Shown: positions 1 to 63,079 of the stretch, piece after piece
Numbering within the stretch: position 1 is the first letter of the stretch
Layout: each line of letters opens with the position of its first letter
Assembly: GCA_021414245.1 (NCBI GenBank)
Contig: JAIOOU010000009.1
Span: forward strand, 1-63,079
DNA from: Chloroflexota bacterium
Lineage (GTDB): Bacteria > Chloroflexota > Anaerolineae > Anaerolineales > Villigracilaceae
Length of the DNA: 63,079 nt
Direction of reading: 5' to 3'
The notes under the pieces: model-generated
Seen by the model: the letters and a program-made list of their open reading frames with translations, nothing else
Told to the model about the DNA's origin: nothing
The model's database searches: none
Translations under genes and position numbers: made by a program

Positions 1-57
1 AACTAATCAATGAATATATTTACTTTTACAACTATGAGAGAATACAATTGAAAACAA

Positions 58-88
58 GACAGACACCTTACGAAACCAGGTGTCTGTC
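58..88 (-). terminator. Intrinsic terminator of the Cys/Met PLP enzyme gene
   Basis: A perfect 11-bp inverted repeat (GACAGACACCT / AGGTGTCTGTC, arms 58-68 and 78-88) encloses a 9-base loop. Read on the minus strand it is followed by TTGTTTTC, a U-rich tail. It sits about 70 bases past the stop of the minus-strand gene at 157-1293, so it most likely ends that transcript. Confidence 0.75.
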
Positions 89-156
89 CATCTAACTCGT
101 GAGCGCTTTCTTTTTGTGTCTGCCTTACAGGGGTCAATTCAGAAGGGAGCTCTTTT

Positions 157-1293
157 TTATTTCATTGCCTGTTGCAGATCGGACAGCAAGTCATCCACAT
201 TTTCGATTCCGACCGACAGCCTCACCAGACCCGGGTCGACCTCCAGCGGCGAACCCACCACGGATAGGTGAGTCATCGCGGCGGGAACTTCGATCAACGA
301 TTCAACCCCGCCAAGCGACTCTGCCAGGGTGAATATTTTTGTGGACTCCGCCACCCGTACAGCAGCGTCCCTCCCATCCTTCATCACGAACGAGATCATT
401 CCACCGCCATTGCGCATCTGCCGCTTCGCAATCTGGACCTGGGGATGGCTCTCGTGAAACGGATAGATCAGCCGTTTGACATTTTTTTGCTTTTCGAGGA
501 AGGACGTGATCTTTTCCGCGTTCGCAGCGTGACGGTCCATGCGAATGGGCAGGGTTTTAATGCCCCGCAATACAAGAAAAGAGTCCATGGGACCCTGGAT
601 GCCGCCGATGGCATTTTGCAGATAGGCCAGCTGTTCACCCAGGGTTTTGTCCCTGCCGATGATGGCGCCTCCAACCACATCCGAATGGCCGCCGAGATAT
701 TTTGTCATCGAATGCACGACCAGGTCAGCGCCCAACTCCAATGGACGCTGGAGATAAGGCGTTGCAAAGGTGTTGTCCACGACCAACAGCGGCTTATTTG
801 GGTGCGCTTTGACAATTTCAACCACCGCACGAATATCGGTGACTGCCAGCAGTGGATTCGTGGGTGTCTCCAGCCACACGATCTTCGTGGAGGGGGTTAA
901 TGCTTCGGCGAGATTCTCCGGATCGGTCGTGTCAGCGAATGTAAAGTCAAGACCGAAGCGCCTCAGGACCTTGTCAAATAAACGGAAAGTGCCGCCATAC
1001 ACATCGTTGCCGGCCACCACATGGTCGCCGTTGGACAGCATGCGCAGCACGGTATCGGTGGCCGTCATTCCGGAGGCAAAGGCCAGGCCCCAGTTTCCGG
1101 TTTCCAGTTCGGCAAGGCAATCCTGCAGGGCTTTGCGGGTTGGATTCAGGGTGCGGGAATATTCATATCCCTGCCGGGGTCTGCCGATGCCGTCCTGCTT
1201 GTAGGTGGATGTAAAATAAACAGGCGTCATCACTGCGCCGTTGTTCGGGTCCGGTTCCTGACCTGCATGGATGGCGAGCGTTTCAAATTTCAT
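157..1293 (-). CDS. Trans-sulfuration PLP enzyme (cystathionine gamma-synthase / lyase family)
   Basis: A 378-residue member of the Cys/Met-metabolism PLP-dependent family, cytosolic, fold type I. The PLP lysine is Lys198 in [11 protein letters not shown], the pyridine-nitrogen Asp is Asp173 in [10 protein letters not shown], and ASGMTA (about 74-79) lies in the phosphate-binding region. Length matches the family (380-400). An AAGGAG ribosome site lies a few bases before the ATG. The family includes cystathionine gamma-synthase (MetB), gamma-lyase and beta-lyase, and sequence alone does not separate them safely; the N-terminal [10 protein letters not shown] style is common in enzymes annotated as synthase or gamma-lyase. 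The gene is monocistronic, with its own terminator at 58-88, and is divergent from the PIG-L gene. Confidence 0.9.
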
Positions 1294-1406
1294 TAAGTCT
1301 CCTTGGTTAGGCGGAAAGTATGTACACGAGATTTTTGTTTCATGTAAACTTCACCCGGGCTGGGTTGTCTGAATGGCAATTACAATCATGCATTATACGA
1401 GGAAAA

Positions 1407-2249
1407 ATGACAAAAACAGTTTTGGCAGTTTTGGCTCATCCGGACGATGAATCCTTTGGTTTGGGCGGCACCCTGGCGCTTTATGCCTCCAGAGGATATG
1501 ACACTTATTATGTTTGTGCCACGCGGGGCGAAGCCGGCACCGTCGATGAGATCCATATGAAGGGTTTCAAGGATACGGCCGAGATGCGTACGGAGGAATT
1601 GATGCGTGCGGCAAAGGAACTTGGCCTGAAGCAGGTCTTTTTCCTCGGCTATCGGGATTCAGGCATGCCCGGCATGGATGCAAATCAGCATCCCGACGCC
1701 CAAATTAATCATTCTGTTGATGAGGTTGCCGGGCGGGTGGTCAAATATATTCGTGATCTCAAGCCGGATGTTGTCCTGACCTTCGATCCGATCGGCGGAT
1801 ATAAACATCCCGATCATATTCACATTCACAAAGCTACCGTGCTCGCCTTTGAAAATGCGGATGTGCCATCCTTTCATCCCGAAACTGGCGCGCCCTTTAA
1901 GCCCAGTGCGCTGTATTTCCACGTTTTCCCGAAAGGGTTGTTGAAGCTGGCGACCCGTTTGATGCCTTTGTTCGGAAAAGACCCGACGAAATTCGGCCGC
2001 AATGGGGATATTAATATGAAGGAACTCGCTGAAGTGGACTTCCCCGTGCATGTGCGCTTGAATGTCAGTTCAGTTGTGGATGCCAAGCGTAAAGCAAGCG
2101 AATGCCACGCCTCCCAGGGTGGAATGCAAATGCGCCGCGGCGTGATGGGTCTGGTTACCCGCCTGTTGGGGGAGCGGGAGGAATATATGCGCGCGTATCC
2201 GCCGGTGAGCGCATCCTTCAAACGGAAGGCTGATCTCTTCGACATATAA
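1407..2249 (+). CDS. PIG-L / LmbE family zinc-dependent deacetylase
   Basis: A 280-residue protein of the PIG-L (LmbE) family, which remove N-acetyl groups from sugar-linked substrates such as GlcNAc-inositol or bacillithiol/mycothiol precursors. The zinc motif AHPDDE is at residues 10-15 and a second metal-ligand motif, HPDH, follows in KHPDHIHIHKA. The start is placed at the ATG at 1407, which follows a GAGG-type ribosome site; an in-frame ATG at 1320 would add 29 residues that do not resemble the family and precede the AHPDDE strand. No thiol-cofactor genes flank it, so the substrate is unknown. The family call is firm, the substrate is not. Confidence 0.88.
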   Translation: MTKTVLAVLAHPDDESFGLGGTLALYASRGYDTYYVCATRGEAGTVDEIHMKGFKDTAEMRTEELMRAAKELGLKQVFFLGYRDSGMPGMDANQHPDAQINHSVDEVAGRVVKYIRDLKPDVVLTFDPIGGYKHPDHIHIHKATVLAFENADVPSFHPETGAPFKPSALYFHVFPKGLLKLATRLMPLFGKDPTKFGRNGDINMKELAEVDFPVHVRLNVSSVVDAKRKASECHASQGGMQMRRGVMGLVTRLLGEREEYMRAYPPVSASFKRKADLFDI

Positions 2250-2604
2250 ATAAACATCAAATAATTACCTCCTTATATTCTGCACACGAATTGAAAGGGC
2301 CTGGGCTTTTTTCGTTGTACTGGCAATCATATATTTCGCTGGTCCGGCAAGCCGGCAGGGAGGGACCCCTGTCCAGTATCGCTGTCTACACACCTGCCTG
2401 GCTGCCGGTTTTTGCCCTGATTTTCTCCACCCTCACAGACATACTTTCAAGTCTGCATCCGGCTTTGCAGGTTGCCTCCATGATCCCGGTTCAGGCGCTT
2501 AAGTACGTGTAGAAAACTCATTTTAATAGTATTGCTTATTTTTATTGTTGGGGGTCTGGTGATACCATTAGGGCATGGGAGCTTTCTGATCAAGGAGATT
2601 GCAC
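2250..2604. other. Intergenic stretch without a convincing gene
   Basis: These 355 bases hold only a 73-codon open frame (2291-2512) that starts with TTG, has no ribosome site and looks like no known protein. An A/T-rich tract around 2520-2560 could carry the promoter of the PilZ gene, but no clear -35/-10 pair is visible. Confidence 0.5.
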
Positions 2605-2946
2605 ATGCCTGAACGACGAACCACCCCGCGAAAAAAATTCGATTATTATTTGCGTGTAGTTGATGATGATACCCGGGAAATCCTTGGCCATTTGGTGGAG
2701 GTGAGCTCCCTTGGGTTCCAGCTGGATACGACAAAACCCCTTCCAACTGAAAAGGAATATTATTTGCGCGTTGAATTAACCCCGGATCTCGGCAACCGGC
2801 CATTTATCGTATTTATTGGACGTTCCAAGTGGTGCAAAATGGATGATCGGGAGCCCAATTTGTATCATGTGGGCATTCAGATGATGGAAATCCTCCCGGA
2901 TGACAGGGAAATTTTCCTGAACATATTAAAGAAATTTGGGAAATAA
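2605..2946 (+). CDS. PilZ domain protein (probable c-di-GMP receptor)
   Basis: A 113-residue single-domain protein. It opens with the arginine motif RxxxR (Arg5 to Arg9 in ERRTTPRKK) and carries EVSSLG at 32-37, matching the (D/N)xSxxG half of the PilZ c-di-GMP site with Glu in place of Asp/Asn. The two motifs in this order and spacing define PilZ. Stand-alone PilZ proteins act as adaptors that respond to cyclic di-GMP in motility, secretion or polysaccharide control; the target here is unknown. The ATG at 2605 lies 7 bases after AAGGAG; a TTG at 2599 would be too close to that site. It stands alone, with no motility or diguanylate cyclase genes nearby. Confidence 0.85.
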   Translation: MPERRTTPRKKFDYYLRVVDDDTREILGHLVEVSSLGFQLDTTKPLPTEKEYYLRVELTPDLGNRPFIVFIGRSKWCKMDDREPNLYHVGIQMMEILPDDREIFLNILKKFGK

Positions 2947-3002
2947 CAGATTGTTCCCAGGATATTTGGGGGTGCCGCATTTCAGAACACCATATCTGGC
3001 GC

Positions 3003-3031
3003 TTGACATTTTAGAACATACGTTCTAAAAT
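3003..3031 (+). promoter_or_regulatory. Strong promoter with embedded palindromic operator
   Basis: TTGACA (3003-3008), a 17-base spacer and TAAAAT (3026-3031) make a near-consensus housekeeping promoter. Its spacer and -10 box are covered by a palindrome with perfect 10-base arms, ATTTTAGAAC (3008-3017) and GTTCTAAAAT (3022-3031), around ATAC. The core GAACATACGTTC fits the Gram-positive type LexA/SOS box (GAAC-N4-GTTC); the wider TTAGAAC-N4-GTTCTAA also looks like a TetR-family operator such as the NemR type. A protein bound here would block the promoter of the VOC operon. The regulator is not encoded next to it. Confidence 0.8.
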
Positions 3032-3068
3032 GTATGCATTGAATCCATTCGACCAAAGGAGAATAGAT

Positions 3069-3434
3069 ATGTCCAAGCGTAATGTTGTTCATGTTGAGAT
3101 TCCGGCTGTAAATGTGGAAGCTGCCGGTAAATTTTATGCCGACCTGTTCGGCTGGAAACTTCAGAACATCCCGGATATGAATTACACCATGTGGGAGGCC
3201 GGCGATGGATCAGGCGGCGGTTTTCCACAGGTCTCGGCTGAAAACCCCGCCGGGCAGGTGCTGGTTTATATTGCCAGTGATGATATTGAAGCCGATTTGA
3301 AGAATGTAAAAAAGCTTGGCGGCAAGGTCATTCATGAGAAGGCCGAGATCCCCGGTTTTGGCTGGATGGGAATCTTCCAGGATCCGACTGGAAATGTTCT
3401 TGCTCTTTATACAAGCATGAATCCGGGTGACTAG
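3069..3434 (+). CDS. VOC family protein (glyoxalase / bleomycin-resistance / dioxygenase fold)
   Basis: A 121-residue single-module VOC protein: beta-alpha-beta-beta-beta pattern with VVHVEIPAVNVEAAGKFYADLFGW at the start (first metal-ligand His8) and FQDPTGNVLALY near the end. VOC proteins bind a metal and act on glyoxal adducts, aromatic diols or antibiotics; this short form is common in proteins of unknown substrate. The ATG at 3069 follows AAAGGAG; an upstream in-frame ATG at 3030 lies inside the -10 box and cannot be used from this promoter. It is first gene of a three-gene unit with genes starting 2 bases after its stop and then overlapping, all under the operator at 3008-3031. Confidence 0.85.
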   Translation: MSKRNVVHVEIPAVNVEAAGKFYADLFGWKLQNIPDMNYTMWEAGDGSGGGFPQVSAENPAGQVLVYIASDDIEADLKNVKKLGGKVIHEKAEIPGFGWMGIFQDPTGNVLALYTSMNPGD

Positions 3435-3435
3435 C

Positions 3436-3765
3436 ATGGCTGCGGACGAATATTTCCAGACCGTTAACCCTGATCCAACAATGCCTCCCGTTCAACTTGA
3501 AAAAAACAAATACGAACTGATGCGTGCGATCATTCTTGGAAATTTAAGGGAGTACGGTCCGATGAATTTTCGGGAACTTGCGGACCTGATCCGGGAACAG
3601 GTGCATGACGAGTTTGGCGCCTCGGCAATGCTGTATTTCTCAACGGTTAAATTGGACCTGGCGGCACGCGGCGAGATTCGTCGCGTGCCGAAATTTTTAT
3701 CAAACTTGATCGAATTAAATCCGAACCCCATAACGCTCGGGAGAGAGGTCTTATGTATGCAATGA
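3436..3765 (+). CDS. Small winged-helix-like protein, conserved hypothetical
   Basis: A 109-residue soluble protein that I do not recognise with certainty. Its centre (MNFRELADLI ... STVKLDLAARGEIRRV) has the pattern of a winged helix: helix, recognition helix, then a basic hairpin. It recalls small DUF6958-type proteins often found beside VOC genes. It begins 2 bases after the VOC stop, with GGGTGA as ribosome site before the ATG at 3436 (a GTG at 3427 overlaps the previous stop and is less likely). Its 3' end overlaps the next gene by 13 bases, indicating translational coupling. It could be the DNA-binding regulator of the operon, but this is speculation. Confidence 0.6.
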   Translation: MAADEYFQTVNPDPTMPPVQLEKNKYELMRAIILGNLREYGPMNFRELADLIREQVHDEFGASAMLYFSTVKLDLAARGEIRRVPKFLSNLIELNPNPITLGREVLCMQ

Positions 3766-4067
3766 CCGGGACCCTCGTCGCTCAAAACGGTCGCCGTACC
3801 CAGTTGGTTCAGATCCTCGAGCAAGCTTCCCGGCTTGTCGGTGAAATCCCCCAATGCCGAATGTACGTGATTCATGAAGACCTGGCCAACGAAACGCATG
3901 TGTGGGTTTACGAATTATGGGATGATAAACAGGCACATGATGCATCATTGAACAATGAAGAGGTCCGCGCTCTGATCGCAAAGGCCAGACCTTTATTGGC
4001 AGCCGCGCCTGGCGGTGCGGAGTTGAAGGTTGTCGGGGGACATGGAGTGGACATCCACTTGATGTAG
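3753..4067 (+). CDS. Antibiotic biosynthesis monooxygenase (ABM) domain protein
   Basis: A 104-residue dimeric alpha/beta-barrel protein of the ABM/YgiN class. The pattern GTLVAQNGRRTQLVQIL, then CRMYVIHEDLAN, then VWVYELWDDKQAHDASLNNEEV is characteristic: first strand, helix, middle strand, and the W-x-D-x2-A-H-D segment of ABM proteins. Members act as cofactor-free quinol monooxygenases or have unknown substrates. The start overlaps the preceding gene by 13 bases and follows GAGAGG. Together with the VOC protein it suggests handling of a reactive quinone- or aldehyde-like compound, which would fit induction through the palindromic operator. A terminator follows at 4259-4283. Confidence 0.82.
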   Translation: MYAMTGTLVAQNGRRTQLVQILEQASRLVGEIPQCRMYVIHEDLANETHVWVYELWDDKQAHDASLNNEEVRALIAKARPLLAAAPGGAELKVVGGHGVDIHLM

Positions 4068-4162
4068 GATAAAAATGGGGGCAGTAAAACTTGCTTGACG
4101 CAGTCACCTCCCGGTGGTATCCTTGCGCGCAATGTTCAGACCATTCATCGTTGATACTGATG

Positions 4163-4209
4163 ATACCAATCGTACCACCCGCACTTATGCAGTGACGGGG
4201 CATTGGTAT
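4163..4209 (+). repeat. Short inverted repeat in the intergenic region
   Basis: Perfect 8-base arms ATACCAAT (4163-4170) and ATTGGTAT (4202-4209) enclose 31 bases. It may form a long-loop hairpin in the 3' part of the VOC operon transcript. No function can be assigned; chance is possible. Confidence 0.3.
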
Positions 4210-4258
4210 TTATCTGGTGAACACGAACAGGTCCGTTCATCCTAGATAGGAAAACCAA

Positions 4259-4283
4259 ACGCCCCGAAATTCGGGGCGTTTTT
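4259..4283 (+). terminator. Intrinsic terminator of the VOC-ABM operon
   Basis: A 10-bp stem ACGCCCCGAA / TTCGGGGCGT (4259-4268, 4270-4279) with a very tight turn is followed by TTTTT. It ends the three-gene operon and lies 24 bases before the next start at 4307, so that gene needs its own start signal or read-through. Confidence 0.85.
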
Positions 4284-4306
4284 CTTAACACCACAAAGGA
4301 GACACC

Positions 4307-5602
4307 ATGTCGATTTCAAATGCCACTCCCGTCCTGGCCGTTGACGAAAAGAATCTCATCCCCGTTAGTGATCACCTCAGGCTCATGGCGGACATCCCGC
4401 CTTCGCGCATGTTCCTGATCAACAAATCCCTGAAAGTGTACGTGGAGAAGAATGCTGGCGCAAAGATCTTTGATGCTTCCCAGGGCGACGGTGGTGCATC
4501 CCTCCCTGGAGCTCCGCGGGCGATCCTGGAACGCGCCTCGCAGCTTCAAATTGAACATGGTACTGCCTACGATATGCCGTTCGGCACCGATGCATATCGC
4601 AAGTCTGTTGTGGAGCAATATTGGAAGTTGGATTCATCCTCCGGTTGGGGACCTGCAAATGTGCTTGGCACCGCCGGCGGACGTGATGCGCTAATCAAGG
4701 CCTATCAAGCCATGCTGGCACTTGGTCATGGGCGCCAGGGTGACCTGATCATGGTCTCTCGCGTCCCGTGGATTTCCTATAACTGGGGGCCTTATGGGGT
4801 CGGAGCAAATGTGCTTTGGGCACCCGGAGATCCTGCTCAAGGTTGGGCGTATTCCGAGGATGCGATTCGTGAAAGTGTGAAGTTTGCTGAATCCAAGGGG
4901 CGAAAGATCGCGGGCATTGTCATCACCAATCCGGATAACCCGACTGGCATGACCATTGCTGTTGGGAAACAAGTCTCGCTTGCCAAGGCTGCCCTGGAGG
5001 CGGGCGTGGCCTTCGTGCTCTTCGACTGGATGTATCATTATGTTACCGACGAATCTCCGATGGATTTGAACACTTTCCTGAAATTTTTCTCCCTCGAGGA
5101 ACGCAAACGGATTATGTTCCTGGATGGCATTACCAAGTCCTTGGGTGGCTCCAACATCCGCAACTGCCACTTGATCGCGGATGAAGCTGTCGTCAAATTC
5201 ATTACCGCGCGTGCTTCGCACGGAGTCATCCCCTCATTTTATTCTCTGGCGGTCGCCATGGCAGCCTATGAAATGGGATTTGCAGAAGCTGCCAGGGCCA
5301 TCATCGAGCCCACCAATGCCAGCCGCGTGGTTTTGAAGAAACTGCTCGCTGAAAGCGGCATGCAGTATATTATAGGCAAAGGCTATTATGCCTTCATGAA
5401 TGTCGCGGACTATATCAAAGCCAAAGGTTGGACAGATAGCGAACCGCTCGGACAGTATCTGGCCGAAAATCACGGCGTGGCCATTGTCCCCGGAGCGTTC
5501 TTTTCCCCTTTCGGCAATGACTGGATTCGCTTCTCATACGCCACACCCGCCGAACGAACAGAAGGTGCATTCAAAAGGTTGATGGAAGGGTTGACTCTCT
5601 GA
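4307..5602 (+). CDS. Class I/II PLP-dependent aminotransferase
   Basis: A 431-residue fold type I aminotransferase. NPDNPTG (208-214) carries the ring-oxygen Asn, the pyridine Asp is Asp240 in LFDWMYH (Tyr243 partner), and Lys277 in GITKSLGGSNIR is the Schiff-base lysine. WIRFSYATP near the C-terminus supplies the substrate-carboxylate Arg. The N-terminal 60 residues and the LGTAGGRDALIKAYQ segment place it among aspartate/alanine-type enzymes, but substrate is not decidable. An AAAGGAG site precedes the ATG. It is followed, 112 bases later on the same strand, by the ligase-hydrolase fusion gene, so the two may share a pathway that handles amino acids or gamma-glutamyl-like amides. Confidence 0.88.
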   Translation: MSISNATPVLAVDEKNLIPVSDHLRLMADIPPSRMFLINKSLKVYVEKNAGAKIFDASQGDGGASLPGAPRAILERASQLQIEHGTAYDMPFGTDAYRKSVVEQYWKLDSSSGWGPANVLGTAGGRDALIKAYQAMLALGHGRQGDLIMVSRVPWISYNWGPYGVGANVLWAPGDPAQGWAYSEDAIRESVKFAESKGRKIAGIVITNPDNPTGMTIAVGKQVSLAKAALEAGVAFVLFDWMYHYVTDESPMDLNTFLKFFSLEERKRIMFLDGITKSLGGSNIRNCHLIADEAVVKFITARASHGVIPSFYSLAVAMAAYEMGFAEAARAIIEPTNASRVVLKKLLAESGMQYIIGKGYYAFMNVADYIKAKGWTDSEPLGQYLAENHGVAIVPGAFFSPFGNDWIRFSYATPAERTEGAFKRLMEGLTL

Positions 5603-5714
5603 AACCCTAACGGTCAAGCATGAAAGAGCACGAAGAAAAATACAACCATGAAAGCTGGTGATTTAAGCTCTTCGCGGTGCAATGTTCTTATCTAAAATCA
5701 TCTCTGGTGAAAAT

Positions 5715-8510
5715 ATGCCCTCACAAAAATTTGCCGACAAATATCTCCTCGCCGTTGAGCAGGCCGCCAGGGAAAAACCCCAAGGCGGATTGAACGGCTT
5801 CGAGCAGGAATGGAATCTGCTGGATGAAGAACTGCGCCCCTTGCTCACCGTGGGGGCGGGCCCCAGCCAGCAGTCGTTTGTGGATTACCTGCGTGCAGAA
5901 TGTATCCCTGCATGGCAGGCGCAGTTCAGCCAGCTGGAAGTCTTTCACTGGATGATCGAATGGGCCACGCGGCCGTTTTACAGTCCACGCGGTACGATCT
6001 ATGAAGCGCGCCTGATGGAGGCTTCGTTGATCAATTCCCTCCATCGGGCAGGAGTGAACTTCGGTGAGCGCCTGCATTACTGGCATGGAAACCTGCTCTT
6101 CCTGACCGATATTGGTCATCATTCCCTGCCTGGCAATTGGAGTATTGCCAAACGCCGCTATCTCGAAAAATGCGTCGATCTTTACGGGGATACCCTGGCC
6201 ACCGCGGGCATCCACAGCAACCTATCCCTGCCCGATCCGCTGTTTGCGTGGGACTTCATGCATCTCTCCGCAAGCGAACGCGGCGACAGGCATCTGGATG
6301 ATTTCAAGTCCGAGTTTTACATCACTGCCACGCGCATCCTGCGCGCCTTCGCATCTCTTTTTATCGCCACTGCTGCGTCCACGCCGATGCAGGCCCAGGT
6401 CCAGGATGGACGCGCTGTAGTCGTCCTCACTGATTACGATTCGGTCCGCAATCTGACCTTCCCCAACCCGCGCGAGCTTGACCTCCCCGATCTCTATCGT
6501 TCCTACAACGATTATCTGCAAAACTCTTACGACCTTGTGCGCCGCGGAGTCCGCTTCGGAAATAACAACTGGACTCCCATCCGTGCACGTTCCTTTGCGG
6601 ACCCGGTCGAACGCATTATTTCCACCACAAGCGATGAACTTACGCATCTTTACACCCGCGGCCTGTTCGCAGTGGGGCAGGCGACTCCTCCCGAGGAAAT
6701 GGCTCTCCAGATCGAAAAGCAGAACTTGATGGCCCGCATTAATCTCCCGATGGGGCGCGTCGAAGTCCGTGTGGATGATGGCGGGCACAGCCTGGATATT
6801 GACATCGCAAACCTGACTCTCAAACACTTATTGCTTTTGCGTATTTATTCCGATCAGCAATTTGGCCGTTCCTTCCGATATGACCGTGAAGACATCAGCC
6901 GTGCCCGGGAGAATGAGAACCTGGCGGCGAAACATGGTCTGCGGGCCGAGATCGAAAACCCCTTCAGCGCCAAGCCGGTGGGCATGCGCAATTTCCTGAA
7001 ATGGACCCTGTCTGAAGTGAAACCCCTGGCTGAATCCTTGAACTTGTGGAATGACCTGGCACCGCTGGTTGAAATGTCTGAGGGCGGCAGAAACACGGCC
7101 GAAAAATTCCGCGCCCGTTTGCAGGGGGAACTCGGCGATGGCAACGAGGTGCCGTTGACTATATTGAAGGAATTGCACTTTGAACGGGAGGCCCAGGTTA
7201 AAGCTGACGTGGAACGGATCGCGGCGGATTATGGAATCCTGGGCGACGATTCGTCGAAGATTTCGGAATTCCTCCAGCGCGGACGCGATGCTGCGCGGCA
7301 GATCCAAAACATGCCTGTGCAATTCCGTCCGCGCGCCCAGGCTGTAGTGGAAGTATCGTATCCGGACAAGACCACGGAGATCCTGGATCTCGCCCAGCAG
7401 TTAATTCGAATTCCTTCCGTGACGGCCTGTCCGGAAGAACGGTATGATGAAGTTCACCGTGCGGGGTCGTTGATCGACGATTATCTGCGGAATGCAGACC
7501 TGGAAGTGAAATTCTTTGACGGGAAATATCCGGCCGTATATGCCGCCTTTCCCGGTGCTTCAATGAAGGATCCGATCTTATTGACGGGTCATTTTGATGT
7601 GGTCGAACCGGAACCGGATGACTCGCAATTTATTCCCCATATCGAAGGGGATTACCTGCACGGCCGCGGCTCGGCTGACATGAAGACTGTGGTTGCAACC
7701 TATCTGGTCTGGATGAGGGATGCCCGGAGATCCGGTGCACCTTATCCAAATATTGCCTTGCTGTTGATTGGAAATGAAGAAAATGGTGAATCTGAAGCCT
7801 GGGGCACGCCTTTTGTATTGAAGGAATTGAACCTCATTCCATCGCTTTTTATCGCAGGCGAACGCACGGGTGAAAAAGGCAATGAGCTTTTCGGTGAAAT
7901 ATGCGTGGAGAACCGTGGTGTCGTGCGCTTTGAGGTGATCGCCCGCGGCGCGAAAGGCCATAGTGGCTTGGCAGGCACAGGAGACTTGAGTGAAAAACTG
8001 ATCAATGCCCGCACTGCGCTAAATGAGATCTTTGCCAGACAACTTACCCTCAAATCCGCGGACGGATGGCAGTCGCAGGCGAAATTTCCGTTCATTAGCG
8101 TAGGCACCCCGGGCGTATATAATGTCACGGCGGCGGAGGGAATCCTGGGCGTGGAGATCCGTCCCATCCCACAGGATGATATTTCTGCATTGAAAAAGGA
8201 AGTGGAAGCGTATTGTTCTGAAAATAATCTTGAAGCGAAGTTTTCTGTGATGGAAAACGGTGTGGCCTGTGACCCGAATAATCCGGCCTTGAAAGCGCTG
8301 ATCGAAGCAGTCAAACAAGCTTCGGGTGGGCGCGAAGCGAGAATCGGTCGTAAGCTGCCAGGCACCAGCGCAAGATTTGCCCCGGGCGGTCGGGCAGTTG
8401 TATGGGGGCAATCCGGCCTGGGTCCGCATGCAAAAGATGAACGCCATTATATCCCCAGCATCGAACCATATTACCAGTCATTGAATCAACTGGCAAAGTT
8501 GTGGAAATAA
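5715..8510 (+). CDS. Fusion of a glutamate-cysteine ligase-like (GCS2) domain with an M20 metallohydrolase
   Basis: A 931-residue two-part protein. Residues about 1-530 resemble the GCS2 carboxylate-amine ligase family: GFEQEWNL (28-35) fits the conserved acidic strand and GIHSNLSLPDP (165-175) the GxHxxxx strand. Residues about 553-931 are a complete M20 (ArgE/DapE/CPG2) hydrolase: His626 and Asp628 in GHFDVVEP, bridging Asp655 in GRGSADMKT, general base Glu688 and ligand Glu689 in GNEENGE, and a late PHAKDERH. So one half should form an amide bond with ATP and the other hydrolyse one. The frame runs through without a break. The ATG at 5715 follows GGTGA at 5 bases; an earlier ATG at 5682 lacks a ribosome site. 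The GCS2 assignment is less sure than the M20 one. Confidence 0.75.
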   Translation: MPSQKFADKYLLAVEQAAREKPQGGLNGFEQEWNLLDEELRPLLTVGAGPSQQSFVDYLRAECIPAWQAQFSQLEVFHWMIEWATRPFYSPRGTIYEARLMEASLINSLHRAGVNFGERLHYWHGNLLFLTDIGHHSLPGNWSIAKRRYLEKCVDLYGDTLATAGIHSNLSLPDPLFAWDFMHLSASERGDRHLDDFKSEFYITATRILRAFASLFIATAASTPMQAQVQDGRAVVVLTDYDSVRNLTFPNPRELDLPDLYRSYNDYLQNSYDLVRRGVRFGNNNWTPIRARSFADPVERIISTTSDELTHLYTRGLFAVGQATPPEEMALQIEKQNLMARINLPMGRVEVRVDDGGHSLDIDIANLTLKHLLLLRIYSDQQFGRSFRYDREDISRARENENLAAKHGLRAEIENPFSAKPVGMRNFLKWTLSEVKPLAESLNLWNDLAPLVEMSEGGRNTAEKFRARLQGELGDGNEVPLTILKELHFEREAQVKADVERIAADYGILGDDSSKISEFLQRGRDAARQIQNMPVQFRPRAQAVVEVSYPDKTTEILDLAQQLIRIPSVTACPEERYDEVHRAGSLIDDYLRNADLEVKFFDGKYPAVYAAFPGASMKDPILLTGHFDVVEPEPDDSQFIPHIEGDYLHGRGSADMKTVVATYLVWMRDARRSGAPYPNIALLLIGNEENGESEAWGTPFVLKELNLIPSLFIAGERTGEKGNELFGEICVENRGVVRFEVIARGAKGHSGLAGTGDLSEKLINARTALNEIFARQLTLKSADGWQSQAKFPFISVGTPGVYNVTAAEGILGVEIRPIPQDDISALKKEVEAYCSENNLEAKFSVMENGVACDPNNPALKALIEAVKQASGGREARIGRKLPGTSARFAPGGRAVVWGQSGLGPHAKDERHYIPSIEPYYQSLNQLAKLWK

Positions 8511-8543
8511 AAGGCAGGTCACGATTATCGTGACCTGCCTTTT
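8509..8543. terminator. Bidirectional terminator between convergent genes
   Basis: A perfect 16-bp stem (AAAAGGCAGGTCACGA at 8509-8524 and TCGTGACCTGCCTTTT at 8528-8543) with a 3-base loop. The arms give a T-run on both strands, so it can end the fusion gene on the plus strand and the cytochrome gene on the minus strand. Confidence 0.9.
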
Positions 8544-8557
8544 ATTGATCGATACGG

Positions 8558-9454
8558 TTATTTTGAATTTTGATTTAATTCAGGCTGGGATTGTAAAAAC
8601 ATCCAAATCGCTTTTAATTCGTCATCGCTGAATTTGCCCACTTCCTGCCATGGCATATATTCTTGGTTCAATTCATGCCCGCTCGGTGTGACACCAGTCC
8701 GCATGGCGGCGAAGAATTGTTCTTCCGTCCAGGCGCCGGGCTCACCACCCGGGGTGATATTGGGGACCAGGATTGTGGTGCCGGGTTGGGGAAACGGTCC
8801 GCCAGCCAAATTCTGGCCGTGGCAATCATAACATCCACTGATATTAACCAGGTATTGGCCGAATTCCACCGTCACAGCCGCATCCGGTGCACTAACAGAC
8901 GGGTTGTGGCTGACCAGGGCTGCGGGAAGTTTGATCACGCCCACCCCGATCAGGATCTTTGCAAGCGGGGTGAATTGTTTGCCATTTGTCTGGTGATCCA
9001 CCGGGGGTATCGTTTTCAGGTAGGCGATCAGGGCGCCGAGATCATCGTCACTCATGTTCTGGAAGGCAGCCACGGAGGGCATGAAGATCGGTTTGCCATC
9101 AGGACCCACTCCATGGCGGATCGCCCGCACATAATCCTCGTCCGTAAATTCAGATCCGATCCCGCCATTCCCGGAGGTCAAATTGGCTGAATCCACAGTT
9201 CCGGCAGGTGGAAAACTAAACCAGGTTTTTCCGCTAAAATCCGCTGTGTGACAGTGGGTACAAAGTGTTTCGGCCAGGTGCCTCCCATGTTCAACGGTCG
9301 CCGGGTCGCCGGAAACGACAATCGGATCCGGGGGAATTTGATAGCTCTTGTTGAGTCGCGAGCTCCCGATAAGGAATAATGTCGCTGCCAACAGGAGGAT
9401 CAAACCGACAACCGAGCCTAAAATTATTCCGATCCATTTGAATATATTTTTCAT
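8558..9454 (-). CDS. Membrane-anchored diheme cytochrome c
   Basis: A 298-residue protein with an uncleaved-looking N-terminal membrane helix (about 7-30) and two c-type heme sites, CTHCH (65-69) and CYDCH (208-212). Each is followed by a cytochrome c fold with a Met that can be the sixth ligand (IFMPS, YMPWQ). The whole should lie outside the membrane and carry electrons. An AGAGGAGA site precedes the ATG. A paralogue of the same length with the same N-terminal heme positions lies at 49242-50147. No oxidase or reductase gene adjoins, so the partner is unknown. The gene diverges from the XRE-STAND regulator at 9593. Confidence 0.9.
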   Translation of the reverse strand: MKNIFKWIGIILGSVVGLILLLAATLFLIGSSRLNKSYQIPPDPIVVSGDPATVEHGRHLAETLCTHCHTADFSGKTWFSFPPAGTVDSANLTSGNGGIGSEFTDEDYVRAIRHGVGPDGKPIFMPSVAAFQNMSDDDLGALIAYLKTIPPVDHQTNGKQFTPLAKILIGVGVIKLPAALVSHNPSVSAPDAAVTVEFGQYLVNISGCYDCHGQNLAGGPFPQPGTTILVPNITPGGEPGAWTEEQFFAAMRTGVTPSGHELNQEYMPWQEVGKFSDDELKAIWMFLQSQPELNQNSK

Positions 9455-9494
9455 TTAACTGTCTCCTCTTTGAATTTAGGTAGCAACCACCGGA

Positions 9495-9503
9495 TGGTAT
9501 ACT
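9495..9503 (+). promoter_or_regulatory. Possible extended -10 promoter for the XRE-STAND gene
   Basis: TGG followed by TATACT (9498-9503) forms an extended -10 element about 90 bases before the start of the gene at 9593. No good -35 box is seen. The same TGN-TATACT pattern occurs before the M20 gene at 17134. Confidence 0.35.
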
Positions 9504-9592
9504 TTCTAGGATGTACACAAATTTACTAAAAAACAGCCTCGATCTGGTGACGCCCGGCGACACAAAAGTGACACAGTTTTCGGCGGTTCTTC

Positions 9593-12196
9593 TTGGTTGA
9601 TGTGTCGTTTGCCGAGTGGCTGAAGCGTCGGCGTAAAATGCTGGGATTAACCCAGCAGCAACTTGCCTCCCGGATCAATTGTTCGGTGAGCGCCTTGCGC
9701 AAGATCGAGGCCGCGGAACGCCGGGCATCCGTCCAGTTGGTTGAATTGATCTCGGAAGAGTTCAATATCCCAAAGGGCGAGCGAAAAGCGTTTTTGAATT
9801 TTGCCCGCGGCGGTTGGAAGCCGGATTCGGACAGATATATTAATGAAGAATCCCCCTGGCATTCCACCATTTCCCGCCGGTCAAACCTTCCCTTCCCGGC
9901 AACATCACTAATCGGCCGTGAACAGGAAATTGGTGAAATTCGCGGTTATTTAATAAGGGCGGATATCCGTCTCGTAACCTTGGTGGGTCCTCCGGGGATA
10001 GGCAAAACCCGCTTAAGCGTGGAAGTGGCTCGGAACTTGACTTCGAAATATTCCAACAGCGTTTTTTTTCTGGCAATGTCCTCCTTGGATGACCCGTCCC
10101 TTGTCATTCCGGCGATCTTTCAAATGCTTGGATACATGGAGTCAAAAGGACTGCCTCCTGTCAGACACCTTGCAGAATGTATAGGGGAGCAGCACACTAT
10201 TTTCATTCTGGACAACTGCGAGCATTTAATTGAGGAACTTGCCCCACTCGTATCGGAACTACTTTCCGCCTGCCCCAATTTAAAAATCCTTGCCACCAGC
10301 CGTGAATCATTAAGGATTCCCGGTGAATGGCAATACACGGTACCAGCGCTTGCCATTCCCGATCCAAATTCGCCCATCGACCCTGAGCATGCCATGCGAT
10401 TTCCTGCATTGACCCTGTTCGCGGAACGGGCGAGGGCCGTGCGGTCCGATTTTGAAATCAATTCTGAAAATATTCAGTCCCTGTCATCTATTTGTATGCA
10501 GCTGGATGGCCTGCCGCTTGCCATCGAACTGATTGCAGCGCGCATTCGCTTGATGTCACCGCAGGCCTTGCTGGATCGCCTGCACGATCAATTTGTATTA
10601 TCCGCCAATGGAATGCGCGCCGATTCAGTGCGGCAGAGAACCCTGGAGAATGCCATCGGCTGGAGTTATGTTTTACTTGCTCCGGAGGAGCAGAAATTGT
10701 TTGCGCATCTTTCGATTTTTTTGGGGGGATTCACGTTGGAAGCCGTTGAGTCAATGTTCCCGGGCATGTTCGCACAAAAACCGGTTCGCGACCTTGTTGC
10801 CTTGCTGTTGGATAAGAGCCTTCTCCAACGAACAACGGATGAGCAAGGAGGGATTCGCTGCGATATGCTGTTGACGATCAGGCGGTTTGCGCTGAATTGC
10901 CTGCGTGATATGGGATCCGAAACGGAGTTGCGGAATATTCACCTGTCCTATTTCCTTCGGCTTGCCGGGATGGCGGCTTTGGAGGTGCATGGTCCCCGCC
11001 AACTTGAGTGGATGGATCGTTTAAACAATGAACTCGATAATTTCCGTACGGCGCTTGAATGGTGTTTATCCTCCGGCCAAACACAGGCATGCCTTCAGCT
11101 ATTCAATGCGCTGGGCTGGACGTGGAATGTTCGCTGGTCACGGGATGAAGCCCGAAACTGGTTTTCAAGGATCATCGAAATGCCTGATATCAGCCGGTTT
11201 CCTGAAAACCATGCGAGAATGCTTAATGACGCAGGATTACGGGAATGGCGCATGGGCAATTACGCTGAAGCGAGGTCCGTTTTGGAGAAGGGGCATGCAA
11301 TTTGGCAAAATCTTGGCGTGGCCGGCGAACCGGGGCTCGCGGAAGTCTTGAGTCGATTGGGGATGGTGGCGCGCTGGGAGGATGAAAATATTAACCAGGC
11401 AGAATCCTGTTTCAGGCAAAGCCTTGCCCTTTATCAAAAGCATGAAGAGGAGTGGGGCGTGGCCTGGAATTTGTTTGGTTTGGGCGGACTGGCCAATGAT
11501 CGCGGTCAGGCTGAAAAGGCGCTTTCATTGCTCGAACAAAGCCTGGGCCTTTACAACGAGCTGGGTGATCCATGGGGGATAGCCAGAGCATCCCAATATT
11601 TGGGGGTCCTTTATATGAAACAGGGTGATTTCAAAAAAGCACTTGCCTTTTTTAACCGTCACCTTGCGAATGACGAGCGGCTTCGGTTTATGGACGGGGT
11701 TTCAATCGCCTTGTTAAACCTTGGCGAGTTGTTTCGGATTCAGGGGGATTTCGCTCAAGCAGAATCATATTATGAAAAGAGCCTAGCAATCTGCCATGAG
11801 TACGGCATGATGCTTGACGTGGCGGTAAATTACTACAACCTGGGACTGCTGGCATTGCAGCAAAACAATTACTCAAAGGCCCATCATTTTTTTACGGCAT
11901 ATTTTGAATCAACCCGGGAAGCCAATGAAAAAATTAGCGCGCGCGACCTTTTGATCGGCCTGGCAGCAGTTGCGGCGGGAACAGGTCAGCCGGAAAGGGC
12001 TGCTGCATTGTCCGGTGCAGCGCAAACCATATTTGACACCTCTGAAAATTTATTTTCTCCATTTGACCGGGCTGAGTTGGAACGGCATATTCAGATGGCC
12101 CGGGATGAACTCGGAGATAAAGCTTTTGAGGAACTTCTCGCCCGGGGACGAAAAATGTCCATTCACGAGGCTGTTGCATATTCGTTTACCGAATAA
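9593..12196 (+). CDS. XRE-type HTH fused to a STAND ATPase and TPR repeats
   Basis: An 867-residue signalling ATPase. Residues 5-62 are an XRE helix-turn-helix (FAEWLKRRRKMLGLTQQQLA), 100-430 an NB-ARC/STAND NTPase with Walker A GPPGIGKT (132-139), Walker B in TIFILDNCEHL and the GLPLAIEL segment, then winged-helix and a long helical array of TPR units (about 480-850). Such proteins switch between closed ADP and open ATP states and here would control DNA binding. The start is TTG at 9593 or GTG at 9602; no ATG is in reach and the ribosome site is weak, suggesting low expression. The gene converges with a second STAND protein at 12242 that shares the ATPase core. Confidence 0.88.
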   Translation: MVDVSFAEWLKRRRKMLGLTQQQLASRINCSVSALRKIEAAERRASVQLVELISEEFNIPKGERKAFLNFARGGWKPDSDRYINEESPWHSTISRRSNLPFPATSLIGREQEIGEIRGYLIRADIRLVTLVGPPGIGKTRLSVEVARNLTSKYSNSVFFLAMSSLDDPSLVIPAIFQMLGYMESKGLPPVRHLAECIGEQHTIFILDNCEHLIEELAPLVSELLSACPNLKILATSRESLRIPGEWQYTVPALAIPDPNSPIDPEHAMRFPALTLFAERARAVRSDFEINSENIQSLSSICMQLDGLPLAIELIAARIRLMSPQALLDRLHDQFVLSANGMRADSVRQRTLENAIGWSYVLLAPEEQKLFAHLSIFLGGFTLEAVESMFPGMFAQKPVRDLVALLLDKSLLQRTTDEQGGIRCDMLLTIRRFALNCLRDMGSETELRNIHLSYFLRLAGMAALEVHGPRQLEWMDRLNNELDNFRTALEWCLSSGQTQACLQLFNALGWTWNVRWSRDEARNWFSRIIEMPDISRFPENHARMLNDAGLREWRMGNYAEARSVLEKGHAIWQNLGVAGEPGLAEVLSRLGMVARWEDENINQAESCFRQSLALYQKHEEEWGVAWNLFGLGGLANDRGQAEKALSLLEQSLGLYNELGDPWGIARASQYLGVLYMKQGDFKKALAFFNRHLANDERLRFMDGVSIALLNLGELFRIQGDFAQAESYYEKSLAICHEYGMMLDVAVNYYNLGLLALQQNNYSKAHHFFTAYFESTREANEKISARDLLIGLAAVAAGTGQPERAAALSGAAQTIFDTSENLFSPFDRAELERHIQMARDELGDKAFEELLARGRKMSIHEAVAYSFTE

Positions 12197-12241
12197 ACAC
12201 GTGGGGACATGTTTAATGGTTTCAATAAACGTGCTGAAGGA

Positions 12242-14953
12242 CTATTTATCATCGTGCAGCGCCAACTCGATCGCCTGCTCCATCGCCATGGAACGTCCCT
12301 CCGCCCAGAGGGAATTAAATTCCGCTTCGGGAAGCATTGTGCGTAATTTCCCCATGGCCTGCTCGTATTCGGCTTGTTCGTAATCCGCCCTGGGTGAATT
12401 AATTTTTTCACGTAAACTTTCCGCCGCGCTAAATAGCTTTGCAGCGCGTTGCGGTTCCTCATCATGGATGGAGAGAAACCCAAAACATTCCAATTGGTGG
12501 GAGATGGCAGAGCGATTGCCGATCTCCCACCAGCCTTTAATGGTTTTCTGATAGATCAGTTTGGCCTGACTCAAATTCCCTGTATAGCGTTCAATATGGC
12601 CGATTTCACTCCTCATGACCAGTTGAAAACTCACACTGCCGATGCCCTTGAATATTTTCTCGCCATCTTCAAATATCTTTCTGGCAGCCTCGTAGTTGCC
12701 GTGTCTGCTTTCGTCCATGCCCATGCCGAGGTGAAACATACCCGTCTGATACGACTCTGGTATCTCCCGCATTCCTTCCCTGAGTTTCCCAAAATACAAT
12801 TCCTTTTCACGTTCATCCCCCTTTTCTGCAGCAACCCTTGCCATCATCATGTATGCCATGCCCAACCCAAATCGATCTTCAACCTCATGGGTGAAAATGT
12901 GCAGCCCCTCTTCGGCGGCACTTTCTCGATCGGGCGCGTGGATGAATCCCGTGGCAGTGTAGTACATTTCCAGGCTGTAGCCCAGCATGCGTTTGTCACC
13001 TGTCATACGCGAAATGGCAATGGACTCCCTCAGAGCCTGAATGGCGCGTGGCATATTCCCTGTGCCCATCCCCACCATGCCTTGTGCAAACAACGCTCTT
13101 GCAATTAGCTTTTTCCTGTAAAGATCAGCTTCCCCGCTCACGGGCGGGAGGGCTTGGGCGCGCTCAATGGCAGAACCTACGATAACCACCCCATCAGCAT
13201 TGCTCCCCAATACACTCGATGCAATACAAAAATTTCCCGCCAGGCGGATGTTCTCTTCCGTGTGATTTTCCAACCCCCATTCCAAGGCAGCGCGCATATT
13301 TTCGGCTTCATCTCTCACTCTGTTGACCAGCGATAGGATCTCTGAGCGAAAGGCATCCCAGATCTTTTCACCAAAATCATTGAAATAGGTGAAGTGCCGG
13401 TCACGCGTCGCCGAGGCTTGCTTCGCTTCGAACAGCTTTTCCCTGGCGTATTGCCGGATCGTCTCCAGCAGGAAATAACGCATTTCACCGTTGCGTTCCT
13501 CTGTTACAACCAGGGATTTATTGACCAGCCCTTCGAGATGCTCGAGGGCATTCGAGTCTTTGGACACGGTTTCGAGCGCATCCAATGTCCAGCCGCCGAC
13601 AAAGACTGAGGCGACTCGCAAAATTTCCTTTTCTTCTTCAGAAAGCAGGTCATAACTCCAGTCGATCAGCGCACGCAGAGTCTGTTGACGCGGCAGGGCA
13701 GTGCGACTCCCGCCCACCAGCAGGCGGAAAAGGTCATCGAGGCGGGATGCGATCTGTTCCACCGAAAGCAACTTTGTCCGCGCGGCGGCGAGTTCTATTG
13801 CGAGGGGAATGCCATCAAGGCGTGAGCAGATCTGGGCGATGGAAGAGGCGTTTGAATCGGTGAGAAAAAATTTCGAATTGGCAGCGTGGGCACGGTCTAC
13901 AAAAAGGCTGGTCGATTCGGAGTCCGCAAGCGAGGGTGTGCGAAACGCCACTTCACCTGCAATGCCCAACGCTTCACGGCTGCTGGCAAGGATTTTGAGT
14001 CCCGCGCATTGATGCAGGAGTTCGTCGGCGAGTTTCGCGCAGGCGGCGATGAGATGCTCGCAGTTATCGAGAATGACCAGCAGCTTTTTATCGCGCAGAT
14101 AATCGGTGACAATCGTCTCAAGCGGATTGAAGGGAAGCTCCTGCAGGCCAAAGACTTGCGCCATTGCTGGCATGATCTGGATCGGGTCGGTGAGCGGCGC
14201 AAGTTCAAGGATCCAGACACCGTTTGCAAATGATTCAAGTTCTTGTGTCCCGGCCTCGATGGAAAGGCGGGTCTTGCCGGTGCCGCCCGAACCAGTCAAT
14301 GTGACAAGCCGGGACGAGTTGAGCAGAGCCCTGATTTCGGCGATTTCTTTTTCGCGGCCGATAAAGGATGCCAATTGAATTGGGAGGTTGTTAGGAAATG
14401 AATCCAATGACTTGATGGCTGGAAATTCACCGGGCAGGTCCGGATGTGTCAGCTGGAAAATATGTTCGGGACGAGTCAAATCCTTCAATCGATGCTCGCC
14501 CATGTCCCGGAGTGCCAGGTTGGAAGTGAGTTGTTCCCGGACCAGCTCAGCCGTCGCCTGTGACAAAAGGATTTGTCCTCCATACGCCACGGACATCAGC
14601 CGCGCAGCGCGGTTCAATACGCCGCCAAAATAATCTCCATCCCGTAATTCGGCTTCACCGGTATGCATTCCCATGCGGACTTTGAGATTTAAATCCCCGG
14701 TTGATTTATGGAATTCCTGCTGCGACTTGCAGGCGGATCTGACAGCATCGATTGCGGTTTTAAAAACCGCATGGACTCCATCTCCAGTGGTCTTGATGAT
14801 GTGTCCATGGTTTAATTCGATGGCTTGCTTTAGAATCAAATCATGCTTTGCCAGGGCGGCTTTCATTTCCTCGGGATGGTTTTCCCAAAGTCTGGTCGAG
14901 CCTTCAATATCGGTAAACAAAAATGTGACAGTGCCGGGGGGGAATTTAATCAT
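12242..14953 (-). CDS. Class III adenylate/guanylate cyclase fused to a STAND ATPase and TPR repeats
   Basis: A 903-residue protein. Residues 1-170 form a class III cyclase domain with both metal Asp (Asp15 in FTDIEGST, Asp58 in TTGDG), the adenine-type Lys54, GDYFG (106-110) and the transition-state pair Asn114 and Arg118 in NRAARL, so it should be active, probably making cAMP. Then comes a STAND ATPase: Walker A GSGGTGKT (221-228), LLVILDNCEHL, and GIPLAIEL, followed by a winged helix and TPR repeats to the end. A signal sensed by the TPR/ATPase part may set cyclase output. Downstream of rarA and a phosphatase gene on the same strand (42-base gap), it converges with the XRE-STAND gene. Confidence 0.9.
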   Translation of the reverse strand: MIKFPPGTVTFLFTDIEGSTRLWENHPEEMKAALAKHDLILKQAIELNHGHIIKTTGDGVHAVFKTAIDAVRSACKSQQEFHKSTGDLNLKVRMGMHTGEAELRDGDYFGGVLNRAARLMSVAYGGQILLSQATAELVREQLTSNLALRDMGEHRLKDLTRPEHIFQLTHPDLPGEFPAIKSLDSFPNNLPIQLASFIGREKEIAEIRALLNSSRLVTLTGSGGTGKTRLSIEAGTQELESFANGVWILELAPLTDPIQIMPAMAQVFGLQELPFNPLETIVTDYLRDKKLLVILDNCEHLIAACAKLADELLHQCAGLKILASSREALGIAGEVAFRTPSLADSESTSLFVDRAHAANSKFFLTDSNASSIAQICSRLDGIPLAIELAAARTKLLSVEQIASRLDDLFRLLVGGSRTALPRQQTLRALIDWSYDLLSEEEKEILRVASVFVGGWTLDALETVSKDSNALEHLEGLVNKSLVVTEERNGEMRYFLLETIRQYAREKLFEAKQASATRDRHFTYFNDFGEKIWDAFRSEILSLVNRVRDEAENMRAALEWGLENHTEENIRLAGNFCIASSVLGSNADGVVIVGSAIERAQALPPVSGEADLYRKKLIARALFAQGMVGMGTGNMPRAIQALRESIAISRMTGDKRMLGYSLEMYYTATGFIHAPDRESAAEEGLHIFTHEVEDRFGLGMAYMMMARVAAEKGDEREKELYFGKLREGMREIPESYQTGMFHLGMGMDESRHGNYEAARKIFEDGEKIFKGIGSVSFQLVMRSEIGHIERYTGNLSQAKLIYQKTIKGWWEIGNRSAISHQLECFGFLSIHDEEPQRAAKLFSAAESLREKINSPRADYEQAEYEQAMGKLRTMLPEAEFNSLWAEGRSMAMEQAIELALHDDK

Positions 14954-14995
14954 ACCAGTAAGCCTGCCTCGGGTCGTCCTGATTGGAGTTAAATT

Positions 14996-15631
14996 TTAGC
15001 GCTGTTTCTTTTCCGTGGGAAGAAAATCGAACGGCGGGCGGGCATTCAATTTAACTAAATTCGCCCCGGAGTCACCGGCATGGATCACTGTCATGGAACC
15101 GGTCTCGCAGGCCAGGCGCTGAAAATTGTCCAGGGGCAGGCCCAGCAGGTGTGAAATGGCCAGTTTGATCGGGTCTGCATGGAAAATGACCGCGACAATA
15201 TCCTGTGGTTTGTGATGCTTTTGAATAATCCGCTCGAGCGCTCCAATGTAACGTGTCTGCGCCTCGGTAAACGATTCACCTTCGGGGAAGCGAAAACGAG
15301 ATGGCGCGCTCTGCACAATCTTCCATGCTTTTGTTAACCTTAACACCTTCAAAGACTTGCCCTGCCATTTTCCGATGTCGGTATCCATGAGGTCGGATTC
15401 CTGGATGATTTGAAGTTTGCGGGCGGCGGCGATGGGCCCCGCGGTCTCCATCGCGCGCTCCAAAGGACTTGAATAAATGGCCTTGATCGGCACATCCTTT
15501 AACGCCTCTCCCAACGCCTGGGCCTGCTTCTGCCCCCGCTCATTGAGATGAACCCCGGGCAGACGCCCCGCCAATTTCCCTGTTTTGACAAAATCGTTTT
15601 CGCCGTGCCGGATCAATAATAAAGTGGGCAT
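14996..15631 (-). CDS. Histidine phosphatase superfamily protein (phosphomutase-like)
   Basis: A 211-residue protein of the histidine phosphatase (phosphoglycerate mutase-like) fold. RHGE (8-11) holds the phospho-accepting His9; a second catalytic His lies in VIFHADPIKL, and SSPLERAMET gives the second Arg. The layout with LPGVHLNERGQKQA resembles the MSMEG_4193-type putative phosphomutases and CobC-like phosphatases. Substrate unknown. It lies 61 bases after rarA and 42 bases before the cyclase-STAND gene on the same strand, so the three may be cotranscribed. Confidence 0.87.
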   Translation of the reverse strand: MPTLLLIRHGENDFVKTGKLAGRLPGVHLNERGQKQAQALGEALKDVPIKAIYSSPLERAMETAGPIAAARKLQIIQESDLMDTDIGKWQGKSLKVLRLTKAWKIVQSAPSRFRFPEGESFTEAQTRYIGALERIIQKHHKPQDIVAVIFHADPIKLAISHLLGLPLDNFQRLACETGSMTVIHAGDSGANLVKLNARPPFDFLPTEKKQR

Positions 15632-15692
15632 GCCGTTTCCTTGATGTCGGTTTGTGGTAAAGGTGTATATTTTAGTTCATACCATTTGGCCA

Positions 15693-17099
15693 TTATTTGA
15701 TCTTGCGTTTCATCTCTTTGATCTCTTCCTCGCTTATATCCGGCACATCCTCCCGGCGCTCAATTCCCAATGCCTTGCGCTGTGCCTCGCGCCACATTTC
15801 AAGCCTGGCAGTGACCTGAGACTCATAACCTTCCTGGGATGGCGTGTAAAAATATGTGCCGAGTAATCGCTTCGGTAAATACTGCTGCGGCGTAAAGTGA
15901 CCTGCTTCGTCATGTGGATAGACATAATCTCTGCCCTGACCTGTGGCCTGTCCGTCGCGGTTGGTGTCAGCCAGGTGACGGGGAACCGAAACCTGTCCTT
16001 CCTCTTCGATCTTCCTCATTGCTTTGAAGTACGCGCCGGCGCTGTTCGATTTGGGGGCTGTTGCCAGGTAAAGCGTGGCTTCTGCGATGGGATAAATTCC
16101 CTCCGGCAAACCGATGTAATCGAAGGCCTGGGCCGCTGAATTGGCAACGACCAGTCCCATGGGGTCGGCAAGTCCTATATCTTCTCCTGCCAGAATAATC
16201 AGGCGGCGGATAATGAACTTCGGGTCCTCACCGGCGTAAATCATTTTCGCCAGCCAGTATAAGGCAGCATCCGGGTCGGAACCGCGCACGGACTTGATAA
16301 AGGCTGAGATGGTATCGTAATGAGCGTCGCCATCCTTGTCATATAGAACCGCACGGCGTTGAATGGATTCCTGTGCCACATCCAGGCTGATGTGAATAAC
16401 GCCATCCTTGTCCGGTGCGGTCGATTCAACGGCCAGTTCGATTGCATTTAAGGCATTGCGTGCGTCGCCGCTGGAGACTTCAATTAAGTGGGTGCGGGCA
16501 TCGGCGTCCAGGGTGATGCGTTTGTTGCCGTAGCCGCGTTCCCTGTCGGTCAGGGCGCGGTCGATCAGAATTCCCGTCTCGGTTTGATTTAGATTCCGCA
16601 GTTGAAAAACGCGTGAACGCGAGATGAGCGCCTTGATGACCTCGAAATACGGATTTTCAGTGGTGGCTCCGATCAGGGTGAAGGTCCCGTTTTCAACATG
16701 TGGAAGAAGCGCATCCTGCTGAGCCTTGTTCCAGCGATGGACTTCATCTACAAAAAGAATGGTGCGGATGTTGTGCAGCCGCCTGCGCTCGAGCGACTCA
16801 TCTATAACCACCCGCAAATCGGCTTTGCCGGCTAGTATGGCGGAGATGGTGGTGAAATGACTCTTGGTGGTGTTGGCGATCACCTGGGCGAGGGTGGTCT
16901 TGCCCGTACCGGGAGGTCCCCATAAAATGATGGACGAGAAAAGTTTGTCGGCTTCAATGGCACGCCGCAAAAGTTTTCCTTCGCCGACGATATGTTCCTG
17001 CCCGATATACTCATCCAGAGTCCGCGGACGCATCCGCGCGGCGAGCGGTGCCTCGCTTTTCAGACGTTCATGCATGGCGTGGTCAAATAGATCGGGCAT
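15693..17099 (-). CDS. rarA: Replication-associated recombination protein A (RarA/MgsA)
   Basis: A 468-residue AAA+ ATPase of the RarA/MgsA/WRNIP1 family, which works at stalled replication forks with clamp-loader-like activity. Walker A is GPPGTGKTT (61-69), Walker B ILFVDEVH, followed by the family signature RWNKAQQD, sensor I ATTENP and ISRSRVF. The C-terminal part ([35 protein letters not shown]) is the tetramerisation region specific to this family. Length is slightly above the usual 430-450 because of the tail to EMKRKIK. It diverges from the M20 gene at 17169. Confidence 0.95.
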
Positions 17100-17133
17100 G
17101 TGGTGATTATAAGCGAATCCGTTTATGCAGGTA

Positions 17134-17142
17134 TGCTATACT
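17134..17142 (+). promoter_or_regulatory. Extended -10 promoter of the M20 deacylase gene
   Basis: TGC plus TATACT (17137-17142) forms an extended -10 box, 26 bases before the ATG at 17169. There is no good -35, which is typical of extended -10 promoters. Confidence 0.45.
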
Positions 17143-17168
17143 GCAAAAAAATCATCAAAGGATTCGAA

Positions 17169-18443
17169 ATGACCTCCATCCCTGATATATCCGCCGCAGT
17201 CGAAGCTGCCCGTGAAGATCTGATTTCCTTTCTGCAGAAATTGGTGCAGGCCCCCAGCCTGCCCGATCATGAGCAGCCTGCACAGGATCTTGTTGCGCAA
17301 AAATTGAAGCAAATGGAGCTTGAAACAGAGATCGTTCCATCCCGCTTCGAAGACTTGAAGCATCATCCCGCTTTTGGAGACGATGGCTTTTCTCCGACGG
17401 GCCGGATCAATGTGGTGGGACGTCTACGCAGAACGCATACTGGCGAGGGGCGCTCGATCATTCTTAACGGACATGTGGATGTGGTTCCTCCGGGCGACCC
17501 GGCCCTTTGGGTGGACCCGCCCTGGAGTGGGGTAATCCGCGATGGACGCTTGTATGGCCGCGGCTCCTGTGATATGAAGGCAGGTCTGTGCGCCGGAATT
17601 TTTGCCGTGGAGGTGCTCGGTCGGCTTGGGTATCGTCCGGCAGGAGATATATTGATCGAGAGTGTAATTGGCGAGGAATCCGGCGGGATCGGCACATTGA
17701 CCACCATTGTCAAAGGGTATGCCGCTGACGCCGTGGTTCTGCTGGAACCCACCCGCCTTGAGATCTGCCCGGTCCAATCCGGCGCACTCACCTTCAGGTT
17801 GACGGTGCCGGGCAGGTCCATTCACGCCGCCATGAAACCCCTTGGAGTCAGCGCCATTGAAAAATTTGTGCTGTTATTAAATGCCATCACCACCTTGAAT
17901 GCTGAAAGGCATCGAACTTTTAAACATCCCCTCTACGATGACCCAAATAATATTGCACCGATCAGCATCGGAACCGTGCAGGGCGGCGAGTGGCATTCCA
18001 CAGTCCCTGAGGAAGTGATTGCGGAGGGACGCATGGGAGTCCTCCCCGGTGAGTCCACTCAGGCGGCAAGGGAGGCACTCGAAGGAGCAGTCCGGCATGC
18101 AGCCGGGTCCGACCCGTGGTTGCGGGAACACCCTCCACGTGTGGAGTGGTTTGAAGGTCAGTTCGAATCAGGCGAGACTCCCCTTGATCATCCCCTTATC
18201 CAGGAGCTTCAGACGGCTCATCAAAAAATCCTCGCTTCGCCGGCAACTCTGCGAGCTGTGACCTATGGCTCGGATATGCGCCTCTTCACCAATCATGCGA
18301 AAATGGCGGCCACACATTACGGGCCGGGGGATGTGAGCCTGGCTCATGCTGCAAATGAATTCGTGCCCATAGAGGAAGTGATTGCCGCCACAAAGGTCAT
18401 GGCGCACATGCTGACCCGCTGGTGCGGAGGAGAATTTATCTAG
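17169..18443 (+). CDS. M20 family metallopeptidase / deacylase (ArgE/DapE-like)
   Basis: A 424-residue M20 hydrolase with all catalytic residues: His102 and Asp104 in GHVDVVPPGD, bridging Asp135 in GRGSCDMKAG, Glu169-Glu170 in GEESGG, and a late HYGPGDVSLAHAANEFV with the last ligand His. The inserted dimerisation domain is present (about 190-310). The family includes acetylornithine deacetylase, succinyl-diaminopimelate desuccinylase and carboxypeptidases; the GDPALWVDPPW segment is frequent in ArgE-like enzymes of unknown substrate. The start at 17169 follows AAAGGA and lies downstream of the extended -10; an earlier GTG-type start would overlap it. No arginine or lysine biosynthesis genes adjoin. 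Confidence 0.88.
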   Translation: MTSIPDISAAVEAAREDLISFLQKLVQAPSLPDHEQPAQDLVAQKLKQMELETEIVPSRFEDLKHHPAFGDDGFSPTGRINVVGRLRRTHTGEGRSIILNGHVDVVPPGDPALWVDPPWSGVIRDGRLYGRGSCDMKAGLCAGIFAVEVLGRLGYRPAGDILIESVIGEESGGIGTLTTIVKGYAADAVVLLEPTRLEICPVQSGALTFRLTVPGRSIHAAMKPLGVSAIEKFVLLLNAITTLNAERHRTFKHPLYDDPNNIAPISIGTVQGGEWHSTVPEEVIAEGRMGVLPGESTQAAREALEGAVRHAAGSDPWLREHPPRVEWFEGQFESGETPLDHPLIQELQTAHQKILASPATLRAVTYGSDMRLFTNHAKMAATHYGPGDVSLAHAANEFVPIEEVIAATKVMAHMLTRWCGGEFI

Positions 18444-18447
18444 GTCG

Positions 18448-18482
18448 AATTCAGAAAGGGCGCGTCGCGCCCTTTCTGAATT
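18448..18482. terminator. Long perfect hairpin between convergent genes
   Basis: Arms AATTCAGAAAGGGCGCG (18448-18464) and CGCGCCCTTTCTGAATT (18466-18482) are perfect 17-base reverse complements around one base. It lies between the M20 stop and the first STAS stop, as a bidirectional terminator would, although the T-runs after the stem are poor on both strands. Confidence 0.65.
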
Positions 18483-18487
18483 GAAAT

Positions 18488-18889
18488 TTACTGGAAGGAG
18501 TTCAGGGCGGTTTTCAGGTCCGTAAATGTTTCAAGGAACATGTCGAACCCCGCAGTTTCGAACGCCACCTTGGATTGTTTCGACAGGTTGAGAATCTTTA
18601 AATAAGGGGACTTGTATTTGCCATCGTTGACGGCCTGCAGTACTTCCTCCTCGCTCAGTTCGGAGTATAGAATGCGCAGCTGGTTGAACATGGCATTCAG
18701 AACCCGCAAGCCGGCACTGCTCATGTAGGGTACATTGGTGAGATCGACCAATAGATGGCGGGCGCCTCCGTCGATCAACTCCCTTGTTTTGGACATGAAT
18801 GGTTCAAATGTGCTCGTATCGATATTCCCGGTTACAGCGATGACAGTGACCGGCACCTGTGCATTTTCAGTTGTAATTTTGATTTCCAT
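18488..18889 (-). CDS. STAS domain protein (anti-sigma factor antagonist type)
   Basis: A 133-residue STAS protein of the SpoIIAA/RsbV kind. VTGNIDTSTFEPF forms the first strands and MSSAGLR (56-62) the switch segment, where Ser58 aligns with the phosphorylated serine of SpoIIAA while the usual preceding Asp is Ser57. The C-terminal part (residues 70-100, EEVLQAVNDGKYKSPYLKILNLSK) is a longer insert than in classic STAS proteins. The ATG at 18889 follows GGAGAG. A paralogue with the same layout lies just upstream at 18938-19336. No anti-sigma kinase or phosphatase is nearby. Confidence 0.88.
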   Translation of the reverse strand: MEIKITTENAQVPVTVIAVTGNIDTSTFEPFMSKTRELIDGGARHLLVDLTNVPYMSSAGLRVLNAMFNQLRILYSELSEEEVLQAVNDGKYKSPYLKILNLSKQSKVAFETAGFDMFLETFTDLKTALNSFQ

Positions 18890-18937
18890 TTTTTCTCTCC
18901 TGTATAAGTTGGATCGCGTGATTAATAAACCCATCCT

Positions 18938-19336
18938 CTAAAATGAGGCGATGGCTTTTTCTTCATTGTCGTGCACTTCAATATAAGTGTCAAATCCGCC
19001 CAGTTCGAAGACCTCCCTGGCTTCTTTGGAGAGATTCACGACTTTGAGGTAGGGGGATTTGTATGCGCCCATATTCATCTTCCTGCGCAGGGTGTCGTCA
19101 TCAACATCCTTGTGCAGAGTCCGCAATTGGTTGAAAATATGATGCAATGCCCGCAGCCCCGCGCTGCTGATAAAGGGCGCGCCGGCCAGGTCCACGAGAA
19201 TGCGGCCGGCTCCATGGGAGATAAGATGCTCCACTTCGGCCTGAAAAACATGGTGGCTGGATGAATCGATATCCCCGTTGACGCGGACAACGGTGACCGG
19301 GACATCTACGTTTTTAATGGTGGATGTGATTTCCAT
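18938..19336 (-). CDS. STAS domain protein, tandem paralogue
   Basis: A 132-residue STAS protein, clearly a duplicate of the one at 18488-18889: same length, VNGDIDSSSHHVF in strand 1, ISSAGLR (56-62) with Ser58 at the same number, and the same SPYLKVVNLSKEA segment. It begins with an ATG after AGGAAA; an in-frame upstream ATG at 19393 adds only a Pro-rich stub and is unlikely. The two genes lie 48 bases apart and are probably cotranscribed, so they may compete for or heterodimerise on one partner. Confidence 0.87.
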   Translation of the reverse strand: MEITSTIKNVDVPVTVVRVNGDIDSSSHHVFQAEVEHLISHGAGRILVDLAGAPFISSAGLRALHHIFNQLRTLHKDVDDDTLRRKMNMGAYKSPYLKVVNLSKEAREVFELGGFDTYIEVHDNEEKAIASF

Positions 19337-19399
19337 TTTGTTTTCCTGGGCAGGTTCTGGCTGGAGTATAGGGGATGGTGGGATAAATTTCAAGGCGGG

Positions 19400-20290
19400 T
19401 CAGGCGTTTGGAGGTTCCTTTTGAGCCTGGGCATGCGATTGATTCACAATATAGATGCCGGTCAGTGCGATCGCGCCTCCGATCCATTGCGTGGTGTTGG
19501 GAATCTCGCCCAGCAGAGGAATGGCGAGGATGGTCGTAAGGATGGGCTGGCCGATCAGGGTGGGGGAGACAATGGATGCGGGCAAATGTCCAAGCGCATA
19601 GGTGATTGCCAGGTAGCCGATCATTTGCGAGATAATGGCGGTGACGAAAAAGATGATCCAGGTCTGCGTGGAATAATGGGTGAGTTGATTTCCCAAAACC
19701 AGATTCATGGCCAGCATTCCAATCGTCGCACTGACTCCCACGATCCAGGTATAACGAAGAGGGTCGATATATTTTCTTCCGCGCTGGGTGATCAACTGGT
19801 AGGAGGCGTAAAAGACTGCGGCGGTGCTTGCCATCAGGTCACCGAGGCCGATGGCGGGATGGCGCAAAAAGTCACTGCCCATGACCAGGACTGCGCCGGC
19901 CAGAGCCAGGATGAGTCCGGCCCAGAAAATGCCGCCCAGCTTTTCGCGGAAGATAAAGAGCGCGAATAGCGCGACCCACAGGGGGGAGGTATTGCCGAGC
20001 AGGGTTGCATTGGCGGCAGTGGTGTATTTCAAGGATGAATTCCAGAATGCAAAATCGAAGGCCGTGAAGATACCCGCCAGTGCGGGAAAGACCAGATATT
20101 TTTTTTGAATCAGCTCAAGTTTATTTTGCTGCCGCAGGAAGAGCGGCGTAAGCAGGATGGTGGAGATCAGCAGCCGGTAAAATCCAGTCACGGGGCCGGG
20201 AGCGTCCGCCCAACGCACGAACATGGCCGAAAGGCTCAGTGCGGTAATCCCGACCACGAGCATAAGATAAGGAAATAGTTTATTCTGCAT
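19400..20290 (-). CDS. EamA/DMT family transporter
   Basis: A 296-residue inner-membrane protein with ten predicted helices in two EamA repeats. SLSAMFVRWADAPGPVTGFYRLL at the start of repeat 1 and SLKYTTAANATLLGNTSPLWVALF at the end of repeat 1 are hallmark DMT segments; YALGHLPASIVSPTLIGQPI matches them in repeat 2. Members export amino acids or other metabolites. It is the last gene of a long minus-strand run, 36 bases after the HAD gene. Substrate unknown. Confidence 0.9.
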   Translation of the reverse strand: MQNKLFPYLMLVVGITALSLSAMFVRWADAPGPVTGFYRLLISTILLTPLFLRQQNKLELIQKKYLVFPALAGIFTAFDFAFWNSSLKYTTAANATLLGNTSPLWVALFALFIFREKLGGIFWAGLILALAGAVLVMGSDFLRHPAIGLGDLMASTAAVFYASYQLITQRGRKYIDPLRYTWIVGVSATIGMLAMNLVLGNQLTHYSTQTWIIFFVTAIISQMIGYLAITYALGHLPASIVSPTLIGQPILTTILAIPLLGEIPNTTQWIGGAIALTGIYIVNQSHAQAQKEPPNA

Positions 20291-20326
20291 GGGTGAATTG
20301 TAACCGCCATCCGGGTCGAGCGGGGT

Positions 20327-21070
20327 TCATGAACGGGATGCATCGAGTTCTTCGAGGATGGGGAACAGCTCGTTCAGACCACTCAGGCTGAAGTCCGGCT
20401 GGATGCGCCGCTTTTCATCCGCCTTGAATTGGGCGCGGCGTGTGATCCAGACTGTGTGCATGTCCAGATTTTTGGCGCCTTGAATATCCGCCTGCAGACT
20501 GTCGCCGACCATGATCGCATCGCGCGGCGAAATACTCCATTGTGCTAGGGCAATCTCAAAAGCGCGCGGGTGGGGTTTGCGATAATAACAGGCTGCCGAG
20601 GTCAGCACAAAATCAAAGAACGGCCGGATGCCAAAACTCTGGACGAGTTCCTGAACATCCTGGTCGTCACCCGCGTTTGAAATAATGCCCAGATGATATT
20701 CCATCGACCTTAATTTTTGCAGGGTCCCCAGGGTATCCTCTTCAAGGATCCAATTGCCTTGGGTGATGGAATACATCGCGTCCAGCGCGGACCGGAGAAT
20801 GGATTCACTGACCTCGGCATAGCCCTGTTCTTCAAGAAGTTCCCGCAGGACAAAATGATAGGTGGTTTCGTAATAGTCCTTGTCGCGCTGGTCATAATAT
20901 TGATGCAGGCGCATACGGAAAACCGCGGTATCCAGGTGAATGTGATGTTCAAGCAATTTCCCGCTCAGGGCCAGGTCTGCATGCGAAAAGATGTCCGTCC
21001 AGTTTTCGCGGGAATGCATGAGCGTGCCGCCCAGGTCGAACAGAATATGGCGAATTGGGGAAGCGGTCAT
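20327..21070 (-). CDS. HAD family hydrolase
   Basis: A 247-residue HAD subfamily IA protein with a helical cap. Motif I is FDLGGTLMH (nucleophile Asp12), where the second Asp of DxD is Gly14; motif II GIISNAGDD; motif III Lys in RKPHPRAFE; motif IV IMVGDSLQADIQGA. The missing second Asp removes the usual acid/base residue, as in the many DLGG-type members, so phosphatase activity may be weak or different. It lies 54 bases downstream of the TPR membrane protein in the same run. Confidence 0.85.
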   Translation of the reverse strand: MTASPIRHILFDLGGTLMHSRENWTDIFSHADLALSGKLLEHHIHLDTAVFRMRLHQYYDQRDKDYYETTYHFVLRELLEEQGYAEVSESILRSALDAMYSITQGNWILEEDTLGTLQKLRSMEYHLGIISNAGDDQDVQELVQSFGIRPFFDFVLTSAACYYRKPHPRAFEIALAQWSISPRDAIMVGDSLQADIQGAKNLDMHTVWITRRAQFKADEKRRIQPDFSLSGLNELFPILEELDASRS

Positions 21071-21124
21071 CGCCCCTTGTATACCCCGACAATCCTTTCC
21101 GGTAAAGAGGACTTTGGTTGGATG

Positions 21125-22822
21125 CTACTCCTCCCGGATGATGAATTGGCCCATTTGAACAAGACTGGAATCGGCGTATAACTCCACGGTATATTCTCCC
21201 GGCGTAAGGATGAATACGTTTGTGTAGTTGTAACCGAAGGTCCGATACCAGATGGTGCCGGAACCGATGTTGTCGGTCTGGATGACCCGCAGTGACTGAT
21301 CCTCCCGGCCGTTGACATAGACCTTCCAAATGATCTGTTTTGGTGCCGGGCCGTCATAGGTATATTCCACAGTCACAGATTCGGTCCCATAGGCGAAGCT
21401 GTTGTCGGGCGCGATGTCGAAACCAATGACCAGGCCCTGTTCGTCCCTGTCCGTGATCTGGCCAAAATTGAAAGGCTGGACCTGCAGGGCTGTCTGGTTT
21501 GCCGGCAAATGACCTGTATATTCAAGGGCGACCGTGGTCTCCTTTAATCGCTTCATTTGATTGAAGGCGAAATCACGAAGGGCGGCATGGTCACCGGAAA
21601 TGAGGTTTGCGGAAGGCGCCTCGGTCCATGACTTGGGATTGTTGTCCAGTTGATCGACCAGGTTTTGCAGGTCGATAGCGCCTGCATCCATGTAGTACCA
21701 GAGGGAGGCGGAAGGTTCGAGATTGTTTTGGTGAGCTTCGTTCACCTGCCGTTCGGCCTCCTGTATAAGCAGGTCGTACTGCTGTTGTGCGTTAGGCAGA
21801 TCTCCCATGGCAAGATAACTGATGGCTTCATTCATACGCACACCGACAACGCCGGGATCCAGGCTCAGAACCCTTTCGTCGGCTTGGATGCCCTGCGAAT
21901 ATTGGCCGGAAAGATAATAAACCCAGCCCAGATTCCAATTCGTGGTGGTGTCTTCCAGCCCCGCGTTTCGTGCAGATTCAAAATCCGCGATGGCAGTGGC
22001 GAGATCGCCCTTGTAATAATATGCAAAACCACGCTCATAGTAGGCCTTGCCATAGTCATATTTCTCCGTGATCGCGGTATTGAATTTGGAAATGGCTTCG
22101 TCGTATTTTCCTTGATAGGCCAGTCCAACGCCTTCTGAATATGCGTTGATCGCAGGGTTGTTCACTTCCGGTCGCACAAAAAGCTCGAGCATGGACCAGC
22201 TGAGCCAGAGCATGCAAAACCCGACAATCCCGGAGCCGATGATGACGAATAGCCAGCGCACTTTGCCTTTCAGCGCCATGGACAAACCGTAAAGAGAAAG
22301 GGCCACCGTCAGCAGGGTAATCTGGACTACTAGGGCATCGGCGGTATTGTCGGTGGCGGTGCCGAGTTCCGCCTCTGCGATATAGATTTCGGACAGACGG
22401 GTGGACTCCACAAGGTACAAGTCCGCTTCGTATTTGCTGGAATCAGGCCACCCGACGTTGGTATCGAAATATTTAGGGCCGAGAATATCGTTAATGGCCG
22501 CGATACGCTGCTGCAGTTTGGTGTAGCGTTCCACGGCAGCGCTGTCACCGGATTGTTCAGCGGCGGTAATCTGCCAGCCAAGTTCCTTCCAGGTCTGGAA
22601 GGCGCCCTGCCATTCATAACTGTACTGGATGGTGCCGTTCAACTCTGTTTTCGTGGAAGCGATCGCATTTTCCTGTGCGCGCCGGCGCGCCTGGTCGGAT
22701 AGATTGGCGGCGTAGTTTTGGAAATAAACGGTAATGGCCACCCAGATCGCCACAGAGGCGATCAGCACAGTTACCATTTTTTCAAATTTTTCCTCGTTTC
22801 GGCTTTCCACTCTTTGGCTCAT
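21125..22822 (-). CDS. Membrane protein with TPR repeats, unknown function
   Basis: A 565-residue protein I cannot name. It has a first membrane helix (about 16-35), a loop domain of about 130 residues, two further helices (about 170-225), then TPR units (about 228-400; AYQGKYDEAISKFNTAI, AYYYKGDLATAIADFESA, YYLSGQYSQGIQADERVL) and a beta-rich C-terminal domain (about 430-565). Its start overlaps the stop of the gene at 22819-23454 by four bases (ATGA), so the two are made together. The partner has the same helix, loop, helix-pair plan. It may form a membrane scaffold or sensor. No close family is recognised. Confidence 0.75.
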   Translation of the reverse strand: MSQRVESRNEEKFEKMVTVLIASVAIWVAITVYFQNYAANLSDQARRRAQENAIASTKTELNGTIQYSYEWQGAFQTWKELGWQITAAEQSGDSAAVERYTKLQQRIAAINDILGPKYFDTNVGWPDSSKYEADLYLVESTRLSEIYIAEAELGTATDNTADALVVQITLLTVALSLYGLSMALKGKVRWLFVIIGSGIVGFCMLWLSWSMLELFVRPEVNNPAINAYSEGVGLAYQGKYDEAISKFNTAITEKYDYGKAYYERGFAYYYKGDLATAIADFESARNAGLEDTTTNWNLGWVYYLSGQYSQGIQADERVLSLDPGVVGVRMNEAISYLAMGDLPNAQQQYDLLIQEAERQVNEAHQNNLEPSASLWYYMDAGAIDLQNLVDQLDNNPKSWTEAPSANLISGDHAALRDFAFNQMKRLKETTVALEYTGHLPANQTALQVQPFNFGQITDRDEQGLVIGFDIAPDNSFAYGTESVTVEYTYDGPAPKQIIWKVYVNGREDQSLRVIQTDNIGSGTIWYRTFGYNYTNVFILTPGEYTVELYADSSLVQMGQFIIREE

Positions 22823-23454
22823 ACGACGTACCTCGCGATTAACATGCCAAGGATGCCGGCAATTCCGAGCATGATTCCAAGAGCCGCCCAGACGTACTTG
22901 ATTTTCCTGTCTGTTACCTGCGCAAGCGTGAGAAACCAGAATGATATGGCAAACACGATCATATCCGCGGTTAGGGATGACGAACGTCTGCGCTGGTGAT
23001 CGGATTCTTCAAAATAAGGGGCGGGATTTAAATCCGCATTTTGGGCATCCTCCGCGAGAGCCTCGTCCAATTCGCGTTGAATGTCATAAGTGCCATCGGG
23101 GGAAATGTAGCGGGGTTCGAAAAAGATCGAGCTGATCCCGCTGGCGATTCCCCAGACTTCGCGCTGGATCGTGCCGTTTGCAATGGAAGCCTTTTCATCC
23201 GCATTCGGATCGTACATCAGGTTTCCCAATTCAAGGTAACGCGAGTAATCCGAAAAGGCCCGGTAATGCTGATATGCATAAATGTGATTAATACTTTCCG
23301 CTTTTTGAGCCCGGATGGCCGTTTCCAGGCCGGTGAAATCCCCGTCGCCGGCATTCGATGACGCGACGGTGGCCATACAGGCCGCCATGGCCCCCAACAC
23401 GGTCACGACCGCCACGATCACGGCCATCGTGGATTTGAAGCGCTCGTTTTGCAT
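22819..23454 (-). CDS. Membrane protein, unknown, coupled with the TPR protein
   Basis: A 211-residue protein with one N-terminal membrane helix (about 9-30), a loop domain of about 115 residues rich in Tyr, Asp and Glu (AYQHYRAFSDYSRYLELG), and two C-terminal helices (about 158-178 and 187-208). Its plan matches the N-terminal third of the TPR protein that follows with a four-base overlap, so the two may be diverged copies of one membrane module. No family recognised and no catalytic motif seen. Confidence 0.7.
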   Translation of the reverse strand: MQNERFKSTMAVIVAVVTVLGAMAACMATVASSNAGDGDFTGLETAIRAQKAESINHIYAYQHYRAFSDYSRYLELGNLMYDPNADEKASIANGTIQREVWGIASGISSIFFEPRYISPDGTYDIQRELDEALAEDAQNADLNPAPYFEESDHQRRRSSSLTADMIVFAISFWFLTLAQVTDRKIKYVWAALGIMLGIAGILGMLIARYVV

Positions 23455-23480
23455 CTCATCCTCCTGTGAGAAAATTACAA

Positions 23481-24374
23481 TTAAGGCTTTGTTCTTTTCA
23501 TTGTATAAAGATAAATCAAAGCGGCACCGACTGCCAGCGTAGGCAGGACAATCAGTCCTGCTTCAGGCCCGAAAGCACCGCCAGTCCATATTTCCGGACC
23601 TGCGATGTTGTGGCGGACCAGTCGATAGATATCCAGGCCTGAAACGGGAAACCCGAAGATCACGCCCTCAAAGAAGTTCCAGCCGATGTGTAATCCGATC
23701 GATAGCCAAAGCTGGCCGGTGCGGATATACCCGTAGGCGAGAAAAATGCCAGCGAACAGGATCCCAACCGCACTGACCCAGGTGGCATTGGGGTTGCCAA
23801 GGTGGGCGAGACCAAAAACACTGGATGAGATCAGCACTCCCCAGAACAGATTGGTCCCGCTGGCGATGGTTTGCAGATGGTAGCCGCGGGAGAGCAGTTC
23901 CTCATTATAGCCAACGAAAATAAAAATTATAAAGAAACCGAGGACGCCGCCCAGCACATTCGCGAGGGATTCCGTTTGCCAGGCAAAACTTTCGAAGGTA
24001 AGCCAGCCCGCTGCAACTTCAATCAGGTAGATCAGCCCCATCATAATGAAGGTGATCGCAATGCCCATAAGAAGGTCAGTCAACGCCTGTCTGTTGACCT
24101 GGAAGCCGAGGCTTGTGAAAGTGCGCTTATCGAGCCACCTGCGGGCGATAAAGATCGAAGCCGTGAAAATAATCAGTTCGATGACCTGGCTGAATAAGAA
24201 TCCATCGCCACTGACCGGAATCAATCCGGCCAAAAGGGAAACCGGTATCGATAGCAGGATCAGGAAAAGGGTCTGCAGGAGCAGCCGCCAGCCGGCCCGT
24301 AATCTCGGCTCATCGGAGGAAATAAAGATATTTGAAATAATGCTGCGCTTCGGTGCGGGCTGAATGTTGGTCAT
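23481..24374 (-). CDS. CPBP family intramembrane metalloprotease
   Basis: A 297-residue membrane protein with about eight helices. It has the CPBP (CAAX protease and bacteriocin-processing) motifs: EELLSRG (EExxxR), FGLAHLGN with the second motif His, and HIGWNFFEG with the third motif His and Asn. Members cleave membrane-embedded peptides or act in bacteriocin immunity. It starts one base after the CoA-transferase beta stop and is the last gene of that cluster. Target unknown. Confidence 0.88.
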   Translation of the reverse strand: MTNIQPAPKRSIISNIFISSDEPRLRAGWRLLLQTLFLILLSIPVSLLAGLIPVSGDGFLFSQVIELIIFTASIFIARRWLDKRTFTSLGFQVNRQALTDLLMGIAITFIMMGLIYLIEVAAGWLTFESFAWQTESLANVLGGVLGFFIIFIFVGYNEELLSRGYHLQTIASGTNLFWGVLISSSVFGLAHLGNPNATWVSAVGILFAGIFLAYGYIRTGQLWLSIGLHIGWNFFEGVIFGFPVSGLDIYRLVRHNIAGPEIWTGGAFGPEAGLIVLPTLAVGAALIYLYTMKRTKP

Positions 24375-24375
24375 C

Positions 24376-25152
24376 TTACGCCGCCCCTTTTAGGTAGATT
24401 CCGGTTGGATCAAGTTCCCTGCGCAGGATGTTTAATTCCTTTTGGGTGATCGGTTCAGTCACTTTTACGTGAGGCGCAGATCTCAGGTCCCAGCCCGTAT
24501 TGGCTTTCGCCTCCTCGATCGTTTTTCCGGGATGCAGGGCGGTCAGGATCATTTCACCGGTTTGATCGGGTTCCAGCATGCCGATGTCCGTGACTACACC
24601 GACCATGCCGCCGCCGCGCAGGCCTGCATTCTCACGGTCCCCTTTGCCGCCGATGAATCCGGCGGAGGTCATGAATTCCACTTTTTCTGGGAAGCGCCGT
24701 TTTTGGTGCGGGGTCATGATGTAACAGCGGTTGGCCCAGGCGGCGATCTCCTGCGATCCGCCCGAACCGGGCAGACGCACCTTGGGATGATCATACGGAC
24801 CGATGACAGTGGCGTTGATATTGCCAAATTTATCGATCTGGGCCCCGCCCATGAAACCCACATCCACGTTGCCGCGCTGCAGGTAGTTCGCAAAAATGTC
24901 GTACATGCTGACGACCGAAAGCGAACCGCTGACCAGGGTCGGGTCACCGATGGAGAGGGGCAGGCGTTCGGGTTCCGCGCCGATTACACCGGCTTCATAG
25001 ATCATGACCAGATTTGGTGCATGTGTGCGTTTGGCGAGGTTGCAGGCAAGGTTGGGCTGGCCCACGCCGACAAAGACAACATCTCCGTCTTTGAGTAACC
25101 GTGCGGCGTTGACGATCATCAGTTCGGCAGATGAATAAGGAATTGCTGTCAT
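24376..25152 (-). CDS. CoA-transferase subunit beta (family I)
   Basis: A 258-residue subunit of the glutaconate-CoA-transferase / IpdB type. Hallmarks are VFVGVGQPNLACNLA, YEAGVIGAEPERLPLSIGDP, GFMGGAQIDKFGNINATVIG and KVRLPGSGGSQEIA. Together with the alpha subunit at 25988-26890 it should form a heteromeric enzyme that either moves CoA between acids or, as in IpdAB, opens a ring on a CoA thioester. Its start overlaps the alpha/beta hydrolase stop by four bases. Substrate not deducible; no ring-degradation genes adjoin. Confidence 0.88.
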   Translation of the reverse strand: MTAIPYSSAELMIVNAARLLKDGDVVFVGVGQPNLACNLAKRTHAPNLVMIYEAGVIGAEPERLPLSIGDPTLVSGSLSVVSMYDIFANYLQRGNVDVGFMGGAQIDKFGNINATVIGPYDHPKVRLPGSGGSQEIAAWANRCYIMTPHQKRRFPEKVEFMTSAGFIGGKGDRENAGLRGGGMVGVVTDIGMLEPDQTGEMILTALHPGKTIEEAKANTGWDLRSAPHVKVTEPITQKELNILRRELDPTGIYLKGAA

Positions 25153-25988
25153 AAGGTCTCCTTCAAAAACGATTGCATACTATTGAATACTTCCTGCGGT
25201 CTCTCGAGGGGCAGAATGTGTGTGGACCTTTCGAGAGTTTCGATCCTGATCATCGGATTCCTTTTCCTGACTAATCGGGCTGCTTTTTCGAGAAAGGTAT
25301 CCGTCTCGGCACCGCGGATGATCAGGGTCGGCACCTGTAATTTCGACAGACCGTTCCATAGATCCAGATCCCGCAAACCGGTCAGATAAACATGCGATTC
25401 CCATTCGGGTGAATAGACAAGTCTGTAGCTTCCGTCAGGTTCCAGGCGGGTGATGCCGTCGATGTAGGAGCGCAAACTTTCATCACTCATATACTTAAAT
25501 ACCTCACGTGAACGATAGCCGCGAAAGACCATCTCCAAATCATCGAAGGTGCGTCTGCGCCTTAGCGCACCCGCGATCTTGGGATGAAATTTGTTTCCCA
25601 AACCGAGTGCGCGTACGATGTTCCACATGACCAAAAAGGATGGCACGAAGAGCACCGGGTCAAGCAGAATCAGCGCGCGAAACTTGTCGGGATCCCGCAG
25701 CGCCGCCCGCAAGGTGACAATGCCTCCGATGGAATGACCCACTCCGATCACTGGACCCGTTTGACGGTCGGAGAGGAAGCGCAGCAAGTCGTCTGAAAAT
25801 TGATGCCAGTCACGGATATCCGATATTTTCGAATCGGGCCATAATGGGCGCAGGGTCATCCCAAAGAGATGATAGCGGTCCTTCAGCAGTGTAAAGAATG
25901 GCTTGTAACAATCAGGCGGATACCCATTGGCATGCAGGAAATGCAGGGATGGGCCGTCTCCGCCAAGGTCAAAATTTGGAATGTCCAC
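25149..25988 (-). CDS. Alpha/beta hydrolase encoded between CoA-transferase subunits
   Basis: A 279-residue alpha/beta hydrolase. HFLHANGYPPDCY is the oxyanion strand, GHSIGG holds nucleophile Ser86, IIRGAETDTF the acid Asp and STHILPLERP the His. The start is a GTG at 25988 whose G is the last base of the TAG stop of the alpha subunit, so translation is coupled; a longer frame starting at 26105 lies inside the alpha gene and is spurious. The 3' end overlaps the beta subunit start by four bases. Its place inside the transferase operon suggests an esterase, lactonase or C-C hydrolase acting on the same pathway. Confidence 0.85.
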   Translation of the reverse strand: MDIPNFDLGGDGPSLHFLHANGYPPDCYKPFFTLLKDRYHLFGMTLRPLWPDSKISDIRDWHQFSDDLLRFLSDRQTGPVIGVGHSIGGIVTLRAALRDPDKFRALILLDPVLFVPSFLVMWNIVRALGLGNKFHPKIAGALRRRRTFDDLEMVFRGYRSREVFKYMSDESLRSYIDGITRLEPDGSYRLVYSPEWESHVYLTGLRDLDLWNGLSKLQVPTLIIRGAETDTFLEKAARLVRKRNPMIRIETLERSTHILPLERPQEVFNSMQSFLKETL

Positions 25989-26890
25989 TAATATTTTCCG
26001 TAATTGATCTTCTCGCTGTACATGGCTTTTACTTTTAATCGCCTGTGCGTTTTCGCACCCAGCTTTTCCCAATATGCGTCGCGATCCCTGACTCCGTACA
26101 CCCATTCATCGAGGTAGGCTTTGACCGATTCCGGGGATTCGCTGATCTTGTCCCAGGCCAGATAGAATTCATTATCGCGGTCGTAATACCCCTGCGAATA
26201 GGAGGGATGACTGGCGTGGGGAACGAGACACACGGCGTCGACAATATTTGCGGGGATCATGGTGCGGTTCGGGTCGGACCGGATGACTGATTCGTCCACG
26301 ATCTCCTCCGCCGTGAGGATGACTTTTTTCGCCGCAAAGGCGGCTTCCTTTTGTTCGCCGATGATGCCCCATAAATGGGCGTTGCCGTTCCTGTCCGCCC
26401 GCTGCACGTGGACAATGGCCACATCCGGATTTAAAGCCGGCACCACAATGACGTCCTTGCCGCCGTATGGATCGGGGATGCGCTTGATCAGGGGATTGGA
26501 TTGTTCCAAACTGGTTGCGCCGGTTTGATTCATCGGCAGGAAGGGCAGTCCCGCCGCACCCGCCTGCAGACGGGTGATCATTCCAAAGTGGGAATACTCT
26601 TCCCATTCAAGTTCGCCTTTTTCAAGGGCGGCCCGCACAATACGCAGCGAGCCCACGCCGGGATTTCCCATGTAGGAAAAGATGACCTTTTTCGCACAGC
26701 CCGCCGCCACCATCTGGTCATAGATCAGGTCAGGTGTGGCCCGGGCCAGGGTCAGGTTTTTCCGACCCTGGCGGATGATTTCGTGGCCGGCCGCGAAGGG
26801 AATCAAATGGGTGAACCCTGCCGCGTAGACAACATCGCCGTCCTTTACGAATTCGGAAACAGCTTTTTTAAGGGGGATCAATTTGGACAT
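25988..26890 (-). CDS. CoA-transferase subunit alpha (family I)
   Basis: A 300-residue partner of the beta subunit at 24376-25152. KDGDVVYAAGFTHLIPFAAGHEIIRQG at the N-terminus, FSYMGNPGVGS, LPMNQTGATSLEQSNP, DVAIVHVQRADRNGNAHLWG and EEIVDESVIR are the conserved blocks of glutaconate/IpdA-type alpha subunits. The two subunits are split by a hydrolase gene, which is unusual because they are normally adjacent. Its start lies 17 bases after the stop of a small membrane protein. Confidence 0.88.
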   Translation of the reverse strand: MSKLIPLKKAVSEFVKDGDVVYAAGFTHLIPFAAGHEIIRQGRKNLTLARATPDLIYDQMVAAGCAKKVIFSYMGNPGVGSLRIVRAALEKGELEWEEYSHFGMITRLQAGAAGLPFLPMNQTGATSLEQSNPLIKRIPDPYGGKDVIVVPALNPDVAIVHVQRADRNGNAHLWGIIGEQKEAAFAAKKVILTAEEIVDESVIRSDPNRTMIPANIVDAVCLVPHASHPSYSQGYYDRDNEFYLAWDKISESPESVKAYLDEWVYGVRDRDAYWEKLGAKTHRRLKVKAMYSEKINYGKY

Positions 26891-26907
26891 GTATTTTCTT
26901 CTCTCAT

Positions 26908-27168
26908 TTATTTTTTCGATCTGGCGGCGCGCCTGGCTCGCGCTTCTTCACGCATTTTTCGCAGATATTCAAAACGTCCTGCCGGCGGGGGGGGCGGCTT
27001 TCTGCGCCGGAAAACCCAGCCGATGGCCAAAAGCACCACGGCTACAAAAAAATAATCGAAATCCGCCTGATCGGCCAGGTCAGATATCATAAATAGAACA
27101 AAGGCACCCCCGCCCAACACGTAGAAAAAGGTCCCGACGCGAATGATCAAATCATCGTGGTTATCCAT
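26908..27168 (-). CDS. Small two-helix membrane protein
   Basis: An 86-residue protein with two membrane helices (about 8-30 and 36-52), a proline stretch (RRRKPPPPPAGR) and a basic coiled tail (MREEARARRAARSKK) that should face the cytoplasm. The ATG at 27168 is 9 bases after AGGAG; an ATG two codons earlier is only 3 bases away. It lies between tam and the CoA-transferase alpha gene. Function unknown. Confidence 0.65.
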   Translation of the reverse strand: MDNHDDLIIRVGTFFYVLGGGAFVLFMISDLADQADFDYFFVAVVLLAIGWVFRRRKPPPPPAGRFEYLRKMREEARARRAARSKK

Positions 27169-27198
27169 TTGCATGATCTCCTGGCATGTCCACTCCGG

Positions 27199-27972
27199 TC
27201 ATGACAACGGCCGGGCCTTGAACGCCGAAAATAAAATTCTGCGGAAGGGATATAAGAGCGGACTTTCGGGCAGAGCTTTTTTCATTTTCCCACGCAGAAC
27301 CCCAAGGAATTCGTCTTTGTGAGTCCCAAGACGTTCAAAGTAGGGCACCAAGGCGGTTCCGGAGATCCACTCAATGACTGCATCCGAATTCTCAAGTACA
27401 TGCGGATATATTTTTTCAAAGATTTGGATGTTCAGCGCACCCAGATCGAACAATATCTTCGTATATTGATCGATGGAAAGCACCGGTGCGACGCGCTCGA
27501 AGCCATTCAGGATTTTATCAAAAGGCGCTTCGCGCGCCGTTTCGCGGATCAGCATGTGGGAGATGTGATTGTGATTGGAGGGCATCTGGACGCACAACTG
27601 ACCACCTTGGGAAAGACGGGAAAAAAGATGTGGAATTAGACTTTCGTGGTTCTCGCACCATTGGATGGCGGCATTGCTGAAGATTAAATCCCAGCTGCCT
27701 GTCAGATTGGAAAGATCTCCCTGTTCAAAACGCAGGCTTGAGCTTGCGTAGGAAGCCGCCCGCGCAGCGTCCAGCATGGCCGTGGAGGAATCCAGTCCAG
27801 TCACATCACTCCCGGGCAGGCTGTCCGCCAGGACTCGAGTCAGTTCACCGGTCCCGCAGCCAAGGTCAATGGCTTTGATCCCGGGCCGAACCTCGACCAG
27901 TTTCAAAAGATCGTAAAACGGAGCAGAACGCTCCGACTGGAATTTATGATATTGTTTGGGATTCCACGGCAT
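27199..27972 (-). CDS. tam: Trans-aconitate 2-methyltransferase
   Basis: A 257-residue SAM-dependent class I methyltransferase. MPWNPKQYHKFQSER at the start and IFSNAAIQWCENHESLI after the SAM core are diagnostic of Tam; AIDLGCGTGELTRVL is motif I and VTGLDSSTAML motif II. Tam methylates trans-aconitate, an inhibitor of aconitase formed from cis-aconitate. It is the first gene of the long minus-strand run; only 17 bases separate its start from the rocA terminator, so its promoter lies within that hairpin or it depends on read-through. Confidence 0.88.
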   Translation of the reverse strand: MPWNPKQYHKFQSERSAPFYDLLKLVEVRPGIKAIDLGCGTGELTRVLADSLPGSDVTGLDSSTAMLDAARAASYASSSLRFEQGDLSNLTGSWDLIFSNAAIQWCENHESLIPHLFSRLSQGGQLCVQMPSNHNHISHMLIRETAREAPFDKILNGFERVAPVLSIDQYTKILFDLGALNIQIFEKIYPHVLENSDAVIEWISGTALVPYFERLGTHKDEFLGVLRGKMKKALPESPLLYPFRRILFSAFKARPLS

Positions 27973-27989
27973 GAGGTTACCTTTAAAAT

Positions 27990-28021
27990 ATACCCCTTTC
28001 TCTAAAAAGAGAAAGGGGTAT
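27990..28021 (-). terminator. Terminator of rocA
   Basis: A perfect 14-bp stem (ATACCCCTTTCTCT at 27990-28003 and AGAGAAAGGGGTAT at 28008-28021) with an AAAA loop lies 16 bases past the rocA stop. On the minus strand it runs into TATTTTA. Confidence 0.8.
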
Positions 28022-28037
28022 TGAGTTGAAATGATCC

Positions 28038-29612
28038 TTATTTTATGAGTGTGCGGATCTGTTCGTGCATATATAGAGGCAGATAATAATGACCGCCTCC
28101 ATTCTTGCCGCTCGAGCCGGAGCCTTTCCAGCCGCCAAACGGTTGGAAGCCGGGCCAGGCGCCGGTGGTTGCGCCCTGGGGACGATTGGCATAAGTGACT
28201 CCCGCTTCGATCTTGTCGAAGAACCAGTCGGTTTCTTCTGGGGAGCCATAGAAGCCTGCAGTCAGGCCGTAGTTGACATCATTGGCGATGCGCATGGCTT
28301 CATCCATGTCCTTGATCTTGCCGATGGTGGTGATGGGCAGGAACATTTCATGTTTCCACAGGCGATGGCTGAAGGGCAGGTCGGTCACAAAGGTGTTCTC
28401 GCAGTAAAAGCCCTTGTCGAACATGCCGCCTGTCTTCACGTGTCCGCCGGTCAGGAACTTGCCGCCGCCCTGGCTGATCTCTTCGCAGAATTCCTTGAAC
28501 TCGTTATAGGAGGATTTGTTCACCACCGGACCGTTATACGTGTTACGTTCCGTCGGGTCGCCGAGGACCAGCTTGGATGCAGCGTCCTTCAAGCGGGCCA
28601 CCAGGTCATTGTATACTGCTTCATGCACGATCACGCGCGAAGCGGCGGAGCATTTCTGTCCCTGCAGCCCGAAGGCCGAGCGGATGATGCCGATGGAGGC
28701 CCGTTCCAGGTCTGCGTTCTTTGAAACGATCACAGGATTCTTTCCACCGAGCTCCAAAATGACCGGGCGCACGTAATTGCGTTTGCCGAAATCCTGGAAC
28801 ATCTTCATTCCGACATCAAAGGAACCGGTGAAGGTCGCGCCATCCACTTCCTTGCTGTCGACGAGCGCCTGACCTAGGGTCGAACCGGGACCGGTGACGA
28901 AGTTCAGCACGCCGTCGGGAAGGCCCGCATCGCGGAAACAGTCAATCAACAGGCGAACGATCCAGGCAGTGTCGGTGGCGGGTTTGACAACCACGGTGTT
29001 GCCTGCGACCAATGCCGCGCCCATCGGGCCGCCGGTCAGGGCGAATGGGAAATTGAAGGGGGAGACGACCAACCACACTCCGTACGGCCGGAGTATGGAC
29101 ACGTTCCGTGATTCATATCCCACAAGCGGATCCTTGCCCATTTCGACGACATAGCCGTCATTCTTTTCCATTTGGTAACACGAATAATAAATGAGGTCCG
29201 CGGTTTCCTGCACGTCGCCCAGGGACTCCATGCGGTTCTTTCCGACTTCCATGGCCATCGCCGCGCCGAGTTCAAAGATGCGCTTTTCGATTAAGGCGGC
29301 GCCTTTGCGGATCACTTCCACGCGTTTCTGCCAGGGTGTGTGACTCCAGCCTGGAAAAGCCTTGCGGGCCGCATCCAATGCCTGTTCGGCATGTTTGGCG
29401 TTGCCCTTTTGCATTTTTGCGAGCACCCAATCGGTGTTTACGGGGGAATGATCGTCGAATTTTTCATCGGCCATGACTTCCTTGCCGTTGATATACATTC
29501 CATATTCCTTGCCCATGTTCTTCCTGAGAGCTTCCACAGCCTTGTCAAATCCAACGTGCAATTCCTCGGGTGGATTGAACATGGTCGCGTAAGTGAGTTT
29601 GAAATCTGCCAT
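28038..29612 (-). CDS. rocA: L-glutamate gamma-semialdehyde (1-pyrroline-5-carboxylate) dehydrogenase
   Basis: A 524-residue aldehyde dehydrogenase of the RocA/PruA type, oxidising glutamate semialdehyde to glutamate with NAD in proline and arginine breakdown. FNFPFALTGGPMGAALVAGNTVVVKPA binds cofactor, LELGGKNPVIV contains the general-base Glu and GQKCSAASRV (about residue 320) the catalytic Cys. The start (MADFKLTYATMFNPP) and length of about 520 match monofunctional RocA. No proline dehydrogenase gene is in the window. A good promoter lies upstream at 29683-29711 and a terminator downstream. Confidence 0.9.
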   Translation of the reverse strand: MADFKLTYATMFNPPEELHVGFDKAVEALRKNMGKEYGMYINGKEVMADEKFDDHSPVNTDWVLAKMQKGNAKHAEQALDAARKAFPGWSHTPWQKRVEVIRKGAALIEKRIFELGAAMAMEVGKNRMESLGDVQETADLIYYSCYQMEKNDGYVVEMGKDPLVGYESRNVSILRPYGVWLVVSPFNFPFALTGGPMGAALVAGNTVVVKPATDTAWIVRLLIDCFRDAGLPDGVLNFVTGPGSTLGQALVDSKEVDGATFTGSFDVGMKMFQDFGKRNYVRPVILELGGKNPVIVSKNADLERASIGIIRSAFGLQGQKCSAASRVIVHEAVYNDLVARLKDAASKLVLGDPTERNTYNGPVVNKSSYNEFKEFCEEISQGGGKFLTGGHVKTGGMFDKGFYCENTFVTDLPFSHRLWKHEMFLPITTIGKIKDMDEAMRIANDVNYGLTAGFYGSPEETDWFFDKIEAGVTYANRPQGATTGAWPGFQPFGGWKGSGSSGKNGGGHYYLPLYMHEQIRTLIK

Positions 29613-29682
29613 CGTAATGCCTCCTGGTTAAGGTGTGTGTCGAACGGGGGTCCAGCCGGAAAAATGATCGGTTGACCAATGT

Positions 29683-29711
29683 AGTATAGCGTAGGATTTC
29701 ACAACCGTCAA
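29683..29711 (-). promoter_or_regulatory. Promoter of rocA
   Basis: On the minus strand TTGACG (29711-29706), a 17-base spacer and TATACT (29688-29683) form a near-consensus promoter about 70 bases upstream of the rocA ATG. Confidence 0.75.
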
Positions 29712-29827
29712 AGTAAAGCGGCTATATTTCAACATGACGTATTTCCTGCCTGGAATTTTGCGAAAATAGGTAAGAATCCGTCCAAACGGACTATCCTTGC
29801 ATTCAATATCTTTATAAGGAGGATCGA

Positions 29828-30346
29828 TTGAAACCCCGCTTCATTTTCTGGACCCTCAGCCTGGCTGCCGTCCTACTGCTTTCAGCCTGTGCCCCGGCGG
29901 CTCCCGCCACCCCGACCGCATCGGCCTTGTCCGTCAGCACCCTTACCTTGACCACACCGGAATTGACCGCGCCTGAATCAACCGTCGTCCCGCCGGTTCA
30001 ACCTGCAGCCACTTCCCGCGGGCCCAACCTTGAAGCCACGGACCCCTCCACGGTCAATCTGGCATCTGGTCACCTGCAACTGATTGAATTTTTTCGCTTT
30101 ACCTGAAGTACGTGCCGCGCAATGGCGCCCATGGTTCATGGGCTTGAAGCGGAATATTTTGGCAGGGTCGGGTTCGCCTTTCTGGATGCCGATGATCCGG
30201 CCACGGACACCTTTCAGCGTACACTTGGTTTCTATTACCAGCCCGAGCTATACCTTCTGGATGCAAACGGGAATCTCCTCGAGAAATTCATCGGTTACAC
30301 CACGGAGGACCAGCTCCGGAGTGCCTTCAATCAATACCTGCAGTGA
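29828..30346 (+). CDS. Candidate selenoprotein: thioredoxin-like lipoprotein with UxxC site
   Basis: Read through one in-frame TGA (codon 93, 30104-30106), this gives a 172-residue exported thioredoxin-like protein. It starts at TTG behind a strong AAGGAGGA site, with a signal peptide and lipobox LLSAC (Cys at about 21), then a Thr/Pro/Ala linker. HLQLIEFFRFT leads to the TGA, then STCRAMAPMVHGLE and a normal thioredoxin C-half (FAFLDADDPAT, YYQPELYLLDANG). The TGA sits exactly where the first Cys of CxxC belongs, giving U-S-T-C. A hairpin 20 bases later fits a SECIS. No frame change occurs. TGA is a normal stop in neighbours. Alternatives are a nonsense mutation or a one-base error from TGC or TGT. 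No sel genes are in the window. Confidence 0.72.
30104..30143 (+). promoter_or_regulatory. Candidate recoded TGA plus SECIS hairpin
   Basis: TGA at 30104-30106 is followed after 20 bases by a perfect 7-bp stem, GCCCATG (30127-30133) and CATGGGC (30137-30143), with apical loop GTT. The loop begins with G and starts 28 bases after the TGA, which fits the general rules for bacterial SECIS elements (small loop with an early G, about 16-37 bases from the UGA). The hairpin lies inside codons for RAMAPMVHG, so it must also be kept as protein sequence. Confidence 0.6.
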
Positions 30347-30351
30347 TCCGC

Positions 30352-30382
30352 CCTGCCCATCGAAAAATGGGCAGGTTTTTTT
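30352..30382 (+). terminator. Terminator of the thioredoxin-like gene
   Basis: A 9-bp stem CCTGCCCAT / ATGGGCAGG (30352-30360, 30367-30375) with loop CGAAAA is followed by seven T. It lies 6 bases past the second stop (30344-30346), not past the internal TGA, which supports the full-length reading. Confidence 0.9.
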
Positions 30383-30405
30383 ATGTCTCGTGATAGCCTT
30401 TCCCT

Positions 30406-30411
30406 TATAAT
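30406..30411 (+). promoter_or_regulatory. -10 box placing transcription start at the next ATG
   Basis: A perfect TATAAT lies 8 bases before the ATG at 30420, so transcription would begin at or within a base or two of the start codon, implying a leaderless message. No clear -35 box and no ribosome site are seen. Confidence 0.5.
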
Positions 30412-30419
30412 CAGCGCTG

Positions 30420-31514
30420 ATGGATATCCTGGTCAGAATTTCAATATTTCTTGTTGGTTTGGTTATGGTGGTGATGACGATCTTCTCCGCCTTGTCCACT
30501 TTTGTATTGACTCGTGCCGCGCGCAGCCAGTTGAATCGAGTGATCTTCGGGGTCATGCGCCGCGTCTTTGATTTTATTTTGCGATTTACCCGAACCTATG
30601 AACAGCGCGATGCGATCATGGCATATTATTCCCCGCTTAGTTTGATCATGCTCATCCCAACCTGGTATGCACTGATCCTGGCAGGCTATGGCGCCATGTA
30701 TTGGTCGCTTGGTGTGGGGGAATGGTTCGCGGATATTCGCTATAGCGGATCCTCCCTGCTGACCCTTGGCTTTGCCACTTCTGAAAACCCTTTTGTCACT
30801 GTACTTTCCTTTTCCGAGGCACTGCTTGGACTGCTTCTGGTGGCTCTGCTAATGGCTTACCTTCCGACCATGTACGCCGCATTTTCGCGGCGTGAACAGG
30901 CTGTCAGCCTGCTTGAAGTCCGCGCCGGAAATCCTCCCTCGGCCCTGGAGATGCTTCTCCGTTTCAATCGTATACACGGTCTGGAGAAGCTTAGCGATTA
31001 TTGGAAGACCTGGGAGATCTGGTTCGCCGATATCGAGGAAAGTCATACCACCCTGCCTGCCCTGGTGTTCTTTCGTTCGCCGCGTTCCGATAGTTCGTGG
31101 GTCACCGCTGCCGGCGCGATCCTGGACTCCGCCGCGCTCACCCTCGCTGCAGTCAACATTCCTTCAGATCCATCCGCCGCATTGAACATTCGGGCAGGGT
31201 ATCTAGCCCTGCGGCGCATTGCAGATTATTTTGACATTTCCAGTCCACAGAACCCAAGTTATCCCGCGGATCCGATCAGCGTCAAGCGTGAGGAATTTGA
31301 CGAACTGTTGCGAAAATTGCAGCAGGCAGGTGTGCCTGTAAAGTCAGATCGTGAAAAAGCCTGGCTGGATTATGCTGGCTGGCGGGTCAATTACGATCGT
31401 GTACTTCTGGTGCTGTGTACTCTCGTCATGGCGCCCGAAGCGCCATGGTCAAGCGACCGGGCACCGAAATTCAAGAACCCGCCCATATTCTTCAAAAAGA
31501 AAAAACATCATTAA
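30420..31514 (+). CDS. Multi-pass membrane protein with channel-like segment, unknown
   Basis: A 364-residue protein with N-terminal membrane helices (about 3-30, 73-92, 128-150) and a cytosolic C-terminal half (about 155-364). Between the second and third helix, SGSSLLTLGFATSENPF resembles the pore helix and filter region of potassium-channel-like proteins, with TLGF in place of TVGYGD. The C-half contains FADIEESHTTLPALVFFRSP and ends in a basic FKKKKHH tail. I do not recognise a named family; an ion-channel-like role is only a suggestion. The gene probably produces a leaderless mRNA and is followed by a bidirectional terminator. Confidence 0.7.
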   Translation: MDILVRISIFLVGLVMVVMTIFSALSTFVLTRAARSQLNRVIFGVMRRVFDFILRFTRTYEQRDAIMAYYSPLSLIMLIPTWYALILAGYGAMYWSLGVGEWFADIRYSGSSLLTLGFATSENPFVTVLSFSEALLGLLLVALLMAYLPTMYAAFSRREQAVSLLEVRAGNPPSALEMLLRFNRIHGLEKLSDYWKTWEIWFADIEESHTTLPALVFFRSPRSDSSWVTAAGAILDSAALTLAAVNIPSDPSAALNIRAGYLALRRIADYFDISSPQNPSYPADPISVKREEFDELLRKLQQAGVPVKSDREKAWLDYAGWRVNYDRVLLVLCTLVMAPEAPWSSDRAPKFKNPPIFFKKKKHH

Positions 31515-31516
31515 CC

Positions 31517-31550
31517 AAAAAACAGTGCCGCATTTGCGGCACTGTTTTTT
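31517..31550. terminator. Bidirectional terminator
   Basis: A 15-base arm pair AAAAAACAGTGCCGC (31517-31531) and GCGGCACTGTTTTTT (31536-31550) encloses ATTT. It serves both the channel-like gene and the convergent MFS gene. Confidence 0.92.
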
Positions 31551-31561
31551 GGTCCTGAAAT

Positions 31562-32929
31562 TTACGAATTCCCTTCGTATTTCTTTGCATCCCCGATTGC
31601 CTTTGTGACATTTACGAAAGGCAACAGGATCAGGCCCGCAATGAAGAAGAAGATCAGGGAGAGGATGGCATAGCGCAAGTTCCCAAAGATCTGGTTCGCG
31701 AGGCCGAAAACCAGCGGGCCAATCCACGAAGTGCCGCGTTCACTGATTTCGTAAAAGGAGAAGAACTCGGCTTCCTTGCCGTTCGGGATCATCTGCGCGA
31801 ACAGGCTTCGGCTGATGGCCTGGGAACCACCCATCACCAGGGCAATGAAAATGCCCAGGATGAAGAATTGCGCGGTGGCGCTTGGGCCTTTTAATCCGCC
31901 ATAAGCATAGATCACCACGCCCGCCCAGATCACCAAACTGACCACCACAGATTGCTTCGCGCCGATCCAGCCGGCCAGCCTGCCCCAGAACAAGGCCCCA
32001 AAGAAGGCTACGAATTGGATCATCAGGATCACAGCGATCAAGGTTTGCTGCCCCAGTTCGAGCCCGCCCTGGATCAAAGGCGCCGCGGCAAAAGTGGAAG
32101 CCACGGCGATGACGGTCTGAATGCCGTCGTTATACAGAAAATAAGCCAGCAGGAATTTGAGGGTTTCCGGAAAATGCTTGACTTCGCCGAATGTCTTGCG
32201 AAGTTGTTTGAAACCAATGCTGACATAGGTATCGCCAGGCGGCAGCTGACGAGCGGCATGCCGCGGGCGCAATCTTTTCCAGGTGATGAATGAGAAACCC
32301 AGCCACCAGACACCCGCCGATGCAAGATTGATGCGCACAGCCAGATCGCCGGGCACTCCCAGGTCTTCGCTGAAGGTGAAGAAGGCCAGGTTGAGCGCCA
32401 GCAAAATACCACCGCCCAAATATCCCATGGCCCAGCCATACGAAGAGACTCTGTCTCTTTCATTTTCACTGGCGATATCCGGAAGATAGGCATTGTAGAA
32501 AACAATAGCCGCGCCAAAAGCCAGGTTGGCCACGATGAAGAGCACGCCGCCCAGCCACCATAAACTGCCGGTGATCATGAACATCAGGATCGTGGCGATC
32601 GCTCCGATGGTCGCGAAGACCTGCATCATGCGTTTTCGTAAATGGGAATAATCCGCGATTGCGCCGAGGATGGGCAGGAACAAAACCTGCATGCCGACTG
32701 AAAATGAAATACAGTAGGGGAGGAAGGAATCAGGGGCGACGGGAATTCCCAGAAAGGAGGCGGTTGTCGTGCCTGCTGTTTCCGCAGCTGTGCGGGCAAG
32801 TGACGCGACATACGGACCCAGAAAAACGGTTCCGATGGTTGTGCTGAAGGCGGAATTGGCCCAGTCGTACATGGCCCAGCCGAAGATCTCTTTTCTGTCG
32901 TTCACAAGCGGTTTATCGGTTGACATCAT
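31562..32929 (-). CDS. UMF1-type MFS transporter
   Basis: A 455-residue protein with about 12 membrane helices. The opening IFGWAMYDWANSAFSTTIGTVFLGPY is the signature of the UMF1 (Atg22-like) branch of the major facilitator superfamily; ADYSHLRKRMM is the loop 2-3 motif and GGSQAISRSLFAQMIP the repeat 2 counterpart. Fungal relatives export vacuolar amino acids; bacterial substrates are unknown. A GGAGG site directly precedes two adjacent ATG codons (32929 and 32926), and either may be used. Confidence 0.88.
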   Translation of the reverse strand: MMSTDKPLVNDRKEIFGWAMYDWANSAFSTTIGTVFLGPYVASLARTAAETAGTTTASFLGIPVAPDSFLPYCISFSVGMQVLFLPILGAIADYSHLRKRMMQVFATIGAIATILMFMITGSLWWLGGVLFIVANLAFGAAIVFYNAYLPDIASENERDRVSSYGWAMGYLGGGILLALNLAFFTFSEDLGVPGDLAVRINLASAGVWWLGFSFITWKRLRPRHAARQLPPGDTYVSIGFKQLRKTFGEVKHFPETLKFLLAYFLYNDGIQTVIAVASTFAAAPLIQGGLELGQQTLIAVILMIQFVAFFGALFWGRLAGWIGAKQSVVVSLVIWAGVVIYAYGGLKGPSATAQFFILGIFIALVMGGSQAISRSLFAQMIPNGKEAEFFSFYEISERGTSWIGPLVFGLANQIFGNLRYAILSLIFFFIAGLILLPFVNVTKAIGDAKKYEGNS

Positions 32930-33054
32930 TCCTCCGCGAACTGAGATGGGTGGTTACAAAGATAACACGGGCCAGTATACGTAGTTTCGGCCCCCCTGTA
33001 AAGAAATTATAAATGGATGACGGACTTTCGTCCGCTTAAAGCAGCGGCTCTTCC

Positions 33055-33083
33055 TTGACCCTCGACCTGCTAGGCGCTAAAAT
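33055..33083 (+). promoter_or_regulatory. Promoter of ffh
   Basis: TTGACC (33055-33060), a 17-base spacer and TAAAAT (33078-33083) form a strong promoter 28 bases before the ffh ATG, with the same -10 hexamer as the VOC operon promoter. Confidence 0.8.
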
Positions 33084-33111
33084 GCTTGTCCTACCTTGGA
33101 GTCATTAACCC

Positions 33112-34443
33112 ATGTTTGAAACTTTAACCGGAAGACTCAATCAGATCTTTGACGGATTGCGCCGCCGCGGCAAGCTCAATGAAGCGGACGTGGATGCCGC
33201 CATGCGTGAAGTGCGTCTGGCCCTGCTCGAAGCGGATGTGCATTTCAGCGTGGTTAAATCCTTTGTCGCGAGGGTGCGTGAGCGCGCAATTGGCGTGGAA
33301 GTCTCGAAGGCGCTCAATCCCGGGCAGCAGGTCATTAAGATCGTGAACGACGAATTGATAACTGCGCTCGGCGAGCCGGTTGGATTAAATCTGACCGGGC
33401 CAAAACCGCGCGTGATCATGATGGTGGGCCTGCAGGGTGCCGGGAAAACCACCGCCTCCGGCAAACTTGCACGCATTATGAAGTCGAAGGGAGAGCGAGT
33501 CCTGCTCGTGGCCGGTGACCCATACCGCCCTGCCGCCGTCAAACAATTGCAACAACTCGGGGAGCGTCTGGATGTTGAAGTGGAAACTGACCCCTCCCTG
33601 ACCCCACCTCAACTCGCGAAGCGCGCTTTTGGGAAGGCTGAGAAGGGTGGATTCAGCCTTGTGATCGTGGATACAGCCGGCCGGTCCCAGATGGATGCGG
33701 ACCTGATGGGTGAGTTAAAAGCCATCGCTGCGAATGTCAATCCGGTCGACATCCTCCTGGTGGTTGACTCGATGATCGGTCAGGAGGCCTTGAACATTGC
33801 ACAGGGATTCAAGGAAGCCATTAACCTGACCGGCTTGATCCTGACCAAAATGGATGGTGACTCGCGCGGCGGGGCCGCCATCTCCATCCGTTCGGTGACG
33901 GGCATTCCGATCAAATTCATCGGCACGGGTGAAAAACTCGACGCGTTGGAAACCTACGATCCATCCCGGCTTTCTTCGCGAATTCTCGGCATGGGGGACA
34001 TGATCGGCCTGATTGAAAAAGCCGAGGCTGCCTACGAAGGCCAGGATATGGACGCCCAGGCACGGCAGGCTCAAAAAATGATGAAGGGTCAGTTCTCGCT
34101 TGAGGACTGGCTTGATCAAATGAAACAAATGAAGAAGATGGGCCCACTTGCGCAACTGATGGATATGCTGCCCGGTCAAATGGGGCAGGCCGCGCGCGGC
34201 ATTGACCCGACCGTCATGGAAAAATCCTTCAAGCAGTCCGAGGCCATCATCAACTCGATGACCCTCAAGGAACGGCGCGATCCGGACCTGCTCAACGCTT
34301 CACGCCGCAGGCGCATTGCCGCCGGCTGTGGCATGGAAGTGCAGGATGTCAACCGCCTGATCAAGCAATTCAGGGAGGCGCAAAAGATGATGAAGATGTT
34401 TCAAAAGACCGGGGGCAAGGGAATGGGCAGGATGTTTGGATAG
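33112..34443 (+). CDS. ffh: Signal recognition particle protein Ffh (SRP54)
   Basis: The 443-residue GTPase of the signal recognition particle, which binds signal peptides of nascent membrane proteins and the 4.5S RNA. An N domain (1-85) precedes the G domain with P-loop GLQGAGKT (106-113), DTAGR, TKMDGDSRGGA and the TGIPIKFIGTGE segment. The M domain (about 295-443) is rich in methionine (MKQMKKMGPLAQLMDMLPG, MMKMFQK) and contains SRRRRIAAGCG, the RNA-binding helix. Length is normal. A strong promoter and terminator frame it, so it is monocistronic; rpsP and rimM, its neighbours in many bacteria, are absent. Confidence 0.97.
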   Translation: MFETLTGRLNQIFDGLRRRGKLNEADVDAAMREVRLALLEADVHFSVVKSFVARVRERAIGVEVSKALNPGQQVIKIVNDELITALGEPVGLNLTGPKPRVIMMVGLQGAGKTTASGKLARIMKSKGERVLLVAGDPYRPAAVKQLQQLGERLDVEVETDPSLTPPQLAKRAFGKAEKGGFSLVIVDTAGRSQMDADLMGELKAIAANVNPVDILLVVDSMIGQEALNIAQGFKEAINLTGLILTKMDGDSRGGAAISIRSVTGIPIKFIGTGEKLDALETYDPSRLSSRILGMGDMIGLIEKAEAAYEGQDMDAQARQAQKMMKGQFSLEDWLDQMKQMKKMGPLAQLMDMLPGQMGQAARGIDPTVMEKSFKQSEAIINSMTLKERRDPDLLNASRRRRIAAGCGMEVQDVNRLIKQFREAQKMMKMFQKTGGKGMGRMFG

Positions 34444-34445
34444 AA

Positions 34446-34474
34446 AAGAGGGACACGTAGGTGTTCCTCTTTTT
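34446..34474 (+). terminator. Terminator of ffh
   Basis: GAGGGACAC and GTGTTCCTC pair (one G-T) around GTAG and run into TTTTT, a few bases after the ffh stop. Confidence 0.8.
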
Positions 34475-34512
34475 ACAGAATCGCGAACGAACTTTCAGGT
34501 TGAAGATGGTAA

Positions 34513-35067
34513 TCACTTTAATTTATTCATTTGCCGCTGCATCCGATCCATCTCAGCCAGCACATCCTTGGGGTCGACATCCTTCTCCAGATCCTTCAAT
34601 TCCACATCCGTGTCATTATCGATGCCCATCCTGTCCTGGATGGCATCCAGCATCTTGAGCGCACGCGTCAACTCATGTTCGGTTAACAGGCCGATCTGCA
34701 GGTCGAGGTCCGCGCGGCGGTCCGCTTCAGCACTGATGCGGTTCTGGCTGATCAAAACAAAGGTTGCCAGAAAGATCGCCTCCAGGGACACGATCATGGT
34801 CAACAAGCCGAAAGGATAGGGGTCAAAGGGCTGAATGCCGAAGAATCCCAGGTTGGCCAGAATCCAAACGCCGAACCATCCGATATGGAAGTAAACGAAA
34901 TACATGCGTCCTGAGAAGTCTGTGATTACATCCGCGAGGCGCTCTTCCCGGGAACGGTGATGGTCCGCCACTTTGCGGATGTTAATGATCGTATGGATGT
35001 TTTGTTCGATGATCTCCGCGAGACGCGGATCGCCTTTTGAGCTTGAAGCATTCTTTTTGACAGTCAT
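34513..35067 (-). CDS. DUF1003 family membrane protein
   Basis: A 184-residue protein with two central membrane helices (about 58-78 and 86-108). ITDFSGRMYFVYFHIGWFGVWILANLG followed by DPYPFGLLTMIVSLEAIFLATFVLISQNR is the DUF1003 signature. The rest is a soluble helical tail with acidic stretches (DNDTDVELKDLEKDVDPKD) and Q/M-rich end. The biochemical role of the family is unknown. A gap of about 190 bases with a terminator separates it from the next upstream gene. Confidence 0.9.
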   Translation of the reverse strand: MTVKKNASSSKGDPRLAEIIEQNIHTIINIRKVADHHRSREERLADVITDFSGRMYFVYFHIGWFGVWILANLGFFGIQPFDPYPFGLLTMIVSLEAIFLATFVLISQNRISAEADRRADLDLQIGLLTEHELTRALKMLDAIQDRMGIDNDTDVELKDLEKDVDPKDVLAEMDRMQRQMNKLK

Positions 35068-35191
35068 TGAAATCTCCTGTAAATATTATAAGACAGTAAA
35101 ACAACGGAGATGTTGTAACTTTTAAGGATGAGCGGCGGATGCCTGACATCCGTCACTCATCCAGCCCAGCCTGGAGCTGCCTGATTGAATC

Positions 35192-35231
35192 AAAAAAACA
35201 ACGGATGCCTTTTGAGAATCCATTGTTTTTT
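35192..35231 (-). terminator. Terminator of the Cys-rich lipoprotein gene
   Basis: Arms AAAAAACAACGGAT and ATCCATTGTTTTTT (one mismatch) pair around a 10-base loop. The T-run lies downstream on the minus strand, after the gene at 35255-35905. Confidence 0.75.
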
Positions 35232-35254
35232 CGATTGTTTTAAATATCCGTGAA

Positions 35255-35905
35255 TTAGGGAGTCACAATGCAGGATGAGCCTGTCCACGAACAACCTGCC
35301 AGATTGCAACTGGATTGATCCGTGTACTGAGCGCATCCGGTCGGGGCGGGTGGATTGCCGCCGGTGTTGCCTGTATTCCCGCCGTTATTGGGGATGATAG
35401 GATTCATGAGCGGTGCAGTTGGTTCTATGATGATGACGGACGGATCCTGGGTTGCGATCTCCAGATGAGCGGGGAACCCGTATTCTAGGCAAGCGTAGCT
35501 GGCCGGCTCGACAGGGCCAATATAAACGCAGACGGACGGAGCAACATACCAGTCACCAAAACCCGTGGCGCTGTTATATGCGCGTGCGCGGGCGGAAAGT
35601 GTGTGAAATCCACCCACATGCGGGATTGGGTCTGTTACCCGTACCTGGGATGTAGCCCTGTTTTCCACATGCGTATTGACCAATACTCCATTGTCGTAGA
35701 CTTCGTACTGAAACGAGGTGTATTCGGAGGGTATCTCCTGTCCCCGCCGGAGGCCAATGTAGATTGCAGTATCCAGCCTGTAGAAGGTCCGATCAGCGGG
35801 GTCATTTATATAAAAAGGACGTCCGCGGTGGGAAAGGGCGCAAGCGCTGAGGATCAAACTTGTTGTAACCCAAAAAATGAATAGTGAATACAACCGATGT
35901 TTCAT
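35255..35905 (-). CDS. Lipoprotein with Cys-rich C-terminal motif, unknown
   Basis: A 216-residue exported lipoprotein: signal peptide with lipobox LSAC (Cys at about 22), a beta-rich domain (about 30-150) with a fibronectin-like look (YEVYDNGVLVNTH, GGFHTLSARARAYN), an Asn/Gly-rich linker and a small C-terminal unit with four cysteines, CAQYTDQSSCNLAGCSWTGSSC. Such short C-x6-7-C-x3-C-x5-C units occur at the ends of surface proteins and should be disulfide-bonded. The ATG at 35905 follows AAAGGAGA. Function unknown. Confidence 0.7.
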   Translation of the reverse strand: MKHRLYSLFIFWVTTSLILSACALSHRGRPFYINDPADRTFYRLDTAIYIGLRRGQEIPSEYTSFQYEVYDNGVLVNTHVENRATSQVRVTDPIPHVGGFHTLSARARAYNSATGFGDWYVAPSVCVYIGPVEPASYACLEYGFPAHLEIATQDPSVIIIEPTAPLMNPIIPNNGGNTGNTGGNPPAPTGCAQYTDQSSCNLAGCSWTGSSCIVTP

Positions 35906-36113
35906 GGTGTTTCTCCTTTGGCTGAACATCGAAGCTGAAACTGCACGATGTTGTCATTGTAGTTGGATAAGGGGAGAAAAGATATGGGCTTGTGGTACCA
36001 GAATTAAGACAGGAACTGTCCTGTTTCATTCAAGAATCTTTTTGCGTATTTTGGTAATTGTATATGCCCCGTCTCCGGATCAGACGCCATGGCAACTGCC
36101 ACTGAACAATTGA

Positions 36114-36503
36114 TTATTTTTTCCCACCCTGCTTTTTCAGGGCATTTTTTAGATTTTCAGCGACTCTGTATTTAACGATCCGGCTGATCAGTTTCAACGG
36201 CATAGGCTTGTCGATCGGAAATTGCACCGATCCCTTTGCGCCCTCATAAATTGAGAGTTCATCCTTGAAGACCAGAATTCCACTTGGCGTCGGGTAAAAG
36301 CCGATGTGATTCTTGAAGGCGGCAAAATGCACCAAATTGCCTTTTAGGAAAAAGGTCGGCATTTGATAGCTGATCTTTTCTTCGGCATCAGGGGCGGCGG
36401 TCTTTATGGTTGCCTGCAATTCTTTCAGTATGTTTTGTGTCCCTGCGGGAAAAGTTGAAATGTACTCATCAACTGAAATAAAACCGGTTTTTTTGCTTTC
36501 CAT
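36114..36503 (-). CDS. DUF1801 family protein (YdhG-like)
   Basis: A 129-residue soluble protein. FISVDEYISTFPAGTQNILKELQATIKTAAPDAEEKISYQMPTF is the start of DUF1801; AAFKNHIGFYPTPSGI and the closing PIDKPMPLKLISRIVKYRVAENLK complete it. Bacillus relatives bind iron as a frataxin-like chaperone, but most members are uncharacterised. The ATG at 36503 follows AAGGAG; 31 extra in-frame codons upstream are not homologous. It stands alone. Confidence 0.87.
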   Translation of the reverse strand: MESKKTGFISVDEYISTFPAGTQNILKELQATIKTAAPDAEEKISYQMPTFFLKGNLVHFAAFKNHIGFYPTPSGILVFKDELSIYEGAKGSVQFPIDKPMPLKLISRIVKYRVAENLKNALKKQGGKK

Positions 36504-36743
36504 GTGCGCTCCTTTTTCTGATTTGGTCAACATGTTCGGCCCTGCTGGCACAGAGACGTTGATGAAAAGAGAAATATTGGACCTGGTACCGCACAACTGC
36601 TGTAAACTGATAAACCCGTGTCAGAATGCCTGGTGGTTGAGTGTACCCAGGTCAGTATGAATCCGGAAGGCGGGGAGTTTGCCTTGCAAAGCGGGCGAAA
36701 AATAAGTACACTGTGCCGGTCAAATCCACGCGAGGAGAGAAAG

Positions 36744-37145
36744 ATGAAAAGAGTAGGATTTATTGTTTTTCTGGCAGGCTTGTTCGTCCTTTCCGCCTGC
36801 GGCAGCGCGGGCCCGTCCACTACGATCAATGTGACTCTGGCTGAATTTACCTTCACACCATCCGGGTTTACAATTCCTGCCGGGCAGCAGATCACCGTCA
36901 ATGCCACCAATAACGGGGCAGTGGTGCATGAGTTCGTGATCATGAAGCTTGGCGAGGCTGTTGGGGATGACTTTGGTGATGAGGATGAACCCAACATCTA
37001 CTGGGAGATCGAAGCCCAGCCCGGTGAAAGTGTGACAGGAACTTTCATGGCCCCGGCCGACCCGGGTGAATATCAGGTCGTATGCGGAACAAAGGGTCAT
37101 TACATGGCTGGCATGGTCGGCACATTGACGGTGGTTGCGCCCTAG
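36744..37145 (+). CDS. Cupredoxin-like lipoprotein (type 1 copper site)
   Basis: A 133-residue exported protein. Lipobox LSAC (16-19) follows a signal peptide, then a plastocyanin-like beta sandwich begins at TTINVTLAEFTFTPSGFTIPAG. Copper ligands are His62 (VVHEF), Cys114, His119 and Met124 in CGTKGHYMAGM, so a full type 1 blue-copper site is present. It should shuttle electrons outside the membrane, possibly with the diheme cytochromes of this window. An AGGAGA site precedes the ATG at 36744. The rRNA methyltransferase gene starts 30 bases after it. Confidence 0.88.
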   Translation: MKRVGFIVFLAGLFVLSACGSAGPSTTINVTLAEFTFTPSGFTIPAGQQITVNATNNGAVVHEFVIMKLGEAVGDDFGDEDEPNIYWEIEAQPGESVTGTFMAPADPGEYQVVCGTKGHYMAGMVGTLTVVAP

Positions 37146-37175
37146 GATCGGAACGGAATCATTTACAATGAGGAT

Positions 37176-37952
37176 ATGCAGAAACCATTGATCACCAGCC
37201 CGGGCAACCCGCTCATTAAACAGGCGCGCGCCCTGCGTCAAAAGAAGGCCCGCAACGAGAGCGGTTTGTTCCTGGTGGAAGGCATCCATCATGTGGGTGA
37301 GGCGGTGGAGGCTGGCTGGGAGATCGAAGCCATTTTATACGCCTCAGGCGTGCTGACCAGTCCTTTTGCGCACGACCTGATCACGCGCTTCTCCTTTAAA
37401 CCTCAACCTGTCACTTCGCAGGTGATGGAGTCGCTGGCCGACAAGGAAAACCCGCAGGGTATTATCGCCATTGTGCATCAGAAGAAGACTCAACTCAAGG
37501 ATCTTAAACCCGTTGCACATGCCGTGGCGCTGGTCTCGCCACAAGACCCGGGCAACGTCGGCACGATCCTGCGCAGCATGGACGCAGTCGGCGCCGGAGC
37601 GCTCTTTTTGCTGGACGGCGGGGTGGAGCTGTACCATCCCACTGTGGTCCGCGCCAGTATGGGAACGTTGTTCTGGAAGCCGGTTATTCAAACCTCCTTT
37701 GACAATTTCCGCGAATGGGCGCGGGCTGGCAATTATCAACTTGTGGGGACTTCGGCCAGGGCCAGCCAGGATTATCGTACTTTGGCGCCAAAAAACCCCT
37801 GGATCCTGATGTTGGGTAATGAGCAAAAGGGATTATCTGCGGAGCAGGTCTCTGCCTGTGATGTGACCGTGTCCCTGCCCATGCAGGGACGGGTCAGTTC
37901 CTTGAATCTCGCCGTCGCTGCCGGTGTTTTGTTGTACGAGTTCGTGAAATAG
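37176..37952 (+). CDS. SpoU/TrmH family RNA 2'-O-methyltransferase
   Basis: A 258-residue SPOUT enzyme that methylates ribose 2'-OH in rRNA or tRNA with SAM. The N-terminal substrate-binding domain (PLIKQARALRQKKARNESGLFLVEG) is typical of 23S rRNA-type TrmH enzymes such as RlmB or TsnR. Knot motifs are PQDPGNVGTILRSMDAVGA (motif 1), ILMLGNEQKGLS (motif 2) and VSLPMQGRVSSLNLAVAAGVLLYE (motif 3). Target nucleotide unknown. The next gene converges across a long terminator. Confidence 0.9.
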   Translation: MQKPLITSPGNPLIKQARALRQKKARNESGLFLVEGIHHVGEAVEAGWEIEAILYASGVLTSPFAHDLITRFSFKPQPVTSQVMESLADKENPQGIIAIVHQKKTQLKDLKPVAHAVALVSPQDPGNVGTILRSMDAVGAGALFLLDGGVELYHPTVVRASMGTLFWKPVIQTSFDNFREWARAGNYQLVGTSARASQDYRTLAPKNPWILMLGNEQKGLSAEQVSACDVTVSLPMQGRVSSLNLAVAAGVLLYEFVK

Positions 37953-38007
37953 CAGCCCTTTTGTGCTCCTCTGAAGGTCGCGACCGAATAGCCCTCGACA
38001 TTAAGAA

Positions 38008-38051
38008 ATAAATCAAAAGACCTTCCTGTACAGGAAGGTCTTTTGATTTAT
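38008..38051. terminator. Bidirectional terminator, 44-base perfect palindrome
   Basis: 22-base perfect arms centred on CTGTACAG, each beginning with ATAAATCAAAAGACC, with A-runs and T-runs on both sides. It separates the SpoU gene from the convergent acidic-tail protein gene. Confidence 0.9.
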
Positions 38052-38070
38052 GGTTACCCGTTAAAGTAGA

Positions 38071-38307
38071 CTAGATCTCGTCTTCATCCTCATCATCCAG
38101 CCAGTCGTCGTCCTCATCGTCGCCGTCTTCATCGTCCCAGTCTTCGGTTTCATCTTCCTCGTCCCAATCGTCGGCTTTTTTGGCGGCTCCATCGGTCGCG
38201 GAATAGGTGTTACACCCGGTGTCCGGGTCGATCTCAACCGCTGCAGCAGAACAATATCCTTCGTCGACGAACACACAATCTATGTAGTGACATTTAATTC
38301 GGGGCAT
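38071..38307 (-). CDS. Four-Cys (DUF1540-like) small protein with highly acidic tail
   Basis: A 78-residue protein in two halves. Residues 4-36 carry Cys6, Cys11, Cys19 and Cys32 in the spacing IKCxxxxCxFxxxGYCxA...C of DUF1540-type putative metal-binding proteins. Residues 46-78 are almost pure acid: 26 of 33 are Asp or Glu, with three Trp spaced 9-12 apart. The tail could bind metal or mimic nucleic acid. An AGGAGGAAG site precedes the ATG, 10 bases after the VKOR stop, so the two genes are probably cotranscribed. Confidence 0.75.
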   Translation of the reverse strand: MPRIKCHYIDCVFVDEGYCSAAAVEIDPDTGCNTYSATDGAAKKADDWDEEDETEDWDDEDGDDEDDDWLDDEDEDEI

Positions 38308-38317
38308 TAGCTTCCTC

Positions 38318-38746
38318 CTAAGATTGGGGTTGTTTGATCAGGCGGATGACCGCAAGAACAAACAGAAGGGTCATGGAAATTTGCGATGTAACACAGAACG
38401 GGCAGAGTGCTTTCAGCAGCACGAGCTCAACATAAACCAGCCAGACGGTAAAGAGAAAACCGAACAGGCCCATGCCAAAGATCATCAATGTGCCGTTGTC
38501 TCCAAAAAAGCGGTTGCGCGGTTCGAAGAACAATACGGCCAGGATGGCGCCATACCCAATCACACCGAACACAGCCACGGGGACGCCGTTCACTTCGGAA
38601 TACCTGCTGGCGTTGACAGTGTGACAATCGCCCGAGCCGACACACATTCTGTCGTCGGAGGTGAGTTTGTAAATCGTCATGTAAATTGAAACGAGCAGCC
38701 CCAGGATCGCCAGGGCGACCGACGCGCGATAAAACCACTTATCCAT
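38318..38746 (-). CDS. Vitamin K epoxide reductase (VKOR) family protein
   Basis: A 142-residue membrane protein with four or five helices. It has the VKOR cysteines: loop pair Cys35 and Cys41 (CVGSGDC), and the CPFC active site Cys115-Cys118, plus the NxSxYSEVNGVPVA segment. VKOR uses quinone to reoxidise a thioredoxin-like or DsbA-like partner, driving disulfide formation outside the membrane. Here there is no fused thioredoxin domain, so a separate partner is needed; extracytoplasmic thioredoxin-like proteins such as the lipoprotein at 29828 could serve, but this is only a guess. It follows moeA by 6 bases. Confidence 0.9.
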   Translation of the reverse strand: MDKWFYRASVALAILGLLVSIYMTIYKLTSDDRMCVGSGDCHTVNASRYSEVNGVPVAVFGVIGYGAILAVLFFEPRNRFFGDNGTLMIFGMGLFGFLFTVWLVYVELVLLKALCPFCVTSQISMTLLFVLAVIRLIKQPQS

Positions 38747-38752
38747 TTTTCC

Positions 38753-39979
38753 TCATAATAATATGGCGTCCACTTCCTGACCAACAGGCACGCATTTTAC
38801 ACCAGCGGGGATAATTAGTAAAGCATTCGCCTGCACGAGTGACAGCAAATTCCCCGAACCCTGATGGCCGGTCAGACTTGCGCTGGAAATCCCGTTTTCA
38901 TGGCGGACCCTGGCGCGCAGATAACTTTCGCGTCCATCTGAATCGATCTGTTCCTCGCATCGCACGCGGACCGTCGGCCTGCCTCCGGGCAATTGACCGC
39001 CCAGTTTTTCAAGCACGGGACGTACGAAGATCTCAAATCCGACAAAGGCCGAAACCGGATTTCCCGGCAGCCCGATGAACTTGCAGCCCTGATATTCACC
39101 GAAGGCCAGCGGTTTTCCGGGGCGCATGTTCACTTTCCAGAAATCCAATTTGCCGTTGGCCTCGATCACTTCCTTGACGAAGTCGAAGGCGCCCACACTC
39201 ACACCGGCTGAAGAGAGGATCAGATCCACCTTTTCGGTGATGGCCTTTTCCAACAAGGCGGTCACAGATGCCCTGGTGTCGCGGGCCACCCCCAGCCGCA
39301 GGACTTGAGCACCCGCGCTTTCGATCAAAGCGGCCAGGGCGTAGGAGTTCGAATCGTGGATCTTGCCCGCGGAAAGCGGAGCATCCACCGGGATCAATTC
39401 ATCTCCCGAGGAAAGCAGAGCCACGCGCAGGATCCTGTGAACCGGGACTTCGGCAATTCCGAGCATGGCCAGCAGACCCAGGTCCTGCGGTTTTAGTTTG
39501 CGGCCTTTATGCAGGATCACGTCGCCAGTCTTCAAGTCCGTGCCATGCAGACGGACATTTTCGCCGGGCTTTACATTTTTAGCAATGGAGATCGTTTGCG
39601 GGGCGGTGGTTCCGGCTTCCCGTGAATGGAAGTCTGTGTCTTCCACAGGCACTACAGCATCCGCACCCGCCGGGACCTGTGCGCCGGTCATGATGCGTGC
39701 AGCCTGGCCTTTGGCGAGAGTCACTGTCGGGACCGAGCCTGCCGGGATATCGGCCACCACGCTCAAGGTCACGGATGAACCGGCCGCGGCGGGGACTGAG
39801 TCTTCGGCGCGGATGGCAAATCCATCCATGGATGAATTATTGAAAAGGGGCAGGTCGTATGCCGCGGCGATGTCCCGGGCCAGCACACGATTGGCGCAGT
39901 CAACCAGCGGAAGGGTTTCTGCTGCGGTGGTTTGAAAATGTGAGAGGATGCGCTCGCGCGCTTCGGTAACAGATAACAT
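38753..39979 (-). CDS. moeA: Molybdopterin molybdenumtransferase MoeA
   Basis: A 408-residue MoeA, which inserts molybdate into adenylated molybdopterin. LPLFNNSSMDGFAI, IMTGAQVPAGADAVVPVED, LLSSGDELI, DLILSSAGVSVGAFDFVKEV and FGLPGNPVSAFVGF-type segments (FIGLPGNPVSAFVGF) are all present in order. The start is placed at the ATG at 39979 (MLSVTEARERIL); a frame extending 29 codons further up has no homologous sequence. It lies 37 bases after relA on the same strand. No molybdoenzyme or other mo genes are in the window. Confidence 0.95.
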   Translation of the reverse strand: MLSVTEARERILSHFQTTAAETLPLVDCANRVLARDIAAAYDLPLFNNSSMDGFAIRAEDSVPAAAGSSVTLSVVADIPAGSVPTVTLAKGQAARIMTGAQVPAGADAVVPVEDTDFHSREAGTTAPQTISIAKNVKPGENVRLHGTDLKTGDVILHKGRKLKPQDLGLLAMLGIAEVPVHRILRVALLSSGDELIPVDAPLSAGKIHDSNSYALAALIESAGAQVLRLGVARDTRASVTALLEKAITEKVDLILSSAGVSVGAFDFVKEVIEANGKLDFWKVNMRPGKPLAFGEYQGCKFIGLPGNPVSAFVGFEIFVRPVLEKLGGQLPGGRPTVRVRCEEQIDSDGRESYLRARVRHENGISSASLTGHQGSGNLLSLVQANALLIIPAGVKCVPVGQEVDAILL

Positions 39980-40016
39980 GACGAAGGACGGCGGGATTAT
40001 ATCCCATACGGCACCA

Positions 40017-42242
40017 TTATCCGGGATTGGTTCGGTGCGCTTCCATAACGTTGGGCAGGTTCTCAATGCGTGCCAGAATGCGGCTGAGCTGGGTCAGATC
40101 CTTGACTTCAATGATCAGGCGCAGGTCGGCGATGCTTCTATTCACATTGACTTTCACGTCTGCAATATTGATGCTTTCATCGGACAGCAGGTTCGAGATG
40201 TCACTAACCAGTCCCTGCCTGTCGTAGGCCTTTATTTTTATCGGCACCGGATAGGTGCGTTCCACCTGGCCCCAGCCGACCTGCAGCAGGCGTTCGCGGT
40301 CCTTGGTTTGCAGAATGTTTGGGCAGTCCTGGCGGTGAATGGTCGCGCCTCGTCCACGGGTGATGAAACCCACCACCTGGTCACCAGGCATGGGGTTGCA
40401 GCAGCGTGCCATGGTCGAGAGCATGCCCTTGAGTCCCACCACTTCAATGGCGTTCGTGGAGGTGGCGGGTGTATGCGAGGGGCTGATCTCAAAGATCTCC
40501 TCCGCCTGCTGTTCCTGCGAAAATTGCTTGATGATCTTGCTGATGGAAAGGTCGCCGTTGCCGAGCTCGATGAACATTTCATCCGGCGATTTGTAATTCA
40601 GGTCGCGTGCCAGTTTTTCAAAATTAATATCGTTCAGGCCGAGTCTTTGCAGTTCACGTTCCAGGGTTTCGCGGCCCTGCGCCAGGTTCTGCTCGTCCTC
40701 CTGCTTTTTGAACCAGACTTTGATCTTCGAGCGGGCGCGCTGGGTGCGGACCAGTCCCAGATTAGGATTTAACCAATCGCGGCTGGGTGCGCCGCGCTTC
40801 GCTGTCAGGACCTCGACCTGGTCGCCCGTCTTTAATTCCTGATACAACGGGACAAGTTTCCCGTTCACGCGCGCCCCCCGGCAGCAGTGGCCGATGTCGG
40901 TATGGACGTGATAGGCAAAATCAATCGGGGTGGAGCCGGCCGGCAGGTCAATGATGTCGCCGCGCGGGGTGAAGATATACACCCGGTCCTGGAAGACATC
41001 GCTGCGCATTGACTCGACAAATTCGGCCGCGTCGTTCACATCCGAACGCCATTCCATCATCGAGCGCAATGAATTGATGCGCTGTTCGTAATTCTTATCC
41101 GCGTGTTTGGTGCCTTCCTTGTAGCGCCAGTGCGCGGCAATGCCGTATTCGGCATTCAGGTGCATTTCGTTCGTGCGGATCTGGATCTCCAGCGGGCGTT
41201 TGTCCTCATAGAAGACGGCCGTGTGCAGGGATTGATAAAAATTGTCCTTGGGTGCGGCAATGTAATCGTCGAATTCACCGGGAATCGGCCGCCAGGTAGT
41301 GTGGATGACGCCAAGCGCGGAGTAGCAGGCTGGCACATCCGGGACGATCAGGCGCACGGCCCGCACATCCATGACCATGTCGAAGGCCTTGCCCTTTTTC
41401 TGCATCTTCTTGTAAATGGAATAAATATGTTTCGGACGCCCGCTGATCTCGGCCTTGATGTTGTTCTTTTCGAGCAGCTTTTGCAGGTTTTCCTTGATAA
41501 CTTCAAGCTGGGCTTCGCGGTCCGGCCGCTTTTCGGTCAGCAGCTCCGCGATCTCCTTGTATTTTTCTGGGTTGACATAGCGAAAACCGAGATCTTCCAA
41601 TTCCCATTTGATCTGCCAGATGCCGAGCCGGTTGGCGAGGGGGGCGAAAATATCCAGGGTTTCCTGGGCGATGCGTTTGCGTTTGTGCTCCGGCATGTGA
41701 CCGAGGGTGCGCATGTTATGCAGGCGGTCCGCCAGTTTGATCAATACCACGCGCACATCCTCGCCCATGGCGAGGAAGGTCTTGCGCAGGGTCTCGGAGA
41801 CGATATCCTCCTTGCGGCCCAATAACGCCGGCTGAATGGGGACTTCCTCCGTTTCGTGGCCGTTGTTATTGTTTTCGGCGTGCTGATCTCCGCGGGAGAC
41901 GCGCGGTAAATGAGTTAATTTTGTAACACCATCCACCAGGATCTTGACGGTATCGCCGAAGTCCCGGCGAATGTCGGCCAGAGTGACGGTTGTGTCTTCC
42001 ACGGTATCGTGCAAAAGTCCCGCCGCGATGACTTCGGGCGGAACTTTCAGTTCGGATAATATGCCGGCCACTGCGATGCAGTGATTGATATATGGCTCCC
42101 CCGAATGACGCTTTTGTTCGCGATGAGCCTCCTCTGCCACGTGAAATGCCCTCTGCACCAGCTCGCGGTCCGCGACGGAGTAATTCTCGGGCAGCTGCTC
42201 GATCAGTTTTTCAAGAGGAATGGTGGTATTGGAGGACTTCAT
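40017..42242 (-). CDS. relA: Bifunctional (p)ppGpp synthetase/hydrolase (RelA/SpoT)
   Basis: A 741-residue stringent-response enzyme. The HD hydrolase domain is intact: His54, HD at 78-79 and the following VEDT with Glu82-Asp83. The synthetase domain has GRPKHIYSIYKKM, the metal Asp in VMDVRAVRLIV, YIAAPKDNFYQSLHT and PLEIQIRT with its Glu. TGS (about 390-450; VYIFTPRGDIIDLPAGSTPIDFAY), zinc-finger/CC and ACT domains follow, so both activities are expected. It is upstream of moeA and downstream of the small membrane gene at 42368 with a 125-base gap. Confidence 0.96.
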   Translation of the reverse strand: MKSSNTTIPLEKLIEQLPENYSVADRELVQRAFHVAEEAHREQKRHSGEPYINHCIAVAGILSELKVPPEVIAAGLLHDTVEDTTVTLADIRRDFGDTVKILVDGVTKLTHLPRVSRGDQHAENNNNGHETEEVPIQPALLGRKEDIVSETLRKTFLAMGEDVRVVLIKLADRLHNMRTLGHMPEHKRKRIAQETLDIFAPLANRLGIWQIKWELEDLGFRYVNPEKYKEIAELLTEKRPDREAQLEVIKENLQKLLEKNNIKAEISGRPKHIYSIYKKMQKKGKAFDMVMDVRAVRLIVPDVPACYSALGVIHTTWRPIPGEFDDYIAAPKDNFYQSLHTAVFYEDKRPLEIQIRTNEMHLNAEYGIAAHWRYKEGTKHADKNYEQRINSLRSMMEWRSDVNDAAEFVESMRSDVFQDRVYIFTPRGDIIDLPAGSTPIDFAYHVHTDIGHCCRGARVNGKLVPLYQELKTGDQVEVLTAKRGAPSRDWLNPNLGLVRTQRARSKIKVWFKKQEDEQNLAQGRETLERELQRLGLNDINFEKLARDLNYKSPDEMFIELGNGDLSISKIIKQFSQEQQAEEIFEISPSHTPATSTNAIEVVGLKGMLSTMARCCNPMPGDQVVGFITRGRGATIHRQDCPNILQTKDRERLLQVGWGQVERTYPVPIKIKAYDRQGLVSDISNLLSDESINIADVKVNVNRSIADLRLIIEVKDLTQLSRILARIENLPNVMEAHRTNPG

Positions 42243-42367
42243 GATTTATTTTACTACGTCCACTTAAAGATTTTCCGACCCCCCCGGCAGCCTGCAGCGG
42301 AGGATGGCCGGGACTATCCACTTTTTCAAGGGGGCATTCTTCTGGAGGATGCTTCGATCCGGAAATC

Positions 42368-42721
42368 TTACTTAATATGGCGCCGGATGTCGTCCCGCAA
42401 GTCGAGGGAAGTGCCAAAGACAACCCCGAAGATAATGAAAAGCAGAGTCAAGCCTCCGGATACCAGCACTGCCCATTTTGAATCCCACAAGTTCGGGAGA
42501 ATAACCAGGACCAGAACGCCGAGCAGTAATCCATAAAAAGGGACTTTGACCACATGCGGGATGTCCTCTGCAAGGGCCTTTTTAAACGAGAAGGGCTTTC
42601 TCATCCGCTTTTCCTTGACGGAACTGCTGTGTTGAAACTGCTTTTGTTTGACCAGCGGGTCGCGGGCCTTCAACTGCCCGTCACGGAGTCTTTTCAATCT
42701 TTCCTGTTCATCGTTGGACAT
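42368..42721 (-). CDS. Small two-helix membrane protein, unknown
   Basis: A 117-residue protein with a basic cytosolic N-terminal half (ERLKRLRDGQLKARDPLVKQKQFQ ... KRMRKPFSFKKA) and two membrane helices (about 60-78 and 82-103). No family recognised. It diverges from ybaK, with only about 38 bases between the two starts, so their promoters overlap. Confidence 0.7.
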   Translation of the reverse strand: MSNDEQERLKRLRDGQLKARDPLVKQKQFQHSSSVKEKRMRKPFSFKKALAEDIPHVVKVPFYGLLLGVLVLVILPNLWDSKWAVLVSGGLTLLFIIFGVVFGTSLDLRDDIRRHIK

Positions 42722-42739
42722 GAGAGCCTCCTTTGTGTT

Positions 42740-42745
42740 TATAAT
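42740..42745 (+). promoter_or_regulatory. -10 box of the ybaK-like gene
   Basis: A perfect TATAAT lies 14 bases before the ATG at 42760 in the narrow gap between divergent genes. No clear -35 at 16-18 bases; TTGGAC at 42714 is 20 bases away. Confidence 0.4.
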
Positions 42746-42759
42746 TGTACAGGATTTTA

Positions 42760-43245
42760 ATGCACATGACTGTCACCAACAATGTCACAAGGTTTTTGGA
42801 TGCGCACAAGGTGCGTTTTACGGCACATGAACTGCCGAATGAGAAGCTTGGCGCAGTGGAGGCCGCCCGTCATATGCGCGTCCCCGAGGGACAGGTATTT
42901 AAGACCATTGTGACCACGCGCGAGCGCGGCAAGCCTGTGCTTGCGGTCATTCCAGGTCTGCGGGTGGTGGATCTGAAATTGCTGGCTGCTTTCCTGGGGG
43001 AAAAGAAGATGTCCCTGCCGACCGAGCGTGAGGCGGAGGCCTTAACCGGTCTGAAGGCGGGAGGAATCTCCCCCCTGGCGCTGATCAATAAAGGGTTTCA
43101 AGTCGTGATCGATTTGGAGGCGCGTAATTTTTCGGAGATCTACATTTCCGGCGGGCAGCGTGGCCTGGATATCCAGCTGGGCGTGGGCGATCTTCTGAAA
43201 TTGACCAACGCCCGGGTCGGGGCGGTCAGCAAAACGGACGGCTAG
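42760..43245 (+). CDS. ybaK: Cys-tRNA(Pro)/Cys-tRNA(Cys) deacylase YbaK/EbsC family
   Basis: A 161-residue YbaK-type trans-editing protein. VRFTAHELPNEKLGAVEAARHMRVPEGQVFKTIV, the invariant Lys in VFKT, LPTEREAEALTGLKAGGISPLAL and the closing ISGGQRGLDIQL follow the family exactly. It hydrolyses misacylated Cys-tRNA(Pro) or related species. The ATG at 42760 follows AGGA by five bases. Its stop overlaps the stop of the convergent lipoprotein gene by four bases (43242-43245). Confidence 0.92.
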   Translation: MHMTVTNNVTRFLDAHKVRFTAHELPNEKLGAVEAARHMRVPEGQVFKTIVTTRERGKPVLAVIPGLRVVDLKLLAAFLGEKKMSLPTEREAEALTGLKAGGISPLALINKGFQVVIDLEARNFSEIYISGGQRGLDIQLGVGDLLKLTNARVGAVSKTDG

Positions 43246-43700
43246 TCGTACGAAACAATATCGCCCACATAATTCGAATTCACCCAGATCGAATACACCC
43301 CTGCGGAATATCTTCCCAACAGGATACTGGTTTCAAATTGCTGAAATACGTTGTCGCAATTTATTTTTGGGTTGATCACGCTGTAAATATCGATCCTGAT
43401 CTCATAGGCCGGGTTGGGCGGGTTGACCTTGATGCGCAGCTCATTGCATACGCTGGGCATGGAACCGAGAATACTTAACTGCGATTTCCCTGGATTTGCA
43501 TCCGCGGGTTCCGCCAGATCCAGCGACGTCAGCAGAATGCCGGCCTCGATCAGGCTTGAATCCTCCGGCTTTGGAGCGTAGGGATTTTCCTCCTGGGCCA
43601 GAACGATCGGGCCTGCATAGGTGGGCTCTGACGTGGGGGCAGGTGCAGCCTGGCAGGCAGTCAGTAAAGTCAGTAGCAGAACTGGCACAAAGCGTTTCAT
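43242..43700 (-). CDS. Lipoprotein, unknown
   Basis: A 152-residue exported protein with signal peptide and lipobox LLTAC (Cys16), a short Pro/Thr linker and a beta-rich domain with two cysteines (SVCNELRIKV, INCDNVFQQFE) that may pair. The last part (ILLGRYSAGVYSIWVNSNYVGDI) looks like the end of an immunoglobulin-like sandwich. No family recognised. Its start overlaps the thioesterase stop by four bases (ATGA), so the two are translationally coupled. Confidence 0.75.
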   Translation of the reverse strand: MKRFVPVLLLTLLTACQAAPAPTSEPTYAGPIVLAQEENPYAPKPEDSSLIEAGILLTSLDLAEPADANPGKSQLSILGSMPSVCNELRIKVNPPNPAYEIRIDIYSVINPKINCDNVFQQFETSILLGRYSAGVYSIWVNSNYVGDIVSYD

Positions 43701-44134
43701 GCTTTCCTTTTCAATCTGACCTGTTCGAACAGGTGGGGTGCAACGACATAAACCCCGCGTCCGCTCACGGCGACAGTTGAATCCCTCAATTTGATTTCTC
43801 CGGCCGAGAGGATCTTTTTCTCGTCCAGTTGAGTGATGCGCGCTTCGAGGGTGAGCGGCTGGTTCAGGGGGAGTGGTTTGAGGTAGTTGATCTCGATGTT
43901 GACCGCCGCCACCTTATGCCCGGCCGCCCAGACGACCAATCCCATGGCTTCATCTAATATGGCTGCAGACGAGCCGCCGTGCGCAAGGCCGGGAGGACCC
44001 TGCTGCGCTTCATTCAGTGTAAAACCGGATGTAAGGGTTCCATCGTCGTTCACGAACAGGGTCAGGCCGATGCTGTGCGGGTTTTCATGTCCGCAGACAA
44101 AGCACCAGCCGTGATACGGAAGTTGTGTTTTCAT
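43697..44134 (-). CDS. PaaI-type hotdog thioesterase
   Basis: A 145-residue hotdog-fold protein. LAHGGSSAAILDEAMGLVVW is the catalytic segment (HGG and the DE pair), and VNIEINYLKPLPLNQPL is the usual second block. The N-terminal CFVCGHENPHSIGL with a CxxC pair is typical of this branch. It should hydrolyse an acyl-CoA thioester; substrate unknown. It diverges from the ALDH7 gene at 44207 and is coupled to the lipoprotein gene downstream. Confidence 0.88.
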   Translation of the reverse strand: MKTQLPYHGWCFVCGHENPHSIGLTLFVNDDGTLTSGFTLNEAQQGPPGLAHGGSSAAILDEAMGLVVWAAGHKVAAVNIEINYLKPLPLNQPLTLEARITQLDEKKILSAGEIKLRDSTVAVSGRGVYVVAPHLFEQVRLKRKA

Positions 44135-44168
44135 ACTTTTATTTTATCGCTCTTCCGGATTGGTTTCA

Positions 44169-44177
44169 TGCTAGAAT
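44169..44177 (+). promoter_or_regulatory. Extended -10 promoter of the ALDH7 gene
   Basis: TGC plus TAGAAT (44172-44177) makes an extended -10 element 30 bases before the ATG at 44207; no -35 box is evident. Confidence 0.4.
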
Positions 44178-44206
44178 TCTTCAAAATTCGATCCGTGGAG
44201 AATTGT

Positions 44207-45730
44207 ATGAATTCCATTCTTGAAAAATTACATATTCAGCCCGTCAATGCCGGCGCTTCCACAGGTGCGGATGGCTGGCTGATGGACCCCAAGGGCAGGG
44301 AACTTGTATCCTACAATCCAACCACCGGTGAAGCGTTGGCGAAGGTGATCCAGGCAACGCCTGATGTGTATGAGAAAGTGGCTTCGGCGGCGCAAACTGC
44401 CTTTTTAAAATGGAGGCAGCTTCCGGCGCCGAAAAGAGGCGAGTTAGTCCGCGATCTCGCGAATGCCTTGCGTGAATTCAAGGAGCCGCTTGGCGATCTG
44501 GTCACATTGGAAATGGGCAAGATCCGGGCAGAAGGTCATGGGGAAGTGCAGGAAATGATCGATATTTGTGATTTCGCGGTCGGACAATCCCGAATGTTAT
44601 ATGGCTTGAGCATGCATTCCGAGCGTCCATCCCATCGCATGTACGAGCAATGGCATCCATTGGGCATCGTCGGGCTGGTGACCGCGTTCAACTTTCCCGT
44701 TGCCGTCTGGTCATGGAATTCGGCGCTGGCAGCCATCTGCGGAGATACAGTCATCTGGAAGCCGTCCTCCTACACCCCGTTGACTGCGATCGCCGTGACT
44801 CATATGGCAAACCAGGTCATGGCGGATCACGGTTTGTCCGGGATCTTTAATCTAACGATCGGTTCCGGGCGCGATGTGGGCGAGTTGATGCTCAACGATA
44901 AACGTCTGCCGCTGGTTTCCTTCACGGGTTCCACGAAAGTGGGCGAACATGTCTCTGAATCAGTTGCGAGGCGTTTTGGGAAAACGATCCTGGAACTTGG
45001 CGGTAACAATGCGATCATTGTCACCCAAAATGCGGACCTGGGCATGGCCACGCGCGCCATTTTGTTCGGCGCGGTGGGCACGGCTGGACAGCGCTGCACT
45101 TCCACGCGCCGCATCATCATGCAGAAATCCATTGCAAAGGACCTGGCCCAGCGTCTGGTCAATGCATACAGGCAGGTCCGCATCGGCGATCCGCTTCAAC
45201 CGGATACCCTGATGGGACCGTTGGTAGTGAATGCCTCGGTGGAGGAAATGATGGAGGCCATCAAGATCGCGAAATCCGACGGAGGGGAGTTGCTTGCCGG
45301 CGGGGGGATGCTTTCGGATCTTGGCCCGAATTTTGTCCAGCCCGCGATCATCAAAATGCCCTCACAATCAGAGATCGTCAAGACGGAAACTTTTGCGCCC
45401 ATCCTTTACCTGCTTGAATACGACACCATCGAGGAGGCCGTTCGCATTCACAATGATGTTCCGCAGGGATTGTCGAGCGCCATCTTTACCGATTCCATAC
45501 GCGAGGCGGAGACCTTCCTTTCAGTGGGCGGCTCGGATTGCGGCATTGCCAACGTCAATATCGGTACCTCAGGTGCGGAGATTGGCGGCGCCTTTGGCGG
45601 CGAAAAGGAAACCGGTGGCGGTCGTGAGTCCGGTTCGGATGCCTGGAAGGCCTACATGCGCCGTCAGACCAATACGATCAACTGGTCGAAAGACCTGCCC
45701 CTCGCTCAGGGGATTAAGTTTGGCGATTAA
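44207..45730 (+). CDS. ALDH7-family aldehyde dehydrogenase (aminoadipate semialdehyde type)
   Basis: A 507-residue aldehyde dehydrogenase of the antiquitin (ALDH7) family, which oxidises alpha-aminoadipate semialdehyde / piperideine-6-carboxylate in lysine breakdown. LELGGNNAIIV carries the general base, FGAVGTAGQRCTSTRR the catalytic Cys in the ALDH7-specific context, and NIGTSGAEIGGAFGGEKETGGGRESGSD the closing block. The start is the ATG at 44207 after GTGGAG; upstream codons overlap the divergent thioesterase gene. No other lysine genes are nearby, so the substrate is inferred from family alone. A terminator follows. Confidence 0.9.
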   Translation: MNSILEKLHIQPVNAGASTGADGWLMDPKGRELVSYNPTTGEALAKVIQATPDVYEKVASAAQTAFLKWRQLPAPKRGELVRDLANALREFKEPLGDLVTLEMGKIRAEGHGEVQEMIDICDFAVGQSRMLYGLSMHSERPSHRMYEQWHPLGIVGLVTAFNFPVAVWSWNSALAAICGDTVIWKPSSYTPLTAIAVTHMANQVMADHGLSGIFNLTIGSGRDVGELMLNDKRLPLVSFTGSTKVGEHVSESVARRFGKTILELGGNNAIIVTQNADLGMATRAILFGAVGTAGQRCTSTRRIIMQKSIAKDLAQRLVNAYRQVRIGDPLQPDTLMGPLVVNASVEEMMEAIKIAKSDGGELLAGGGMLSDLGPNFVQPAIIKMPSQSEIVKTETFAPILYLLEYDTIEEAVRIHNDVPQGLSSAIFTDSIREAETFLSVGGSDCGIANVNIGTSGAEIGGAFGGEKETGGGRESGSDAWKAYMRRQTNTINWSKDLPLAQGIKFGD

Positions 45731-45734
45731 CGTG

Positions 45735-45765
45735 GAAGCGGACGCGATGAACGTCCGCTTCTTTA
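45735..45765 (+). terminator. Terminator of the ALDH7 gene
   Basis: A perfect 10-bp stem GAAGCGGACG / CGTCCGCTTC (45735-45744, 45752-45761) with a 7-base loop is followed by TTTATTT. Confidence 0.85.
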
Positions 45766-45794
45766 TTTAAAGGATGGCTGCTTTTGTCCCCTGA

Positions 45795-46742
45795 TCAAAC
45801 AACCGTTTGAGGATTAGCCTGCCACCAATTCAATACTCGCCAGGCCCGCAGCGTGTTCCATCGGCTGGGTTGACCTGCCGCCTCCAGATCAAAAAACTTT
45901 TTTCCAGACATGCCGCTGCTCATTAACCAGAGGCCGTTCTTTTTTTGTTTCATTTGCAATAGTTCCATTGCGTCTGACATGCGTTCATCCCGCGGAGCGC
46001 CACAAGCGCGGAAATAATCCAGCGCCCGGATAAAGTCATACCGCCAGCGGGGCGGGAAGGGCATGCGAGTCATGGCAGGGTCAACGACCTTCCCTGTTCG
46101 ATGGGATTTATACAGCCGATGGGCAAGCAGGAATTCATGAGCCTGCCTGCGTGCCTTGACGATTTTTTCCTTCCTTTCAGGATAGGTGTTTTCGTATTCA
46201 AGCAATCCTTCAAGAACTGAAATTGTCGTGTGGAAGGAGGAATGCGTGGCCCCCTTGTAGGAATCGCAATTCCAGCCGCCGTCAGTCATTTGTTGGCCCG
46301 TCAAATGACTGGCAAGGGCATGAATCCGCTCGTCAGGGTAACGAAAATAAGCCAGCAAGCCGAGAATCATTCCCGTAACACAGGTTTCACTGTATTTCCA
46401 GTAGGCACGTGAAAAGAAGTTGATGCCCCCGTCCGAGTAAAAACCCTGGTCCAGAAAGATTTTACAGACCTTTTTTGCCTGCCGATGATCGGGCGGCAGT
46501 CCCAGCAGGCGCAAGGTCAGCATGGTGTAAGTTGTGGATGTCCATTTTGGGGAATAGAGCCCGCCTCCCCAATACCCATTCGGGTCCTGAAGTGCCAGCA
46601 AACGTGCGCCCCAGCCTGTTTTTGCGATCTTTTTTCGTTCCAATTCATACTTTTCAGGGGTCTTCTTCAGCAAGTCTCTTTGCACCTGCCAGCGAATGGC
46701 CGGGTCGCCTTCCAATAACCAGGAAATGATCTCAGGATTCAT
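45795..46742 (-). CDS. Prenyltransferase / squalene-cyclase-repeat protein, unknown
   Basis: A 315-residue protein built from alpha/alpha-toroid repeats. QW-type motifs (Q-x3-G-x-W) appear in QDPNGYWGGGLYS, QQMTDGGWNCDS and QKKNGLWLMSS, as in squalene-hopene cyclases and protein prenyltransferases. The class II cyclase acid motif DxDD is not present and the protein is half the usual length, so it may be a non-enzymatic or peptide-acting relative. Its first 11 bases overlap the 3' end of recJ, so it is read right after it. Confidence 0.72.
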   Translation of the reverse strand: MNPEIISWLLEGDPAIRWQVQRDLLKKTPEKYELERKKIAKTGWGARLLALQDPNGYWGGGLYSPKWTSTTYTMLTLRLLGLPPDHRQAKKVCKIFLDQGFYSDGGINFFSRAYWKYSETCVTGMILGLLAYFRYPDERIHALASHLTGQQMTDGGWNCDSYKGATHSSFHTTISVLEGLLEYENTYPERKEKIVKARRQAHEFLLAHRLYKSHRTGKVVDPAMTRMPFPPRWRYDFIRALDYFRACGAPRDERMSDAMELLQMKQKKNGLWLMSSGMSGKKFFDLEAAGQPSRWNTLRAWRVLNWWQANPQTVV

Positions 46743-49002
46743 AATGTAAAAGGGTCTTCAGGTCCGCGCCTGCAAAATATTTTCGGAAGGCAGCGGTTTC
46801 ATTCAATATGCCTTTCAAAGCAGTGAACAACTCCGCCTGGAGGTAGGGATTTTTTTCCTGTTTTTCCCCGGACAGAGAAACCGCATCTTCATCAATATTC
46901 ACTGATAGCTGGCCTCCTGCAGCCAGCCAATCCAGACCGATCTGAACTGCTGATTCGCGGGAGGCCATCGCTGCGGCCAGTTCATGGAGGGTCGCCTGAC
47001 CGCTGCGTTGATTGATCGCATACTTGCACAAACCTGCGAGTCGATTGAGATAATCCTCCGGTTTTTCCTCCAATGGAGAAATGGCATACACGGAGATGGA
47101 TTCTGGTTTGACGGTCTCCAGGACCTTACGCAGTTCCACGGGCGACGGGGGAGTGGTATAGATTGCGAGGCTCCCTGCTCTTTGCAAATCAAAGCGTGGT
47201 TTGCCCTTTGATTTGTCCGCGCCCTCCGCCCATACAAGGGTATTTGCGTCCGCAATAAAACTTTTCAGGCGCAAGTCCAAGATCGTGATCTTCGCAGGCT
47301 GGATCTCAACCGGTTTTTCCCTGGTAACCCGGAATTCTTCAAATTGCAGGGTGGCTTGTTTTTGCCCCCGAAAAGTGGAGGCTCTCAGGGTAGAGGCAAT
47401 GTCGAATCGAGCGCCGGCTTCCGGCAGTTCCTCACCGGCTCCGCCCCACCATAAAATACTTTGCGAATAGCCGGCTTCATCTTCAATATGTAAACGAACA
47501 TGTTCTTTCGTTTTCCCGATCGTGGAAGCGGACTTCAGCGAGACATTTCGCGTGGCAAGAATTAGGGCCGGGTTACCCGCTCCAAAAGGGGCAAGCATTT
47601 CGAGGGTATCTCCCAATTCGAGATTGAGCTCATTTAATTCAAGCCATGCGTCGATTTGCAGGACGGGTTCTTCACGGGCAACTTCTCCAAGCTGCCTTTC
47701 AATGGCTTTTCCCAGCCCCCTGCGAAACTCCGGTAATTTGTCCTTGTCAAAAGCCATGCCTGCCGCCATGGGATGTCCGCCAAATCCGTGCAAAATTTCC
47801 TTTTGTGTGGCGATCGCATTGGTGATGTGCAGCCCTTCGATCGAACGTGCAGACCCGCGCAGGATGCCATCCTCCGATTCGTTCAGCAAAATAGCCGGCT
47901 TGTGATAGCGGTCCACCAGGCGATTCGCGACGATCCCCACCACGCCGCCCGGCCAATGCGGATTGGATAACACGATTGCCGGTTCAGTGAGCAGGTCCGG
48001 ATTGGCGCGCAGTTGGGCTTCCGCGGCTTCATACACCTGGGAAGTCAGCAGTCTACGTTGGGCATTCAGACCCTCGATCTGAGCAGCCAGGACCCGGGCG
48101 CGAGCCGGGTCTTGCGTAAGAAATAATTCCACAGCCGGGTTTGCGTCCCCAAGGCGGCCAAGCGCATTCAAACGCGGCCCAAAGGTAAAACCGATGGTCT
48201 CTTCGGTAAGAGATTCCAGATTGGTATTGGATAATTCTGCGATCATTTTCAGTCCCATTCGTTTGGTATCCCGAAGAGCAGTGATGCCCTTTTGGACAAG
48301 CGAACGGGTTTCGCCCTTGAGAAGGGCCACGTCGGCGATCAACCCAAGTGCAACAAGATCCAATAGCGCTGTAGATTCAAAACTTTGATTGTCGATCAAG
48401 AGCGCTTCCGCGACTTTGTACGCCACTCCCACGCCTGCGAGATTTGCCAGCACATGATCGCCTGGCAATAATTTGGGATTGACGATGGCTGCGGCGTTGG
48501 GAAGATTTTCGCCCGGATCGTGATGGTCGGTGATGACCACATCCACCCCGCGCGAATTGGCGTAGTCGACGGCTGCATGGGCGGTAATGCCTGTATCGCA
48601 GGTGAGGATCAGTTTTGTATCTCTATCGAGGATCGGTTTGAGCGAATCAATATGGACCCCGTGGCTTTCCCTGCCACGAACAGGGATGTAATAAATAACA
48701 TTGGCCCCCAGGGTCTGAAGAGTTTGTACCAACAGGGCGGTGGATGTTTGACCATCCACGTCGAAATCACCCCAAACGCAGACCTGTTCTTTTTTGCGTA
48801 TGGCTCGAGCGATACGTTGCACGGCATTTTCGATATTTGGAAACAGGGTGGATGGGAGTGCATCTGGATGGAGAAAGGCCCGGGCCTGGCTGGTTGTGGT
48901 GATGCCGCGCCGGACCAGAGTCTGCGCGATTAACGGAGGCAGGTTCAGGTCCGCGAAAGAAGCGGGGAGGTCTACAGGATGTGGGTCAATCCAACGGGTC
49001 AT
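46732..49002 (-). CDS. recJ: Single-stranded-DNA-specific exonuclease RecJ
   Basis: A 756-residue RecJ, a 5'-3' single-strand exonuclease used in recombination and mismatch repair. The DHH phosphoesterase motifs are in order: VWGDFDVDGQTSTALL (motif I), TCDTGITA (II), VVITDHHDPG (III) and the NPKL region; DHHA1 (GGHPMAAGMAFDKDKL) and an OB domain follow, with an added C-terminal domain, as in the longer Gram-positive type. The ATG at 49002 follows GAAGGTG by 9 bases; a TTG at 49026 is less likely. It diverges from the cytochrome gene at 49242. Confidence 0.95.
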   Translation of the reverse strand: MTRWIDPHPVDLPASFADLNLPPLIAQTLVRRGITTTSQARAFLHPDALPSTLFPNIENAVQRIARAIRKKEQVCVWGDFDVDGQTSTALLVQTLQTLGANVIYYIPVRGRESHGVHIDSLKPILDRDTKLILTCDTGITAHAAVDYANSRGVDVVITDHHDPGENLPNAAAIVNPKLLPGDHVLANLAGVGVAYKVAEALLIDNQSFESTALLDLVALGLIADVALLKGETRSLVQKGITALRDTKRMGLKMIAELSNTNLESLTEETIGFTFGPRLNALGRLGDANPAVELFLTQDPARARVLAAQIEGLNAQRRLLTSQVYEAAEAQLRANPDLLTEPAIVLSNPHWPGGVVGIVANRLVDRYHKPAILLNESEDGILRGSARSIEGLHITNAIATQKEILHGFGGHPMAAGMAFDKDKLPEFRRGLGKAIERQLGEVAREEPVLQIDAWLELNELNLELGDTLEMLAPFGAGNPALILATRNVSLKSASTIGKTKEHVRLHIEDEAGYSQSILWWGGAGEELPEAGARFDIASTLRASTFRGQKQATLQFEEFRVTREKPVEIQPAKITILDLRLKSFIADANTLVWAEGADKSKGKPRFDLQRAGSLAIYTTPPSPVELRKVLETVKPESISVYAISPLEEKPEDYLNRLAGLCKYAINQRSGQATLHELAAAMASRESAVQIGLDWLAAGGQLSVNIDEDAVSLSGEKQEKNPYLQAELFTALKGILNETAAFRKYFAGADLKTLLHYES

Positions 49003-49164
49003 GAGAAGCGGCACCTTCGAAGTCAACTCTATTGTAGCAGTTCCTTCTCATTCAGGAAAAAATATTTCCTCGGTCCTTCAGCAATATCAAGGCTGGTGCA
49101 GTAAATAAAGTCCGATCAAATTTGAAGCTGGTGATAAGAAGATCGCAAAGGTCATAGTTTTATT

Positions 49165-49193
49165 TTGTATTCCCGGATGAATTGATGTAAGAT
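49165..49193 (+). promoter_or_regulatory. Possible promoter of the second cytochrome gene
   Basis: TTGTAT (49165-49170), 17 bases and TAAGAT (49188-49193) form a moderate promoter about 50 bases before the ATG at 49242, which itself follows AAAGGAG. The remaining intergenic bases show nothing else. Confidence 0.45.
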
Positions 49194-49241
49194 AGGCGGG
49201 TCGTTTACAGTTATCTTATTGCCAAAGGAGAATGTATCACA

Positions 49242-50147
49242 ATGAAGAAGGTATTTAAGTGGATCAGTGTTGTAGTGGGGTCATTGTTGGGTTTGCTGCT
49301 GGTTACGGGTTTTGTGTTGTTCCTGATGGGGAATGCCCGCCTGAACAAGACGTACGATTTTTCCCCATCCAATATTGTCATTCCCACCGATGATGCCAGC
49401 ATTGAATTCGGCAGGCATCGTGCACAAACGTTGTGTGAGGGATGTCACGGCGCGGACCTCAGTGGAATTGAAAATTGGTTCAGCGGGGGTCCGCTTGGGA
49501 CCATTGATTCAGCAAACCTGACCTCCGGCGAGGGCGGGGTTGGACAGGAATTTACCTCTGATGAGGATTATGTGCGGGCCATCCGCCACGGTATCGACCC
49601 GGAAGGCAAGCCGCTGTTCATGGTCGCTGTTGTTTCCACATCCAACTTAAGCGACAAGGACCTTGGTGCGATCATTGCCTATATCAAAACTGTCCCGCCG
49701 GTAGATCACAAGACCCATGGTCAAAACTTTACGCCGCTCGCGAAAATTTTGTATGTGCTGGGTGTGCTTCCCCAAATGCCTGTTGAAGTTGTGAACCATG
49801 AAATACATGTCACTGCGCCGGAGGCGGGTGTCAGTGCGGAATACGGGGAATACATGGTAAATACAAACGACTGCCATTTGTGTCATGGCCCGCAGATGAA
49901 CGGCGGCCCATTTCCCGATCCAACAAAGACCAAGATATCTCCAAACCTTACCCCCGGCGGCGAACTTGCTGGCTGGTCTGAAGAGGATTTCATTAATACC
50001 ATTCGGACGGGAGTGACGCCCGGCGGCCATGAATTGGATCCCGAATTCATGCCGTGGGAGTCATATCGTAATTTCAATGACGATGAGTTGAAAGCAATTT
50101 GGGTTTATCTGCGGTCCCTGCCGAAGCAGGAGCAATATACCGAATAA
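49242..50147 (+). CDS. Membrane-anchored diheme cytochrome c, paralogue
   Basis: A 301-residue paralogue of the cytochrome at 8558-9454: the same N-terminal anchor (KVFKWISVVVGSLLGLLL), first heme site CEGCH at the same residues (65-69) and second CHLCH at 211-215, with GTIDSANLTSGEGGVGQEF matching the other copy. Both hemes should face outward. A strong terminator follows. The two copies lie 40 kb apart on opposite strands and share no neighbours, so they are likely an old duplication with separate use. Confidence 0.9.
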   Translation: MKKVFKWISVVVGSLLGLLLVTGFVLFLMGNARLNKTYDFSPSNIVIPTDDASIEFGRHRAQTLCEGCHGADLSGIENWFSGGPLGTIDSANLTSGEGGVGQEFTSDEDYVRAIRHGIDPEGKPLFMVAVVSTSNLSDKDLGAIIAYIKTVPPVDHKTHGQNFTPLAKILYVLGVLPQMPVEVVNHEIHVTAPEAGVSAEYGEYMVNTNDCHLCHGPQMNGGPFPDPTKTKISPNLTPGGELAGWSEEDFINTIRTGVTPGGHELDPEFMPWESYRNFNDDELKAIWVYLRSLPKQEQYTE

Positions 50148-50168
50148 TATTTGGAATGGTGATCAAAT

Positions 50169-50203
50169 AAAAACTTGCGGAGAATTTGCCTCCGCAAGTT
50201 TTT
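50169..50203. terminator. Bidirectional terminator
   Basis: Perfect 14-base arms AAAAACTTGCGGAG (50169-50182) and CTCCGCAAGTTTTT (50190-50203) with a 7-base loop, between the cytochrome gene and the convergent dioxygenase gene. Confidence 0.92.
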
Positions 50204-50208
50204 ATTTT

Positions 50209-51252
50209 CTAGGTATTAAAACTCATCTTCTCTTTGAGGGTATTTGGCAGATCCGGTAATCTGCTGCGCTCCACCAAAAAGGTGGAAACTTCGGTAAGTT
50301 CCTTGAAGATGTAGTGCTGCCTTAATGCGCCTTCTAGATAGCCTGCCCCGCTGGTGCCGCCTGTTCCAATGCGGACCCCGATCATGCGGCGCGTCATGAG
50401 CATGTGTTTGTATCGCCATTGGGAGAGCAGTTCGTCAACATCGATCAGGGTGTTGAGCAGATCGAAAGGCAGTTGGAAAATGGGCAGACTGCGATAGAGC
50501 ATGATGAATAATACGGCGCGCATGGCCGGGACCGAGAATTCATCCAGCCCCTCCCTGTAAAAGACACGTTCCAACTCTTCCAGCCGGCCCTGTTCCGCGC
50601 TGGAAAGACTGTTTTGGTAGATCATCTTGTAATCGTGCCAGAACTTGTCGGCGTGATTCTCGGGCGGGAATAGATTTTGATAATCCTTCCAAAGCGACTC
50701 GTCGAAGAAGGGAGTCCGCTCCGCCCATTGGATGACCAGCTCCTTGAGCGTCGCCTCTTTCTCAATCTGATTGATGGTTCTGAAATCCTGTTCATTGAAT
50801 CCGCCTGGACGGGTGTTTTTGTAATAGCTGGCCTTGTAGCGTTGCTCCATTTTTAAGCCGAGCTTGGCTTCGATGATCCTGAACTGCAGGCTTTGGAATC
50901 CCGATGACGGCAGAAGCAGGTTCCTGAATTCCAGGAAGTCCATGGGGGTCATGCTTTCGAGAATTCCAATCTGCTGATTCAATACTTCCAGGATCCTGAC
51001 CACCCGCTTCAATTTGTGAACAGCCAGACTCATCTCGCCCGCGTTGTCATTGACATTGCCCTTGGAGAAGATGTTCCGCACCATATCCAGTTCGTGGATG
51101 ATCTGTTTGAACCAGAGCTCGTAGGCCTGGTGAATAACAATGAACAACATTTCGTCCGTTCCGCCCTGGCTTTTGGGGTGCTGGCTGTTCAGGATCTTGT
51201 CGAGTTCCAGGTACTCTGCATAATAAAGGCGATTGGATTCTTGGTTTGTCAT
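50209..51252 (-). CDS. Tryptophan 2,3-dioxygenase
   Basis: A 347-residue heme dioxygenase that opens the indole ring of tryptophan to N-formylkynurenine. FIVIHQAYELWFKQIIHEL is the substrate-site helix; QWRYKHMLMTRRMIGVRIGTGGTSG holds the axial heme His and the GTGGTSG loop. Length is a little above the bacterial 280-300. The start is the ATG at 51252 after GTGAG (another lies five codons earlier); a far longer frame into the tnaA gene is spurious. It follows tnaA by 121 bases on the same strand. No formamidase or kynureninase is in the window. Confidence 0.93.
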   Translation of the reverse strand: MTNQESNRLYYAEYLELDKILNSQHPKSQGGTDEMLFIVIHQAYELWFKQIIHELDMVRNIFSKGNVNDNAGEMSLAVHKLKRVVRILEVLNQQIGILESMTPMDFLEFRNLLLPSSGFQSLQFRIIEAKLGLKMEQRYKASYYKNTRPGGFNEQDFRTINQIEKEATLKELVIQWAERTPFFDESLWKDYQNLFPPENHADKFWHDYKMIYQNSLSSAEQGRLEELERVFYREGLDEFSVPAMRAVLFIMLYRSLPIFQLPFDLLNTLIDVDELLSQWRYKHMLMTRRMIGVRIGTGGTSGAGYLEGALRQHYIFKELTEVSTFLVERSRLPDLPNTLKEKMSFNT

Positions 51253-51373
51253 CGGGCTCACTTTCATAAGGATAAAGTTAATCGCCGGGGGCGCTGCAAC
51301 CGGTCTGGCGGATGATGCCAGAGGATGGGGGTTTCCAAAATGCGCGCTCCCGGCGATCTGTGCGGTCAATATT

Positions 51374-52750
51374 TTAGAGTGGTTCGAATCTGGCGGTAAA
51401 GTGACGCAGCAACTCGGGTGCATAGGTGAACTTATATCCCCGGATTTTATCAGCACGAGCCTTGATCTGTGCAAGGGAGTTCGCCACGTAATCGATGTGG
51501 CTCTGAGTGTAGGTGCGGCGCGGAATGGCCAGGCGCAGTAATTCGAGTTTCGGATAATGCCATTTGTTGGTTTCCGGATCGAGGCAGGCAAACATGACCG
51601 ACCCGATCTCCACGCCACGGATGCCGCCTTCCCGATATAGCTCCACTGCCAGGGCCTGGGCCGGGAATTCATAATTGTGGATGTGTGGAAGCAGAGCGCC
51701 TGCGTTGACATACACGCCGTGCCCGCCTGCAGGTTGAATGGTGGGAATGCCTGCATCGTTGATGCGCGCGGCGAGATAGGCGGTCTGTCCCAGACGGTAA
51801 GCCAGATAGGCTTCATCCAGTCCTTCATATAATCCGACCGCCATTGCGTCCAGATCGCGGCCGGCAAGTCCGCCGTAAGTGGGGAAGCCCTCGCGCAGGA
51901 TCAATTCATTTTTGATGTTCTGAAAAAGGCCCTCGTCGTTCAGGCACAGCAGGCCGCCAATATTCACGATCGCATCCTTCTTGGCCGACATGGTCATTCC
52001 GTCTGCAAGTGCAAACATTTCTTGCGCGATCTCCTTGACCGATTTGTGCTCATAGCCAGGTTCCCGCTCCTTGATGAAGAAGCAGTTTTCGGCGTAGCGT
52101 GCCGCGTCGATAAAGAACGGGATCCCGCTTGCAGCGTAGACTTCCGCAACGGCTTTGAGATTTTCCATCGAAACCGGCTGACCGCCGCCTGCGTTGTTTG
52201 TAACTGTCATCATCCCGAAGGGGATATTCAAGACCCCGACTTTCTCAATGAAGGCCTTGAGTTTCGCGATATCCATGTTGCCTTTGAAAGGATGCCGGTT
52301 GTCAGGATCGAAAGCCTCGTCGATGACCAGGTTGGCGGGACGTCCGCCGCGTGCGCGGATGTTGGCGTCGGTGGTATCGAAGTGCATGTTCGAGGGGACG
52401 AGGTTGCCGGGTTTGACGAGACAGGCAGCCAGAATATTTTCGGCGGCGCGCCCCTGATGGGTGGGGACGAAATATTTGAAACCGAAAATATCATCCACGG
52501 CATTCTTGAGCCGGTGGAAGGAGCGCGCGCCCGCATACGACTCATCGCCGCGCATGATGGCCGCCCATTGCTCCTGACTCATGGCACCCGTCCCGGAGTC
52601 GGTCAGCAGGTCAATGAAGATGTCCTCGGCTTTCATGGAAAAGAGGTTGTACCCGGCTTCTTTAAGCGCGGCTTCGCGCTCCTCACTGGAAGGCAGACGG
52701 ATGGATTCAACGACTTTGATGCGAAACGGCTCGGGCGGGTAGATGGACAT
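51374..52750 (-). CDS. tnaA: Tryptophanase (beta-eliminating PLP lyase)
   Basis: A 458-residue fold type I lyase that cleaves tryptophan to indole, pyruvate and ammonia. [22 protein letters not shown] and SAKKDA (PLP Lys258) define the tryptophanase / tyrosine phenol-lyase family. Two positions favour tryptophanase: FDTT (124-127), where the phenol-lyase has FTTT, and VEIGS near the C-terminus, where the phenol-lyase has MERG with the phenol-binding Arg. No tnaC-like leader is seen. It follows a small unknown gene by 21 bases and is followed by tryptophan 2,3-dioxygenase. Confidence 0.9.
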
Positions 52751-52771
52751 GGCACTCCTTTTGGTAAATTA

Positions 52772-53182
52772 TTATTTGATCATGAGTTCCTTGAAACTTC
52801 GCGCCAGGAACGGGAATCCGGAATCAGGGTATTTCTTTAATACAATGAGAGCCTCTCTTGCTTCCTGAACATACTTCGAGTAATTCTTTCTGGCGGCCAT
52901 GTTGATCCTGATGAAGCCCTCGGCGTGATGATAGGCGCTCAAGGCCGATTCCAAATCGATGATCTTCTCCAGGTTGCTGCGGCCCATGTCCTCGCCCTTT
53001 TCAGCGCGTACATTGATCCTTTGCATGATATGGCGGGTGGTTTGTTCCGCAATGGCAACTTCCCTGCGATCAACGAACAAACCGGCTTTGATTGGAGCCG
53101 GCCGAAGGTGCTTGAAATCGTAAAAGGCCTGGCTCAGTCCTGTCAGAAGGGATTGTTTTACCATCTCGCGAAATGAAGCCAT
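52772..53182 (-). CDS. Hypothetical protein before tnaA
   Basis: A 136-residue soluble, mostly helical protein I do not recognise. It has basic N-terminal half (KAGLFVDRREVAIAEQTTRHIMQRINVRAEKGEDMG) and a helical end with YHHAEGFIRINMAARKNYSKYVQEA. The ATG at 53182 follows AAGGAG. It is the first gene of the tnaA run, with 21 bases to tnaA, so it may be linked to tryptophan use, but no motif supports a function. Confidence 0.6.
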   Translation of the reverse strand: MASFREMVKQSLLTGLSQAFYDFKHLRPAPIKAGLFVDRREVAIAEQTTRHIMQRINVRAEKGEDMGRSNLEKIIDLESALSAYHHAEGFIRINMAARKNYSKYVQEAREALIVLKKYPDSGFPFLARSFKELMIK

Positions 53183-53301
53183 GCTGACTCCTTGGCAGCC
53201 GGATCGCTGCTGAAAGATGCGTCCCATACGGCAAGTCTATTCTACAACCGTATCTTTTATTGGAGGTGTAACAAATGTCATAAAATCCTCATCCAAAACC
53301 G

Positions 53302-53329
53302 TTGCAAACTATTTTCCGGGGGGTATAAT
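53302..53329 (+). promoter_or_regulatory. Promoter of the metallophosphoesterase gene
   Basis: TTGCAA (53302-53307), 16 bases and TATAAT (53324-53329) form a good promoter. Transcription would start near 53336, which places the true start codon at GTG 53388 and rules out the longer frame beginning at 53217. Confidence 0.65.
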
Positions 53330-53387
53330 TGGCGAAATCATTTCCGGTACCACCTCTGCAAGCCATCCCAAAACGAAGGATCTGCAT

Positions 53388-54326
53388 GTGACAACCATCT
53401 TTTTTGCAACGGATATACACGGGTCGGATATTTGCTGGAGCAAGTTTTTGAATGCGGGGAAATTCTACGGCGCGGACCAGCTGGTCCTCGGCGGCGACAT
53501 GACGGGAAAAGCGGTGATCCCGTTCATTCACCAGGGCGGGAACAACTATCGCATCACTTTACTGGAACAGGTGTTTGATATTACAAACGAAGAAGAGCTT
53601 GCGGACCTGAAAAAACGCGTCCGCAGCCGCGGGTATTATCCGTATATGACCAATCCCGATGAAATCGCCGAATTGGAGAAGGACCCGGCCAGGGTCAGCC
53701 GTATTTTTCTGGCTGAAGTCCTCAAGGTGGTCCAGCAGTGGATGGATCTGGCCGATAAAAAGCTCGAAGGCACGGGCATGCAGGTCTACTGTTCGCCCGG
53801 AAACGATGACATGGACGAGGTGGACGACGTCATCCGCTCCAGCAAGCGGGTGCTGCTGGTCGAAGGCCAAGTCTCTTCGCTGGATGGGCATGAAATGATC
53901 GCCTCCGGTTGGAGCAATATCACTCCCTGGGCGACGCACCGTGAAGAGAACGAGGAGCAGCTTGCAGTCAGGTATGAAGCGATGATCTCCCGGTTGAAGG
54001 ATCCGCAAAACGCCATCTTCAATATTCATGTCCCTCCATATAAATCCGGCCTGGACGAAGCGCCGGAGTTGGACAAGGATCTGCGCCCTGTGCTGGCGGG
54101 CAATTCCATGACTCCGGTCGGGTCCACGGCTTTGCGTGCGGCCATTGAAAAGGTCCAGCCGCTGGTCACTCTGCATGGTCATATCCATGAAGGCCGCGGC
54201 ACGACCCGCATCGGCAAAACGTTATGCATCAATCCCGGTTCCATGTATGAGCAGGGGACCCTGCTTGGGGCGCTGGTGAGTCTGGGAAGGAAAAAGATCG
54301 AAAATTACGTATTGACAACAGGTTAA
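53388..54326 (+). CDS. Calcineurin-like metallophosphoesterase
   Basis: A 312-residue phosphoesterase with the five metal motifs: ATDIHGSD (DxH), VLGGDMTG (GD), SPGNDDMDE (GND), FNIHVPP (H) and LHGHIHEGRG (GHxH). It would cleave phosphomono- or diesters in the cytosol. A helical insert of about 90 residues follows motif 2 (YRITLLEQVFDITNEEELADL ...). GTG at 53388 is preceded by GAAGGAT. It lies upstream of the permease gene (51-base gap, same strand). Substrate unknown. Confidence 0.9.
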   Translation: MTTIFFATDIHGSDICWSKFLNAGKFYGADQLVLGGDMTGKAVIPFIHQGGNNYRITLLEQVFDITNEEELADLKKRVRSRGYYPYMTNPDEIAELEKDPARVSRIFLAEVLKVVQQWMDLADKKLEGTGMQVYCSPGNDDMDEVDDVIRSSKRVLLVEGQVSSLDGHEMIASGWSNITPWATHREENEEQLAVRYEAMISRLKDPQNAIFNIHVPPYKSGLDEAPELDKDLRPVLAGNSMTPVGSTALRAAIEKVQPLVTLHGHIHEGRGTTRIGKTLCINPGSMYEQGTLLGALVSLGRKKIENYVLTTG

Positions 54327-54377
54327 CCGCGGGAAGCCGTCTCCCGCATAAAACTAAATCCAAAAGAGGAGAGAGTT

Positions 54378-56045
54378 ATGAGCAACTTGTTTGTCCGTAA
54401 GGCGACTGGCATGGTTCGTTCGTGGTCAGTCTTCGACGCATTCGTGTACGCGTTCTTTTCCATCAATATCGTGACATTGGGTTTCTACAGCTTCAGCCAG
54501 ATGTATTTCTTTGGCGGCGGCATGATCAATTCGCTCGTCTTGAGCGCGATCTTCCTGATCTTTGAGATCATTGTCTACGCCTCTTTGATCGCCGTCATGC
54601 CGCGATCAGGCGGAGACTATGTCTGGATGACGCGCATCTTTGGCGGCGGCATTGGTTTCATCCTTGCCATTACAGGCTGGTGGTTCACGCTTTGGCTGTG
54701 GACGCCCATTTATGGCGACATGCTGCGCCAGTTCGTTCTGACCCCTTTGCTGGGCGTCCTTGGACAGAAAGATCTGGCCTTGTGGTTCTCCGGCAAGGGC
54801 ACGCCCTTGTTCGTCAGCACCCTGATCGCGATCACTTTTGTCTCGATCGTGATCGCGCTGGGCATGAAGACCTATGCCCGTGTGCAAAAGTATTCGTTCT
54901 ATGCCGGTATGCTCGGTCTGCTCATCGTGATCGTCCTGCTCTTCACAGGCTCCCATGATTCCTTCAAGGCCGGCTATGATGCGAATGCGACCGCCTTGTT
55001 TGGTTCCCCGGCCGGTGCGTATGATGCCACTGTCCAGGCCGGGACGGATGCGGGCGCGACTACACCGCTAACCGGCGGCACGCTCAATTTGATCTTTTTG
55101 ACACTGCCCTGGCTGGTGTTCTTCAACCTGTGGCCCAATTGGGGCGCGACCCTGTATGGAGAAGTACGCGGCGCGACGGACTACAAACGTAATTTCTCCG
55201 GCATGGCCTGGGCGCTTGGTTCCGTCACCGTGCTCGGGATCATCTTCTTCATTGGTGTTGCCCGCACCATTGGCTGGGATTTCTACATGCAATCCAACGG
55301 TGCCTGGTGGAATTATGCTTGGGCGTATGTCACCGAGAAACCCCCATTGCCCGTCTGGCCTTACCCGGCTTTGCTTGCAGTCTTCCTGACCAGCAGCAAA
55401 TTCATTCAGGTGTTGGTCATCCTTCTGATGAGCTTCTGGTGGTTTGGCTGGGCCGGCACCCTGTTCCTTTCCTCGACTCGTGTGATCTTCGCAGCTGCAT
55501 TTGACCGCCTGCTGCCGGAGAAGGTTGCCGAGTTGAACAAAAACGGAACTCCCATCAATGCGATGTTGTTGATGGTGCTGCCCGCCATCCTGGTCTCCTA
55601 TTTGTACGCCTACAATGTGGGCGCGGCCCCGGATGGGACCGGCGGCTTCTATACCGCCACGCTGGCAGCCACGCAGGGCATCGCGATCATGTACTTTGGC
55701 ACGGCAATCGCGGCCATTGTTCTGCCTTATAAAAAGAAGGAACTTTTCGAAGCGTCCCCCATCGCTCAAATGAAAGTGTTTGGAATCCCGCTCATCAGCA
55801 TTGCCGGTGTGATCTTTGCGGGCTTCCTGGGCTTCCTGCTCGTCGAATGGATGTTCGATCCCTGGTTGAACACGAGCGGCGAAGGTGCGGGTCTGTATGG
55901 TATCAGTTTCAAGAATACCAATTCGATCATCTTCCTGGTGGTGTGCTATGTCCTCTCTGCGGCCATTTATTACGGCTTCAAGTCCTATCGCAAGAAGGGC
56001 GGCATCGACCTTGACAAGGTGCAGGCTGAGATCCCAGTTGAATAG
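54378..56045 (+). CDS. APC-family amino acid permease
   Basis: A 555-residue membrane protein with about 12 helices, related to APC-superfamily amino acid transporters. ALIAVMPRSGGDYVWMTRIFGGGIGF-type sequence (AVMPRSGGDYVWMTRIFGGG) is the conserved helix 2-3 region, and SSTRVIFAAAFDRLLPEKVAELNKNGTPINAM the helix 8 loop region. A nonstandard extracellular insert of about 60 residues (GAYDATVQAGTDAGATTPL) lies before helix 7. Downstream of the tryptophan genes on the opposite strand, it may import an amino acid, but the substrate cannot be read. RBS AGGAGAG; a terminator follows. Confidence 0.87.
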   Translation: MSNLFVRKATGMVRSWSVFDAFVYAFFSINIVTLGFYSFSQMYFFGGGMINSLVLSAIFLIFEIIVYASLIAVMPRSGGDYVWMTRIFGGGIGFILAITGWWFTLWLWTPIYGDMLRQFVLTPLLGVLGQKDLALWFSGKGTPLFVSTLIAITFVSIVIALGMKTYARVQKYSFYAGMLGLLIVIVLLFTGSHDSFKAGYDANATALFGSPAGAYDATVQAGTDAGATTPLTGGTLNLIFLTLPWLVFFNLWPNWGATLYGEVRGATDYKRNFSGMAWALGSVTVLGIIFFIGVARTIGWDFYMQSNGAWWNYAWAYVTEKPPLPVWPYPALLAVFLTSSKFIQVLVILLMSFWWFGWAGTLFLSSTRVIFAAAFDRLLPEKVAELNKNGTPINAMLLMVLPAILVSYLYAYNVGAAPDGTGGFYTATLAATQGIAIMYFGTAIAAIVLPYKKKELFEASPIAQMKVFGIPLISIAGVIFAGFLGFLLVEWMFDPWLNTSGEGAGLYGISFKNTNSIIFLVVCYVLSAAIYYGFKSYRKKGGIDLDKVQAEIPVE

Positions 56046-56058
56046 GATTTAGGTTGTG

Positions 56059-56097
56059 GGTGACAGCCACCAGTATCAAGGTGGCTGTCACCTTTTC
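56059..56097 (+). terminator. Terminator of the permease gene
   Basis: A perfect 13-bp stem GGTGACAGCCACC / GGTGGCTGTCACC (56059-56071, 56080-56092) with loop of 8 bases, then TTTTC TTTT. It ends just 19 bases before the next start at 56116. Confidence 0.88.
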
Positions 56098-56115
56098 TTT
56101 TATTTGGGAGTGCGT

Positions 56116-57015
56116 ATGTCCGTGATTGAAGAAGTCGTGGCAAAGCTGGAGGATTGGAAGGACCGGCAGGTTTCCATCCAGCATCTCTCGGGCGGATTGA
56201 CCAACACCAACTACAAGGTCACGGTGGATGGAACACCTTATTTCATCCGTGTACCAGGTGAAGGCACCGAACTGCTGGCTATTGACCGGAAGAATGAATA
56301 CCACAGTGCCAAAGCCGCGGCGCAGGCTGGAGTCGGCCCCAAAGTTCTGTATCATGTACCGGAATACAATGTGATGGTGTTGGAATTTTTGCAGGGGAGC
56401 ACCATGTCAAAGGAATCTTTAAGCGAACCCGGAATGCCAAAGCGGATGGCTGAATCGATCAAGCGCCTGCACGCAGGTCCGCGCTTCCTGCTGGACTTCA
56501 ATATGTTCCGCCTGACCGAGTATTATCTCCGCCTGTGCCGGGATCGGACGATCAAAATCCCTGATGGATACCTTGAAAGAATGGATACGATCGCGCAGAT
56601 CGAAAAGGCCATGTCTGTAAAACCACTCACAACCGTCCCCTGCAACAATGACTTGCTGGCGGAGAATTACATTGATGATGGCAAACAGTTGTGGCTGATC
56701 GATTATGAATACAGCGGAAACAACGACCCAACCTTTGAGTTGGGGAATACCTGTCAGGAAATGCAGTTTAACGAAGAACAGATCGCGGAAGTTTGCACGG
56801 CTTACTTCGGCTCGGCCGCACGGGATAAAATTGCACGCATGAAATTAAACATGATCATGTCGGATGTGGGCTGGGGCCTGTGGGCCGCCATTCAGGCGGA
56901 AATCTCACGCATTGATTTTGATTTTTGGGGTTGGGCGCTCGAACGCTGGGGCCGGGCGGTGGAAAAAATGGATTCAGCCGAATTCCCCGTGTGGTTGAAG
57001 GATGTGCAGGCATAG
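56116..57015 (+). CDS. Choline/ethanolamine kinase-like phosphotransferase
   Basis: A 299-residue aminoglycoside-phosphotransferase-fold kinase. LSGGLTNTNYKV is the P-loop equivalent typical of choline/ethanolamine kinases, PCNNDLLAENYI (about 172-183) the catalytic loop with CNN in place of the common HND, and LWLIDYEYSGNNDPTFELGN the metal-binding DYE segment. It would phosphorylate choline, ethanolamine or a similar amine. GGGAG precedes the ATG at 56116. The next gene starts 5 bases after its stop. Confidence 0.85.
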   Translation: MSVIEEVVAKLEDWKDRQVSIQHLSGGLTNTNYKVTVDGTPYFIRVPGEGTELLAIDRKNEYHSAKAAAQAGVGPKVLYHVPEYNVMVLEFLQGSTMSKESLSEPGMPKRMAESIKRLHAGPRFLLDFNMFRLTEYYLRLCRDRTIKIPDGYLERMDTIAQIEKAMSVKPLTTVPCNNDLLAENYIDDGKQLWLIDYEYSGNNDPTFELGNTCQEMQFNEEQIAEVCTAYFGSAARDKIARMKLNMIMSDVGWGLWAAIQAEISRIDFDFWGWALERWGRAVEKMDSAEFPVWLKDVQA

Positions 57016-57020
57016 GTAAA

Positions 57021-57776
57021 ATGGACACGAACCAGTTTGATATTGTGCAGGAGATGAGCCGCCTGATCGATTCCGCGGCGGCGAAGAACATTCAGCTGCG
57101 TGCGATCGGCGGGCTGGCTGTGCAGGTGCATAATCGCAGGAACCATCCGTTGTTTGTGCGCGAATTCGCAGACCTGGATTTTGTCGTAGCCAGCCGGCAG
57201 CGCCGTGAATTTGAATCCTTCATGCCCGAGGCAGGATACTCGCCGCATAAACAATTCAATGTGTTGAATGGGGAGCAAAGGCAGATCTACTATCACAATA
57301 CCACCGATTTGAAGATCGATGTTTTTGTAGGTAATTTTGAGATGTGCCATAAAATCCCTCTTGAGAACAGATTGTCGGCCGATCCTGTGACGATTCCTCT
57401 GGCGGAGTTGTTCCTGTCGAAGGCCCAGATCGTGGAGTTGAATCGCAAGGATGTCATGGACCTCATCTCTTTGTTGTTAAATAATGAAACCGGTGCGGGA
57501 GACCGGAATACGATCAACCTGGAGATCCTTGCCCAGTTGTGCGGCGCGGACTGGGGACTGTACAAAACCACTTCCATTAGCTTGCAGCATGTTGAGGACG
57601 AGATGAAAAAGGAAGATGCTGGCTTATCGAAGGAGGATCGCGATCTGGTGCTCGGCCGTGTGAACGCAATTCGAAAAACATTTGAAGACATGCCAAAGCC
57701 TCTGCCTTGGCAGATCCGCGACCGGGTGGGGACGAGGGTAAAGTGGTATATTGAAGTGGAGGAAGTCCGCAGATAA
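57021..57776 (+). CDS. Nucleotidyltransferase-fold protein (AbiEii-like)
   Basis: A 251-residue protein. RAIGGLAVQVH ... REFADLDFVV (about 27-55) fits the nucleotidyltransferase GG and DxD motif, and LKIDVFVGNFEMCHKIPLENRL plus PLAELFLSKAQIVELNRKDVMDL matches the AbiEii-like family. These proteins transfer a nucleotide to a small molecule, tRNA or protein; AbiEii is a toxin, but there is no antitoxin gene here. A link to the preceding choline-kinase-like protein (5-base gap) is suggested by position. Not firmly assigned. Confidence 0.7.
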   Translation: MDTNQFDIVQEMSRLIDSAAAKNIQLRAIGGLAVQVHNRRNHPLFVREFADLDFVVASRQRREFESFMPEAGYSPHKQFNVLNGEQRQIYYHNTTDLKIDVFVGNFEMCHKIPLENRLSADPVTIPLAELFLSKAQIVELNRKDVMDLISLLLNNETGAGDRNTINLEILAQLCGADWGLYKTTSISLQHVEDEMKKEDAGLSKEDRDLVLGRVNAIRKTFEDMPKPLPWQIRDRVGTRVKWYIEVEEVRR

Positions 57777-57792
57777 TTTTGGACTTCATTTT

Positions 57793-57930
57793 ATGAGCAG
57801 GAAGATCAGGGTTTTTCTGGCTTTGTTGATTTTGATAGTTTCTGCTGCCTTGTTGGTTTGGGGATATGCGCCTAATCCACATGAAATCAGGATTCAGCCG
57901 ATCGTCCCGGCGGAGATGCGGCTGCCGTGA
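57793..57930 (+). CDS. Very small membrane protein upstream of a lipoprotein gene
   Basis: A 45-residue frame starting ATG at 57793, with one membrane helix (IRVFLALLILIVSAALLVWG) and a Pro-rich exported tail (YAPNPHEIRIQPIVPAEMRLP). Its TGA overlaps the GTG start of the next gene (GTGA, 57927-57930), the common sign of translational coupling. No clear ribosome site was identified. It is too short to compare with families. Confidence 0.55.
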   Translation: MSRKIRVFLALLILIVSAALLVWGYAPNPHEIRIQPIVPAEMRLP

Positions 57931-58676
57931 TCCGAAATTGCCGCAAATCTTTGATCGTCTTATCCGCACTGACGCTGCTCGTTGCCGCACTGGCATGTAG
58001 CGGAAATTCATCGGCTCCTGCGCCCAGTGACACGGGTCTGTTACCGGTTCCGACAAATTCCATCGTATCCACTGAGCCGGCGCTGGCGTTGACCTCCATG
58101 CCAACCTGGATTTCGCCGGCTCCAGCCATTCCTGAGACACGCCGTCTCACTTTGGAATTCCCGTCCAGGATGCGGGCAGGCGTGGAAGGGGATATCGTCC
58201 GATTAACCCTTGAGGTCGATGATATGGGGAATATCACGCCGACGGCACAGTTTGAGGGAACCACTGTCACGGGCGGGACCATCCAGATTCCTGACCTATA
58301 TGAAACGCACGATGTGACTGCCGAGGCCCGTTTGGACCTGGCAGGCATGTCGGTTCAGCCTTCGGGGGTAACCTACGAACCGCTCAAGCGCGGACAATCT
58401 GCAACTTTTTATTGGAGCATCCGCCCGGATCAGCCGGGAATATATCGCGGCACCGCCTGGCTGCATTTGAACTTTAAGGACAGGTCAACGGGTGGAGAAA
58501 GCCGGATTGCCGTATCAGCTCAAACGGTCGAGATCGAAGCGGTGGACTTCTTCGGGCTGTCGGTTAATATCGCGCGCACATCCGGTGTGATTGGTTCCGT
58601 TGTCGGGGGAGTCGTCGGTTTTCCATTCCTGGAAGATATTCTCAAATTCATTCTTAAACGCCGAAGGAAAAAGTAG
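57927..58676 (+). CDS. Lipoprotein with beta domain and C-terminal anchor, unknown
   Basis: A 249-residue protein starting at GTG, with signal peptide and lipobox ALAC (Cys24), a Pro/Ser/Thr linker, a beta-rich domain (about 70-200; RAGVEGDIVRLTLEVDD, LDLAGMSVQPSGVTYEPLKRGQSATFYW) and a C-terminal hydrophobic segment followed by KRRRKK. The combination of a lipid anchor and a second membrane segment is unusual. Translationally coupled to the 45-residue protein. Function unknown. Confidence 0.7.
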   Translation: MIRNCRKSLIVLSALTLLVAALACSGNSSAPAPSDTGLLPVPTNSIVSTEPALALTSMPTWISPAPAIPETRRLTLEFPSRMRAGVEGDIVRLTLEVDDMGNITPTAQFEGTTVTGGTIQIPDLYETHDVTAEARLDLAGMSVQPSGVTYEPLKRGQSATFYWSIRPDQPGIYRGTAWLHLNFKDRSTGGESRIAVSAQTVEIEAVDFFGLSVNIARTSGVIGSVVGGVVGFPFLEDILKFILKRRRKK

Positions 58677-58797
58677 CCCAATTTTCAGCCAGCGCGACGG
58701 CGGGCCTTCCCTGTATGGATTTTGCCAGACTGGGAAATATATGACGAAAATCACCTTAAATATTGACATGCTAACCTAGGGGATGATTTGTTCTATA

Positions 58798-58820
58798 TGG
58801 TACAATTTTGCCGATTGTAC
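58798..58820 (+). promoter_or_regulatory. Extended -10 promoter of nuoA with inverted repeat
   Basis: TGG plus TACAAT (58801-58806) forms an extended -10 element about 84 bases before nuoA. GTACAAT (58800-58806) and ATTGTAC (58814-58820) are perfect 7-base arms around 7 bases, so an operator may overlap the -10 box and transcription start. No regulator is known. Confidence 0.4.
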
Positions 58821-58889
58821 AGCACCTCACATGTGTTTTTTGGCGTTTTGATGCTGTGAACCCGGTACATTTCATGATGGAGCATATCA

Positions 58890-59243
58890 ATGAATGAGTG
58901 GCTTTATGTAGGTTTGTTTTTTATCGTTGGGTTGATCATCCCGGCAGGTGCAATCACAGCCGGCTGGCTGTTCGGTCCAAAAAAACCGAACCCGGTAAAA
59001 CAATCCACTTATGAATGCGGGATTGAGCCGGTGGGTGAAGGCTGGGTGCAATTCAAGGCTCAGTATTATATTTTTGCCCTGGTCTTTCTGGTGTTCGATG
59101 TCGAAACGGTCTTCCTGTTCCCTTGGGCGGTCAGGCTCGGCGGGTTGGGACTGTTTGCGGTCCTGGAAGGCATTGTCTTCATTCTGATCCTCATTGCCGG
59201 CCTTGTTTACACCTGGCGCAAGGGGATGTTGGAGTGGGCGTAA
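58890..59243 (+). CDS. nuoA: NADH-quinone oxidoreductase subunit A
   Basis: A 117-residue complex I membrane subunit with three helices. KKPNPVKQSTYECGIEPVG (with the loop Cys) and QFKAQYYIFALVFLVFDVETVFLFPWAV are the strictly conserved blocks of NuoA/ND3. Length is normal. GGAG lies 7 bases before the ATG. It is followed by a terminator and then nuoH, with nuoB, C and D absent between them. Confidence 0.96.
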   Translation: MNEWLYVGLFFIVGLIIPAGAITAGWLFGPKKPNPVKQSTYECGIEPVGEGWVQFKAQYYIFALVFLVFDVETVFLFPWAVRLGGLGLFAVLEGIVFILILIAGLVYTWRKGMLEWA

Positions 59244-59260
59244 TTATTTCTTAAATATTG

Positions 59261-59299
59261 AAAAGGCTGAACGGAAAATATTCCTTCAGCCTTTTCTTT
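59261..59299 (+). terminator. Terminator-like hairpin between nuoA and nuoH
   Basis: AAAAGGCTGAA (59261-59271) pairs with TTCAGCCTTTT (59285-59295); inside it GGAA and TTCC add base pairs with one bulge. It is followed by CTTTG. This would separate nuoA from nuoH in transcription or attenuate read-through. Confidence 0.65.
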
Positions 59300-59362
59300 G
59301 TGTAATAGCAATAAGCGTAGCGGGCGCGGCCCGGCAGGAAAATACGCAAACAGGAGTGATTT

Positions 59363-60556
59363 ATGAATTTTTGGAATGACCCCCTCAAAGTTGCAGCAGA
59401 CTGGTTAATGGGCATTTTCACCGGCTGGGGCATGAACGCTGTGGCTGCCCAGGTGCTGGTGGCGTTTCTGGGCGTGCTGATGCTCATCACCATTCTCATG
59501 GTGCTCGACATTTTCCTTGTCTGGATCGAACGCAAGGTGGTGGCGCGCTTTCAGGATCGCATCGGCCCGAACCGTGTAGGCCCGTTTGGCTTGATCCAGC
59601 CATTCGCTGACATCATCAAGCTTATTATTAAAGAAGACACCACCCCGGCAGATGCGGACAAGGTTGTATATAACATTGCCCCGCTGCTTTCGATGATGTC
59701 GGTTTTGATCCTGTGGGCGGTTGTGCCGCTGGCCCCCGTCATTCTGGGCGTGGACTTGAATGCCGGCATCCTCTTCATCATTGCGGCGGGTTCGATCGGA
59801 ACCCTGTCCATCATCATGGCCGGCTGGTCGTCGAACAATAAATTCTCGGTCATCGGCGCCTTCCGTCAAGTGGCGGTAATGGTCTCTTTTGAAATCCCCA
59901 TGCTGGCCACGCTGCTGATCCCGACCATCTTCTCCGGCTCCATGGGCATGAACGCCATCATTCAGGGCCAGAGTATCTGGTACGTTCTGCTCTCGCCCCT
60001 GGCCGCCTTGATCTTCCTGATCGCGGCCATCGCTGAATTGGGCCGCGCGCCCTTTGACCTTGCCGAAGGCGAATCGGAACTGGTCTCCGGGTACAACATC
60101 GAATACTCGGGCATGAAGTTCGGCATGTTCTATGCCGGTGAATTGCTGCATGCCTTTACGTTCGGCGGTTTCTGGTCCATTTTATTTTTCGGCGGATATC
60201 GTTTCTTCGGGCTGGAACTGGTCAGCCCCTTCCTGGCTATTGCAGTGATCCTGTTCAAGGCCATGGTTGGATACTGGGTCATCATGTGGGTCAAGTACAC
60301 CATGATGCGCATCCGGATTGACCAGATGCTGGCTTTCAACTGGAAATTCCTGACGCCTGTGGCTTTTGTGCTCGTGATGGTAACCGCCCTGATGAATGCG
60401 CTTCTGCGCGGCGCTCCGGGCTGGCTGTTCGTCTCGGGCATGATCCTGTCGAACATCATTGTCGCCTGGGCGGCACTGGAGATCGTCCGTTCGGTAAGCA
60501 AAAAGGAACGCGAAAGAATTGAAGGTCCAAAACGCGTTGTGGAGGCCCATCATTAA
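59363..60556 (+). CDS. nuoH: NADH-quinone oxidoreductase subunit H
   Basis: A 397-residue complex I subunit (ND1) with eight helices, at the quinone site. WIERKVVARFQDRIGPNRVGPFGLIQPFADIIKLIIKED-type sequence (IERKVVARFQDRIGPNRVGP) and AELGRAPFDLAEGESELVSGYNIEYSG are the hallmark blocks. It is slightly longer than the usual 330-350. AGGAGTG precedes the ATG. It is the first of the linked genes H, J, K and L. Confidence 0.96.
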   Translation: MNFWNDPLKVAADWLMGIFTGWGMNAVAAQVLVAFLGVLMLITILMVLDIFLVWIERKVVARFQDRIGPNRVGPFGLIQPFADIIKLIIKEDTTPADADKVVYNIAPLLSMMSVLILWAVVPLAPVILGVDLNAGILFIIAAGSIGTLSIIMAGWSSNNKFSVIGAFRQVAVMVSFEIPMLATLLIPTIFSGSMGMNAIIQGQSIWYVLLSPLAALIFLIAAIAELGRAPFDLAEGESELVSGYNIEYSGMKFGMFYAGELLHAFTFGGFWSILFFGGYRFFGLELVSPFLAIAVILFKAMVGYWVIMWVKYTMMRIRIDQMLAFNWKFLTPVAFVLVMVTALMNALLRGAPGWLFVSGMILSNIIVAWAALEIVRSVSKKERERIEGPKRVVEAHH

Positions 60557-60570
60557 TGGGATGATGAAAC

Positions 60571-61080
60571 ATGACTGGTGAACAATTACTTTTCCTGATC
60601 GTCGGGGCGGTAACGCTCCTTTCCGGGTTGATGGTGGTGACCTCCCGCAACCTGATCCATGCGGCCCTGTGGCTGGTGGCAACCCTCTTTGGAGTCGCCA
60701 TCGTTTACACCCTCTTGAACGCCGGTTTTATCGCGGTGGTCCAGGTGGTGGTCTATATCGGTGCGATCGCCATCCTTTTCATTTTTGCAGTCATGCTGAC
60801 CCGCAAGGAAATGCGTGATCAGGGTGCGCAGGCAAATTCGAACTGGTGGGCGGGTGCGCTGGTGGCCGCCGGCACTTTTGCCGGACTCTTTTTCCTGCTT
60901 CAGGGTTGGAGCGGTTTCTCGAAGACAGCAGCAGCCATCCCGTCCGGGTATGATGCGATCGGCCAGTTGGGCGATGCGTTGACCTCGCCGGCGGGTTATG
61001 TCCTGCCGTTCGAAGTCGCGTCCGTTCTGCTTCTGGCGGCATTGGTGGGCGCGGTGTATCTCGCGTTCAATAAGAAATAG
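60571..61080 (+). CDS. nuoJ: NADH-quinone oxidoreductase subunit J
   Basis: A 169-residue complex I membrane subunit (ND6) with five helices. LIVGAVTLLSGLMVVTSRNLIHAALWLV is the first block and FIAVVQVVVYIGAIAILFIFAVML the central helix with its pi-bulge region. It begins 14 bases after nuoH; nuoI, usually between them, is absent. Confidence 0.93.
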   Translation: MTGEQLLFLIVGAVTLLSGLMVVTSRNLIHAALWLVATLFGVAIVYTLLNAGFIAVVQVVVYIGAIAILFIFAVMLTRKEMRDQGAQANSNWWAGALVAAGTFAGLFFLLQGWSGFSKTAAAIPSGYDAIGQLGDALTSPAGYVLPFEVASVLLLAALVGAVYLAFNKK

Positions 61081-61089
61081 GAGGCCCTG

Positions 61090-61398
61090 ATGATCCCCCT
61101 TTCCTGGTATCTCATTCTTGCGGCTGCCTTGTTTTCGATCGGTTTGTATGGCGTGCTTGCCCGGCGCAATGCGGTTGCGATCCTGCTCGGCGTGGAGTTG
61201 ATGCTGAACGCGGTCAATATCAACCTGGTGGCATTCTGGCGCTACGGTGACATTACCCAGATGGCCGGACAGGTCTTCGCGATCGTTGTCTTTGCGGTGG
61301 CTGCTGCCGAAGTGGCAGTGGGTCTGGCGCTGGTAATTTCCGTCTATCGCCGTCGCAATACGGTGGTTGCGGAAGAACTTGATCTCTTAAAGTGGTAG
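61090..61398 (+). CDS. nuoK: NADH-quinone oxidoreductase subunit K
   Basis: A 102-residue antiporter-like subunit (ND4L) with three helices. GVLARRNAVAILLGVELMLNAVNINLVAF with the conserved Glu in GVELMLNAVN and VAAAEVAVGLALVIS with the second Glu are typical. AGGAGGCC precedes the ATG, 9 bases after nuoJ. The terminal residues (EELDLLKW) match the family. Confidence 0.96.
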   Translation: MIPLSWYLILAAALFSIGLYGVLARRNAVAILLGVELMLNAVNINLVAFWRYGDITQMAGQVFAIVVFAVAAAEVAVGLALVISVYRRRNTVVAEELDLLKW

Positions 61399-61404
61399 GG
61401 AATT

Positions 61405-63079
61405 ATGGCGACTGAAACATTAATTTGGTTGATCCCGCTGCCGCCTGTGCTGGCTTTCTTTTTGATCGTGTTGTTCACGAACAGGAACAAAGCCTTGAGT
61501 CACAGTGTGGCTGTGGGTGCGGCATTCCTTTCATGGCTGGGCAGCATGGTTGTGTTTGTTCGCGCGTTGGGTGTGGAACATCTTGGGCAAAATCCTTTTG
61601 CCAGTTCAATTCCCTGGCTGCCGACCGGCGACACCTGGTTGAAGATCGGCGTGTTGATCGATCCGCTTTCCGCCGCGGTTTTGTTCTTCGTGGCGTGGAC
61701 CGTGCTGATGATCTTCATCTACAGCGTTGGCTATCATAACTATGGTCAACCCGCTGGCGATCACGACCACGCGGGGTTGCCTCCTCACGGCGCGACCGTG
61801 ACGGATGATCTCGGTCACAAGCACACGGTTCTGTCGGTGGAGCCGATGTACTCGCGCTTCTTCGCCTTTATCGGCCTGTTTGCCTTCGGCATGTACACCC
61901 TGGTGGTTTCCGACAACCTGCTGACCCTCTTTGTGGGTTGGGAGATCATGGGTTTGTGCTCGTACCTTTTGATCGGTTTTTGGTATGGCAAGCCTTCCGC
62001 GAGGAATGCGGCTATCAAAGCCTTTATGACCACGCGCATCGGCGATGTGTTCATGCTGCTCGGCATCGCTTTCCTGTATAGCGCAACCGGTACGTTGACC
62101 TATCGTGAGATCTTCCGCGAAGAGGTCCTGCATACGCTGGCAACAGTTCCCAGCGGTGTCTTTGGCCTGTCCGCGGCCGGGTTGATCGCCCTGCTGCTCT
62201 TCATCGGTACCATCGGCAAATCGGCGCAGTTCCCGTTACATGTCTGGCTGCCGGACGCGATGGAAGGCCCGACCCCGGTCAGTGCCATGATCCATGCGGC
62301 CACCATGGTATCCGCGGGTGTGTATGCGGTCATTCGCATGTTCCCGCTGCTCAGCCTGGACCCGAAGACCATGACCGTCGTCGCCTTCATCGGCGCCTTC
62401 ACGGCCATCTTCGCGGCAACCATTGCCGTTGCTCAAAACGACATCAAGCGTGTCCTCGCGTACTCGACCATTTCGCAGCTTGGCTTCATGATCGCAGCCC
62501 TCGGGATCGGCGCTTATGTGGCGGCTGTTTTCCATTTGATCACCCACGCCTTCTTCAAAGCTCTGTTATTCCTTGGTTCCGGTTCCGTCATTCACGGCAT
62601 GGAACACGGGGTATTGCATACCGGTGACCATAAGGTTGACCCGCAGGACATGTTCAACATGGGTGGTCTGCGCAGGAAGATGCCGATCACGTTCTGGACC
62701 TTCCTCATCGGCGGCTTTGCTCTTTCGGGTTTCCCGATCATTACCGCAGGTTTCTGGTCCAAGGATGAAATTCTCGCGGATGCCTTTGTCAACGGTCACA
62801 TGGCGGTCTTTATCACCCTTGCTGTTGCCGCGTTCATGACGGCTTTCTACACCATGCGCCAGATCACCCTGACCTTCCTGGGTGAACCCCGCACCAAGGA
62901 AGCGGAACACGCTCACGAGACTCCCTGGACGATGACCGCTCCTCTTGTTGTGCTGGCGATCTTTGCTGTGACCTATGGCTGGGTCGGCATCCCCGAACAT
63001 TTCCCAGGTTTGGGCGGACTTGTGCCAAACAGGTTCCATGAATTTGTAGGCGGCACATTGGCGGAAATGCCCGAGGTTC
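61405..63079 (+). CDS. nuoL: NADH-quinone oxidoreductase subunit L, cut by the window edge
   Basis: The frame opens at ATG 61405, 6 bases after nuoK, and stays open to the end, giving 558 codons. It is the antiporter-type proton pump subunit ND5: DPLSAAVLFFVAWTVLMIFIYS, FVGWEIMGLCSYLLIGFW with the key Glu, GKSAQFPLHVWLPDAMEGPTPVSAMIHAATMVSAGVY-type sequence (HVWLPDAMEGPTPVSAMIHA) with the conserved His and Lys. A His/Asp-rich insert (GDHDHAGLPPHGATVTDD, about 120-140) sits in an outer loop. NuoM and nuoN probably follow outside the window. Confidence 0.95.
   Translation, partial: MATETLIWLIPLPPVLAFFLIVLFTNRNKALSHSVAVGAAFLSWLGSMVVFVRALGVEHLGQNPFASSIPWLPTGDTWLKIGVLIDPLSAAVLFFVAWTVLMIFIYSVGYHNYGQPAGDHDHAGLPPHGATVTDDLGHKHTVLSVEPMYSRFFAFIGLFAFGMYTLVVSDNLLTLFVGWEIMGLCSYLLIGFWYGKPSARNAAIKAFMTTRIGDVFMLLGIAFLYSATGTLTYREIFREEVLHTLATVPSGVFGLSAAGLIALLLFIGTIGKSAQFPLHVWLPDAMEGPTPVSAMIHAATMVSAGVYAVIRMFPLLSLDPKTMTVVAFIGAFTAIFAATIAVAQNDIKRVLAYSTISQLGFMIAALGIGAYVAAVFHLITHAFFKALLFLGSGSVIHGMEHGVLHTGDHKVDPQDMFNMGGLRRKMPITFWTFLIGGFALSGFPIITAGFWSKDEILADAFVNGHMAVFITLAVAAFMTAFYTMRQITLTFLGEPRTKEAEHAHETPWTMTAPLVVLAIFAVTYGWVGIPEHFPGLGGLVPNRFHEFVGGTLAEMPEV

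Follow-up and report, generated by a model that had tools for sequence, protein, structure and literature searches.

The window, by which we mean the whole stretch of 63,079 nucleotides that was analysed, carries a complete gene at positions 29828–30346 of the forward strand, the strand of all the features of this gene given below. Read-through translation yields a product of 172 residues with a single internal TGA, at codon 93 (30104–30106), and a terminal TGA stop at 30344–30346; under the standard code the frame yields a product of 92 residues. The internal TGA stands at the first Cys position of a thioredoxin CxxC motif, giving the active site F-T-U-S-T-C-R, in which Cys96 is encoded by TGC (30113–30115). 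A Shine–Dalgarno sequence, AAGGAGG (29816–29822), lies 5 nt on the 5' side of the TTG start codon at 29828. On these points our translation agrees with the initial annotation, which had described two halves in one frame broken only by this TGA, the U-S-T-C arrangement and a ribosome site ahead of the upstream half. It had also placed a terminator only past the downstream stop. A terminator-like stem-loop is indeed found there by a simple scan (30352–30375; a 9 bp stem followed by seven T), but such sites are no commoner here than in shuffled sequences (one against 1.1), so that finding one carries no significance by itself. A scan of 29600–30450 for sigma-70-like promoters gave none on the strand of the gene.

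The N-terminal part of the product resembles that of a bacterial lipoprotein. Residues 1–20 (29828–29887) form a putative lipoprotein signal peptide, with a helix predicted for residues 7–20, and are followed in the sequence L-S-A-C by Cys21 (29888–29890), the predicted lipidation site, which is invariant in all 15 rows of our alignment. Among the 45 homologous proteins of the genus a lipobox-like motif is present in 43 with a relaxed pattern and in 35 with a stricter one; the two proteins outside the relaxed pattern lack the 5' part in frame. The combination of signal and lipobox Cys, recognized by pattern and not by a signal-peptide program, would place the protein among the bacterial lipoproteins, with lipidation as a prediction. 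A linker rich in Ala, Pro and Thr (residues 22–69; 29891–30034), for which the model confidence is mostly low, leads to a thioredoxin-fold domain (residues 70–172; 30035–30343). The domain is matched by Pfam PF00085 with 32.4 bits, above the gathering cut-off of 23.5. An AlphaFold2 model made with 25 rows has a mean pLDDT of 80.5, with block means of 90–98 from residue 71, and in a Foldseek search this model matched solved thioredoxins, the best hit, with an E value of 9.3e-09, being to a thioredoxin. The scores against the equivalogs of cytosolic TrxA fall short of their cut-offs (TIGR01068, 29.7 versus 96.8 bits; NF006898, 20.5 versus 138 bits).

A close homologue (E of 1.1e-54 or better) is present in 45 of the 57 genomes of the genus, that of the window included. 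Each of these 45 genes has exactly one internal stop, a TGA at the UxxC codon, and each has TGC for the Cys of UxxC; all 45 proteins match F-R-[FY]-T-U-x-x-C-R-x-M. Since the same TGA codon recurs in 45 genomes, a base-calling error at 30104–30106 is very unlikely. Downstream of the TGA the genes are under purifying selection, with a median pN/pS of 0.27 and a maximum of 0.51 over 826 equal-length pairs within the genus, calculated from raw proportions with pS at about 0.66. It had been argued that a random stop mutation would not favour this position; the sharing of the TGA throughout these genes and the selection downstream of it point to more than chance.

Homologues extend well beyond the genus. 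At an E value of 1e-8 a match is present in 96 of the 152 genomes of the family, and in the 68 of these in which the column was read (the 45 of the genus and 23 others) it holds TGA without exception. Matches were obtained at 1e-15 in 164 of the 400 genomes sampled from the order and at 1e-20 in 55 of the 396 sampled from the class. Outside the order, among the 40 matches listed, 36 have one internal TGA, one has two and three have none, a tally of internal stops per match and not a reading of the UxxC column. The 51 named relatives are drafts labelled Chloroflexi, Chloroflexota, Anaerolineales, Anaerolineae, Anaerolineaceae, Anaerolinea or Villigracilaceae, together with one Herpetosiphon and one Brevefilum.

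The remaining 12 genomes of the genus gave weak matches only, and no close homologue. All 12 keep SelB over its cut-off, and five of them (G008, G014, G036, G037 and G045) are at least 90% complete. The gene is therefore dispensable. Relatives with genes truncated at the TGA, which the initial annotation had named as evidence against its reading, were not seen in the similarity search, on which this statement about the 12 genomes rests and which could miss a lone low-complexity upstream half.

For comparison of the active-site column we assembled rows from the genus and from the order, the latter drawn from the 23 places without an internal stop among the matches listed, of which the order has more, and from 52 further loci. 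A 24th no-stop place, in G066, is one half of a gene that is interrupted by N, and was taken as locus L129. In the 118 rows with a [U/C]xxC motif the relatives proved to have either TGA or Cys at the same column: TGA in 98 (45 from the genus and 53 others) and Cys in 20. Left out of this count were L129, as a C-terminal piece, a second copy at L095 without the active site, and loci L079, L081 and L085. The last three are homologues without CxxC (W-S-G-P-S twice and W-D-G-A-C once) that keep the fold region, and their genomes have SelB over the cut-off.

Other candidate selenoproteins were met among these loci. Seven, from genomes of the same genus (L195, L196, L197, L200, L201, L202 and L203), encode a second thioredoxin-like protein that has L-E-F-Q-S-P-Y-U-x-x-C and a hydrophobic N terminus and is likely to be a selenoprotein. 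A further thioredoxin-like frame, with F-F-A-G-Y-U-R-D-C, occurs at L194 (G010), and at L092 there is a tandem pair of Sec-containing thioredoxin-like units.

Beyond the internal TGA of the gene in the window lies a putative SECIS hairpin of 7 bp (30127–30143), in which GCCCAUG (30127–30133) pairs with CAUGGGC (30137–30143) around a GUU loop (30134–30136). The stem begins 20 nt and the loop 27 nt from the TGA, in agreement with the perfect GTT-loop hairpin, 20 bases past the TGA and within SECIS spacing, that had been noted earlier. The bacterial SECIS model as given in PMC13188914 has a loop of 3–9 nt, a stem of 4–16 bp, a distance of 16–37 nt from the UGA and an MFE of at most -7.5 kcal/mol, with a G within the first two positions of the loop and usually a G or U next. 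Comparison with such a model had been proposed; made by hand, and not with a SECIS program, it places the hairpin inside the limits, at 3 nt (GUU), 7 bp, 27 nt and -18.3 kcal/mol over 57 nt. The folding energy of 30104–30160 is unremarkable (z of -0.98; 34 of 200 shuffles are at least as stable), and what the sequences offer in favour of the hairpin comes from comparison and not from energy.

At the fixed site all seven pairs form in 64 of the 98 Sec rows, six in 28 and five in 6. The mean of 6.59 pairs exceeds that of all 500 synonymous reshuffles (mean 4.42, maximum 4.82), whereas the 20 Cys rows, with a mean of 3.50, lie inside their reshuffle range (mean 3.00, maximum 3.60). Covariation was assessed on 43 of 97 Sec rows, picked by hand with up to four per hairpin variant. 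In this set 91.4% of cells pair, the covariation score is 0.293 and 23 cells are doubly changed, values that were each reached by none of 500 shuffles; two of the five measures are unexceptional, namely doubly changed pairs (as high in 96 of 500) and pair types (334 of 500). The innermost pair is broken in 20 of the 43 rows; in most of these a 5 nt loop, CGUGC, can form instead. The codons of the loop and 3' side specify Val-His-Gly in 92 and Val-His-Arg in 6 of the 98 Sec rows, and Val-His-Gly is found at the hairpin codons in 11 of the 20 Cys rows. In the genus, four genes have CCU paired with AGG, so that Gly becomes Arg, His-Arg replacing His-Gly, and the helix is retained. The recoding hairpin clearly illustrates how the structure of an RNA can limit the sequence of a protein.

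The genome from which the window derives (3.87 Mb, 98% complete) encodes the machinery for selenocysteine. The initial annotation had proposed a search for selA, selB, selC and selD, with absence of selB or selC to count against it; all four are present, so that such an absence is excluded. The scores are 549 bits for selA, 325.6 bits, over the cut-off, for selB, 350 bits for selD and 66.4 bits for the tRNA-Sec gene, selC, which has the anticodon TCA. The selD gene (L010, C6:242576–243508) has an in-frame TGA of its own, in U-A-S-K, and is likely to be a selenoprotein gene itself.

Sequence comparison establishes a single gene with an exchange of Sec and Cys, a conserved SECIS hairpin, the accompanying Sec machinery and a predicted thioredoxin fold. 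Taking the machinery, the TGA/Cys column and the hairpin together, the selenoprotein interpretation put forward initially is supported, and 29828–30346 is almost certainly one recoded gene for a thioredoxin-like selenoprotein.

The surroundings of the gene tell us little of its role. In 36 of the 51 named loci the gene is preceded by an aldehyde dehydrogenase gene on the opposite strand, and ffh is found in 31 of the 51, some loci being cut by contig ends. The order of the aldehyde dehydrogenase, an Atg22-like transporter and ffh is often kept; these genes suggest neither function nor substrate. Two candidate redox partners can be named, a CcdA/DsbD-domain protein, which is present, and a VKOR-family protein encoded in the window at 38318–38746 on the reverse strand, at a distance of 8 kb.

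We suggest the following mechanism. SelB carrying Sec-tRNA-Sec would bind the hairpin at 30127–30143, and the UGA at 30104–30106 would be decoded as selenocysteine. The protein would then be exported and anchored through Cys21, with a flexible linker holding the thioredoxin domain on the outer side of the cytoplasmic membrane. The selenol of Sec93 would there most likely attack a substrate disulfide or another oxidized form of sulfur, Cys96 would resolve the mixed selenenylsulfide and a membrane protein of the CcdA/DsbD type might re-reduce the selenoprotein. Selenium insertion, lipidation, the reducing direction, the electron donor and the substrate are all elements that we infer, and the reducing role is much less sure than the recoded gene itself.

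The protein might instead be a Dsb-type selenoprotein, an oxidase or isomerase supplied by VKOR, and not a reductase. The VKOR gene in the window is consistent with such a role, as is the fact that DsbA-like and DsbG-like UxxC selenoproteins are already catalogued. Against it, the sequence and the predicted fold are closest to thioredoxins, and a CcdA/DsbD-domain protein is present, although neither this protein nor the likeness to thioredoxin settles the direction. Thioredoxins are reducing. We regard the Dsb-like role as possible, if on the unlikely side, and prefer a reductase.

The recoding of the gene can be questioned on other grounds. Insertion of Sec in bacteria is often incomplete, and the sequence permits both products; the 92-residue lipoprotein might be the main product, with occasional read-through and the supply of selenium acting as a switch. 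The part upstream of the TGA holds the signal, the linker and one predicted strand, but no complete domain, so that the short form is more likely to be waste than a second functional product, and we consider regulated termination of this type very unlikely. The finding of Cys at the column in homologues raises the further thought that UGA is read here as Cys, by a UGA-reading tRNA charged with Cys, or as Trp in a changed code. TGA is, however, also the terminal stop in 6 of the 45 genes of the genus, that of the window among them, the Sec machinery is complete and the hairpin is typical of the TGA forms. In addition, SelB is over the cut-off in 25 of the 28 genomes outside the family in which the Sec form was read, the other three being 73, 76 and 78% complete. 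Decoding as an amino acid other than Sec is exceedingly improbable. Least credible of all, to the point of being virtually impossible, is a pseudogene or an error of sequencing or assembly in an ordinary CxxC thioredoxin-like lipoprotein, which would account for the short product of the standard code but not for a TGA at this codon shared by all 45 genes of the genus and by 53 rows outside it, for the purifying selection downstream or for a hairpin that is maintained in the Sec forms and, as a group, not in the Cys forms. Pseudogene, sequencing error and altered code were accordingly rejected, on the conserved TGA, the downstream selection, the hairpin and the Sec machinery.

We return to the selenoprotein and its Cys homologues. 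All 20 Cys rows come from outside the family of the window, and most have F-F-A-[FY]-W-C-x-x-C. SelB is over the cut-off in 10 of the 20 genomes with the Cys form; the 10 without all belong to family f9, in which 10 of 11 Cys genomes lack SelB over the cut-off. A Fisher comparison of SelB with the Cys or Sec form gives p = 0.011, which is not independent evidence, the 10 no-stop genomes without SelB being of one family; the 23 no-stop genomes compared include the three without CxxC, one of which, G260, contains in addition a match with a single TGA.

A tree of 81 rows was calculated with the Sec/Cys column masked, L129 omitted and the 45 rows of the genus thinned to nine. The labels require at least four changes, two of them imposed by branches with good support, and the main Cys groups fall among Sec rows; the tree has few columns, unsettled bootstrap values and a midpoint root. 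The Cys row L073 is placed among Sec rows and keeps six of the seven hairpin pairs, a pattern that would be expected of a recent replacement of Sec. Replacement of Sec by Cys in this family of homologues is, on the sequences, likely but not proven. We consider it probable, with distinctly less assurance than the recoding itself, that a lipid-anchored selenothioredoxin subfamily is spread through the class, that Sec is the older state in the order and has given way to Cys more than once, with one lineage also losing SelB, and that the SECIS element has pinned the protein sequence. If this is true, the subfamily would amount to a natural experiment on what leads an exposed redox enzyme to retain or give up its Sec. 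Given Sec and Cys homologues, and Cys lineages that have SelB as well as ones that lack it, the benefit of selenium to an extracytoplasmic thiol enzyme becomes testable. There is a practical consequence as well: the standard code shows a short truncated lipoprotein, and the whole redox enzyme has probably been missed in many genomes of a bacterial group whose members are mostly uncultured.

The use of Sec in this part of the bacterial tree has some precedent. Single-cell genomes of Anaerolineales were noted to use Sec, with a formate dehydrogenase and a Sec-specific translation factor (PMC4959059). No report of the present protein was found in the titles and opening lines of abstracts among the matches listed by searches of open full-text literature, and neither 'lipoprotein' nor 'Chloroflex' occurs in the main text of PMC13188914. 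The lipid-anchored subfamily appears to be undescribed in the literature searched; Haft and Tolstoy (2025) and the groundwater study of Deng et al. (2026) may list it.

No match to the window protein was obtained at E values up to 1 with PF13098, PF01323 or NF041057. Proteins of the TlpA and Dsb families have extracytoplasmic roles. Matches below the cut-off were given by PF08534 (15 versus 26.6 bits), PF13462 (14.4 versus 23.2 bits) and the DsbE model TIGR00385 (24 versus 123.15 bits), and a weak match to the TlpA model NF047696 (8.3e-4) was found in one of 15 members. The selenoproteins described by NF047660 (HUIPC), NF040730 (SaoT), NF045500 (GOS_C) and NF041383 (VPGUxxT) resemble the window protein in being thioredoxin-like or having UxxC, with one Sec; the NCBIfam selenoprotein models, these four included, gave no match to it at E ≤ 1 or to 15 members at E ≤ 0.01.

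A 2026 review lists 119 selenoprotein families and subfamilies, among them an experimentally verified UxxC thioredoxin of PF00085 (Table 1, PMC13188914). It also catalogues UxxC kinds of thiol–disulfide proteins, namely PF13098 (thiol:disulfide interchange protein), TlpA-like (cd02966), DsbG-like (NF041057), DsbA-like (PF01323) and Redoxin (PF08534) proteins, all of which share UxxC with the window protein. The thioredoxin-like UxxC selenoprotein is thus a known kind, and the broad PF00085 entry of that catalogue would cover the window protein; a lipid-anchored form was not found among the listed kinds. The initial annotation had called a lipid-anchored thioredoxin with Sec unusual; the word is a little strong for a UxxC thioredoxin-like selenoprotein, but the lipid anchor does stand out. 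Relative to the Sec-containing thioredoxin of the review, in which Sec likewise replaces the first Cys of CxxC, the window protein adds a lipoprotein signal and a long linker, and T stands in place of W before the active site in 64 of the 68 members of the window's family whose column was read. The Cys homologues of the same order (families f9, f14 and f5) have the same domain and the same column, but carry Cys for Sec, mostly in W-C-x-x-C, and as a group have no conserved hairpin. What sets the protein of the window apart from these known systems is the lack of a family model, its breadth within a bacterial class and its predicted lipid anchor.
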